Origin: Saksenaea vasiformis B4078
Taxonomy: Eukaryota; Mucoromycota; Mucoromycetes; Mucorales; Saksenaeaceae
NCBI GenBank assembly: GCA_000697055.1
Contig: JNDT01002040.1
Location: forward strand, 1 to 64,000
DNA length: 64,000 nt
Direction: 5' to 3'
Of this stretch, positions 1 to 64,000 are shown in pieces (positions within the stretch are counted from its first letter, which is position 1; every line of letters starts with the position of its first letter). The translations under genes were made by a program, and so were the position numbers. The notes beneath the pieces were generated by a model that worked only from the letters and a program-made list of their open reading frames with translations, was not told where the DNA came from and made no database searches.

Positions 1-2654
1 TGTCTATGGTATCTTTCTTTTGCTGCTCTTTTTTGGGCGCGAGGTCGAGGCATCTTGGTAAAACTAATGAAAAAAAGCAGTAAACAGGCAATATAACACC
101 AGGGGTAATAACCGATATTATTGGCTAATAATTGTATCCCCGCATCATTGGAACTCCGTTCTGAAAAATGGCTGTCTCAATTTTTTTCATCCGTGCTAAA
201 ATCGTCGCTGAGACCCCAACTTCGAAAGCCTAAGGAAATTTATTTTCCAAACCAAATCGAATTATATTTGAATTTCCTTATTCTTTGAGGTTTCCTCTAT
301 CAAAAACATCAAATTTCATCACCGATGTTTACTCTATAAAATTCCTTAGGCGTTAGAACTTTGGCAAAAAAGTTTTAGGTTATTGGCCGAATGCACCATA
401 TAACGAGCGATATCCCATTGATGCGCTGGAATGCGCTATATACTATCCTTCTTGGTCAGGTCTTATGTCGAAGGAAAAATGTGAAAATGACGAAAGATCC
501 AACGGGGTAAGATGGGCCCTGGCTTCTTTGAGGCATCGCAGCATCCGCTTTTTGGAAGGATTAGATGTATGACAAGTGCCTGAAATCAATATTCTGCGGG
601 CTGGAAGCTTTATGTGTCTGCTATAAAAGAAAAGGAACGTATCTGCTCAGTGATAAGTGGTCAGACAATGTGCCTACGGTATCAGTCCTTTCAGGAACCA
701 AGACCATTAATTGTATCACGGCAAATGGTCGACTGTCAATTAAGGTCTGTCAAGTGGTGTCCAGCAAGTTTGAATCACCGCATTCCCGAGTCAATCACTC
801 CATGATGCACGAGCCACTGCAGGACGCAGGTTTCTGAGTTTATCGGAGCACCAAAAGGCAGCCGTAAAGAGGCGTCCGCATTGTACCGATTTAATTTTGT
901 AATGCACATCTATTCGTTCGTATCGTCATGCCCTATGTGTACTAGCATAACGCTATATAATACACTTGCTTGCTCCAAATTCGAAAGCGCTATATGTAAC
1001 AAAGTCATACGCGAGAAGGAGTACCCGAGGTCGCTCTTTCTTGAATCCAAGCCTGAAGGATCTTCACCGAATGAGCCCAGATACTGAAAAATAGAATGAT
1101 ACCATGAAAAGACCTAGTTTTTGAAAATGTTTCATTCACGATCGCGCGTTTCAAACAGCAGATAATATGATCCTGTGCTACGGCCACAGTTCTCCAAGAA
1201 ACGGTGTCATCTTCCAAAGAAACGTGACAACTAGTTATAAAAGCTTTTCAATGTCATGCGTAAACATAACAACTAAATACTTGTATGCTATCTGTCAAAT
1301 TACTCTGCTCTTTCCAGAAAAGAGAAAAGGAGCATCTTGAGCAGAAGCACAGTTACGATGACAATTACTCCACTGTTTGGCGAAGATCAAAATTATCGGT
1401 CTAACTTGAAGCGGCATTATGCGAAATCAGCAGGATTTGATCAATGATTCTAATGTGCTCTAGAGATATCCTCCACGGAACTTCGTTTCGGTGCACAGCA
1501 ACAGTTGGATGTCGCTGATAAAGCTGGGACTACCGAAGAGATCTTGCAGCAGCAGCAGCAGCATCTTCTTAGTAGACATTGTGACTCATTTAACACTTGA
1601 AACGGAGTTCGCAAAATTAGCGCTCTTGTTGAATAATTGAATCAGCAACTGTCTTGAAAGAAAATAGCTCAATGTTAGCAGTGTACACCATTTAAGCATA
1701 TTTGCAACAGGCACTCCATGCTTGTGGCGCCATCTATGCTGAATGTATCTATACCACGTAGGATCAAACTATATTTCGTCATGATAGACTGCTGCTCATT
1801 GTTAATAGCTACGTGGTAAAGGAGTAAGTGCTATGAGGCTGTGTCTGATGAATCACATTTGTATTACATAATGTTTAAAAACATCAATTAAATTAATGAT
1901 CGTCTACTTTATGTCACATGTATGCTAAGCGCTGAATAGAAGCGCCGCAAGAGTATCTCTTTGGAAAATTATTTCTTTTTTGATCAAGCTTTTTTATTTT
2001 TATTTTTATTTGTTCAGTCGACATAAACTATACCGTACATTCATTGGTGACTGTTTGCCATTGCCATTATTCTACATCAAGCTATAAAAGAGCACTAACC
2101 TTAATGATGTTGGTGCTGGATCATGAATAAGAGCGTAAACGGTCCAGGTTAAGAGTCTAAATAAGCGTTAAACAAATGAAACCCATGTTTATATGAATCA
2201 AAAGACATGAAGAGAGAGAGAGACATGTGGCCTAGTAGAAAAAAATTAAGTAGCATGTTGTTCTGTATGTCGCACGTTTTTTTTTTTACCTTGATGGACG
2301 TGAACAAGAGAAAAAGGAAACCTTGGCGGAGTTGCAAACGTGATAGGTTCGATCAAACGGTGTTAACACCGAGTTCGTGTAACTTGCCGAAAATAAAAGG
2401 GATGGGGACCTGCCAAAAAAAAAAGAGAAGTCGAAGACGAAGTGAAACACCACATCTTATGATGCATGCATCATTCGATCACTGACGAAAGAAAGCCGTG
2501 GTTTGGAATTTCTTCATTGTCAATATCATTTAAAAGTTGATGCGTGTGGGGAAGTATAGATGAATAAGTTGATGGTGAAAAGGGGAAAAAGGGAAGATTC
2601 TGTCTTGTTCTTTTCTTTTTCTCTCTTTTTTTTTCTCTTTTTTGATACTGCAAT
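1..2654. other. Intergenic region, no supported gene
   Basis: I see only short reading frames with no recognisable domain. One stretch around 1465-1608 reads as a possible Q-rich exon ending in TGA and preceded by a plausible ctctag acceptor, but no partner exon with a start is evident. The segment from about 2480 to 2654 is T/C-rich and is probably the 3' untranslated region of the minus-strand bZIP gene. Confidence 0.5.
1547..1561 (+). repeat. Short CAG microsatellite (5 units)
   Basis: Five consecutive CAG triplets followed by CAT. In the open frame they would encode glutamines, but no gene can be supported here. Confidence 0.8.
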
Positions 2655-3422
2655 TCAATCGTTGTTGTTGCTGTTGTCTGTCTTAAAATCCCTCATTAAG
2701 GCTTTATGGGCTTCCGCTAACTGTGATTCCAATTGGTGAACGCGTTCTCTATTTCGTTGTTCCTTGGTGATGGCTGCGTTGCGTTCGCTTTCGGCTACTG
2801 CAATGTGTAACAGTAACCGCTCATTGTCCGCTTCAAGTTCTTGTACTCGCTGTTCTAATGACTCCATTTTAAGTACTTTGCGCAGTCGGGAACGTCGAGC
2901 CGCATCTGTGTTTTTTTGTCGTTTGATTGCTAGTTGATCTTCCAGATCGAAGGCCTTGTCATTCGGTCCGTTATTATTATTTCGGGTTCGTTTGGATGTT
3001 GTCTTTGGTAATGCCTTGGTGTTGTTATGGTTGTTGCGATTGTTGTTGGGGCCGGGTTGTTGATTGTTGTTTTGTATCGCGCCAAGAAGTGACAGAGCTT
3101 TGATGATGGGTGCAAGTTGTGGAGGGAGGGTCGTGGTGGCTTGATTAGAGTTCATGATGTCTTGTGGTGTTAGGCTTGTTATTGCTTCATTCAGCGGCAA
3201 TTCGCATTTCATAGGAGACTTGGAGCATTCTGACTCTGGTGTCAGGGGGATTCGGTCTTGTGGATCGATTGGTATGGAGTCCTTGTCCGAGGCGTCGTTT
3301 GGTAATATACCAGATTCCCGCAAGTCGGTTTCGAGCCAGTCATCCACCGCATGTGGATCCAAGTCCCAGAATTTCTCGGAAACCTTGTCAGTAGAACGGA
3401 TATTTGGAGAAGGCAAGTCCAT
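2655..3422 (-). CDS. bZIP transcription factor, Gcn4/Cpc1 type
   Basis: Single-exon 255-residue protein. A basic region lies at about residues 166-183, with the signature KRQKNTDAARRSRLRK. It is followed by leucine-zipper heptads at L189, L196 and L203. The spacing NxxAARRSR, and the short zipper at the C-terminal end of an acidic Asn/Pro-rich protein, match the Gcn4/Cpc1 family, which binds TGACTC elements and activates amino-acid biosynthesis genes in the nucleus during starvation. The acidic N-terminus (residues 17-40, with W19 and W29 in acidic surroundings) is a plausible activation domain, which is inference. The start was chosen because it is the first in-frame ATG and the acidic region begins right after it. 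The leader carries several uORFs (see the regulatory entry). It could also be another Gcn4-like bZIP paralogue. Confidence 0.85.
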   Translation of the reverse strand: MDLPSPNIRSTDKVSEKFWDLDPHAVDDWLETDLRESGILPNDASDKDSIPIDPQDRIPLTPESECSKSPMKCELPLNEAITSLTPQDIMNSNQATTTLPPQLAPIIKALSLLGAIQNNNQQPGPNNNRNNHNNTKALPKTTSKRTRNNNNGPNDKAFDLEDQLAIKRQKNTDAARRSRLRKVLKMESLEQRVQELEADNERLLLHIAVAESERNAAITKEQRNRERVHQLESQLAEAHKALMRDFKTDNSNNND

Positions 3423-3507
3423 ATTGTATGAGTGCGTTATGCTGGGGAAGGAAAAAGGAGAACAAAATTTTGGATTTTTTAAAGGCCACGGGACAATGTG
3501 GGACTGT

Positions 3508-3691
3508 CATCACTCAGAGATTATCGCTCGGAAAATCCTTGCTCTCATTGGTGATTGATAATTTGTCGTCATGGAGAAATGAAGCTCCGTTCCCTGTCAC
3601 TGAGGTCGGACTTTGTGGAGGAACAGATAAGCAGAAAAGATAGGAGAACACTTCTCAAAACAAAGTCGTGGAGTAAAATTGAGCCGTTCAT
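3508..3691 (-). promoter_or_regulatory. uORF cluster in leader of the bZIP gene
   Basis: Upstream of the bZIP ATG on the minus strand are three consecutive upstream ORFs. The first runs 3691 to 3569 (40 codons). The second runs 3572 to 3510 (20 codons, with a second in-frame ATG inside). The third starts at 3510, out of frame with the main ORF, and ends inside the bZIP coding region. The junctions overlap (ATGA at 3572-3569 and TGATG at 3512-3508), which favours termination-reinitiation. Family knowledge: GCN4 and cpc-1 mRNAs are translationally controlled by uORFs. The transcript start is not visible, so which uORFs are transcribed is inference. Confidence 0.5.
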
Positions 3692-4876
3692 GGATCTCTG
3701 GGGCAAATGTCCGACAGACCCGCTTCTGAAACCTAAAGTTTACTTGTTTCAGTGTGGCTTTGAATTAGTTACAGAACCAATAGTCTTGTTATGTCCTTCA
3801 AGGTCCATATATGAAGAAGTGATGTCGCTGTTCGACAGCCTTCTGTTTGCTTCATTCATAGCTCTGATTGTACATGCTGCTCTGAAACGTCTGCCGAGAA
3901 CTATTTTTTTTCTTTCCCTTTTTCTGCCACTGGTCCTACTGAAAGTGACTCCGGATGACACCTAAGCGTAGCTATTTGTCTCGTGATAAATACCATCAAA
4001 CGTAGTACAGATGGTTTTTACTTTGTGGTTGTACAGCAAAAGCGCTCGCGTGGTTGGATATCGTTCGTGCAGTAGATCTCTTTGATTTTGTAGAATCATC
4101 GTGTAGGCTGATCATTGATTCCTATTTTCAGTAACGTTATAGACAAGCTTTCTTTACAGTCCTGCCGCTATCGATGAGGAAAAATTTCTTGTATGACTAT
4201 CCAAAAAAAAAAAAAAAATTCCCAGCCAGGTTTCTGGCATTGTTGTCGACCATGTCAAACTGTTAGACGCACCCTTATAATCGTCACCCCAGGTCTCTCT
4301 GGTAGACCTGTCGAGACTGATAATCAATGCAAAGCACCTGTTCATGGATATGTACTTTTCTTCTCCTTTTTTTTTTCTTCCGTAGGCAGCGGTGCCAATG
4401 AGTTGCTGAGATGGATTCGCTTGCTTGCTTGCTGCTATGTTAGTCGTTGCCTGTTGAACCGTATTATTCCGTAAGAAACTAACTGGTTTAATGTCTTCCA
4501 CTGCCCAACATTAATAAGCAATCGTCGCTTCGGAAACACGTCGTGAATAAACCATTCTCAATGGTGCAGGCGTTGTACGCAGTTATTCGGGGTTGTAGTC
4601 ATGTTCCCCGCTTTCTCATCAGTAACGTGTCAAGGCTTTGACGCTGGGCTTCTGAGGATTGTCATCTCCATTCTACGATACTGAAAGCCCTCGGTAGATC
4701 AGTTATGATCTCTCAGTACTGCTTGATCAGACTTTATTATTTCATGTGCCAATTCCCGAACACGCGTCGTTGTGCAATAGTGCCTGGATGATCCGGGTAG
4801 GGTACCCCATTTTACAAATAGCTGACTTTGATTTTCTCTCCACCTAAAGTTGGCAACCGCCACGTTGTTCCCGTTT
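3692..4876. other. Intergenic region, no supported gene
   Basis: A plus-strand frame at 3555-3965 lies opposite the bZIP leader and has no recognisable motif, so I treat it as non-coding. Nothing else is supported between 3966 and 4876. Confidence 0.5.
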
Positions 4877-5818
4877 TTACATGATCGTATGGATATAATA
4901 CGTAATAATATTGTAAATTCTTCTTAGCGTCTCTTTCTCATTGGCATGATCTTCTGCATGGTCGTCTTCATCATGATCCGCCATCGGAAGATCGTGTAGA
5001 TACCCATTATCTGTTATTAAAACATCTGTTGTCCGCTCCGTCTGGAACCCGAGTGGTTGTTCCCAGCGCTCTCTTGCATGTGTACTCAGATATGTACAGG
5101 TCTCGACAATGAGAGACAAGATATCGATCAGCATGTCATAACTAATGATTTTATCATATGTTAGCAAGTGACCTTCTTTTTGGCCATGAATTTCCCCTCC
5201 TTCTTCTTCCTTTTTTTTTTTTTTTTTTTTTTTACCCAACACGCGAAAATGTTTTTAGAAATGTTTCTTCTGTCCCGGTATCATTGGTGCCCGACTCCGC
5301 TCCGAACTGATACGTAGGTCGTTTGAATAGGACATCGAAGAGATCCATTATGACAATAACAGATGGTGGTTGCCCACCCTTCTCCTCATGTATCCATGTT
5401 AATAGGTTGGAACTTCCCGCTTGGGAAGACCTCACGTGAAAGGCACACAAGACCGCTCTCAGGTGATGGACATTTTCTATGCGACTAACTCGTAACATCA
5501 GGCAACCAGATCAGGGACAATTTCTTTCGTTTTCTTTTACCATAGACGAATGTCATCAAGCCATTTCCTTTGTCTCCTTGCTGTCTCTGACTGCTGTAAA
5601 GAGCTGGCCTTTTCTTTCAAAGCGTTTTGGAACTGCTGAGTGTCTTGTACAAGGACAAGCGCCCAAGGCCGTGTCACATAGTTCATAGCCCCGCCGAGAC
5701 CGTGCTGCTCCATCTCAGACGCAATATTTTCCAACTGAATGGTCAGAAAATCAAGAACGGTGCTATTTGAAATTACGCGTTTCTGCGTTATGAAAGCCAA
5801 ATGTAGAGAGACAGGCAT
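4877..5818 (-). CDS. Unrecognised multi-exon protein (partial model)
   Basis: At least two exons can be joined. One exon runs from about 5460 down to about 5237. The next runs from about 5148 to the stop at 4877. They are separated by an intron with a poly-A tract just after its GTAAAA donor and a cattag acceptor, and the phase fits (GG|T). Further exon sequence lies at 5537-5818, but the junction near 5490-5535 only works if that exon is read in a frame ending TFVY before a GTAAAA donor. The middle exon holds a hydrophobic strand ending in Asp (PSVIVIMDLFDVLF) after a helical segment, reminiscent of the Walker B strand of RecA-like proteins such as the Swsap1/Rad51-paralogue group. No Walker A motif is seen. 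The C-terminus is acidic. Function unassigned; the start is not determined. Confidence 0.35.
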
Positions 5819-6659
5819 TTACTTTGCATTGTGAACAGGATCATTTCCCATGCGCAAGAAGGCAGTTGTCTGTTTCATGCTGCATGTGGTTGCAATCACT
5901 GCAACAAATGGTCGTCGTCGTAGTATTTGTTGGTCTTGTTGAAAGACACGTCACTTCAGGCGTAGGGAAATTGCTTTGCAATCTTTCCGTAGCCGCGCAG
6001 TGAAACTAGGACCACAAATGCTTCATAATACCTACATGGATTATGCGCCATATGCTTCCAAGTGCTGTTGTTCCTCCTTTAGCGCAAAGTTGGTGATCCA
6101 GCCGGTTTTGTCCTTTCCTAAGTTACCTCGAACAATCGTTCCGTTCTATGATTCATTGAGCAGATCAGTTCGCCAAGCGTGGATTGGTCGCTTAATATCT
6201 TTCTTTCTTTCCTCGTTGCAAGAAGGATGAGCGAAGCCTCTGAAGATAAGTTTGCAACACGTAAATCCGCTGCAAATTGTTATGAGGAAGCCTACCAATA
6301 TAAGCAGAAAGATTTGCTTCCCCCATTCTGAACTATGTCTTAATCTCTTTTCATCTGGAACACCCGTAGTTATTGCATTGCTCCTCGGTTATGAGCGTCT
6401 CTGCCTCTATGTTAATACAGCAAAAGCGCTGTGCAAACTTCATTTCCTTTTCTATTTTAATGATAAGGCAGCTTTATATGCGCAACAAGCTACTAGTTCG
6501 GGTGTAATCTACACTTTTGCTACAGTGCTTCTTACCAGACCGCCTCAGGTATAGTAAAATACGGCTAGTACATCCGAAGTAAACAAAGTACCTATACTAT
6601 AAAAAGAAGGATCATCAGTATAGTATACAAGGTAATGGTGATTGCTTCCAATTGAAGGG
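5819..6659. other. No supported gene
   Basis: Short frames only. An ATG at 6230 opens a hydrophilic 34-codon frame that ends without an obvious splice donor. On the minus strand near 5835-5945 a 40-codon open stretch could be an upstream exon of the preceding gene, but it ends in a stop and I cannot join it. Confidence 0.4.
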
Positions 6660-7400
6660 TGAGGCATCATGGTTCAAAAGAGGGATTCAGAGATCCCAAA
6701 TGCATTATCCCGTTGTCCCAGCATATTCATCGTTACGCAGTGGTCTGATAATCTGTTGGTGGATCCATTTTAAGAATCTTTGCTATGGCGCTTGTGTGGG
6801 TTGATAACGAGCAAGAAGACACGTATATCTGGCACTTGCGAACACCTAAAGATGCAAGTATTTGGAGACTCTAAAGTAGACAGTGTCTTTGCCACTGATA
6901 AGTGCACAGCTCTGATGAATGCGCTAGATTATGTTTTCTCGCGTAACAGAAAGTTATTACGTACCCAGCATAGGATGAATAGTATTGCTAAGGCATGTAG
7001 TAGGGCATTCGCAGGTACCGGCACAAAGGGTGGATGCGCTAACCAAGTTAAAAAGATGATCTTACAGTAAAACAGCAGAAGACTCCGAAGAAGATCTGCA
7101 ACAACTTCAATCTCTGATCAAAGATAAAAGGCTCCATCTAGAAAAAGCGAATTGGACACTCTTATCCTTCATCAACTGCGTGGCAACCGTTGTGCACCTG
7201 GAAGTCAAATACCATTTGCCAAAGTCTTGGCCTGCCGTCAACGACCTCTTATTTGAGTGTCGAGATTTTGGAGGTATATCACTCGGAGTGAGTACCTTTG
7301 CAAGACTAGCGGCTACGGATGGCTTACGAGGCCCGCACAAAATCACGGACAAAAGTCGTGCAGCACCTTGCCAGACTCTCTAACATGATAGTACGCATAG
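6660..7400 (+). pseudogene. Decayed Mutator-like (MULE) transposase fragment
   Basis: Two short peptides in different frames resemble the core of fungal MULE transposases. In one frame, around 6785-6850, is VDNEQEDTYIWHL followed by a lysine-containing stretch, which corresponds to the conserved E-x-T/S-y-x-W-x-L segment. In the next frame, around 6865-7000, is VFATDKCTALMNALDYVF followed by an x-Q-H-x-x-N-S-I-A-K-A-C segment, which matches the T-D-x-x-x-A-L-x-x-A-(I/L) and histidine/asparagine region. The frame change and loss of flanking domains mark it as broken. A lysine- and glutamine-rich frame continues to about 7380 and may be the linker after the catalytic core. Such enzymes cut and paste DNA; this copy cannot do so. 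The identification rests on motif memory and needs a profile search. Confidence 0.55.
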
Positions 7401-8824
7401 CGATTTTGCAACCCAAATTCGTCTTCCCATCTCACCGTCTTCCTACCAATACGCCCCTTCCTCACTCCTACCCTAAATACCCACCAACACTTACATCCAC
7501 TGGTATCTCTTATCTCAGACGCGCATCTGGTAACGCGTCCCACAACCCGGCACTATCATGCCAAAAGATCCCAAGACCGCGCCACTCATCATCACGTCGT
7601 CGCGTCTATTAGATCCGCATCTAATCAGTGCCCTGCCTCATACTTTTGGAGCTCAATAATTACTGCCATAACCGATGGATGCATCTCAGAGTGCAAACTG
7701 AGAGACACTGCTTATTTGGATGAAGACCAAGTCCTCGCGTCCTCATTTCGTATAAACAATAAATAATATTAATATGCAAGAGAAAGCTAACAGATCTTTC
7801 ACCCTTCAACATAGTATTTCTTCTTTATATCTCTTCTTCTCTTTCTATTCTACCTTTCTTGGCAGATCAAGCGAGAGCAGCAAGACTTCAATAAGCATGT
7901 GTTTACCATCGTTAAATCCATATTAAAATTCATCGCGCCCCCAGTGTCTCCTTTTATAGAAGTACCTTCAAGTGGGGTACCTCCAATTTATCGCTATCCT
8001 AAAGAACGTTTGCACGGTTAGAGAAGCTGACACAGCCAAATCCTTCGGTTGCTGCTGTGGCGTCACATGGGCGTATCGCGATTTTAAACACCGCCATCAG
8101 CACCGACTTGAGGACTCGCCTGCGGTGTCTGTGGTGTTCTGCGCCAATAAAAACGACGAGTTAGTCTTCGGAACCAGAAATCAGCGAATGAATACCTCCA
8201 GTTAATCTTCGGATGTTAAAGACAGCAAATAAAATCACTCAGTTAATCTTCGGACTTCTATGGCGACGGAATTCCAAAATTAGGTGCCTCCCTCCACCCA
8301 ACTCTAAACCCTTTTATTCATCAGTCCGTCACCTATGAACACTCCGTAATAGCAACATAACGACCACATGCATATGAACAAGTATTAGCTTCCATTGATG
8401 CCAACATTTCAGAGGAGATTTTCGAAGAAGACGAGGTAGTAGCAAATCCCTTTGAGCCCTATTTTCAGCAACTGCAGCAAAAAATGAGTGGCGAAATAAG
8501 AAGATCTACCACACTAGTGGTGTAACGACAACAGTTAATGAGATACAAGAATCTGACAGGAAGAGAAGTTCTTAATCTTTGTTCTTTTACCGTTAAATAT
8601 TTTTCACGACAGTAAAATGGATGGTAGGCTGATATATGAGTTGCACAGACCAAATGCCTTTTCTTAAAACGCATGATCAGTATTCTCTTGATCCAACATT
8701 GTTGTATTACCCATGTCTTATCTGCTTTCTGGCTCCTGAGCCTATCTATTCGAAGCAGTATCGCATCATGAAGAACGAAACAGCCATTTGGCAACAATTC
8801 TTTCTTCCTTTTTAATAATCAAAC
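7401..8824 (+). other. Possible remainder of transposon; no intact gene
   Basis: Proline-rich and basic frames occur at 7400-7760, 7865-8030 and 8350-8500, none with a start or complete splice set. The stretch 8350-8520 encodes an acidic peptide ending in a stop and could be an upstream exon of the Fanzor gene or of the MULE relic. I see nothing further that can be supported. Confidence 0.4.
8200..8254. repeat. Short direct repeat agttaatcttcgga
   Basis: The 14-mer occurs at 8200-8213 and 8241-8254, 41 bp apart, with a related copy (gttagtcttcgga) at about 8160. It may be part of a mobile-element end; no function is assigned. Confidence 0.6.
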
Positions 8825-11800
8825 ATGGACAGACAACGCCCAGAAGTTGAAGAGCCCCCACCCCGCAGGAGACGATATGGGTACCAGAACAGCCCTATCT
8901 CTCAGTTACCTGGGCGCGACTATTCGTTCGTTCGGAAGTTAAAACTTTGTAATTTCCTGCAGCACGGTTACAAGCCGCTTAGAGTACTGTATTATGAAAT
9001 TCCCATCTAAACCCTTCAAATATATTAAACATATGTTGGTAGGTGTTTTGCGTTCAGTGGCAGAAGAGTATGCAAACGCTTGTCAGTGTGCAATGTACCT
9101 TGTCAATTTGCACATCCATCGTTGGATCGATGGCCAGTTCGAGACTTTCCCTCCTGTACAGAATGAATCTTTCTTTAGCACCGCGTTTAAAATGATCCTG
9201 GCCCGAGATGCTGGCACACACCTTCGAGTACCGTTTGTATGTAGCGACGTCAGGAAATCTTCAGGATAAGCTAGATCTACTCTCCTGATCACAGTCCAAT
9301 TACCGTTGGTGCGTTGATCTAAAGCAAACGTTCCAAAACTACTTCAATCTTTGCAGAATTAATCCAGAGACACTTGGTATACAAATAAAATTTGTAAGGC
9401 TAAATACACTTATAATTTTTGCAGTAAACTACGAGCTGCCCAGTTTAACCGGCATTCTAAAAGAATTGGCGCCGTCCTTTGCAGGGAAAATAGTTGCTAG
9501 TAAGTGGAACTATTGGAGAAGAAGAAAACACAAACTTTTCGTATTTATAGACACATACCTACACATCACGTCAAATCTTCAAATATATATGAAGCGAACC
9601 TTCGTTGCCTTTTTTGATGAACTATTTGCGAACCACCCGCAAAATCAGCGACACGATGCGAGAAGCCTAGGTATTACTCCACTGCTTAATGTATTTGCTT
9701 TACGTTGTTTACGTGATATCGCCTTGCTTCCAATTTATAGCTTCCGGATGTGTCCGGGGAATAGCAACGCAAGAAAATTTTGACCGTAGTGCATGGACAA
9801 CTTTAGATGATGATCCAATCACCGAGCTTGAAGTTTTTTATGGGTATGATAAGTCAAGATGTTGATTTATTTTCTTCCTCACTATTAATTACCGTTGGGT
9901 GCTTTCTAGAGAGTTTCAGAATGTTTACCAGGAAAATCTTGGCAATATCGATATAACCGCAGACCTCAGTGACGATGAAAAACAGCGGTTGCTTCCCTTT
10001 ATGCTTCGTCTCTCAGAATTGATGCTTAAGCAAACCAATGAACTCGATGGCAAAGGCTGGTCTCTCATTCCATTGGCTAAAAATCAGATAGGTATGCTTA
10101 AACCTGATGAACATATCTGAACCATAACATGGACTAAATAATAATATCGTGCTAGGTTATTTCCCTGTAACTGGTAAAATACTTTACTGGGCGCTTAAAG
10201 ACATTACCACCACCAATCTCCCGGAAAACTTAGCAGTAAGTGTTTCGTAAAGAAAAGCCTAGTATAACTAATGAAAAATTGATATTCTTGCTCTAGGGTC
10301 CTTTGCAGGACTTTCATAGCTTCAATAATGCGCACAAGGACGTGATATACCGTGAACAGCTCTGGGAAACAATCTTCTGCCTCGATAGGGTCATGCCTCG
10401 CCGCCGCCGTGCACAAGGTTGGGTTAGGTCCAATTGCATTGGAGTAATATCCTTACACTTGTTCATATAAGGGGTAAACAATGATGAGCTACCAGAAATT
10501 GAATTTGATTATGGCTTTGAAACCGATGGTGTTATGGTGGCGGTCAGATTCAAATCCCACAAACCGAACCAAGGTCAGTTCAGTCTTTGCTATACCGAAG
10601 CATGCTAACGGAAAAATCGCATCTCAGCATCTTATCCCTCCTCCCAAAGAGACTTTCAATTCCTTCCTCGGGACAGGGATTTCTCTAATTTGCAGCGTGG
10701 CATCTACCATTTGAAGAAGGAGCCTACAGGCTTAACAGTCGCACGTGATTTAGACCCTGAAATAACCCGAATAGTGGGGATCGATCCTGGTATGCTCCTT
10801 GCTATGAAGAATCTGACAAAGACTATATACGTATTTCCAGGTATTCGTTCCCTTGTGACTGCCGTAGACACAGCGGAGGATCTGCATGACGAAGATGCAA
10901 GAAATAGTCGTACATTTTCTATCACGAACGGTTATTATCAGTAAGAACAAGGTCCTGTATGTAGTCAGCACAATAATTACATACTTTTTTAGAGCCAGCT
11001 CCAAATTTAACTGGAGTCTTCAGATAGAAAGGAAAAATTGTGACATCGCCAACATGCAAGAAGTCTATGATCGTCTGTCGGAACACCCTAAGACGGCTTC
11101 ATCTGTTCTGGAATTCCAGCGATTTCTCACGGCGCAATTTAGCGAAAAACAGAGGTAGCTGTAGAACATTCTTGTCAATATTGAATGGATTTTTTCCAGG
11201 ATGGATGAGTTCAACCGTCATTACAGACACAGGGAAAGGCGTGCCTTGCAGGTCTCTTCCAGAAGTATGACCATGGACGTTATTGCAGACCAGGTCGGGG
11301 ATTTTATCCCAATTCAACTCTGGTGAGCATTTGACTGCTTACTCTTCATTCATTAATTATGTCTCTGTTTCAGCCTCCAGTTGCAAACGTCCAAAAACAG
11401 AATAAAAAGTCGCGGTATCGCCAACGTCGTCAACACCGTGCGGCTCAAAACAGTAGACGTGACCAGCGCCGAGCGCTTGTGGCATACGGAGTTGCCGACC
11501 TGCATAATGGAGGCTATAAGACGTATGCACCGTTACCAGTGAAGGTGAGAGTGGCGAAGTTCTCTTGGTAGTAAGAATCCTACTAATATTTATTATCCAT
11601 GTGTAGTCCTTTCGCAAGGTTCTAGCACAGCGATGTCCAGTCATATGCGTAGACGAGTACAAAACCAGCAAAGTATGCAGCATTGTCATCACGACACAGT
11701 TGATTTCCGTGACTATAACATGCAGCTGTGTAATCATCGGTATGTTTGGGAAACAAATGGGCACAATGGAAAGCTGACTCATACAAATTAATCTCTAGTA

Positions 11801-12212
11801 AAAAGTATATCAGGCGTCGGCATCATAAGCATAAGCGTCAATATTGCTTAGATGACGACGAGCAGATTCTACATCTTAGCAGTGAATGCCCCGATAGGCG
11901 CCGACCTGGTATGGTTTAGTGTTGCTTGCATACGTTTTTCTTTAACACAGGAATAGCTCGCAATAATCATAGAAATATTGTCTATCCTATCCGACTGTGT
12001 CCTCAGTGCGCGTATGATAGACGAGGAATCAGAACATCTCTAGTAACTCGTACTGCTTGACTTGACTCATTGATTCTTAACTATTTGATTAGTTCTGGAA
12101 TAGAGATGTTAATGCCGGGCGGAACATTCGTGATATCTTTGTTCGCTACATCGAATCCGGATGCCAGTTAGCTTCTCGCCCGGCAGCACTGTCCAGGACA
12201 GTTAGGCAGTAA
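8825..12212 (+). CDS. Fanzor1-type RNA-guided endonuclease (TnpB relative)
   Basis: About 18 exons with consistent GT..AG introns give about 830 residues. Proposed exons: 8825-8966, 9043-9236, 9295-9376, 9425-9499, 9551-9670, 9741-9843, 9910-10091, 10156-10235, 10297-10417, 10472-10573, 10628-10940, 10993-11154, 11200-11322 or -11293, 11374-11544, 11607-11739, 11799-11908, 11951-12042, 12093-12212. Hallmarks in order: FETDGVMVAV (about 10516-10545), typical of Fanzor1; RuvC-I GIDPG (Asp codon 10783-10785); RuvC-II VDEYKTSKVCS (Glu codon 11655-11657); zinc-binding cysteines including CPQC; RuvC-III WNRDVNAGRNI (Asp codon 12105-12107). Fanzors are nuclear, guided by an RNA encoded near the 3' end, and cut DNA with the RuvC site. 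Phases match across exons 1-13 and 16-18. Exon 15 is one base short, with the break near 11682 between CS and CH of the zinc finger, and the 13/14 junction fits only with the weaker donor at 11294. The copy is either recently inactivated or mis-sequenced. The ATG at 8825 has A at -3. Confidence 0.88.
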
Positions 12213-12475
12213 GGAACTGCTCACTCGTCACTTTGTATGACACGTAAGAATCGGGTCTGACTTCCGCCAATCATCTAACAATCGGAGATTTCAGGGCTAC
12301 AGACATGGTCACATAGCCGCGACTTGACACGTATGACCCGTCGTTGCACGACGTTTGCTTGCCCACCAACATCATCCTCATCAGGTAGAATACCTTCTTC
12401 CACTACAAAGCAAGTTACATTGTACTTATATATATCCTGAAGTGCAAATTAAGGAAACGAGGAACGATTGGAACC
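12213..12475 (+). other. Fanzor 3' flank / SEC31 promoter; candidate guide-RNA region
   Basis: Only 263 bp separate the Fanzor stop from the SEC31 start. The segment holds a perfect 5-bp-stem hairpin (12339-12353, loop ttgca) and two copies of tgacacgta (about 12236 and 12324). In Fanzor and TnpB loci the guide RNA usually overlaps or follows the nuclease 3' end, so this is where it should be sought. No RNA structure can be proven by eye. Confidence 0.3.
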
Positions 12476-15400
12476 ATGGCCAAAAAACTCAGCGACATTC
12501 ATCGAACAGCAGCGTTTGCCTGGAGCCCTGGGCATCAGCTACCTTTCATCGCGGCTGGCACTGTTGCAGGCGCCCTTGATGATTCTTTCTCCAACGCGTC
12601 CGAACTCGAACTTTTCAAGCTTGATTTCACAAGTTCCGCTACAAAGGACCTTGCACCTGCAGGCAAAGTGAATAGTAACGCCAGGTAGAGAGAAGGAGTA
12701 GAGTATTCGCGCATTCCATTGCAATTTCTGACACGGATCATACTAGATTCAATACCCTCGCTTGGGGAAATGTAACTACTGAGAAACCCTATGGTGTCAT
12801 TGTGGGCGGTTTAGAAAACGGTGAACTCGAACTGTGGGACCCCGCTGCTATTTTGGACGGCAAAAGGTGCATTCATCATAGGTTAAATATGTTGGCTAAG
12901 CGTGTTCTAGTGACAGCGAAGCTCTGATTTTGCGGAACTCAACACATACAGGTTCCGTGCGTGAGCTCGATTTTAATACCGTTCAGCCAAATCTCCTGGC
13001 GTCTGTTGGTAGCAACAGCGAGGTAAGCTTTGTCGGGACGGGATATGTCCAAAACATCTAACGTTATTTTGGCGAAGATTTATATTTGGGATCTTTCACA
13101 ACCAGCGAAACCATATGCGCCCGGCGCTCGCTCTGCAAAGTTGACTGATATCACCAGCGTCGCATGGAATTGCCAAGTACCACACATCTTATCGACTTCG
13201 TCCACGACTGGCAATACAGTTGTTTGGGATCTGCGAAACCGCAAGGAAGTCATGACCCTTGCTTACGCTGGACCGAATGCTGGAGGCATAGCTGGTGGTA
13301 GTCGACTGGGTATCTCTGCTGCTGCCTGGCATCCTGATGTGGTATGTGTGTACACCAAAAGATTGGACATCAAAATACTTATTTGGCGTCTAGGCAACAC
13401 AATTGGTTACTGCTTGCGAGGATGATAATAATCCAGTGATTACGCTGTGGGATCTCCGTCATGCACATTCCCCCGAGAAAACACTTACTGGCCATCAGAA
13501 GGGTGTTCTAGGTGTATCTTGGTGCCACCAAGATTCGGATCTCTTGGTGTCCTGCGGCAAAGATAGCAGAACCCTTTGCTGGAATCCCCGCACTGGTGAA
13601 ATGTTAGGTCAAGTTTCGCAAAATACCAACTGGACATTCCAAGCTGAATGGTGTCCTCGCAATCCTGATTTGTTGGCTACCGCTTCCTTCGATGGACAGG
13701 TAAAAAAGAAACTAACTGCTACTGATTTCAAAGGAAGTTGACATTGTGTATAGATCAATGTTTTCTCGATCCAAGGTTCTGTTAATGAGGAAGAAGAGCC
13801 GGCGGAAGCAAAGCAGGCAGCTCATGCTGACGATCCATTTTCTGCTGCAATCCTTAGCGCAGCCGCTCCTAAGCCATCTTTCTCGTTGAAACATCCACCC
13901 AAGTGGCTCCGTAGACCTGTTGGTGCATCGTTCAGTTTTAGTGGAAAGTTGGTATCGTTTAATAATAAGGCCGGTCAAGCAGTTGCTACTTTGCTCCCCG
14001 GAACGGCGCCAGCGCCAGAACAAATTCCTCGTTCTGTGACAGTATCCACAGTAGTCACTAGTCCAGAAATCGTCCAGCGTTCAACAGAGTTGGAAGCTGC
14101 CGCAGATCAACAGACTTACGAAAAGTTTATTGAAGAGAGACAAAAACAGTTGGCCGAAAATAAGGAGGAGCGCGAAAATTGGGAGGTTATGCAGGCCCTC
14201 TTCGCCGAAAATGCCAGAGAGCAATTAATGCGACATTTGGGATTCCAAAAAGACGAAGCGGTATCGGCAGCTGCGGCAGTGATCGACAATAAGGAAACAG
14301 ACTCTGCGACAACAGAAAACGAAGAAGCCAAATCGGAAGCTGAGCCGGAAGTCCAGGCGGATGAACAATCAGAAAAGCAAGAGAGCGAAAAGCCTGACGA
14401 AGCTGAATCGGAAGGAGTGGAAAATGGCGCACCCTCGTCAACTGATGCTCTTTCGGGACTTTTCAAGTCATCTGATGGACAATCGCCTGACCAAGAGTTC
14501 TTTGGACAGGTATCTGAACAGAATGTCTCGTTGCTAGCTGCCTCTTTGGAAACGGCAGTGAAGAGCGAACCTTTGGAATTGTATCCTTCCTCTGGTACCG
14601 AGACAGATCGTCTTATTACGCGTTCCGTTGTCCTTGGCGACTTTGAAACTGCTGTGCAGCTGTGTCTTTCTTCCGACAGACTTTCAGACGCTTTGATGTT
14701 GGCTATTTGTGGAGGAAACGATTTGCTGGTGCGTACACAGAAGGCGTACTTTGAACGTCAGGCCAAGACGTCAAGTTATTTGCGTTTGTTGGAAAGCATT
14801 GTGGACGAAGATCTGACTGCAGTTGTACAAAACACATCCCTCGAGGAATGGGCATCTGTCTTTGTCGTCCTTTGCTCGTTTGCCCAAGCTGACCAGTTCA
14901 GTCCTCTCTGTGAAGCGCTGGGCAGACGTCTTGAAGAAGACGGACGTAAGGAATCCACTCAGCGTGCGCTACTGTGTTACCTTGCCGCTGGTAGCTTAGA
15001 AAAGGTGACCAACATTTGGATTGCCCAGCAGGAGGAAAGCAAGGACGAGGCGGGATCTAGTCTGCAAAACCTCATGGAAAAGATTACTGTGTTCCGAAAG
15101 GCGATTGGATTTGAAGATCCAGCTCTTACGGAAGAGCAAGAAACTACATACCACCTGGCTGCCCTCTACGACAAATACTGTGAGTATGCCGAACTCTTGG
15201 CTTCTCAGGGCAAGCTTGATATTGCTCTTAAGTACCTTAGCCTGACACCAGCCAACTACCGCAAATCATCGTCCGACCATGTTTCTGTGGTTCATGATAG
15301 AATCTACCGTGCGTATACCGGAGCTAGTCAAATTTCTTCCGCAGAGCCATCATTTCCCTTCGAGAAGAAGTCAGTGGGTGCTGTTGAAGCTGTCACCGAA

Positions 15401-16964
15401 AATGCAGCTTACCCAACTGAGTCGCAACCCGTTTCCGGAATCAGCTATGAGCCATCCACGACTTACGCTCAGCAAGAACAACAGCCAGTGGGCCAACAGT
15501 ACGGACAACCGCCTGTGGCAGAGCAACTTTACGGCCAGCAACCTTACGGTCAGTCTCAGTATGGTCAACCACAGTTCGGGCAGCCATCCTACGGACAGCC
15601 AGCATTCGGTCAGCAGCCGGCATTCGGTCAACAGCAAGCATTTGGACAACAACAGCAGCAGCAGCAGCCGTATGGTCAGCCAGCCTATGGACAGCAACAG
15701 CCTTATAGCCAAGCACCCTACGGCCAAGTCCCACCACAGCAGCAGCAGCAACAGCAGCCAGAGCCTCAAATTCCGGCAGCAGCTCCTCCACCACCACCTC
15801 CAAAGGGTCGTTCTGCTGCATGGAATGATCCACCTATGATTTCCAACCCGCATGTAACCAAGAGTCCTGCTGTTGCTTCGGTTTCTGCTGCAGCTCCAAA
15901 ACGAGTTGTATCTCCGTTCCCTAATATGCCTGCAGCTTCTGCGTTTGTTGGTGGTCCACCGCAACAAACGTTTATGCAGCAGCCAACGGGACAGCCATCT
16001 ACAGCTCCGCTTCCACCACCGCCAATGAATGCAACAGCTCCTGCTCCGTTGGCAAGACAATCACACCCGCCTCAGCAGCAGACACGGCCCATGCAAGCAG
16101 CAAGACCTCCTCCTCCTCCAATGCAAGGAAGTGTGAGACCACCATTCCAGCCATCTCAAACGATGCCACCTAATGCTGCGGCTCCAGTTGGACCTTACGC
16201 ACCCTCTCCAATGGCTGGAGCCAATACAGGACCTTACACGCCTTCCATGCCTAATGCTCCTACAGGACCGTATGCTCCACCTTTCATGGGTAGCCCCGCA
16301 AGCGGACCTTATGCGCCCCCCATGGGTGGTTCTGCAGCCGGACCTTATCCACCCCGCCAGCAACCTACACCCCCTCCCGCACAAGCTCCACCGATGAATG
16401 CACCAGCTGTCCAGTCACCTCCGCCACAGCCCAAACCTGCTACTCCAGCTGCACCAGAGAAGAAGAGACATCGTAAGTTTTAGCAAACAAAGCGAGTTCA
16501 ATATATTTAATGTCTATGATTAGCCAAAGATGACAGAAGCCATATTTCTCCCGAGAATCGTCCAATCTACGAAGTCTTGTCAAAAGAATTGCAGCAAGTG
16601 AAGCAGAGAGCATCTGTAAGTGTGAATCACTGCTATTTTTAATTTTCTAACTGGGAAGTAAAGGCGGGACAAAAGAAGATGCTTGACGATGCTGAGCGAA
16701 GATTTGATGTGCTGTTTGATAAACTGAATAACGACGAAATTTCAAAAGATGTGGTAACCTCGTTGCTGTCCGTTGCCCAAGGTAGGAACGAAAGGAATGG
16801 ATTTTTCAAAACTAATAACTTGCTCTTCAGCAATGCAAAACCGTGATTACGATACGGCGCAGAGAATCCAAGTGGATTTGGTGACAACAAAATATGAAGA
16901 ATGCGGGTCCTGGCTCGTGGGACTAAAGCGTGTCATTGATGCTTCCAAGCAAGGAGCATTGTAG
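12476..16964 (+). CDS. SEC31: Sec31, COPII outer-coat subunit
   Basis: About 1,350 residues in nine exons. Exon 1 begins with [19 protein letters not shown], the typical Sec31 N-terminus. Exons 1-6 form the WD40 beta-propeller (repeats ending in WD pairs such as IYIWDL, TVVWDL and ITLWDL). It is followed by the alpha-solenoid, with [12 protein letters not shown] at about 14630 and a helical stretch to about 15330. A long Q/P/G-rich linker follows (15420-16470), with YGQP/FGQ repeats and poly-Gln runs. The conserved C-terminal helical domain lies in three small exons and ends in a stop at 16964. Sec31 pairs with Sec13 to build the outer cage of COPII vesicles leaving the endoplasmic reticulum; the proline-rich linker contacts Sec23/Sar1. 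All introns are GT..AG and phase-consistent. The gene is complete. The start lies just 263 bp after the Fanzor stop on the same strand. Confidence 0.93.
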
Positions 16965-18618
16965 ATTGTACACTCAAAATTTTATCTATAAAACAGGCTT
17001 TCTTGAAAGAGTAAGATACTGAAGAGTTTTCGTATGATCCCACATCAGTTTAAGAGTATTGTGTGTTTGTCCTAAATGAACTTTTGCACTGGGAAGTAGC
17101 TATATCTTGTTGCGCTTGTACCAGAGATAGAGTCTTCTTGTCGGACAAAGACCACTCAGATAAGCGGATGTAATGGAGAACATTCATTTTCTTTTCCAAG
17201 CTCTGTTGTCTAAGAATTCTTCCCGGTAAGGATGCCAATTCAGCACAGATACATGACCATTCATCTATCTTTTTTAGGCTGTATGAGCTCCGTCCCAAAA
17301 CATCTTGGTTGCAACTGTGCTCAATGCCTATTATTAAAGTAAGTAAACGTTGTCACACACACAGGGCGTTGCTCACCTTTCACAATAGATCGCCAAATAT
17401 TGCGTCGCTTCCACTGTTCTCCCGTTGTCGAAAACACAAAGACTGACATGAACTGAAGTGTCGGTTGGTTGGTGTGTCGAGAATCAGGCGCTTGAGTACG
17501 TGAGACTCGGTTTAGGATGTTTTTATTCTGTAGGAGAACAGTGGACTGAATTATAGTTTACTATCCAATTGACCGAACTGACGGAGCGATGCTGAGTGTA
17601 CATTGTAGTGGTAAATGTATGACAAAGAAGTCTGGATACAACATGAACGCCACTACGAGCTCCTGCCCGCCCCCGTTGCATCAGACGCAGGGCAAGCTGC
17701 CTGCAAAGGTGGTCGTGCCCTTGGGAGGGGGGTTTTGATAAGTAAAATGACATCCAAATAAAATGAATGCTTTAAATTGGTTCCTCAAAGAGTGCAATGT
17801 TTATTCGACTTAGCATAACAATATATGTATAAATGACGCACACTCAATTCTTTGTTCAAGAAAGGTTTATGATGCAAAATGTTAAGCAACGCATTCAATG
17901 GACAGTATCCTTTCTTTTTTCAATAACTATTTTGGGATTCTTTTGCTTCTCAGTTTGTCATTGACTGTTCTCCAGAGATCATCTACGTGACTATGCCATG
18001 ATGAGATAAATAGCTATCGATATCTCAATGACGCCATTTTTATCGACATAATCAAAAGGGTGATGTAGGTGAATGAACGTGAGTGGCTCGTTTCGATGGC
18101 ACACCCTGTGTCAGGTGTCTACAGGTCTGCGACCTGTGCTTCATGTGACATTTGAAAAAAGAAAAAGATTGCTTGCTTGTTTGGATTTGAAGTAATGACA
18201 GCTGGGTCATTGGTGCCAAGAAATAGTGGGTGGAATGCATTATTATTATGATTATTGTTGATGTCTTCATTAGATCTGGTCAGGTTACAGAGGTATTAAT
18301 GGCAAAAAACGAGAATTCGCCGGTTATGTTTGTTTATGCGTGTGGTTTACTGATGGAACGATTAAAAAGATCAAGCACATCTACTGGTTATGTGATCTGT
18401 CCTAATGAGGGGAAAATCAACTAAGATAAAGGCATGAGAGATAAACATCCGTTACACGATTATCCTTTTTTGGTTCAGTGCATTGGTATTGTGTTGTAGA
18501 AAATGGCGCTATGGAGAGTTACTTTGACCCTTGAACAGCGGCTAAAGGCCGGAATAAACCGTCAAACTGTAAGGAGGACCAACTGTACTAAGTCAAGAGG
18601 TAGGAGTGAGGGTGAAAA
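16965..18618. other. Intergenic region, no supported gene
   Basis: This stretch holds the 3' flank of SEC31 and the upstream region of glutamine synthetase. The only structure I see is a segment at 17215-17325 that resembles 59250-59355 (separate entry). Short frames on both strands lack motifs. Confidence 0.55.
17215..17325 (+). repeat. Dispersed repeat or exon relic, copy 1
   Basis: Resembles 59250-59355: both contain tcccggtaaggatg or ccccggtaaggatg, then a pyrimidine-rich tract ending in ttag, then a stretch encoding CMSSVPKHLGC here and CMASVPNHPGC at 59 kb. Keeping a GTAAGG donor, a TTTAG acceptor and one reading frame suggests a decayed paralogous gene fragment rather than random similarity. 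The protein is not recognised. Confidence 0.45.
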
Positions 18619-18723
18619 GAGTCAATTTTTTTAAAGGAGTTAGACAAGAGATAAGGATAGTGATAAAAAAGATAAGTCATAGTTGCCATATTCGGCATGA
18701 ACGTATAAATATACCAATGACTC
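18619..18723 (+). promoter_or_regulatory. GATA cluster and TGACTC sites upstream of glutamine synthetase
   Basis: Four GATA cores lie within 25 bp (18650, 18656, 18662 and 18671), two in AGATAAG context. One TGACTC is present on each strand: gagtca at 18619-18624 and tgactc at 18718-18723. GATA clusters bind AreA/Nit2-type factors in fungal nitrogen regulation, and TGACTC is the Gcn4/Cpc1 target. Both fit a glutamine synthetase promoter. Binding is inferred, not shown. Confidence 0.6.
18704..18713 (+). promoter_or_regulatory. TATA box of glutamine synthetase
   Basis: The sequence tataaatata lies 53 bp upstream of the ATG, followed by a pyrimidine-rich tract (ccttatcccttttcctttc) that often marks strongly expressed fungal genes. 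Confidence 0.6.
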
Positions 18724-18765
18724 GCCAGTACATTTTCCAATCCTTATCCCTTTTCCTTTCGTAAC

Positions 18766-19895
18766 ATGGCCGTTATTTCCAACTCCAACCTTCTTGCAAA
18801 GTATCTCGCTCTTGAACAGCGCGACAAAGTCCAGGTCGAGTATGTCTGGATTGATGCTGTAGGTCAACTGCGCAGCAAGACCAAAACTGTCGACTTCGTT
18901 CCCAAGTCTCCTTCCGAGCTACCGGAATGGAACTTTGATGGTTCCTCCACTGGCCAGGCTGAAGGTCATGACTCGGATATTCTCATCCAACCCGTTGCGT
19001 TGTTCAATGATCCCTTCCGTGGTGGCGACAACAAATTTGTCCTCTGCGAAACATACAATCCAGGTAGGGTGACTTGCAGGAAAGAAAAAAAGGGAAAGGT
19101 TGATGCTTACTTTTTGTGATATTAGACGGTACACCTCACGCTACCAACTTCCGAAATGAATGCAAGAAGATCATGGAACTTCATGCCGATGCTCATCCGT
19201 GGTTCGGTATTGAGCAAGAATACATGCTGTTCGATCTGGAAACAAACAAGCCCTACGGATGGCCGAAGCACGGTTTCCCAGAGCCTCAAGGAAAATACTA
19301 CTGTGGTGTCGGTGCGGGCAAGATCTTTGGACGTGACATTGTGGAGGCACATTATCGAGCTTGTCTTTATGCCGGTGTTAACATTTCAGGTGTGAATGCT
19401 GAGGTTGCTCCAGGCCAATTTGAATTCCAGGTTGGTCCTTGTGAAGGTATCGACATGGGTGATCATTTGTGGGCTGCTCGTTATCTGCTGGACCGTGTCT
19501 CGGAAGACTTTGGCATCAGTGTGACTATCCACCCCAAGCCTATTAAGGGTGACTGGAACGGTGCAGGCTGCCATACCAACTTCTCGACCGAGGAGATGCG
19601 CAAAGAAGGTGGTATCAAGGCTATCGAGGCTGCCATCAAGAAGATGAGCCTGCGTCATTTTGAACACATCGCTGTCTACGGTGAAGACAACGATCAACGT
19701 CTGACCGGTCGCCACGAGACGGGCCATATTGATAACTTTAGCTATGGTGTGGCAAATCGTGGGGCTTCTATCCGTATTCCCCGGCACGTTGGTATCCAAG
19801 GTCATGGATACTTGGAAGACCGCAGACCAGCTTCGAACATTGATCCCTACCGTGTTACTGCTATCATTGTTGAAACTACCTTTGCACCAATCTAA
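18766..19895 (+). CDS. Glutamine synthetase (type II, cytosolic)
   Basis: About 354 residues, the usual length of eukaryotic GSII. Two exons: 18766 to about 19061 and about 19125 to 19895, separated by one intron of about 63 bp. It makes glutamine from glutamate, ammonium and ATP in the cytosol. Visible signatures: [14 protein letters not shown] near the N-terminus; the glutamate/metal-binding [21 protein letters not shown] of the ATP site; [10 protein letters not shown]; and [14 protein letters not shown] near the C-terminus, carrying the catalytic Arg/Glu region. All catalytic segments are present and uninterrupted. The promoter carries GATA and TGACTC motifs, consistent with nitrogen and general amino-acid control. 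Confidence 0.96.
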
Positions 19896-20157
19896 ACATT
19901 ACCATCCCCCAATGTACAGTAAAATCTCATCTTTTATTTTCGTATGACGTTTAGATATCAAACAGTACCATTCGTAGGAGTGTAGCGTTTACCCATCCTG
20001 TTTTGGTATTATTTGTCCCTTGATTTCCTAAAATAAACGAAAAGGATCTTCTATCTGCAGATTTCCATTCGAAAAAGGAAGGACGATAAGAAAAAAGAAA
20101 ACAATGCCCCGGTTTATGTTTATTTGACGTGCAAAGGAAAAAGAAAAAACCGAGACT

Positions 20158-21861
20158 TCAGCGTCCAGCAGCATTATAACCACCACGGTATCGTGGCCCC
20201 CTTCGGGTGGGCATGCTGCTTGATAGGGATGATAGGTCAATAACCCCGCTGGAGCTGGGTTTCGGTAATTCTTCAGCTGATCCTCGTGGGAAGTCCATTC
20301 CGTACCGACCCTTGCGGCCACCATTACTGTCCCTTGAAACACAGACAGTACCTGAACGCGTTGGCTGTGGTAATGATCCACCGCCACCACCTCCCATAGC
20401 TCTCCAATTGTTATTTCCTCGTGCAGCAGTCGGTTTTTGGTCTTGGTACCGAGAATTGCCCGGTGACTGACCCCGTCCGCTATTTCTTCCTGTTCTGTGC
20501 GCTGGCTCATGATGCCTTCGTTCTTCAAGGTCAATATGCGCTTTTTTTTTTGGCGGCTCACTCCTGTTCCCATAATATCCACTCTCATGGTCATAGTTGG
20601 ACCGCCGCTTGTTTTTCTTTTGTGATTCGCTGTGCCGACCAAAGGAATCACTCTTTTTTCTTGAATCTAACCTACTAATCTGAGGAAGATTCTGTGCACT
20701 AAATGCCGACGGAACGTATCTTTTGTAATGTGGCAACCGAGGGCATTCCTGTATTTGGGAATTATCAATGCTACCTACATAAATAAGCAACCGAAACTTA
20801 CATCACCAAAATGTCCTCTTGCTGCGCACTGGTAGCAGTATGGTGTCATCTCTTTTCGGGGTCCATCAGTGATCTCGTAGGCAAGCAGTACATATGGACA
20901 ATACTGTGTTCCATGTTATTCTCTCTGATCTATATCGATTACACTTACTAATGTGTGGTGGGAACTCCTGCCACAACGACGGCATGGCCCATTTTCCTCA
21001 TTATTTGTACAATCCTATTATCGCCAGTGTGAGCAAATCTTTCAAATCAAAACAACCAATCTTACATCGTAGAAGTGACCTCGTCGCTTACATATACTGC
21101 AATACACAATGCCAGGACACCTTCCTGGATGCTTAGGCTCTCCGCAATCGGCACACTTTTTATATGTTACTACAAATATACCGCCTGTATCAATTGCTCA
21201 CCTCATCACAATCCTTCTTTTCGTGTCCGGTTTGATGACAATTGAAACAAACCTTCGGCCGAAACTTCTTGAGCCGACGTTTTGATTTCTCGACATATTG
21301 TATCTAATTTACAACTGTAAGGCACTCAATCCTTGCAGTCACTTCCCTTTCTCTTACTTGTTCATCAATTAAAGTTTGTAGCTGATTATTCAGCACATGT
21401 TCTTCTTCGTCCTCACTTTCCTCGTCTATATATTTTTTGTCTTGATCAAGGTCCAAATTGACGACACGTGTCACAGGTGGTAAACTAGTTCCATTGACCA
21501 GCGCAGAATCAATGCTATTGTCTTCTTCGCTTTTGCTAGATTCGCTTTCTTCATCTTCTTCATCGCTGCTTTCGCTCGAATCGTCGTCTTCGCTTGACGA
21601 AGATAGTTGATCGGTTACAGTTTCAGGTTTTTCTGCTTTCTTTTTCCCTCCAGATTTGAGTGATCCATACTGTGCTATACTCCACAACCTTTCTTCAAGA
21701 TCGCTATCGATTTCCTCGCTACAAAACTAAGTGTCAGGTCGCGACAATGTCCCAATTCCATGATCTGATCTCATTCATTACCTAGAATGGCCATCACCAT
21801 CAGCTTCATTCTCTTCATACTGTCTTAATAGCTCGAGATCTTCCTCATCGTCATCAAACAT
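20158..21861 (-). CDS. Air1/Air2-like CCHC zinc-knuckle protein (TRAMP subunit)
   Basis: Seven exons can be joined in phase. An acidic Ser/Asp/Glu-rich N-terminus is followed by five zinc knuckles: CFNCHQTGHEKKDC, CADCGEPKHPGRC, CSICKRRGHFYDDC, CRRCGRSSHH.. and CYQCAARGHFGDEC. The last two spacers are joined across introns, which confirms the model. The C-terminal tail is basic, Arg/Gly-rich and low complexity (about 200 residues). Five consecutive CCHC knuckles are the hallmark of Air1/Air2 and ZCCHC7, which bind RNA and recruit the Trf4/5 poly(A) polymerase and Mtr4 helicase for nuclear RNA surveillance. One intron has donor gtaaga at about 21356 and acceptor aattag. The ATG at 21861 begins the acidic exon MFDDDEEDLELLRQYEENE. 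The gene converges on glutamine synthetase (about 260 bp apart). Confidence 0.85.
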
Positions 21862-22204
21862 GGCTGTATGATTAATGATAAATACAGTCTTTTTTTTTGA
21901 ACCTGGGATTTAGCCAGGTTTGCAGTGCTTGCAGATTTCAGAAGAAACAGTCCTATAGCAAATTCACGTGTCATATTCACAGCTGCATTTGCTACCAGTG
22001 AGAGCTAATTGTTCGAAGCCCTCGTCTACTGTACTTGCTAGAGAGTACACTCCGGTGCCCCTTAGTATTGCTGAGATTTTCATCCCTAATATCCATCACA
22101 CTCCTACTCCTTCGATTTTTCCGGAGTTGTCTTATCCCCATTTTGCAGGCAACACAGCATACAGGCCCCACCACTGAGCTACGGTCAACGGTTCCAACCG
22201 CGAG
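21862..22204. other. Intergenic region
   Basis: Upstream region of the AIR1-like gene. The stretch 22150-22200 contains a tRNA A-box-like string on the minus strand, but no B box follows, so no tRNA is called. Confidence 0.5.
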
Positions 22205-22558
22205 CTAGCGTTTTCTCCGCTCAACTTGGTTATTTGGATACTGTTTCCTTGACATTTCCAACATGAATAAATCATGCATCAAATAATCACAGACTTGCTG
22301 CTTGTGCTTCCGCATAGTCGATAGCTTATTGTGTAATATATCCTTCAAACCGTCGGCGGCGTATCCATCTAATACCAACAATATATCAGCATAATTTTCG
22401 TACCCTCCGAGTGGTCTAGTTGCAACAAATGTAGCCCAGACTTTGCAATGCGGAAAATTCCCTATGAAGCTTCTTCTGGTTTGCTCATGACTATCTACTG
22501 TATTAAACCAAACAAGCGAACAATGCGCATATGTTCTTCTAAATGATCTATTATATAT
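22205..22558 (-). CDS. Unrecognised open exon of 117 codons without ATG start
   Basis: A continuous reading frame runs from just after the LeuRS stop to a TAG at 22205. Composition is protein-like: aromatic-rich first half (RSFRRTYAHCSLVWFN), a segment VWATFVATRPLGGYENYAD, then two amphipathic, charged helices with basic ends (KLSTMRKHKQQVCDYLMHD and LEMSRKQYP). There is no in-frame ATG before the hydrophobic segment. Either a first exon lies within or beyond the LeuRS 3' end, or this is the tail of a lost gene. An alternative is an acceptor (aatacag) at about 22515, making the exon shorter. Family not recognised. Confidence 0.35.
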   Translation of the reverse strand: MYNRSFRRTYAHCSLVWFNTVDSHEQTRRSFIGNFPHCKVWATFVATRPLGGYENYADILLVLDGYAADGLKDILHNKLSTMRKHKQQVCDYLMHDLFMLEMSRKQYPNNQVERRKR

Positions 22559-22570
22559 CTAAGTTTGTAT

Positions 22571-26058
<3,488 letters not shown>

Positions 26059-26163
26059 GAACACTTGATACCCTTGCCCTGTCTGGGTTTGTGTTTTTGT
26101 GATTTCCCTTTCGGACACGGCACGGTCGCGCCCAGAGAAATTTTGAGTCACGTTCACATACAA

Positions 26164-26493
26164 GTCGAACTTTTCTCTCGACGAAACATATTCTACGCAG
26201 GCCTACCTAAGCAAAAATAGTCAGAACGAATGTTCTGTGGTCCTTTTTTTTTTTAACCCTCGCAACAGCTCTTGCGAAAAGAGTACGAACCTATTCCTGC
26301 GATCATAGTGTCCCAGTGTCATACTACAGTGTCCTTCAAAGATACCTTCAATGCCTACGATACATTCACCTGCCGTGGAAGTTCATTCTCTCTTTGTTTG
26401 TCAGTTCTTTCTGCCAAGGCTTTTCTCCTGTGTAGCTTTGGAAAGTATAGGAGGTGCGGTTATTGTGGCACTTCTTCGTCTCTTCCCGAAACG
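26164..26493. other. LeuRS promoter region / upstream of F-box relic
   Basis: No gene supported. A poly-T tract is present at about 26245-26254. Confidence 0.5.
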
Positions 26494-27590
26494 ATGATAC
26501 CAAATGAATTACCCGCAGAAATCTTGAAGAATATCGCATCCTACTTACCACAGAAAACATCATGCGTCTGCATATGTGCCTGTCGCTCATGGAAGCAATG
26601 CCTTAAAATCAATCCTGTATCATGACGTTGAAATAGCAAGCCGACAACAGTTGCGATCCTTCTTCGGAACCCTGATCCGCACAGAGACAGCTGATCCTCT
26701 CGGGCACCTTGTCTATCGACTTGCGATATTCATATGTGTGCCATTTTCCCACAAATATCTCAAGACCCTTCCACGACTTTGCCTTTTTCTTGTTACACTT
26801 GATTATGATCTCCTTTAAAGCAGAGATTGCAGCAAAACTGCAAGGTCTTGAAGGGACTACCAATGCCTCCACGAACCAGTCCATTGGATCAGTTTAGTAA
26901 CAAGATTACCTCATCTTCAGGCACTAACTCTGCGAGGAATGGGCGCTGGTCCTGTATCGTTATCTGAACTAGAGTCTGTCCATGGTAACTTGTTATACTT
27001 GAACAGAACCAAAATGGAATTTGTGCGTCTCCATGATGCCATCCCAGAACATGTTGAACCATGCCTCGCCGCCAGACACAGACATGTTTCGCGTCAATAA
27101 TCACCAATACTCCAGTATTTCGGTCGAAATACTCAAATGTGGAGACGTTTATTTGTGCAAACCTTACGCTGGAGACTCCTGACAGATATCTTACCCAAAT
27201 GAAGACTATGGTGGGCTCATAGCGATCTCAGAGCAATTTTTTATTCTAGTCCTGAGGATGAATTGGCACATGCAGAACCCCCTAACCGCGAGCCTAAACG
27301 TTGGTGCACCATGTACATTTATTGATATCAAGGACTGGGGACGGTTTTCATCTGATGATCGTATCAAAGGATCTCACCACACCCTCGTAGGGATCCACAT
27401 AAGCTTCGATGATTCAGTATCACGAGTAGAGGTTCTAGAACCGCTATCAGTACGTCTGTCCTTGATTGATCTCTATTTCGACGTTGCTGACAACACAATC
27501 GCCATCAAAGATGTTCCCAAACGACTGAAACCTCTGGAAAACTATGTATTCATGGAGACGCAAGCTCAGGCCATAGCGACGCAGCGATAG
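26494..27590 (+). pseudogene. Decayed F-box/LRR-type gene, relic 1
   Basis: It starts with a clear F-box, MIPNELPAEILKNIASYLPQ, then breaks: a stop follows 43 codons in, and the similarity continues in another frame (LRSFFGTLIRTETADPLGHL). Later segments correspond to relic 2 at 35.4 kb: SLSELESVHGNL here matches SISELESIHTDV there, and a weaker VNNHQYSS matches VNNYQQYS. The order is conserved, but the frames change several times and stops interrupt it. F-box proteins link substrates to SCF ubiquitin ligases; large, quickly decaying families are common in these fungi. No intact product is expected. Confidence 0.75.
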
Positions 27591-28787
27591 AAAATTCGCA
27601 TTGTCTTGAGGAGGTACTGCTCGAGGCCGAGGAGCGTCGTCATGCCCCCGTCAAAGACGATTTCCATTGGTGTCTTCCAAGATGGTGTCCACGTCTTTCC
27701 TTACTTTCCTTTTACTACAGTTGGAGGCATTATGTACAACATCATATTGATGTCCCGTATACTCGACTCGATTAAAGTTAACTACTCTCTGGTGAAAGCC
27801 CCATGCTGAGACGTTCTATGCCTTTATGCAAGGCATAGAGAAACCTGTCACTGATGCAATGAATCATCTTAACGTCAGAAAGACGTACTGCCTTCGGTGG
27901 AACATTTTCCTTCATAGGACATTTTTACGCTTTCCAATAGGATACTAAGAACTCCACGCCGTAAAAATGGGCTGCTCTAACGCAAGCTCCAGTTATCCAA
28001 GCGTGAACTGTTCATTGGATGAACGTAAAAATACATAATTCAAAGCGCAGGGTTCATCTGGAAGCGCAGAATAATCTCAAATAGACGCAAAATCATGGAA
28101 GGATCCTGTGAATCTGCTACGTCCTTTTGTATCCAAATGTAAACTTGGGCAAACTTAATACACATACTTGTGACAGCTTCTTCATGTGGTCAAGGTCGAA
28201 CAATAATAATCCATTGATGATATCATATCCCTCCAGCAAAAAATAGTAAATGCTTACAGATGATCCCTTTCCGTCGTTGATCTTTTTCGAATTCATTGAG
28301 AATTCTTTTTTTGTCACGAAACTGCCAACATTTTCCTATTCCCAAAGCTCATACAACCGGACTTCAACGATACAGATTAATGCAGTCGCAGTGGATGAGA
28401 GTCATAATGGAGTTGTTACTACGAGCCCGCTTCTATCGTTAAAGACCAGAAGCAGAGAGAATGTTTTAAATTGTTCTTCTGAAGGATACAACCTGGTCTC
28501 ATGTACTTGGCACCTTCCCGGCTGGGACAACACTATACCATTGTGGTAAGACCATCAAACAACGCAAGAACCCGTCGCCCATTCACTTTATGAAGTTATC
28601 GGCTACGAAGAGCCAAAAGTCCGGGGGAATATAGAGTTATATATAAATGGTCTCCGATAGAGAATAGTTGCGTGTTCGCGCTTGGTATATTCGATAGAGA
28701 ATATACCGGATCGTGGCGATAAGTTACAATTATAGTTTATTTCGCGCAGCCTCTATACATTGTAAGTCTTTACAGCGAAGTATATAT
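27591..28787. other. No supported gene
   Basis: Short frames lacking motifs. A frame at 28250-28549 has no recognisable features. Probably degraded repeat-derived sequence between the F-box and DDE relics. Confidence 0.5.
28684..28707. repeat. Perfect inverted repeat (9-bp arms, 6-nt loop)
   Basis: ggtatattc at 28684-28692 and gaatatacc at 28699-28707 around gataga; the loop sequence gatagagaat also occurs about 25 bp earlier. Possibly a transposon-end structure. Confidence 0.6.
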
Positions 28788-29520
28788 CTACGTGGTAAAT
28801 AATTGAATTCTTCTTTGGATAGTTCCGAACATATTCATTACCAAACAAAGCCGTGTAATTTGAAGAAGTCGGAGACAACGTATTGTTACTATGCACTGTG
28901 GCCTTTGATCAGAGAAGCCGCGACTGCTGTTGGTGGCCTTGGGTGCGATTTTCGCGTCGGCGAAAAATCCCTTAATGCAATGACGGCCACGGCAAATAGC
29001 AGTGACACAATCGCCAGGTACAACGCAGATAGAACATATTGGAAGCATCAGGTCTGTACCATAATTGTCTATACGAGCGCCAGAGAAGGTCAGTGCTTTG
29101 TCTTCAATGCTTATGTTGAAACGGGCAACTTGTATCCGTAGATGATAGCGTCCGTGTTCGGTTGATGAGATCACAGGAGGACGGCCGTGTCTTCCCGATA
29201 GCCCAAAAAGTTGAGTGAATGCTGTGTGTTCGCGCATCGCACAGCATCTCTTTCAAAAGATTTTTCCTAGAGAGAACGAGTGTTATATTCTTTAGAAAAG
29301 TTTGTATTATCGTACGCCAGTAGTCATCTCAATCAGCCGTATTTCTTAGAACACTGAGAGTTACTGGGACACTGCACATTTATACGTCATCTTTCGAAGC
29401 GGGGAAACGATTTCGTATTTACAAAAATTTCTGAACATTCATCACAACTGAATGGAGAGCCTATTACCTTTGGGTGCGTAATCAAACTAAATTTCCAACC
29501 GGTCACGGTGATAGAACAGT
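28788..29520 (-). mobile_element. DDE transposon relic, copy A (partial)
   Basis: The part at 29200-29450 aligns by eye with 36600-36850. Shared strings include gcgttcgcgtatc/tgttcgcgcatc, then tctttcaaaagt/tctttcaaaaga, then ccctatttcttagaacgatgagag/ccgtatttcttagaacactgagag, then ggaaacgatttc. In copy B this stretch lies downstream of a DDE transposase coding region, so it is probably the 3' part of the same element. The open frame at 28788-29237 has no motif that I can assign firmly. Not functional. Confidence 0.5.
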
Positions 29521-30194
29521 GTTATACGATGTCATAAAGTTTTTTTGGGGGGAATCAAGGTACTAGCTACGTCCGACGATATGAGGATGACTTTACTAAC
29601 GAAGCGTAGATATTGCTTAAAAGATCTTGCGAAGTAACTAAAAAGCTAAAGCTGTCCGACGAGCAGAACACGATCAAGAACTAGAACGACACATGATGCC
29701 GCTAGATCAACTTCTTAAACCCAAGATGGTCAAGCCGCACAAACAGAGCAATTGGAAAGATATCTGCGATCTGGATCCAGTGGACATTTATGTTATGACT
29801 TCATCGCATATACTTGTACAATCTTCTTGATTCATCTGTCATTATCCGCTTTATCACATACATCACTATTGTCCGTTATAGTGCTATTGATACCACCTTC
29901 TACTGGTTAGTATCCCACCTTAACAAAGGTTTATTTTTGTACTTTGCTGTTTGGGTCCTCAACCCAAGTCATACACTAAACCTGGACTCCGCATGAATAT
30001 TTTGATCTGCTTTGTTTTCCCTCTCAATGCTACATTGTCATCAATATCCTTACGTATCATGGTTAGCTTTCCATAAGATCCTTATATTCTCTAACACATT
30101 TGCATAAAAATAATCGAGAGCGAACGTGAAATATCTCTTTTAATCTGTTACGCGAAGCTCTATCTCAAGTTCTGTTCTATTTGTTTTTTAAATG
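29521..30194. other. No supported gene
   Basis: A T-rich stretch with scattered short frames. No motif seen. Confidence 0.5.
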
Positions 30195-30475
30195 ACGAAA
30201 CACTGCACAATTCGCCACGGAACTTTGGTGATAGGCAGCTTTAACAAATTTTATAACGAGAAGCCTCTTAAGCGATCTCCAGGCATTCTCGAGAGTCTTG
30301 ACTTGATTGCCCAATTCCTAGGGAACCACTTCGAGACAAGTGTAACAATAAAAATACCTGACATTTGGATATTTTCGGCCGAAATATGAATACTGTGGAT
30401 AGTTACTGACTCGCCACAAATTTAAGTCTCGGACAGTGTGACAAGGTTCTACTGTACATATTCTGAGGTGCCCTA
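30195..30475 (-). pseudogene. F-box/LRR gene fragment, relic 3, inverted
   Basis: Read on the minus strand, this segment follows relic 2 (36070-36310) closely: agaaccttgtcacactgtccgagacttaaatttgtggcgagtc and then tattcatatttcggccgaaaatatccaaa match the corresponding bases there, and ctcgagaatgcctgg matches the next segment. It corresponds only to the 3' end of the F-box/LRR gene and lies opposite to relics 1 and 2, so an inversion or separate insertion is needed. Confidence 0.75.
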
Positions 30476-30778
30476 CGGACCGCGAAAATTTCACGGGATA
30501 AAATTAATCATTGGAATCCTCGCTTGACTGTAAACCATACCTGGGCAGCTCAACGGGCGCAGTAGCCCGGCCCATTTTTCTTATGGGCTTGCTTGCGGTC
30601 CAATGGTCATGAGTTTTATTAAGAGAACGCGTTTATGACGTGAGATAAGACGGGAGCAACTGTGCTTGATTACTATGTGACAGTTTCCCCGTCCTGCAAA
30701 CACAGCGACATCGCGGTAAGTCGGATTCACACAAGGTCCAAAAAACCTTCTTACCTATGGGGTGCACAGCTGTTGGTA
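30476..30778. other. Spacer upstream of the Sel1-repeat gene
   Basis: No gene seen. From about 30765 onward the sequence becomes collinear with 38680 onward, the upstream edge of the duplicated MACPF-like/Sel1 locus. Confidence 0.5.
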
Positions 30779-31035
30779 TGCCAAAAGTAAATAGTATTTG
30801 CGCCATGAAACTTTGCCTTGGGGGCTGATGTTGAGTAAGCGCGAACTTTGCGGGATTCAAGCGGAGCTGTTCCGAACGATTAGGCTAATAAAGAGTGACA
30901 AACATTGCAACTTCTCTTTCTTTAATTTCAATGAATACCTACAGTGCAAAACACGAGTTATCGTTTAATGTAAAGACAAGCGCATTTTCTGTTATGTATG
31001 CAGTTATCTGACATCTTCAGCAGCTTAGTCAGTTT

Positions 31036-34000
31036 TTGACGTATGACGTTGTCACCCGATGCATGCGGGGTCTCCATTTTGATGGATACATCGCCGAGTA
31101 CTCTGCAATAGAAATTGAAGAGGGAAAGGATAATATTTTAAAACTGATTCATGAATACTCCTGCGAAAATCCGTTCATGGACCAGACGTACACGAAGACC
31201 GTCAAGGGAAATAACTTTATGGACGCGTTGATAGATAATAGCTTCTGCAAGTTGTCATCTAAAACGTCTGCTTATGACGTTGCTGCTAAGTCTAGTTCCT
31301 GCGCACGGAAACAGGACAGGAAGTCTTTTGTAAACAACACAGTGGAATACATCGCTTCTTACATTTCATGGGGAGAAGTAAGAAACCACACGAATTTTCC
31401 CAGAGTAGTACAACTAAAAGTATGTTGTACCAGGTGCACCTGTCTTCTGAATCTCTCAAAGCAACTACTCGTTTCAAGCAAGCTGTACAAAATGCGTTGA
31501 AGGGAGGCACCAACCAAAAGAAGTATGAGGGACTGCAAGCTGTGTTTGGGCGATTCGGTTATTACTACCCATCAAAAATTGTGCTTGGTACTCTGTTTTT
31601 CAGATACAACTTATGTTAACTGTCTGCTCACTTTAGGTGGAATACTCGCTTGTAAGACAGAGTGTTCAAAGACACAAAGTGAAAATGAGTGTGAATTGGA
31701 GAACGAGCAATTCAGCGAATACGTAGCGGAGAGCGTTATAAACGCAGTCAAAAACCACAAATATTGGAAAGTCATAGGTAACTTTCATTCCATATATGTA
31801 ACCGTAACTGTATGACTTGCGATAGGTGGCGACCCCGGGGTGCTTTTTGTGGATGGATTAGGGAATTGGAAGGAAACGACAAGATCAGAAGCAGCGATTA
31901 TTCAGTTAAAAGACGCAAAACCGTTGTATAGTATTCTTGACGATTGTGAGCGTCTTCAGGTGGAGCAAGTTTATGAAAAGGCATTCTCCGGTATCGAACT
32001 TGCACACTCCATAGAAAATTGCCCCGCCAATCTTTTCAAGAGACGCGACAAAAGAAAGGAGAGGGAACGAGGCGAACCCGAAAGCATCAATCGGTTGCAA
32101 GTTCTAAATCAGAGCAGCTACAGCGCGATGGATAACGGAAACGAAAAATTGCAAGACAAATCTGAAGGAATTATACTTAGCGATGAGGGTTCCAGTGTCA
32201 ATGGCAGTACCGACAGTATTAATGCAGAGAGGGAAGCTGTTTGTCAAGGATCTCAAGAAATGCAAAATGCCCCTAACGACGCGCTTAGCTATGAAGATAG
32301 CTTGCACAGGGACCGTCAAGGCGTCGATACGAACATAGGAACAGACAACGAAAATGTCGCAGGTTTCTTGTTTGAACTTGGATCTTGCTTCTGTTATTCA
32401 GGAGCATCAAAAGAAGACATTAATGAAGCAATTCGTTGGTACAAAAAAGCAGCGAGTGAGGGCCATGAAAATGCGCCAGTCATTCTCGGTGATATCTATA
32501 GAGATGAAAAGGGAGACATCGACAAAGCAGCTGGATGGTACCAAAGAGCGGCAAATCAAGGAAATGCAATGGCGCAAGTCAGGCTTGGAGATATTTACAA
32601 AGTGGAAAAGAATGACATTGACAAAGCAATTGAATGGTACCAAAAGGCCGCAGATCAAGGAAATAGAGAGGCGCAAGTCAGACTTGGAGATATTTACATG
32701 AATGAAAAGGAAGAATTCGAAAAAGCAACCGAATGGTGGCAAAAGGCGTCGGACCTATATAATTATGGACATGAAATGAAGGAGTATGATCGACGGAGAC
32801 TTGCAGATGCTCTGACCAGACTTGGATATATGTACAGAAATGGAGATGGAGTGAAGAAAGACATAGACAAGGCAATTGAATGCTATAAAGGAGCAGCGCG
32901 ACTAGGAAATGAATATGCTCGACGAGCACTTGAAGATATTCTAATCAAAATTGGAGATATGTACAGATATGGAGATGAAGGTGGAGCGAGGAAAGACATT
33001 GACAAGGCAATTGAATATTATAGAGAATTGAAGGATCAAGGAAACGTAGATGGTGAATGGAAACTTCAAGATGCGGAAAATGAACTTGGAGACATGTATA
33101 GAGATGGGAACGGAAAGGAAAAAAATCTGATCAAGGCAATTGAATGTTACGAAAAAGCAATGGGTGATGGAAGTTGGATTGCCCAATGGAAACTCGAAGA
33201 TGTCCAAACCAAGCTTGGAGATATGTACAAAGATGGGGATGGAGTGATTCAAGACATCATGAAGGCTATTGAATGGTATGAAAAAGCAGCAGAAAAAGGA
33301 AATTGGGACGCGCGACAGAGGCTTGGAGATATGCAAGTCAAGGTTGGGGATATGTACAGAAATGGAGACGGGATGGAGAAAGACATAAACAAAGCAATGG
33401 AATTGTACGAAAAAGCGGCATACAAAGGAAATTGGGATGCGCAATGCAGAATTGAAGATGAACAAATCAAAGTTGGCGATATGTACAGAAATGAAAAGAA
33501 AGACATGAACAAAGCAATTGAATGGTATGAAAAAGCGGCCAGTCAAGGAAATGGAAGAGCACAAATGCAACTTGGATATATCTACAGAAAAGAAAAGAGA
33601 GACCTCGATAAAGCAATTGAAGTGTATGAAAAATTGGCAGATCAAGGAGAAGAAGATGCGCAAATGACACTTGGAGATATTTACAGAAACGAAAAGAAAG
33701 ACATGAACAAAGCAATTGAGTGGTATGAAAAAGCGGCCAATGAAGGAAATGGAAGAGCACAGATTCAACTTGGAGATATTTACAGATATGAAAAGAAAGA
33801 CATCGACAAAGCGATTGAAGTGTATGAAAAATGGGCAGAGCAAGGAAATCAAAAAGCGCAAATGATACTTGGAGATATGTACAGATATGAAAAGAAAGAC
33901 ATCATCAAAGCAATTGAAGTGTATGAAAAATTGGCAGATCAAGGAAAATGGAGGGCGCAAGTCAAACTTGGAGATATTTACAGAAAAGAAAAGAAAGATA

Positions 34001-35091
34001 TTGACAAAGCAATTGAAGTGTATGAAAAGTTGGCAGATCAAGGAAATGAAGATGCGCAAATAAAAGCTGGAGATATCTACAGAACCGAGAAGAAAGACCT
34101 CGACAAAGCAATTGGAGTGTATGAAAAATGGGCAGATCAAGGAAATGAGAAAGCGCAAATGTTACTTGGAGATATGTACAGATATGAAAAGAAAGACATC
34201 GATAAAGCAATTGAAGTGTATGAAAAGTCGGCAGATCAAGGAAATTGGAGGGCGCAAATGAAACTTGGAGATATCTACAGAAAAGAAAAGAAAGACATCG
34301 ACAAAGCAATTGAGTGGTACGAAAAAGCGGCCAATCAAGGAAATGGAAGAGCACAAATGCAACTTGGAGATATGTACAGATATGAAAAGAAAGACACCGA
34401 CAAAGCAATTGAAGTGTATGAAAAGTTTGCAGATCAAGGAAATTGGAATGCGCAAATGATACTTGGAGATATCCACAGATATGAAAAGAAAAATATCGAC
34501 AAAGCAATTGAAGTGTATGAAAAGTTGGCAGATCAAGGATATTGTTGGGTGCAACTGGAACTTGGAAAGATTTACAGAGAAGAAAAGAAAGACATCGACA
34601 AAGCAATTGAGGTGTATGAAAAATGGGCAGATCAAGGAAATGAAGATGCACAAATGAAAGTTGGAGATATTTACAGAAAAGAAAAGAAAGACATCGACAA
34701 AGCAATTGAAGTATATGAAAAATGGGCAGATCAAGGAAATGAAGGTGCGCAAATGGAACTTGGAGATATCTACAGAAACGAAAAGGAAGAGGTCGACAAG
34801 GCAATTAAAGTGTATCAAAAATGGGCAGATCAAGGAAAGGAATGGGCACAAGTGAAGCTTGGAGATATCTACAGAGATGAAAAGGGAGACATCGACAAAG
34901 CAATTGAAGTATATGAAAAATGGGCAGATCAAGGAAATGAAGATGCGCAAATGGAACTTGGAGATATCTACAGATATGAAAAGGAAGACATCGACAAAGC
35001 AATTGAAATGTATGAAAAGTTTGCAGATCAAGGAAATTGGAGGGCGCAAATAAAACTTGATGACTTAGAAGAGAAAAGGATGGACAATTAA
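31036..35091 (+). CDS. MACPF-like domain / Sel1-repeat protein, copy A
   Basis: Multi-exon gene whose last exon is a 1083-codon open frame (31840-35091). The N-terminal part resembles the MACPF-like domain common in Mucoromycota/Glomeromycotina. FGYYYPSKIVLG|GILACKTE is joined across an intron that splits the Leu-Gly-Gly motif (donor gtactc at about 31591, acceptor ctttag). A second intron (gtaact...gatag) leads to IG|GDPGVLFVDGLGNWKETTRS. The C-terminal part holds 25 Sel1/TPR-like helical units: nine mixed units of 33-46 residues, then sixteen units of exactly 33 residues with consensus LGDIYRxEKKDIDKAIEVYEKxADQGNxxAQ. Sel1 repeats mediate protein binding. Problems: the reading frame changes near 31395-31410, and the 5' segment (30779-31035) has indels relative to copy B, so the true start and integrity of the N-terminus are uncertain. 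Pore formation is not implied by the family name. Confidence 0.7.
33472..35055 (+). repeat. Sixteen tandem 99-bp units encoding 33-residue Sel1-like repeats
   Basis: The segment divides exactly into 16 units of 99 bp (1,584 bp), each starting at the LGD(I/M)YR codons, highly similar at DNA level and all in frame. Preceding units of this gene have 33-46 codons and are much more diverged. Recent expansion by unequal exchange is inferred. Alternation of EVYEK-type and EWYEK-type units hints at two-unit steps. Confidence 0.85.
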
Positions 35092-35432
35092 TTGAAATAG
35101 TTGATAATAATTTTGAATCCTGTTTTTTTCCTTCCCCCTCTTGTATTAAGTTGTTCTATTTGTAGCCTTTCTTTACATCCTCCTTTCTTATCAACGGCGC
35201 CAGAATTTACATGGAAAGAACAGAATCGCTAAATAAATGTTGATTCCATTGAATCTGGGTGCTGATACGGGTTACATCAATAATACTGAAGTTCTAAGCT
35301 TGCGACACCTTCATGTGCCATTCATAACTAACTCTTTACTTTCGTTTGCTTAAATGTCAGTGGCTCTGTTTGTCAAGAGCTAGGCTTGTGCAACTTGCGT
35401 GAATAGATAGCGAGGCATTCCTTTACCTCACA
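35092..35432. other. 3' flank of the Sel1 gene copy A
   Basis: The stretch 35220-35290 is similar to 42085-42150 downstream of copy B (for example ataaatgttgattccattgaatc against ataaaggttaatttcactgaatc), so the duplicated block extends past the stop codon. No gene seen. Confidence 0.6.
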
Positions 35433-36355
35433 ATGATGCCCAATGAATTGCCTGCGGAAATCTGGATGATCATCGCTTCTACTTTGCCACGAAGGGAATT
35501 GTGTACTTGCCTGCGAATCTGCAAATTATGGAACGAGCTGCTTATATCAGAGTTGTACCGTACGGTACATCTAGAAAGCAAACGCCAGAAATGGTCGTTT
35601 TTTGGACCGTATTGGATACCGAGGTGGAGAATCCTCACGGTCATCTTAGTTTATCACCTACACTTACAAGCGTCTGTAAGACTGTCTCCAGATATTCTCA
35701 GTCCTTTCCACGCCTTTGTCCTTCTCTTGTTACGCTTGACTATAGACATTTTTGGAGGGCCAACGTCGCATCATTGCTCACATCGAAGTACAAAACTCTC
35801 GACGGATTGCCTTCACCTCCATTGGACATGTCATTTGATCAGTTTCATATATATATTACTCAATTCTCTATATCTACCTACAAACACCCTGAATGGGTCG
35901 ATCTGGTAAAGAAGTTACCCCGCCTCGAGATGCTGGATATTAACGGAGACTATTATGGTAATTCATGCTTATCAATATCTGAGCTGGAGTCAATCCACAC
36001 CGATGTTCCGCGCTTGAGGAGGGTGTATCTCCGTTGGCTGAATATCGAGGGACCGATTCCAGAATACATAGAACCTTGTCACATTGTCCAAGACTTAAAT
36101 TTGTGGCGAGTCAATAACTATCAACAGTATTCATATTTCGGTCGGAAATATCCAAAGGTGGAGAGGTTTTATTGTCACACTTGTCTTGAAGTGGTTCCCG
36201 AGGAATTGCGCAACCAAGTCAAGGCTCTCGAGACTTCATGGCCATCGCTTAAGTGGCTTCTCCTTGCAAGATCTGTTAAAGGTGAATATGGACGAAGTTC
36301 CGCGGCGGACTATGCAGTGTCCGGACGATTTATAAAGAAACAGTACACAGCTTGA
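35433..36355 (+). pseudogene. F-box/LRR-type gene, relic 2 (frameshifted)
   Basis: The F-box starts at 35433-35436 (MMPNELPAEIWMIIASTLPR, then CLRICKLWNELL). After about 45 codons the best similarity to relic 1 moves between frames: TEVENPHGHL in frame 2, VYHLHLQASVRLSPDIL back in frame 1, then frame 2 again from FPRLCPSLVTLDY to the stop at 36355. The downstream part has leucine-rich segments (LPRLEMLDING, VPRLRRVYLRWLNIEG). A long open frame remains (35501-36355, 284 codons), but without the F-box in frame. At least two indels are needed to explain this, unless unusual splicing intervenes. Confidence 0.7.
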
Positions 36356-36499
36356 GATAAAGCTTCGCATAACACAGTAAAAGAGACATTTTACGTTCGC
36401 TCTCGATAGCTGTTACCCACATAGAAGATCTCTAGTTACTTAATGATCAACGGCTATCTAGTATCTTCTTTCTCTCCGCAAACCTAGTAAGATAGTATA

Positions 36500-38099
36500 A
36501 TGTTCTCATTAGCATGCACTTCTTCTATCGTACAACTATAATACTGCTTCTCTCGAAGCATTTTGGAACCTCATTCATGAAGGATCGTCGCGTATTCCGG
36601 AGCGTCCAAAAGTTGAGCGAATACTGCGCGTTCGCGTATCACACATCACCTTCTTTCAAAAGTCTTTTTCTAAATAAAACGAGCGTATTCTCTTTGGAAG
36701 CTTTTGCGCTATCGTACGGGAGCAATCATCTCAACCAACCCTATTTCTTAGAACGATGAGAGTTGCCCATATTTGTATTTTTATCCGTCGTCTTTCGAAT
36801 TCGGAAACGATTTCATATCTACAAAACTTCTGGACATCCGCCCACACAGAAGTTCGTTGACCATAATGGAACCACCAAGTCCTTTTTTGCGAAGGATATT
36901 CTCTCCTTTCTCTAGCTAAAGGACTTCTTTACCATTATTTGAATAGAATGTGAATTCATCATGCGTGACCAAGACGTGTTCCATTTTGCCGCCTTCTAAA
37001 TTTAAGGACTCTGGTTTCATCTCATCTCCATCATATACTATGATCTTCTTGTTGTATCCCATCATTCTTTTCGCCCAGCTAGATCGATATTCCTTGACGT
37101 CTTCACGTTCATGTCCATCAAAGTGTATCTACAAATATCCTCCTAATAAATATAAATGCTCATTAATGACGATGGATTTGACCTACATCCTTGGAGTTCT
37201 TCCGGTAACAATATCCCCATTCATGTAAGTGGTTAAGAACAGTTCGCTCGGATATAGTGATATGAATCCCAAGCGTCGATGGAATAATTGTTTTTTCAAG
37301 CTCTGTCTTGGGAGCCATTGGTGAGCGTTTTTCTGGTTCTAGCTGCCGGAGGAACGCGAAGACATTTGCTTTTAACGTCTTCATCACTTAAGAAGGAGCT
37401 TCGGCTTGCATGTTTTCCTTGCTTATGCAGAGAGAGATGGCCAATTTCGAGGTAAGTCTTTGCCAAGTGACGGATGGCCTTGCTCCCGTATTCAAAACTT
37501 TTGAGTCATTTCTCTTTAGCAACTCTTAAGGAAGCCTCGACCTTCTTCGTCCCGTTGAGCCGATACACGAAGTACCTGTGGACACTAAGAAGTCGAATAG
37601 TTTCATAACCGTTCAATCTTCCACATTTGCTGTTAGAGTCCATAAGTTGTTGTACTTGTCGATTGAGTTCGTCAAATCGGGATCTGGTGGCAAGGGGTTC
37701 TCGTTCGTTTCTGCTTAGCTTGTTACTATTGTCTTCCGCGTTTTTCTGGCATTGGATCTCGTTCAGCTCATCTGTATGCTTGCTTTGCGCTTCACTTCCA
37801 GCAGTCTTCGTGAAATAACTATCGATCAGTCTGCATTGCTTGACAATTTCTTCATTCTCTTTGAGGCCTTGTTTTTCCCGCCAGCAATGTATCCTCAAAC
37901 TTCCTATATAATATATTAAGTACGCATACATTAGCCTTCTAAATTTCAAACCTGATTTGATATTTCGTAAATAAAGTTCAACTACTGGTTTCCAAGTAAC
38001 CATAAGTCTGTTGTAGACCAATTGAACTTCCTCTTCTGTTAAGTGAAGTAGCTCCCGGTTTTCAGAAATTTCAGCAGTCTCATCGGGAGGAGCAACCAT
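36500..38099 (-). pseudogene. DDE transposase, fungal FDGHER type, broken (copy B)
   Basis: Read on the minus strand, the parts of one transposase appear in order. First, an N-terminal charged region (38099-37506) with GYETIRLLSVHRYF. Next, AIRHLAKTYLEIGHLSLHKQ at about 37485-37410. Next, ITISERTVLNHLHEWGYCYRKN (helix-turn-helix type) at about 37250-37200. Then, across an intron (gtaggt...ttgtag), IHFDGHEREDVKEYRSSWAK and VLVTHDEFTFYSNNGK, interrupted by a TAG at the position usually Trp. Last, LRKKGLGGSIMV. These are conserved blocks of a DDE family widespread in basidiomycetes and mucoromycetes (recognised from memory). Frame changes and the stop make it inactive. It lies between the F-box relic and the second Sel1 gene, as copy A does in the first block. 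Confidence 0.75.
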
Positions 38100-38686
38100 C
38101 TCTTCCGCCGTGGGCTGGTCTTGCTCCTGGGTGATGAACTCTTCTACAAAAGGGTGAGATTGGTCAATGGCTGCGCCATCTTTGACACCGTGTTACCTTG
38201 ATAAACCAATGGCACAGATCATGAACTGTTATTTCTTGCCCTTTTCATTGCTGCTGCGGCTTTCCCCTTACGTTTAGGTATGACTTAACTTGAATATTTT
38301 CAATTCGCTGTCATTATATTCCATCTTATATATAGCTTTAATACGTGATTCATCCTGATTCATGGCCATAGTGATATTTTGTCAGGTTACACGTATTTGT
38401 ATCAGAGTAACACACATATACCACATATGGAATGTAAAGTAGTACTTTCACTGGGAACCTTGTAACATTGCCTGAAGTCGCCTATTGGAGGTCCCCCATT
38501 TTGACCTTCATCTACTTTTCACACTCGACAGCTACATAAATTCTAAAACGAAATTTCTATCCTACAAGGTTCCCCCTACAAAACTCTTGTTTTATTTTTG
38601 TCTAAACTGTAATTTTCATCGCTAGATGCCGCTCAAACTTTCGTAGATTTTTTTGATAGTTCATAAGTGCTTGCACAGTTGTTGGT

Positions 38687-41600
38687 ATGCCAAAAACAAA
38701 TAGTATTTGCGCCTGTGAAACTTCGCCTTGGTGGCTGATGTTGGGTAAGCGCGAACTTTGCGGGATCCAAAAGGAGAAGTTCCGAACAGTTCGGCTAATA
38801 AAGGGTGACAAACACTGCAACTTCTCGTTCGTTAATTTCAATGAATCCCTACAGTACCAAAGAGGACTTATCATTTAATGTAACAAGAGAAGAGCATTTT
38901 CTGTTATATGTGCAGTTGTCTGACATCTTACAACAGCTTCGTCAGCTTTTGACGTACGACGTTGTCACCCGATGCACCCGGGGCATCCATTTTGACCGAT
39001 ACACCGCCGAGTACTCTGCAATAGAGATTGAAGAAGGAAGGAAAACATTCTAAGACTTGTTCATGCGTACCCTTGCAAAAAGCCATTCGTAGAACAGACG
39101 TACACAAAGACCATCAAGAAAGATAACTTTATGGACTTGTTGGTGGATGATAGCTTCCGCAAGCTGCCATCTAGAGCACCTAATTACGATATCGCTGCTG
39201 AATCCAGTTCCTGTGCACGTAAAGTTAACCAGAAAGCTTTCGTAAACGACATAGTGGAATACACCGCTTCTTACGTTTCATGGGGAGAAGTAAGGGACCA
39301 CACAAGTTTTCCTAAAGTAGTACAACTAAAAGGATGTTGCACTAGGTGCACCTGTCTTCCAAATTTCTCAAACCATCTACTCATTTCAAGCAAGCTGTGC
39401 AAAATGCGTTGAATGAAGACATAGATCAAAAGAAGTATGAGGGACTGCAAGTTGTGTTTGGGCGATTCGGCTATTACTACCCATCAAAAATTTTACTTGG
39501 TACCTGGTTTCTAAGACACAGCTTAAGTTAACTGTCTGCTCACTTAGGTGGACTACTCGCTTGTAAGAGAGATATTTCAAAGACACAAAATGAAAACGAA
39601 TGTGGATTGGGAAACGGGCAATCCAGCGAATACGTAGTGAAGAACGTTAAAAACGCAATCAAAAACCACAAATATTGAAAAAAATAGGTAACCTTCATTC
39701 CCTATCTGTAATAGTAACTAGATCGACTTGCGATAGGTGGTGACCCCGCGGTGCTTTTTGTGGATGGATTAAGGAACTGGAAGGAAACGACAGAATCTGA
39801 AGCAGCAATCATCCATTTCAAAGACGCAAAACCGTTGTATAACATACTTGACGATCGTGAGCGTCTTCAAGTGGAACAAGTTTATGACAAGGCATTTTCG
39901 GACAGAGAACTTGCGCACTCCATAGAAAAGTGCCCCACAGATCCTTTCAAGAAATGTGACAAAGGAAGGAGGATGCGCGAGACAAGGTTGAAGACATGAA
40001 GCAGCAGCGAGTTCTAAACCAGAGCAGCTACAGCGCGATGGATAATGGTCACGATAGGTTGCAAAACGAACCTGAAAAAGTTATACTCAGCGATGAGGAT
40101 TCCAATGGCAATGCCGGTACCGACAGTATTAACGTAGAGAGGGAAGCTGTTTGTCAAGGAAGTAAAGAAACACAAAATGATCCTGGCGTCGCATCCAGAC
40201 ATGATGGTAGTTTGTACCGAAACCGGCAAGACGTCAATATGAACACAGAGGCCGCAAATCAAAAAAGTATGGAAATTGAAACTGGATCTTCCTACTATTT
40301 TGGAAAAGGAATAGAAGGAGGCATTGATGTATCAATTAAATGGTTCCAAGCGGCAGCGGAACAAGAGCATGAAGATGCTTCAGTCAGTCTCGGAGATATC
40401 TATAGAGATGAAAAGGGAATCGTCGACGAAGCAGTCGAATGGTACCAAAGAGCGGCAGATCAAGGAAATGTAACAGCGCAAGTCAGGCTTGGAGATATTT
40501 ACAGATTAAAAAAGAATGACATCGACAAAGCGATCGAATGGTACCAAAACGCGGCGAATCGAGGAAATAAAGAGGCGCAAATTAAACTTGGAGATATCTA
40601 CATGAATGAAAGAAAAGAATTCGAAAAAGCAACGGAATTGTATCAAAAAGCGTTGGATGAACGTGCGCCAATCCCATTTGAACATGCATATAATTATGGA
40701 TATGAAATGAAGGAATATGATCGACGGAGTCTTGCAGATGATCTGACTAGACCTGGAGATGTGTACAGAAGTGGATATGGAGTGAAGAAAGACATGAACA
40801 ACGTAATCGAATGCTACAAAGGAGCAGCGCGTCTAGGAAATGACTATGCTCGACGAGCACTTGAAGATATTCTAATCAAAATTGGAGATATGTACAGATA
40901 TGGAGATGAAGATGGAGCGAGGAAAGACATTGACAAGGCAATTGAATATTATAGAGAATTGAAGGATCAAGGAAACGTAGATGGTGAATAGAAACTTCAA
41001 GATGCGGAAAATGAACTTGGAGACATGTATAGAGATGGGAACGGAAAGGAAAAAGATCTGATCAAGGCAATTGAATGTTACGAAAAAGCAATGGGTGATG
41101 GAAGTTGGATTGCCCAATGGAAACTCGAAGATGTCCAAACTAAGCTTGGAGATATGTACAAAGATGGGGATGGAGTGATTCAAGACATCATGAAGGCTAT
41201 TGAATGGTATGAAAAAGCAGCAGAAAAAGGAAATTGGGACGCGCGACAGAGGCTTGGAGATATGCAAGTCAAGGTTGGGGATATGTACAGAAATGGAGAC
41301 GGGATGGAGAAAGACATCAACAAAGCAATGGAATTGTACGAAAAAGCGGCATGTAAAGAAAATTGGAATGCGTAATGCAGAATTGAAGATGAACAAATCA
41401 AAGTTGGTGATATGTACAGAAATAAAAAAGAAAGACATCGATAAAGCAATTGAATGGTACCATAAGGCCGCGGATCAAGGAAATGAAAGAGCGCAAATCA
41501 ATCTTGGGGATATCTATAGAGGGGTAAAGAATGACACCGATAAAGCAATTGAATGGTACCAAAGGGCTGCAGATCAAGGAAACGAATATGCGCAAATGGA

Positions 41601-41910
41601 ACTTGGTGATATTTACAGATACAACAAGAAGGACATCAGCAAAGCAATTGAAGTGTATAAAAAATGGGCAGATCAAGGAAATGAAAATGCGCAAATACCA
41701 CTTAGATACATCTACAGATACAAAAAGAAGGACATCGACAAAGCGATTGAAGTGTATAAGAAACGGGCAGATCAAGGAAACGAAAGAGCGAAAGTGGAAC
41801 TTGGACGTATTTACAGATATGAAAAGAAGGACATCGACAAAGCAATTGAAGCATATGAAAATGGGCAGATCAAGGAAATGGAAGAGCGCAATGGGATCTT
41901 CGTAATCTAA
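38687..41910 (+). pseudogene. MACPF-like domain / Sel1-repeat gene, copy B (broken)
   Basis: Paralogue of the 31-35 kb gene in the same orientation. The N-terminal segments match (PKTNSICA.. at 38687; DVVTRCTRGIHFDRYTAEYSA at about 38960; VFGRFGYYYPSKILLG at about 39450; VLFVDGLRNWKETTES at 39751). The Sel1 region is shorter and is cut by in-frame stops at 40988-40990 (Trp codon changed to TAG) and at about 41374 (TAA), with a frame change near 41420. After the stops the repeats continue open to about 41875, where another shift changes the end. It lacks most of the 33-residue expansion of copy A. The stop at about 39051 in the first exon also breaks the frame. No full-length product is expected. 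Confidence 0.75.
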
Positions 41911-43890
41911 AGAGAAGGATAGACGGTTAATTGAAATAGCTGAGGATGTTTTTCAAGAAAAAAAAACAATTCCATTTTACGGTAGTCTTTATTTCCTCTA
42001 TCTCTTGGATTAACTCATTTTATTTATGGCTTTTTTTATCACACACTTCCTTTCTTATCCACTGCGCGAGAGGTTACTTGGCAAGGGTAGAACCGATGAA
42101 TAAAGGTTAATTTCACTGAATCCGACGTTTACACGGGTAATAACAATAATACTGGGAATCAATAAATTGCTATAACCCTCCCTGATGGTGCTGCGCTAAA
42201 AAAAGAAAAAGAAAAAAGGTAGAGCATTTGCAGATATTTGTAATAATCATTTTTCCTGTTCACATAGGTACTGTTCCAAGATTTGTGAAAGTCTCCCATC
42301 TCTGAGAGAAAAAAGAGAGCCGCAGTATGAAGGAGCGGATATGAAAATATCGAGATACAACTCCATGCAGGCAGAGATGTCTATTCATCCGTTCCGGATT
42401 TCACCTGCAAATGATCGACCCTGTTGCCAGCAGCCTAACAACCTGTCGTGGTTACCTCATACGTACATTTCAGAGGTCTATCAATAATCGTGCGGTGTTG
42501 AACGAGCTTTTTTTTTTCTCTCACGAACCACGCGCCAGATATTGACTAGACCTTTTAACGGCGAGTATTCTAATTCACAACGACTAGTCGTCACTTCTTG
42601 GGATGGCGCTATACATACTGTGTGTATATGATTGTCGTTGTCAACGTCTACTCTTTATTACTCCTTAGTTCTTCCCGTCTTCTTCCTAGCTTTTTGGAAA
42701 AGAAGGGAACGCGAAAGAAAGAATGGCATGAGATTCTGCCAAGACATGCGAGAGCACGTAGTGGTGCACAAAAGTATCGCCCTTATACTATGCTTGCGTA
42801 CTGCTTGAGAGTGCTTTATCGGAGACCTCCCAGAAGTCCTCAAAAACTAATGCAGCCTCTGCCAGTCCCAAAAGAAGGTCGGTAATATCAAAAAAACCGT
42901 ATACTGTATGCAGAGCTTCGTCCATTTAAAAAGAATAGAGCAGGCCTAAGATTAAACTTCCCACAACATATCAAACGAAGTACGTACCACACGTTCACTC
43001 TTGATAACTGTTACGAGCATAAATGGAAATTTCGGCAGATCGGCTTTTATTACAATGCGAAACGTAGATGGACTCATATATTATGTGTGCTCCAACAGAT
43101 ACCACAAAAGTGAAATGGCGTAGTGCGCTGTATTTCAAGAAAATTACGAAGATACGTACGGTTTGTCAGCCTCTTTACAGTGCTTAATTAACAGTCATCT
43201 TAACATACTTCAAGAACGATGTAAATGGCCTCAAACGCAAGATAAATCTTGAATGTGAAAGTGAAGAAGTGGATATCAATGCTGTGCAAGTCATACTTTA
43301 GCGGAAGAGCCAGATTTCGTAGAGTAAAGAGCAGCTACCTGAGAAATGGCGGGAAAGGAGTAGCTAATGTTTGAATCCTACCAAAAGTAGCACTGCAGGC
43401 GTAACGTAATCGAAGGACGCTCTAGAAACGCTAAGGTGGAAGCTCACCTGCAACGCGATTATTCGTACAGGCCGCTGCAAAAAAAAAAAAAAAATACTGC
43501 CACGAATATTCAACGGGGTGTCTTGAGCTACCTGAAGATACCAAAAAAAAAGATTCCGATTATATATCCACTTACGCATGACTAGTTGCGTAGGAGATGC
43601 TGAAGAAAGTTGACAAGCAGTACAGTCTCACAGAATAATTGGAGGAAACAATTAAACACGCTATCACATATAAAATCAGAGCGTGAATACAAAATTGTTA
43701 CAAAATCAAAAAAAAATTCATCATTTATAAGTGCTTGCACCATTCTCAGAGGCTACGATAGATATATAACTCTATGGATAGCTGTACGAATGTCAACGAT
43801 CCACCTTACGGGCTAGACTACAGCCATTAATGCGCTATAATCCTTGCGTTGTGAGCTAAGTTTCAAGGAAGGCTGTTTTTTAAATTGTTA
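41911..43890. other. Intergenic region, no supported gene
   Basis: The first about 250 bp belong to the duplicated block (see 42085-42150). A plus-strand frame at 42598-42885 has a hydrophobic start and basic end but no known motif, and I leave it uncalled. The rest contains scattered short frames and an A-tract at about 43478-43492. Confidence 0.5.
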
Positions 43891-45849
43891 TTATAATTTG
43901 CTGTCATGTAATTCCGAGAGTTCCACTATCAGATCACCTCCTTCCACTATGTCCTCTAATGCGATCGAGAGGTGTTGCACCCGGCCAGTAGTAGATGCTC
44001 TAACTACCGTTTCCATTTTCATTGCGCTCACGACAAATAGCTGTTGGCCGGATTGAACAATCTCGCCTTCCTTGATATTGATTTCTACTATTTTCCCTGT
44101 TACTGGCGAACTGACTTCTGTTTGTAAGCCTGCAGCGGCTTTTCTTCGAATCGTTGTCGCGCTCGCACCTCCTCGCCGCGTTAATGATATATCATGCGAG
44201 GAAGTGTTTGTTTGGATCTGAGCGACAAGCTGGTCTGGGAAATTGTTCGTCAAGATATTGTTAATTCTGAGTACGTGTTGCCGTTCATCAAGTTGGATAT
44301 CAAACGTATCCCCTGGTTTGAACTGGAAAGATGTAGGCATTGTTTGTTTCAAATGAGCTGTCGACAGAAGTCCGGTGTCTCCATTACGTTTTTCAACTAC
44401 AGCGGTACTTTCGAGAAGGCGATCCATATTTTCCTCCAACCATCGAACGTGAACTTCTTTCATACTATTAACAGCAAATCTACTATCCGATAATATCGCG
44501 ATGAGAAAATCAATATTCGTTCTGACACCAGCTATTTTGGTTCGCTGTAGCGCTAGCTGAAGCTTTGAGATTGCGTCACTCAACGATTGACCTGTGATGA
44601 TGACCTTTGCAAGCAAGGAATCAAATGACTAATAACGTAGGATCTTGCATCAAAATATAGTAGATTATGCGTCTGTAAGCACTTACTGGCAACACGACGC
44701 TTCCTTGCCGTATCCACGTGTCAACTCGAATGCCATGTCCACACGGAAAGTCAGCCAGAGAGATTCTACCCACTGAGAGCATATGATTGTTTCTCGGATT
44801 TTCCGCAACAATTCGAGCCTGAATTGCTACTAGGTGCGTCCGTACTACGTTTGTAAGTCCAAGATCAAAAAGTGATTCACCAAGAGCTACACGTAGCTGA
44901 CTTTGTACAAGATCGACATTTGTTATCTGTTCTGTAATTGTATGCTCAACTTGAATGCGAGGGTTCACTTCCAAAAAATAATAGTCGCCATTGTTTCTCA
45001 CAAGGAATTCCACGGTGCCCACGGAGTCATAGCGAATTTTCCTTGCAATCCGAAGAGCAGCTGCATGAATTTTAGATCGTAGATTGTCGGGGAGAGAAAG
45101 GCAAGGAGCGACTTCAATCACCTTCTGATAACGTCGCTGAGCAGAACAGTCCCGTTCGAAAAGATGTACTAGGTTCCCATGACGGTCGCCCAAGACTTGA
45201 ACTTCAATATGTTTCGCAGCCATCACAGCCTTCTCAACAAATACTTGTTTTGAAGGTGACTCATTGATACACCGTTTCAACGCGTCTTCAAATTGATCTT
45301 GAGCATGTACCATACGAATCCCCCGTCCTCCGCCTCCGTCGCGAGCTTTGATCATGATCGGATATCCATGTAAATCTGTAAATGCCTGTATGTTCGCATA
45401 GTCATGTGTCGCTGGTGGTACAGGTACATCTGCTGCAATAGCTACTTCGCGTGCTGAGACCTTATCCCCCACAGATCGAATGCAAGATGGAGATGGACCG
45501 ACAAACAAGATTCCATGTTGCTCGCATAGCTCGGCAAACTCCGCTGATTCGGACAAAAACCCATAACCAGGATGAATGGCGTTTGCTTGCACACTTCAAA
45601 AATAGGGGATAAACAAACGTTGTAATTCTACAGGAATCTTAACCTTTTGGCGGCGGCAATAATTTGTTCAGGGTTCAGGAAGGAAGACGCATCATGAAGC
45701 TTGACGGAAGCATGGCCGACGCAGTGGTTCTGGTCCTGGTTGTCGGAATACGCTGCCACAGTCTCAAGACCAAGTTCCGCGGCAGCAGTTAAAACACGTC
45801 TTGCTACTTCACCTCTGTTGGCAACCAATAACTTGACTTTTGATTTCAT
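43891..45849 (-). CDS. Biotin carboxylase-biotin carrier protein (acyl-CoA/pyruvate carboxylase-like)
   Basis: About 615 residues in three exons. The start at 45849 (MKSKVKLLVANRGEVARRVL) gives the typical biotin-carboxylase N-terminus. The ATP-grasp domain shows HPGYGFLSESAEFAE, the glycine-rich ATP loop KARDGGGGRGIRMV, VEKAVMAAKHIEVQVLGD and the catalytic FLEVNPRIQVEHTITEQIT. An intron (about 44630-44690) joins VVLP to SFDSLLAKV. The C-terminal biotinyl domain carries AMKMET, where the lysine is biotinylated, in a lipoyl-like fold (SSPVTGKIVEINIKEGE). It carboxylates biotin using ATP and bicarbonate. There is no carboxyltransferase domain, so a separate partner subunit is needed, as in methylcrotonyl-CoA carboxylase alpha, but the protein is shorter than that subunit. 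The substrate cannot be deduced. Confidence 0.85.
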
Positions 45850-45977
45850 ATACGAGAGTAGAGAAAGAAGAAGAAAGAGAAAAGAAAGAAAGAAAGAAAC
45901 TTTGACCTTATTTTTCCCCTGGTCAATTTTCTTGACTCAGCAAAAACGCCCGACCCTCTTCCTTTCTCATGTCAAGA

Positions 45978-46475
45978 TCACTTTATTATATTCACCATCC
46001 TTAGTATATTGGTGATAAGATGAAAGCAGTAACTTGTTAAAGTTCGCAATATATCGTTCACTCCAAATACCAATATTTCTATCACGCCTAAGAGTCTTCC
46101 CACTTGATAACAAGCGTACAAAAGTAACACTAATAATAGGATGACGCAGAGCAACACAAAGTTGACTTGATATGGCTTCAGTCTTTGAAGCGCATCAAAC
46201 GACTGTTGAGAAGTACCAGTGACAAGCGTTATGGGTATACTAAGTGAGAATAGCGTTGCGGCTTCTTTGGCTGGCCGCTCTTTTCGTTTCCATAATCTCC
46301 ATCTGTGTAATGACCATGATTTGTTTAATTTTGATGAGTTGCGTTTGTCAGCATCTTTAGTGGAGGACGGGATTATGTTACGCCATCGTAATATTGTTTT
46401 CTCCGAGGCTTTGGTGTCTGATTGCAATAACCGAGCGTTTCCCAGGGAACGAAAGCTGGAAGTGGACTGTTGCAT
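45978..46475 (-). CDS. Small hypothetical membrane protein
   Basis: 165-residue single-exon frame. The N-terminal half is basic and polar (Ser/Lys/Arg-rich, KLNKSWSLHRWRLWKRKERP). One strong membrane segment, VNFVLLCVILLLVLLLYACY, lies at about residues 105-124, followed by a second hydrophobic helix (LLGVIEILVFGVNDILRTL). The layout suggests an endomembrane or mitochondrial membrane protein with a cytosolic N-terminus. It lies 128 bp upstream of the biotin carboxylase gene on the same strand. No family recognised. Confidence 0.45.
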   Translation of the reverse strand: MQQSTSSFRSLGNARLLQSDTKASEKTILRWRNIIPSSTKDADKRNSSKLNKSWSLHRWRLWKRKERPAKEAATLFSLSIPITLVTGTSQQSFDALQRLKPYQVNFVLLCVILLLVLLLYACYQVGRLLGVIEILVFGVNDILRTLTSYCFHLITNILRMVNIIK

Positions 46476-47491
46476 CCAGTAAGAAACTGCGTGCTACCTG
46501 AAATGATTTTGCCTCAGTCATGCACGAATGTGACATCCGCGTTAAACAATTATTTTATGACTAGGCTTCGCTCTAAGGACGAATCGAACAGTTTGCTTCA
46601 ATTTTTTTAGCATCATGTAAGTTATTAGAGCAATCAATGCATACATGTTTCCAACAGACAGCCAGAGAAACACGGAAGTATGGATGCGCCAGTTGGTTTT
46701 CTAGAGTCCAAAAAAAAATCGTGCATCGACGCAGGTATGACTCGAATGGATGATGTGACACATAATGATCTTAGTATACTGATGTCAATGATATAGCATT
46801 CCTAAATTCGTCTTCGAAATGTGTCCGTCATCGACGGCATGCTATACTTATCAATCTTGGGAAGTTCACTGCCTTCCTTCTCTTTTTTGGGAACGAACGG
46901 CGAATGTGAATTTTCAAAGAAGATCATGAAGTATTTGCTGGCATAGCCTATCTGGCTGCAACCGATATATGTTCCCAAGGAACGGAGAATGGCTACTCGA
47001 CTGACGCATCTCGTAAAGACCGTGTGCTGCTGAGATTTTGCTACATCAGCTATGCACCTATGTGACATCTATCTTATCCACCTTTCCTTTTCGTTAGATA
47101 TCCAATCTATCGCTTATACTATTTCTTAGAACCAAATAACTGGATTGATCAGTATCATGCAGCTTATAGGAGCGACAAACATTCGCGTGTTCCTAACCGG
47201 CAGCCAGTCCGCGCAAATCAAATCGTTCTTGGGGCGTCAAAGACGCATCCGGAGAACGCCAGCGTAATAAGAAGAAAACACAGCAAATTTTCGAAGTGAG
47301 CGTTGGGGAACTGCCAAGAGCTCGCTTGTATGTAAGCATGTTACCAAAAGGTGGAGGATTACCGAGCGCCCTTGGAAACAGAGACACAAATGCGCTTCCT
47401 CGATCACACGTGATCACTTTTTTGCCGCCCTTTTTTGTTGAATCAAAAAGACGCATCTTTCCCCGACTTCCTTCTTTTCTTTGATATCATC
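46476..47491. other. Intergenic region, no supported gene
   Basis: Frames of about 60-90 codons on both strands (for example 46802-47068 minus) show no motif. The part next to 47492 is the promoter of the kinase gene. Confidence 0.5.
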
Positions 47492-48909
<1,418 letters not shown>

Positions 48910-49421
48910 TAAAATACTGCCAAAAAAAAAACTGTTGTTAACATTGTTGTCAGTAGTCCATGACAAGCATCAGTAAAGATGAAATGCTTGATACCATTTT
49001 CATTCACCTATAGTCCTTCTCACATTGTATTCATGATTTGAGTCAGATTGTATCTAATTGCTTTTTCTGTCATTTTAGTTTTTTTCTTTTTCTTGTGAAT
49101 AGATGCAACACATGGCAAATCTTAAATCTTTTAGGTTCATTGTTTTAATGAGGACGTATTGAACAAATGTCCGCTAAAAAGAAAGAACAGCAAGATTAAA
49201 AAATCATGCACATAAAACGCACGTGCTAATCGTCAACAGGGACGGAGCAGATTGAACAATTACATCCCGAAGGTTAGTAGGTTCTGGAACTTTGTTTGCT
49301 CTCCGAAGAAGTGGAAAAAGCACATGCTATTCTGGGAACGAGTTGCTTTGTTAAGAGTGACGTATTTGAAAGATTCGCTCGTAAACTCGGTATCTGAACC
49401 TACTTCTTCACACTATCCGTC
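48910..49421. other. Intergenic region between kinase and NTE1 genes
   Basis: T-rich 3' flank of the kinase and upstream region of NTE1. No gene seen. Confidence 0.5.
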
Positions 49422-52400
49422 ATGGAAACACAGAGTCTGTCCATGTCCGTTTCTCCTTCGCAGACTACCGATTTCATCGTGCAGACTGAGGCGTCTTCGC
49501 ATCGATCGACTTTAGCCGCTGCGGCTAGCATGCTGTCATCGCTGTTGCTGAAAATCGTAGGCTTTGCAACGATCTCTGTACCCGTTTTCTTTTACCGAAT
49601 CTTGACATGGTCCTTCACTTTGCATTTGAACTTTTCGTCTCTATTGGTGATCCTTGCTTTCATAGCTACTGCTGCGTATCTGGTAGTTCGCTACCGTTTT
49701 CTGACAAAGTACTCCCGGTTGAAACCTATCCAGCCTCCCAAAGTTACTTCTTCGTTTGACCTTCACCCTGATCAATCCGAAGACGCGGGATACTCAAAAC
49801 CCGGTTTTAAAAACTATCCGGATGAATTTCTTTCGGCTTTTCTCTCATCTATCAAAATCTTTGGCTACCTTGAGCAGCCCGTTTTTCACGAACTTGCCCG
49901 TCATTTGCAAACCAAGAAGTTACTAGCAGGCGACACCCTGTTTAGAAGTCCTGATCAGGAGCGATCGTTTTACATTGTTGTTGATGGCCACGTGCAAATG
50001 TATGTCAAGCCGGATAACGATGAAGATGAGGAGGAGGATATGCTGGGTGACGAGGATTGGAACGGCGACGATGGGGACGGACGTCCGCACGAAAACTTCA
50101 GAAACTACACCCTCATCAATGAAGTGGGTGCAGGAGGAACCCTTTCGAGCTTGTTTACCATTCTATCAATTTTTCGTGAGAGTTTTCATCGGAGTGAAGA
50201 AAAAGAGATCCTGCGTCAAAAGGCGAAATTGCAACCTTCTCGATCTGCACAAACTTCCTTTGGAACCGAAGTTCCAATTCCGCCTGGAGCTCTCACTGCA
50301 GATATGAGTCGAGAGGCCTCACGCGAAGGTTGGCGTCATGTATTTCCAAACCTCGAAACACAGACAGATGGTACCATCGGTTCACCCCTGTCCATGTCCA
50401 CGGATGATTCGCAAGGACTGCGACGTGCTTCTGGAGGAAGTACTGCCGGCCGTCCAAGAAGAAAGAGCAAATCTGCTTTGCAGTCTGGCGTAATGGGACC
50501 ATTCACAGTACACACACTTGCACTACAGGATGATCTTGATACCGCAAAAGCCGACAGTGCTTCGTCCGACGCTGGCTTCAATGACACGGCTTCGGAGAAA
50601 AAAATCTCAGGCACATCATCCAATTCAGCATCGCGTCTACCTCTTCGCTCGTATATCTTGTCCCAGCGACCTCGTCGTCAGTATCGTTCCGTACATCCTA
50701 ATATCATTGCACGTGCTACTGTCGACACAACGCTGGCTGTCATCCCCGAAGAAGCCTTCCACAAGTTGACGCAAAAATTCCCAAAGGCAGCTGCACACAT
50801 TGTACAAGTGATTGTCACACGATTCCAAAGAGTGACATTGATGACAAGCCATCGGTACCTTGGCCTCACAGATGAACTCTTACGACTGGAGAAACTTGTC
50901 AACGAATCCGTCAGTGTAAGCGGTTTACCCCAAGATTCCTTTGGCGCTGGAGGCATGGATCGCCTTCGACGTAAATTTGCCCGAGACGACGATCCAAATT
51001 CTACAAGTAGTGATGGAAAAAGCCCTGCGGAAGTTAGTCGAAGTGACAGTTCTGGTCTTATCCGTGCAATCGATATCATCGATCATCCTTCGACACCATC
51101 ACTTCATATGGGAAGTCCAAACGTAGGAAACATATCTCAATCTCCTCGATCAAATACCACAATACTCTCCTCGACGCCCTCCAAAAATCATAGACAACGT
51201 AGCTCTGGATCTGGGAGTGGAGAAGAGTACAGTGTAGAAGATGATGAACAGCTTCGCACATCTGTTATGCGCTGCATCGCAAACTCACTCGGCATCAATA
51301 TCGATACCCATGCCGGCGATGTCTCATCACCCTATGTCTTGTCCCCCGCAGCACAACGTAACCAGCACCTAGGTACGCCAGAAACGTTCCGCTCCCGGCA
51401 CTACTATCCCATGGATCTCTTCTCCCATGCGGGTACGGTCGACTCTAGCGCATCTCCTTTACTAGACGCGTTCAACGTTCCTTATGACGACGATGTCGAT
51501 GCCATTTCGATTGTTTCCTCTGTCCAGTCAGGCAGTGATATCTGGAGTGCCGATCATAGTCGCTCAGATAACATCTCCTCGGAGGATGTGCAGATTCTCT
51601 ATTTCCCTAAGGAAGCAGTGCTCGTCAAGGAAGGTGAACATACCAACGGCTTGTACTTTGTCATCGACGGCGTGCTAGAAGCCTCGATGATGCCTGTGGA
51701 TGGTGAGAGACTGTTAAGTGACTCAGCATCCTCGGATAACTTCAAAACGTCTTCGAAGGAGAAATCAAGAAAACGCAAAGACAGCCTAACGACAGCTTTG
51801 GGTTCTAGCAGTGAAAAGGACACCGGGTTTGGCCACAAATCTTCCTCATCTTCGTCGTCACTTTCCTCCTTGGCAGCGGCAGCTGTATCCAATCCGAGTG
51901 CTGGAAAATCAGCCGCATCGCCGTTTACATCCACCATGACCGAGAAACATGGCGAAGTGGTGGCCTCAGCAGCTCCTGCAGGACGATCGCCATCCAACGG
52001 CCAGAACGAAGAAAACGAAAGGAAAATCAAACGTCCGGTGTTTGCGATTAAACCGGGTGGAATGGCTGGCTACTTGGATGCTCTGACAGGCTATCCGAGC
52101 TTTGTCGAGATCCGGGCCAAGACGGACACTTATGTCGGTTTCTTGTCCAAGAAGAAGCTGGATCGTATCATCGACAAGCATCCGACTGTCATGCTCAAAT
52201 TGGCGAAGCAGCTGGTTGGTCTCCTGAGCCCTCTTCGTAAGTGTAGATGACCTTCATGCTACAAGTGAGTTAGCTGACTTGATTTTTAGTGCTTCATATC
52301 GATCTCTCGTTGGAGTGGATGCAGGTGAATGCTGGTCAGATTATCTGTCGCGAAGGTCAACCAAGTGAATCCATCTATATGGTCCTTCATGGTCGTTTGA

Positions 52401-54645
52401 GAACCATTCGAGAGAAAAAGGAAGGAGAAATCGAGATTCTCGGTGAATTCGGTTACGGTGATAGCGTTGGCGAGTTGGAAGTGCTAAGTACAGTATCCCG
52501 CTCTACATGCATTGCTTTGTACTCACCTTTGTTTCCTTAGCTGGTATACCAACACCATCGACGTTGCACGCTATTCGAAATTCTGAACTTGCACGCATGC
52601 CCAAGACATTGTTCAACGCACTTGCCCTTCGACATCCCGAGATTACCCTGCAGATTTCGCGAATGGTTGCGTTCCGCTCGTTGCAACTAATGCAAAAGAA
52701 CACGCCTAGCGCAATGCAAGGAAGCGGCCCGATACCGTCTATTTCATCGTTTTCAAACAGCCATCCCGAGTTGTATGGACGCAACAATGTGAACCTCAAG
52801 ACCATCGGTATTATTCCTGTGAATTCCTCCGTACCCTTGACAGAGTTCGCCGAGAGTCTCAAGAGCGCACTGATTCATTCTGTGGGTGCAACATGCGTTC
52901 TGTTGAACAGCGCCACTGTGACAACGGTGATGGGAAAGCACGCATTTTCGCGTTTGGGTAAGCTCAAGATGGCATCTTGGTTAGCTGAGCAAGAGGAGAG
53001 AGTCCGGATTGTTCTCTATCTTGCTGACAGCGGAGTGACATCGCAATGGACACGAACATGCATTCGGCAGGCTGATTGTATTCTTCTTGTCGGTCTTGGC
53101 GATGGTGATCCGTCTGTCGGTGAATATGAACGTTTCTTGATCAACATGAAGACAACAGCACGTAAGGAACTTGTTTTGTTGCATCGTGAACGTTCTTGCG
53201 CCTCTGGTACAACACAGAACTGGCTCAAGGTAAAGTTTAGTTGTTCTCGAGGAATTTCTTTTTAACAAAAAGTGTGGCGTGTGTAGGATCGACTTTGGAT
53301 TCAAGCACATCATCACATCCATATGCCCATGAAACAGCATGCAACCTTTGCGTCTGAGCGGTTCCGTCCGCCATGGCTGGCTACGCAGGGCCGAAAGGTG
53401 ACTTCTGGTTCGATCAATATGTTGAACAATGTCAAGGACCAACTGGAAAAGTACTACTCTGCTGTTCCGACATTTGGAAGACTTCTGGTTGTCAAGAAGA
53501 AAACGTCGGATACCCTTGGAGGCGTTACTACCTCTCCCCGAAACGACTTTGCCAGGTAACGGTTGATGGTTTGAGATTAAGGGAGAGTAACATATTGGTA
53601 GATTGGCTCGTCGTCTGTGTGGTAAATCTGTGGCGTTGGTTTTGGGAGGTGGCGGCGCGAGAGGCGTGACCCATATCGGCGTTATTCAAGCTCTGGAAGA
53701 AGCTGGAATACCAATCGATATTATCGGTGGCACAAGTATTGGTAGTTTTGTGGGTGGATTGTATGCCCGAAACGGAGACCTTGTTTCGACTATTGCGCGC
53801 AGTAAGATGTTTGCCGGTCGAGTGTCAAGCATCTGGCGACAGATCATGGACTTGACCTATCCGGTGACAGCCTGGTTTACTGGTTAGTAGTAGTAGTAAT
53901 TGTTAGCGTCGCTTATTCTAAAAGCGAAAATCACTCAATTTTTTTTTCTTTTTCCGTTAAAACAGGGCATGAATTCAACCGAGCCATTTGGAAATGTCTC
54001 GGGGACAGTCAGATTGAGGACTTTTGGCTCCCATACTTTGCTGTGACGACCAACATTACGTATTCACGAATGGAGGTGCATACGACCGGGTATGCATGGC
54101 GTTATGTCCGTGCATCCATGTCTCTCTCGGGCTACATGCCACCGATCTGTGACAGCGGCAATATGCTTGTTGACGGTGGCTACATGGACAATCTGCCGGT
54201 ATCCGTTGCCAAGAACATGGGGGCTGATATCATCATCGCGGTAGATGTCGCATCTGATGATGACACGAGCCCGGTCTACTATGGTGACTCGATCAGCGGC
54301 TGGTGGGCGCTTCTGCATAGTTTTAATCCGTTCCGTACATACAATATCCCGAGTATCGCCGATATCCAAAGTCGCTTGACCTATGTGAGTAGTGTTGCCA
54401 AGTTGGAGGAAGCCAAGATGATCGATGGAGCACTTTATGTCAAACTGCCAGTGCAACAATGGGGCACATTAGAGTTCAACAAGTTTAATGATATCATGCA
54501 ATCGGGTTATGAGGTGGGACGAGAGGTCATCGGTCGCTGGCGCAAAGCAGGTTACGCATCTGGACGTCTGACAGATCACAATGGCGAAGAAATTCTGCGA
54601 GGCAAAGAAGTCAAAGGAAAAAGAGGACGACGCAATAGTGTCTAA
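49422..54645 (+). CDS. NTE1: Lysophospholipase NTE1 (patatin-like phospholipase)
   Basis: About 1,640 residues in six exons (about 49422-52232, 52289-52487, 52542-53228, 53287-53557, 53601-53882, 53967-54645). Two membrane segments lie near the N-terminus (about 49540-49690). Cyclic-nucleotide-binding-like domains follow: [20 protein letters not shown] at about 49880, another near 51590-51680, and a third in exon 2 ([20 protein letters not shown]). The patatin domain has the oxyanion loop GGGGARGV, the nucleophile GTSIG with catalytic Ser, and DGGYMDN with catalytic Asp. NTE1 deacylates phosphatidylcholine to glycerophosphocholine at the endoplasmic reticulum. Long Ser-rich linkers separate the domains. 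Splice phases agree, for example at [19 protein letters not shown]. The gene ends 32 bp from the end of the UFL1 homologue on the other strand. Confidence 0.94.
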
Positions 54646-54677
54646 TAATAAGAATGTTTTTTTTTTCCTTTTTACTA

Positions 54678-57343
54678 TTACTTTTCTCTTTTGGTTTTGT
54701 CCAATAAACGTGTAGCCAAGGCATACACTTGGCTTAAAAGTTCCATATCCATAGTATTTCCGGACTTTAAACATGCCATGATCATGTCCCGGGTTCTGCA
54801 TAAGAGTTTGGTCTCTTCATTGTCACCCGCACGACGCTTTGTTTGTTCCAGAATCAGAGGTACATACTTTCCCGAGACGTATAATGGCAAGTCGTACGTC
54901 GCTTGGAAATAAATGATGCTGGTAAGATGCAGGATGGAAGGACCAGATGCCTGCCCCACAGATGTGGTTTCCAGCTGACGTGATAATGACTGAAGTACAT
55001 CATGATTGATTTTTCTGCGGCAAAAGAAAAAAGTGTTGTTTGTTTGGTCATGGGGAAATGTACAATCATAGATGCAACTTTACCTTTTTGTTTCTTCCTT
55101 ATCCAGGAACGTCATTGTTTCCGTCAGATAAGTAATAAATGGATCTGCTTTCTAATGGATAAATCGATGGTATTAATTGTGCTCTGTGTGTCGAGGAGAT
55201 GGCTTTTACCTTGCCTGTTAAAAGAGCCTGGTATAAACTGGTCAATCGTTCGTCACCGTCCACATGGTGTGCCACGGTTGTCATGCGCCGTTTTTCCTCG
55301 ATCCGGGCTGTGTCTTCAATTTCCTGTTGTGTCAAATCAAGGTTGGCGAGCACGGCATCCCGATCATCCGATTTCTGCATCACATCCAGAACAACAAGAT
55401 GATACAGAAGATCCATACAGAGTTGACGCACAATGTATTTTTCCAAGCTTTTGCGCGCCGAGGCATCTACAAACGTCATGTTATGTGGGACAAAGAAGAG
55501 AAAAAGTTTACCTTCAAAAAGTAGCACGCTTTGATAGGTGTAAAATATCTTGCCGCCGGCCATATCGACAATAGCCTGGATGCGTTCCTTCTGCTGTGTC
55601 AACCAAGGATCAAAGGATGGTAAATAGACAGATTTGACAGCCTTCGCAAAAGCTTCTGACATGGGTTTTCGGATGGCAGGTGCAACACAAGCAGCAAACG
55701 CATCGTCTGTGCCTTGTTCCACAAGATAATGATAGATCTGTCAATGGACGTGAGAAAGATCGATCGCTTGGTAACACCAGTCTAAGGAATACCTCGTCGT
55801 CGTTCAGCTCAAAGGGCCCCTCCATACATTTAGCTCGTTTTTTCGTCGGTAGTTCTTTCTGCTGGAGAGCACGACGGTTCAAAAACGGCTGGGAGGATGC
55901 AACGATGGTGTTGAGATAGGCAGCTGTGGTAATAAACTGGGAACCAAGAAGAAGAGGTTTGGCCTTCTTTTTCATTCGCAGTAGTATGGTTTCAGCCAGT
56001 GCCATTGTGTCCGCTATAGTGAACGCAAATGGAACGTGTTTCTATAGATACGATCCATTGTTTAGCCGACGTACGCAAAATAAAATAACATAATTGTCTT
56101 ACGATGATATCTATCCAACTGTTCGTTTCCTGTACATGTATCACCTTTTCTTCCAGTTCCTTTACGAGCGTGTTTGTAGCGGCACATGTTTCTAGAAGCA
56201 GAATATCTGGATAAAGTTTTTGTATCAGGTCTTTGCCGTTGCCAAATGGATAATGTTGTTCTATGGTTTCATACTCTAGGGAGCAAAAAAAAAAGTGATT
56301 CGTTTACCATGCGCGTTTTCAGTCTGTGTTTATTACCAATGTAGTTGCCAGCTTCTATTAACGAAGATATTAATCCAATCTGTCGATCACGGTATGTCTG
56401 TGGTTCAAATATGCAGCGTTCACGCCGACCGCGGAAGGATCCCGAATGAACGGTCTTGGCAATCTGTTCCAAAAGTGCTACATTTTTTTTAGGAGGCTAA
56501 GTTGGTTATGGCTTTTTTTTTTTTAATTACCGTAAAAAAGGGGCTCTTGTAATTCCAATGATCGCTGAAGTTTGAACATTGGAAGGGGTCTAGCGAATAC
56601 GAGATTTTCTATTTTAAGAAAATAGTGACTAAAGATTGGCTATTATTGAACTTACTCGGCTGCCTGATCAAGAGCATCGGTTATCCGTTGGGTAGCACGA
56701 TCCACATAGTCTTGGGTTAAAACGAGGTCGGGGACGGAGGGCAATTTAACGTAATCTTCTCTTGTTGATAACATTGTATCTAGTAACTGTCCTGTCGTCA
56801 GTTCATTTAGAAGGGAGGTAATTTCGGCGTTTTACCTTGAACAAAAACATGTGTGGCAATCCGAGGTGTTGTGCCTCGAAAACAATTGATATCAATCCCG
56901 TCTTTGCCATCTGATCGTTTAATTGATTTGTGATCGATTGAATGTAAGCCCTGGATTAAAGTTCAATATCATTTGCCTTTTCTATAGCATTTCCTAACTC
57001 TGTAAGCACAAGGTCCTCTACTTGAGTCCAGTTATGCCGTGGCAAAAGCGTAGTCAGAGCAGTTTGGGTATTTGACTGATCTATACTAAGTTCCTCGGCA
57101 AGCTGCGCAACCGAGAGTTTTCCTGCATTGAGTTGGTAAACCGTGCATTTTTATGCAAAGCAACAGGCTACCTCTTGTTTGCACATGTGTGGTAATGAAG
57201 TTATGAATGTGGTCGTTAGATAAGAATGTTTCCCCATCCAGTGTTTGCACAATGGGATCAATATATCCCTTTTGTACGCCCTGTTCGACGAATTGCACAA
57301 AGAGCTGCTGCAAAGAAGATGGATTCACGGACATGGTTGGCAT
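54678..57343 (-). CDS. UFL1-like E3 ligase of the UFM1 system
   Basis: Multi-exon protein of roughly 750 residues. The N-terminus, with VQKGYIDPIVQTLDGETFLS, corresponds to the UFL1 segment that includes the HTLDGKEY motif. The next exon (GKLSVAQLAEELSI) fits the winged-helix region. Around 55740-55830 the segment LNDDEV, continued by IYHYLVEQGTDDAFAACVAP, matches the UFL1 segment near [20 protein letters not shown]. The C-terminus, with GPSILHLTSIIYFQATYD, matches ALILHLTSVLLFQFS of animal UFL1. UFL1 attaches UFM1 to ribosomal protein uL24 and other targets at the endoplasmic reticulum, with DDRGK1. Most Dikarya have lost this pathway. All segments are open and no break is seen. The start at 57343 is the first ATG of the conserved frame. 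Identification by motif comparison. Confidence 0.82.
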
Positions 57344-57478
57344 AGCGAGTAGCGTGTTCCCATAACTTTCGGCTTTTTGCGTGACTTTTTAGTGGGTTTC
57401 CCCTGGATCTCACACAAAGATCAAGCAGGAATGTTTGTTGGTGCTTTTTCATCTTATATTTTTTTTCTTATATTTTTC

Positions 57479-58465
57479 ATGTATCGACTTGTACACAACC
57501 CGTTTCTTTTCATCACCAGTATTATAGCCTGTGTAAAAAGATAAAAAAAAAAAGATGAAAAAAAAGGACACGAAAAGTAATGAAAATGGACTAAAAACAG
57601 ACCAATACCTATACCTCTCTTGACCTGTAGTGCGCTTGGATCACTGTTTTAAGCAGTGCTTGTTTACTAAAAGTCCTGAACGGAGCATGGTGGATAGTTG
57701 CATATGAATTTTTACTATTGGCGACGTGCATTTGTATCTTCTGTCTGGGCGTAATCAAATACTATCGGCTTGCGGTAAGAAAACAATGAGAAGAGATGAA
57801 GTTCGGATAACTTATTACTACAGGAAAGATGCTGGCATCGCTTGCTGTTAGCATTCCTCTACTGACTATCCAGGTGGACTATGTGATCCATTATACAAAA
57901 CCAGCTTTTATCAGAGAACCAGCTAATGCATACGCAGTGGGTTACATTATTCTAATTACAATCCAGGTAGACGTGTTGGTTTTGCGTGTCTCTATTTCTT
58001 GACCATATCTGCTTCTTTAGTATTTATGGATTATTGTGATTGGTAGTGAAGCAAACAGCCGTCTGGGCAGCATTGTCCGACCACGAGACGAAGAGGAAGC
58101 CGATCCGATTGCAAGTCATGAAGGGATGACAGAACCGAAATACAATTACGGCACACCATCACACTATCACATACGAGTAAAAGCAAAACATGCATGTAAC
58201 GTACTTGTGCTGTTCCTGTGTGTGTGGACCTTCACTAAAAAAGAAAGCTGGATCAGATCAATCGGGTGATCCAAACGAACTGAGTTTTGAAGAGGGCGAA
58301 AGGCTGGCGGTCGCAGATATGAAAGGAAACTGGTGGGAGGCATGTAAAAGTGACGGAACGGTTGGCCTCATTCCAAGCAATTACGTGAGTCAAAAAAAGG
58401 CTATTTTAATCATGACTATTAACGATTGACAAATCCAGTTTGACGAAGACGGCGCATCCGTATAA
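57479..58465 (+). CDS. SHO1-like osmosensor: four membrane helices plus SH3
   Basis: Six exons. Exon 1 starts at 57479 (MYRLVHNPFLFITSIIAC), the next at TGC|GCTTGG after a tgtag acceptor. Four hydrophobic helices follow in succession, up to YLWIIVIGSE at about 58020-58050. Then comes an acidic linker, and the SH3 domain in the last exons: SGDPNELSFEEGERLAV, NWWEACKSDGTVGLIPSNY, with the final exon FDEDGASV ending at a TAA. Sho1 sits in the plasma membrane, and its SH3 domain recruits the Pbs2 MAPKK in the high-osmolarity pathway. The junction after HIRVKAKHA is inferred from phase (gtaacg donor, gaaag acceptor). Intron phases elsewhere agree. It is transcribed divergently from UFL1 with 135 bp between the two starts. 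Confidence 0.8.
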
Positions 58466-59249
58466 TAATAAACAGAGTATGACGGTAGAATATAAACACA
58501 AGAGAGAGAGAAAGGGAGAGAGGAGACAAGAAGAAGACCTGCTTTCTCTTCCTTCCTTCCTTTTTTTAACACCCGCTGATCCGTGTCTCATTTGTATGTA
58601 TGTCCATAAGATTACAACAGCAATTATTAAGAGGGTGTTAGCAATATAATCCATAATACACGTGCTACAGCTCGTGGTAAAGATAGTGTTGATCATTTGC
58701 AGGAGAAAGTGTGTCCACAGAATCCACAATAACTGTCCCCGTGAAAGTAAAAGTCAGTTCTGCCTTTCGGGAAGGATAGCATGACCTGTAATAGCGTTTA
58801 GGTGCGGTGATCATGTTCTTTGTAATCTGATAGAAATCACCGTATCGAATGTTGATGTATATTCTACTGTGAATGTCTTTCATTGAACAGAATCTCTGGT
58901 ATAGTAACAGGAGGGACGAAACGAATAATGACTGCACAGACTGGATTTGAAATAAACGTTTGCGTCAAATAAATATCACATTACGTCCAAGTTTAATAAA
59001 CTTAGCCCTGGAAAGCGATGCGACTTTGCGGTGAGAAGTGGTTTATTTTGCGTCAATCCAAGGAATAGCTTGCACTCTGGGTAACCTCATTTTTGCATTA
59101 GAGTGCTTCAGTGATGGATTTCTCAGGACCCCCATCGGAAAGCAGTAAAAATGTTTCATGATAAGCACAGATTCCACCCAAATAGTCCGTACTTAAAAGG
59201 AACGCACGAATTCTCTTTTTTTTTTCTTTGGTTCTGTTCTCTTTAAGAT
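58466..59249. other. Intergenic region, no supported gene
   Basis: A minus-strand frame at 58665-58937 encodes 90 residues without a recognised motif; its neighbourhood has many stops. No gene is claimed. Confidence 0.5.
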
Positions 59250-59650
59250 CCCCGGTAAGGATGTCAATCTATATACATACACAATTATTCATGTTTTTTA
59301 TCTATCGTTTAGCCTGTATGGCCTCTGTCCCGAACCATCCTGGCTGTGGTGTAGCCCCTCGTTCACCACCAGGTAAGCAGGTATTGTTGCACACTGCCTT
59401 ATCCAACTTCCACAACAGAACCTCACCAGACGTTGCATCGCTTCAAGCCCTTTGCACGGCGTACCCTCTTATCGCTGGCCCTCGTTGGCAGATTCCTCCC
59501 CATGCTGGCCCCACCGGTTTAGGTGCGGGCTTGGCCCAGGCCTGTAGGCCTGATTACCTTGGGGTAAGTAAAACGACATCAAAGTATCTCCCATTTACTA
59601 GCCGTAAACAATTTTTTTATGCTGCTCCAATAAATTATGCGTCTAACTGA
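59250..59650 (+). repeat. Dispersed repeat or exon relic, copy 2, with open frame
   Basis: Its first about 105 bp resemble 17215-17325, including a GTAAGG donor, a TTTAG acceptor and the encoded CMASVPNHPGC (copy 1: CMSSVPKHLGC). Downstream the frame stays open for about 80 codons with a protein-like composition rich in Pro, Ala and Gly (LIAGPRWQIPPHAGPTGLGA), then a possible donor ggtaag at about 59560. Possibly the last exons of a gene whose first exon lies upstream. Not recognised. Confidence 0.35.
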
Positions 59651-61479
59651 GGACTAAGTTCATGTAAGCACAATATTATTTTGTCGCCCAATTCGTGAAC
59701 TAATGACCGTATATTCAATTTTTTCCGTAGCGCAGACTCGGTTCTTCATGGACGCATCGTTTATTTAGAGTAGCGTAAAAAGTTGTTCAATAAACGGTAA
59801 ACTCCGATGACATGCGTGTCAAGCATGGCATGTCATAAGGAAGGGACAAGGAATCGCTTACTGTTCACCACCTGGAATCCTTCCACCTGAAACCCCTTTC
59901 ATATGCAGTGCTATCAACGTATGGCAAATCGTTTTTTTTCTTTTGTTAGACTAAAATCCTCCGCGGAAACTTTGCATCACTCTCTATATTACTTCCTATG
60001 ATTTTACTTTACTTCTTTGGAGATTTATTAAAGGCTAAGTGGGGAGCCTGTCGCAATGGGGGGAAATAGATGTCTTGGGCAGCCCGCATCTTAAAAAGTG
60101 TAGCATTTGCTGCTGAACTAGACCAAAATAGCTTAGCTTTGGCGAAAATTTTTAATTGTTTTATACGGAAATTTAGGCAGGGATTTGATACAGTAAGGTT
60201 GATAAAAAACGAATAGTATACAAGAAGAATATATGGTAGCAATAGCAGTAGTAATAATAAAAAAGAATATGGGAGGGAGACCCAGTAACCCAAAGTACGG
60301 GAACAACGCAAAGGGGGTTCAGCAAGCCCATGCTGGTGACTCAACCTCGATGAATTCCGGGAACGATACGTATGTCTTTTCAAATAAAGAGGGACTGGTG
60401 CTGGCATCCTGGACAACGGTTTGGTCGACCTTTCCATTTGATGGTTGAATTAGAGCACACACAAGTTTTACTAGGTCCCGGAAAGTGCGCTGCATGATCA
60501 AGAATAAGTTGGAAAGGAAGAAACAACACAGAGAAGCCACAATCTCTTTTTTTTTTAAACTTTTTTTTTCGCTTGTTTTTATATATTCTGGGTCAAGTCT
60601 GCATACAGGATACAGGTAACTGTTTGGGAAATTCTTGAAAGGGTAAACCGAAAGACCCCACTTTTACTTTGTCATGTGAGAGAGAGCAAGAGAACTGCAA
60701 AGCTATTCAGTCACAAACCTTCACATGGAAAGCAGATGTCAAGATGGGCGATGATATGTTATCGCATGTCCGCTGTCTGTTGTAATTCTGTGTTTCTTCT
60801 TGTTACCACGTGGATATCTGTTTCTGTTCTCATTGTATGTGAAAGAGAGCGAGGGCTATCGGAAGCTTCCGATAAGTAAAAAAAAAAAAAAAAAGAAAAA
60901 GAAGGAAAAAAGGAAACGCCATAGAAGGGTTTTCCGAATGATACCATGTTGGAAAGATTCCCGATTCACATGATAACCACTGATCTCAACCAAACGATAG
61001 TGTTCATGATCCTTCACCCCAAAAAAAGGAAATCTGACGGTGGGGCACTTCTTGCCTACATTTTTTGTATTACTTTTCATCTGTCAACTATCCCGAAACC
61101 ACCGAAATGGCCGCGATCATTCACTACTTTTCCGGACAACACAACAACAAGAACAGCCAATCATTCTTCCCAGTGTTACCATTGGTTGCCAAGTTGTACG
61201 CAGATGCAGTAGCACAGCAGCGCATGTCGATCACTAAAAGTTGCCATCTTGGGCTAATAATTCTCCAATGATTTGTACTGTATCAAACAACATCGATACA
61301 CATCCTCATGGGTTGTTGTTGGATGACATGCGAAGATGGCATCGGCGGATTATCAGTACTTATTATCACATGTCCGACGCGTACGCAAATACGGATAAGG
61401 GTTTTTTTTGTAAGGAATTTCAATTTTGTGGAAGTTAGGACAAAAAAGGGAGTAGGCAGTTTTTTTAATCTTTACAGAT
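59651..61479. other. Intergenic region, no supported gene
   Basis: Frames at 60009-60540 (minus) and 60269-60448 (plus) overlap in antisense and have no motif. A frame at 61108-61271 could start a small protein (MAAIIHYFSGQHNN..), but nothing supports it. A-tract at about 60878-60895. Confidence 0.45.
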
Positions 61480-62560
<1,081 letters not shown>

Positions 62561-64000
62561 AGCAGTGAAAGGAAGTATATGTGTGTAAAGAAAAAAAAAA
62601 ATAGAGAAGAGACGAAGCTAAAAAGAAAAGGAAAAAGGCGCCTGAACAACAGCGAACGGCATCACCGAAAGCTTAACAATTAAGCGACCGCCACAAAACT
62701 CAGGTGACGTAATTCTAAGTGGAGTTTTTTTTTTCTCTTCGTTACTCGGAACATGCTCTTCTTTCCATCACAGAATCACTCTCTTAGAACATAGTAGTGA
62801 ATTTTCAAGTTTGCCGTCGCCACAGAACTTTTTTTTTAAGAAGACAGCATCAAGAAGCGGAGTTGACTGTGTCTAACTGTCATCCGCGGTGTAACTGTAG
62901 TTGCGACTATGTTATTGCATCACAAAAGCAATACCTATAGGAGACACAACGGAAGCTTTCTCCCTTCCTTGCTTTGAGACAGTGTATGATAAGGGAATGA
63001 ATGACTTCCACAGACACGTTCGCCATATATCTGAATTTTGTAGCTGATATGCAAAAGAAGGAAACTGTTAGGACGCCATAGCGTACATCGTCAGCTGGCT
63101 TCAGAAAGGCAACATTTTATGATAATCCTTCAAAAAGTGGAAGAAGCTAGAAGGTGTGATTTACTGCCAGAAAATGCTGGACATTCTTTTGTGACATTTA
63201 TATACATCTTAGCCAGATCCCATTTTCAGTACAAGGTACCCAGATTCACTGCGCCATTCAGTATCGTAAGGATATCGAAAGTAACCGCGCGCTGGCATCT
63301 AAAAAAGACAGTCGATTTTACCCATTACTATTGGTCTACATAGCGAAATGACCAGAATGCTACTTCTTGTACTGCCTATTTGATCACCTTAAGAACTAGG
63401 CGCAAGGCTCTGTCAGTTTTATGTCGTCATTATCTATGTGCATCTCAATTTTTTTTTTTTTGCTAGCCAGCATTTTGAACAAGTAACACCATCTTCAAGA
63501 GACGCTGTAAAAGATTTTGATTCGCTTTAGCCAAGTTCAGGTGAAACCGAAACGAGCGTGGATGATCTCGTACACACAGAATTCTTTCTTACCAGTGACA
63601 TGGAGACATAACCGTGCTCCACATGGAAAGAACAGGAGGACAACGTAGCCGCCTTGTTTGAATAATGGACAAACAAATAGAATGCATATATTGCTTATTC
63701 CGCAACGCATCAGCTGCACGATCTCCCATTTATTCATTCCATAAAACAAAACCTACCCCACACTTATTTCAGTTCCACCACGTGATTTATTTGCTGTTGT
63801 CTTCCTTTAACAGTTCCTCAAAGCTTTAGATACGGAGCTTTTTTTTTGTCTCGTAAAATTTGTTTGAATAGGGAAGACAGACCAGACTCTGCCGCGGAGA
63901 TTAAAACTTCTCGCCAAGTGGAACTCGACCGTCATCCTGTCCACACCCACACCCACACGTGCGACACATGATTCTCTTTCTTCCACAGCAATGACCGAAC
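62561..64000. other. Rab11 upstream region and unassigned sequence
   Basis: No supported gene. It contains poly-T tracts (62727, 62828, 63451, 63839) and a short CCACAC microsatellite near 63941-63957. Frames at 63119-63343 and 63537-63749 have no motif. Confidence 0.5.

Follow-up and report, generated by a model that had tools for sequence, protein, structure and literature searches.

A multicopy transposon family of Saksenaea vasiformis that very probably carries a Fanzor1 gene of 19 exons, with a conserved 3' block as omegaRNA candidate

Introduction

The presence of Fanzor1 genes in transposons of mucoromycetes has been on record since 2013, and families in Mucor hold as many as 11 copies (PMC3627910, available part); other Fanzor elements reach hundreds of copies (PMC10711439, available part). 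In ROr-4, PBl-3, MCi-4, MCi-2 and MCi-5, Fanzor1 is carried by fungal DNA transposons, several of which have no complete transposase of their own; their target duplications are 9 bp (MuDR-like), 11-12 bp or putatively 6 bp long (excerpts of PMC3627910). Most Fz1 proteins are 600-700 amino acids long, and PpFz1 of Parasitella parasitica is a Mucorales Fanzor1 with extra residues in the RuvC domain (excerpts of PMC11423790). SpuFz1 of Spizellomyces punctatus (8gkh), also a fungal Fanzor1, has a RuvC Asp, then a Glu within DE(Y/F)(K/R)TS-xx-C and then another Asp. A Fanzor signature of DPG plus E-x6-CxxC spacing has been described, and terminal repeats with target duplications have been proposed as part of Fanzor1 guide-RNA scaffolds (both in the available part of PMC10711439). 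A longer Fanzor1 motif is D-X(125,275)-[TS][TS]XX-C4-X(5,50)-RD (PMC3627910, in excerpt).

The window analysed here is a stretch of 64,000 nucleotides of S. vasiformis B4078 (contig JNDT01002040.1, positions 1 to 64,000). A first-pass annotation of it had described a near-complete Fanzor1 gene of about 18 exons and about 830 residues next to SEC31. The locus resembles the fungal elements named above in that a DNA transposon carries the gene, and differs from them in its 8-bp duplications and 5-bp terminal repeats. The predicted protein shares the order of catalytic residues with SpuFz1 but is 797 amino acids long, has 70 residues between its two CxxC pairs and 204 residues between catalytic Asp and Glu, against 158 in SpuFz1 (numbering from the available part of PMC10432273), and shows no direct sequence match to it. 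No sequence match was found between PpFz1 and the window family. The combination of an 8-bp duplication, 5-bp ends, 18 introns, a wide zinc finger and a flank bias was not found in the open-access literature searched.

Results

Ends, target duplications and location of the element

Similarity between copies ended on the left at window positions 8112-8115 and on the right at 12318. The features of the element outside the gene were as follows.

8104..8111, no strand: left target site duplication CGACTTGA, identical to the 8 bases at 12320-12327
8112..12318, + strand: transposon copy, limits set where inter-copy similarity ends; left end GGACTCGCC (GGCTCGCC in most relatives), right end GTCACATAGCC (GTCACGGAGCC in many relatives)
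8160..8254, + strand: three subterminal repeats GTTAATCTTCGGA at 8160 (one mismatch), 8201 and 8242, read from the sequence
12294..12318, + strand: terminal hairpin GGGCTA..TAGCC at the right end; the neighbouring base outside is mostly C in sister copies and G here
12320..12327, no strand: right target site duplication CGACTTGA, preceded by one extra base

The terminal inverted repeat was 5 bp long, the commonest ends being GGCTCGCC... and ...GTCACGGAGCC. The subterminal GTTAATCTTCGGA repeats are possible transposase sites, a putative function. Exact 8-bp direct repeats lay at the boundaries of 7 of the 13 copies with both ends placed (L012, L013, L014, L016, L021, L023 and L025, with L021 lacking a few left bases). 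By eye, the duplication of L010 was mismatched at 1 of 8 positions, and L011, L018, L020 and L024, with both ends placed, showed no target duplication. These direct repeats look like the duplications of cut-and-paste transposition; with exact 8-bp duplications, the carrier of the Fanzor gene is a eukaryotic, non-IS607 transposon, since such duplications are not the habit of IS607-like elements. The window copy measured 4.2 kb, and the copies with both ends placed about 4.1-5.0 kb. Inspection by eye of the bases left of the duplications in 8 copies gave no common bases that could represent a TAM, and a search for an empty second allele of the window insertion site found none.

Downstream of the window copy, at a distance of about 160 bp as read from the sequence, lies the likely start of SEC31. 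The neighbouring gene gave a Sec16-like TPR match of 23.0 bits against a cut-off of 22, consistent with the SEC31 of the first-pass annotation.

The left part of the element varied between copies. Window positions 8754-8786 amount to about 30 bases, and the corresponding point of L014, L016 and L018 is occupied by about 0.38 or 0.79 kb. In the left part of L014, about 0.2 kb inside the element and upstream of the Fanzor gene, there was an open frame of 63 codons, which by eye closed early in the window copy and was frame-shifted in L018. The insertion of L018 lay directly against CACGGAGCC, the element's own right-end sequence, on its left flank, perhaps an insertion beside another element end.

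Copies in the genome

DNA searches were run against the genome that the window comes from, an assembly of 38.7 Mb in 666 contigs. With the gene as query and 40 of the 84 candidates scored, at least 41 matches were obtained; one is the window copy itself, and the remainder have 79-97% identity. Two of the matched pieces adjoin on contig C632. With the right end as query and 40 of the 43 candidates scored, there were at least 40 matches, among them the window copy and a fragment of 96 bases. Twenty gene copies were retrieved in addition to the window copy, and three right ends were identical over 120 bases. The gene identity of 97%, the identical right ends and the exact duplications point to fairly recent moves.

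Partial matches had hinted at 5' truncation of copies. This idea was dropped because the retrieved partial copies stop at contig ends (L019, L027, L031, L032, L037-L040 and L042). Among the matches inspected, no gene-less copy with a whole scaffold was found; the solo right end L043/L045 keeps 96 bases and therefore at most the last 20 or so bases of the conserved block described below.

Gene model, open and broken copies

The exons were derived from substitution periodicity and splice sites in an alignment of 20 copies, the window copy and 19 others (the partial copy L027, which lies at a contig end, was omitted). Several boundaries were adjusted manually once the alignment had been inspected. 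A reading based solely on the window copy had forced splice choices and was replaced by the comparison among copies.

8825..12212, + strand: very probable Fanzor1 gene of 19 exons, broken in the window copy (comparative, partly hand-set model)
Exons 1-7, + strand: 8825-8983, 9043-9236, 9295-9376, 9425-9499, 9551-9670, 9741-9843, 9910-10091
Exons 8-13, + strand: 10156-10235, 10297-10417, 10472-10573, 10628-10789, 10841-10940, 10993-11154
Exons 14-19, + strand: 11200-11322, 11374-11544, 11607-11739, 11799-11908, 11951-12042, 12093-12212

In this model the spliced gene runs from ATG to TAA over exactly 8825-12212, as first annotated, and the motifs FETDGV, GIDPG, VDEYKTS and WNRDVNAGRNI were confirmed in that order. 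The predicted count of 19 exons replaces the earlier figure of about 18, and the shared protein of 797 residues that of about 830. Sites variable in at least two of the 20 copies numbered 109/798 at codon position 1, 106/797 at position 2 and 357/797 at position 3, a periodicity that is not produced by chance.

The description of the gene as near-complete did not hold for the window copy, which has three one-base length differences from the other copies, at the exon 2 acceptor (~9041), in exon 14 (~11297) and in exon 16 (~11683, within the zinc finger). At two of these sites the difference falls in a short G run, where sequencing error may account for it. As assembled, the window copy is predicted to be unable to make the full protein. 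Six of the 20 copies (L012, L013, L015, L018, L025 and L028) were fully open with all GT/AG sites, three (L010, L014 and L016) had splice-site changes alone, and 11 had frameshifts or in-frame stops, among them L019, which is also cut by a contig end.

Selection and decay

Purifying selection was evident between the open copies. In the 15 pairs among the six, dN/dS was 0.12-0.29 at dS of 0.08-0.92, and pairs with dS above 0.15 had dN/dS of 0.12-0.19. Private changes amounted to 0.49% at positions 1 and 2 and 0.51% at position 3 in five open copies (L028 left out), and to 0.81% and 0.54%, respectively, in the 11 broken copies; they carry no coding constraint, even in open copies. Neutral private changes are expected of single transposon copies, and the pattern is read as selection on the lineage that keeps jumping while single copies drift, the usual transposon picture. 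The idea that dead copies are retained as guide donors was not supported, since private changes in the 3' block of the 11 broken copies ran at the neutral rate (0.86%, 7/810, against 0.78% in introns).

Protein features and homology

The exons that hold the predicted active site and zinc finger are the following.

10628..10789, + strand: exon encoding GIDPG, the RuvC-I motif, with Asp 459 in family numbering; present in 6/6 open copies
11607..11739, + strand: exon encoding VDEYKTS, whose Glu 663 is the alternative catalytic residue, and the first CxxC; shifted by one base near 11683 in the window copy
12093..12212, + strand: last exon with WNRDVNAGRNI (third catalytic Asp); Asp changed in 1/6 open copies (L013)

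GIDPG, E-x6-CxxC and the second CxxC were present in all six open copies and the third Asp in five. Both parts of the Fanzor signature of PMC10711439 (available part) were found, the DPG in the window copy as well and the alternative Glu as E663-YKTSKV-C670xxC673. The longer motif of PMC3627910 (in excerpt) was matched by D459, T666 S667, CxxC at 670 and 744, and R762 D763; L013 alone among the six open copies lacks its RD. Further cysteines at 688, 707 and 721, between the pairs, are conserved in a homolog from Rhizomucor, which has neither the second Cys of the first pair nor the second pair. Among 7996 candidates scored in a length-limited search of the protein database, this hypothetical protein of Rhizomucor pusillus (29% identity, E 5e-28) was the one homolog found; querying with the C-terminal part gave no homolog.

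The Pfam zinc-ribbon score was borderline. PF07282 scored 26.4 bits in L028 against a cut-off of 26.3 and 24.7 bits in an early L014 model, and at E 1e-3 it had no match in L025 or P0001 (one of three members of A2 matched). An NCBIfam search with the family protein returned nothing, direct PDB searches with the window family or with L047 alone reached no Fanzor, and the best PDB matches of the mixed profile A4 were weak and to the TnpB-like LaTranC (E 0.012).

The link to known Fanzor1s ran through two other loci of the same genome. L047:99-2402 (-) is an intronless 768-aa Fanzor1 by its profile matches, and L048:560-1915 (+) is a partial copy of it, 91% identical, with GADPG where L047 has GADPR. 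Their homologs were P0002-P0005, of which two are named, from Lipomyces kononenkoae and Circinella umbellata. L047/L048 share with the window family 31% identity over 175 residues, the motif order and the size class; unlike that family, L047 is a single-exon frame with a shorter zinc finger. The pairwise E value between L047 and the window family was 2e-12 (best of three family members tested in a four-sequence comparison). Profile to profile, the L047 group matched the family at E 6e-21 over residues 296-775. The two best PDB matches of a group profile built from L047, L048, four database homologs and P0001 were SpuFz1 (2e-10) and GtFz1 (1e-6). The AlphaFold model of L047 was poor (mean pLDDT 51, RuvC part mostly under 50) and was therefore not used for a fold search.

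From the active-site signature and this chain through intermediates, the gene is very probably a Fanzor1. The first-pass identification thus stands on those two lines, with Fanzor/TnpB homology reached through intermediates only. Its attribution of the copy to a mucoromycete is plausible in the light of the Rhizomucor pusillus homolog. Its claim that an extended N-terminal half explains the length was partly borne out, but extra residues also lie between catalytic Asp and Glu and between the CxxC pairs.

When the genome was scanned with PF07282 and 150 of 388 candidates were scored, at least 137 matches had an E value no higher than 1e-3, and only 6 of these were not marked as exceeding the curated cut-off. 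These matches are per exon or frame and are therefore not a gene count; judged from them, the genome holds many further Fanzor/TnpB-type genes.

Conserved block at the 3' end

The strongest conservation in the gene region lay at its 3' end.

12171..12245, + strand: most conserved stretch, candidate omegaRNA scaffold, straddling the stop codon, with three predicted hairpins

Between 8825 and 12245, 7 of 3353 69-nt windows had at most 3 variable columns, and all seven lay within this block, almost half of which is outside the reading frame. In the last 12 codons, 1 of 12 third positions varied in at least two copies, compared with 13 of 28 immediately before them (24 copies; L022, L026 and L028 left out). 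Nine copies that included L028 showed synonymous variation in 3 of these 12 codons against 401/797 overall, a contrast that is weak when taken alone. L028, the most divergent open copy, differed from the other five open copies at 26-32% of intron and 35-38% of third positions, at 1 or 2 of the last 12 third positions, and at 3/30 or 2/26 positions in the first 33 bases past the stop.

The predicted hairpins, from 22 distinct sequences among 25, were ACTGT/ACAGT, GCAGT/ACTGC (spanning the stop codon) and GTCA/TGAC; their invariant pairs are uninformative on pairing. In 5/5 copies the terminal 143-146 nt had a folding energy no lower than that of mononucleotide shuffles (z 0.07 to 0.28), and Rfam gave two matches over 8000-12500, both under the family cut-offs. 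On its conservation and position, the block may be an omegaRNA and is treated here as an unproven candidate.

Flanking base at the right end

The first base outside the right end was C in 20, T in 2 and G in 4 of 26 copies. A symmetric target preference predicts G at base 8 of the duplication, and G was found there in only 6/26, so the flank bias is one-sided. Pairing of GGGCU near the end with AGCC plus the flanking base is possible in 22/25 copies with G-U counted (L009, whose end is rearranged, left out), and the sixth pair of this terminal stem is A-U in 9 copies, C-G in L028 and unpaired in 15. The flanking C could thus complete a terminal RNA stem.

Source of the transposase

No transposase gene was recognised in the element at 8112-12318, where the Fanzor gene was the sole gene recognised (the family search covered the element without its left part), and no autonomous partner or transposase for the family was found. 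L033/L046, considered as a partner sharing the left end, was ruled out as a family copy whose left end is interrupted by an abundant repeat of about 0.8 kb. The candidate L044 proved to be a 123-base end fragment with no transposase in its surroundings by eye. The repeat in L046 (reverse strand, 119-913 of the queried stretch) had 997 first-look candidates, of which 40 were scored.

Transposase matches in the genome numbered 50 for hAT, 48 for MULE and 0 for the Merlin type; the KDZ search also gave 0, but its controls were silent too, so that answer is empty. Duplications are 8 bp long in hAT elements and about 9 bp in MULEs, and to our knowledge GGCTC ends are not typical of hAT. At the hAT locus L051, inverted ends with an 8-bp duplication were not found for comparison. 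At two places, G000:C531:67875-68591 and G000:C599:2383-3099, 273 bases separate a MULE transposase match from a strong zinc-ribbon match of the Fanzor type, and these pairs suggest a Fanzor carried by a MULE.

Discussion

The propagating lineage of this non-autonomous family has retained the Fanzor frame and the 3' block. We consider it likely that a DNA transposon moved by a transposase from elsewhere carries the 19-exon Fanzor1, with the 3' block as omegaRNA, the flank as guide and cutting of the unoccupied site in favour of the element. This reading builds on the observed ends, duplications, copy number, comparative gene model, selection, active-site signature, conserved 3' block and decay of the window copy. 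By analogy with known Fanzors, RNA from the 3' block to the right end would be the omegaRNA, and the bases past the right end would become the guide, such that the guide of each copy would match its own unoccupied insertion site. Fanzor made by open copies would then cut the unoccupied site, and repair off the occupied copy would keep or spread the element.

That the whole family is a dead remnant on which selection ended long ago is unlikely. Frameshifts or stops in 11 of 20 copies, splice-site changes alone in 3 more and private changes of 0.49% against 0.51% in the five open copies would fit it, but the last is what single transposon copies are expected to show, six copies are fully open, dN/dS is 0.12-0.19 where dS exceeds 0.15, and the close copies (97%), identical right ends and exact duplications speak for fairly recent moves. 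A prokaryotic-type TnpB or a Fanzor2 in place of Fanzor1 is highly improbable. The profile A4 matched the TnpB-like LaTranC best (E 0.012) and no Fanzor1 was reached directly; against this, 8-bp duplications are not IS607-like, and the top two PDB matches of the L047 group are the Fanzor1s SpuFz1 and GtFz1. The DPG and the alternative Glu also speak against an ordinary TnpB (PMC10711439, available part).

The 3' block could instead be a cis-element for transposition, by end recognition, or for transcript processing. We hold this to be rather doubtful. The block is near the right end, which a transposase must recognise, and its folding energy is ordinary; it nevertheless ends about 70 bases short of the element end, is largely retained in L028, whose outer end sequence differs, and extends from codons across the stop, an arrangement that Fz omegaRNAs can have (PMC10432273, in excerpt). 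The flank bias allows two accounts. In one, offered tentatively and with the odds against it, the omegaRNA takes in the first base of the duplication, and only insertions followed by C or U give a well-folded guide RNA and spread. The one-sided C bias would equally follow if the transposase had an asymmetric target preference. If the first account is true, that base would play in eukaryotes the part that the right-flanking nucleotide plays for IS607 TnpB.

For the probable Fanzor1-carrying transposon of S. vasiformis, a heavily intron-split gene with a wide zinc finger was nearly missed by direct profile searches. Its many related copies, several of them open, supply candidate guide RNAs in a natural series whose flanks are known, and the role of Fanzor for the transposon, the end of the scaffold and the TAM are therefore directly testable in this family.
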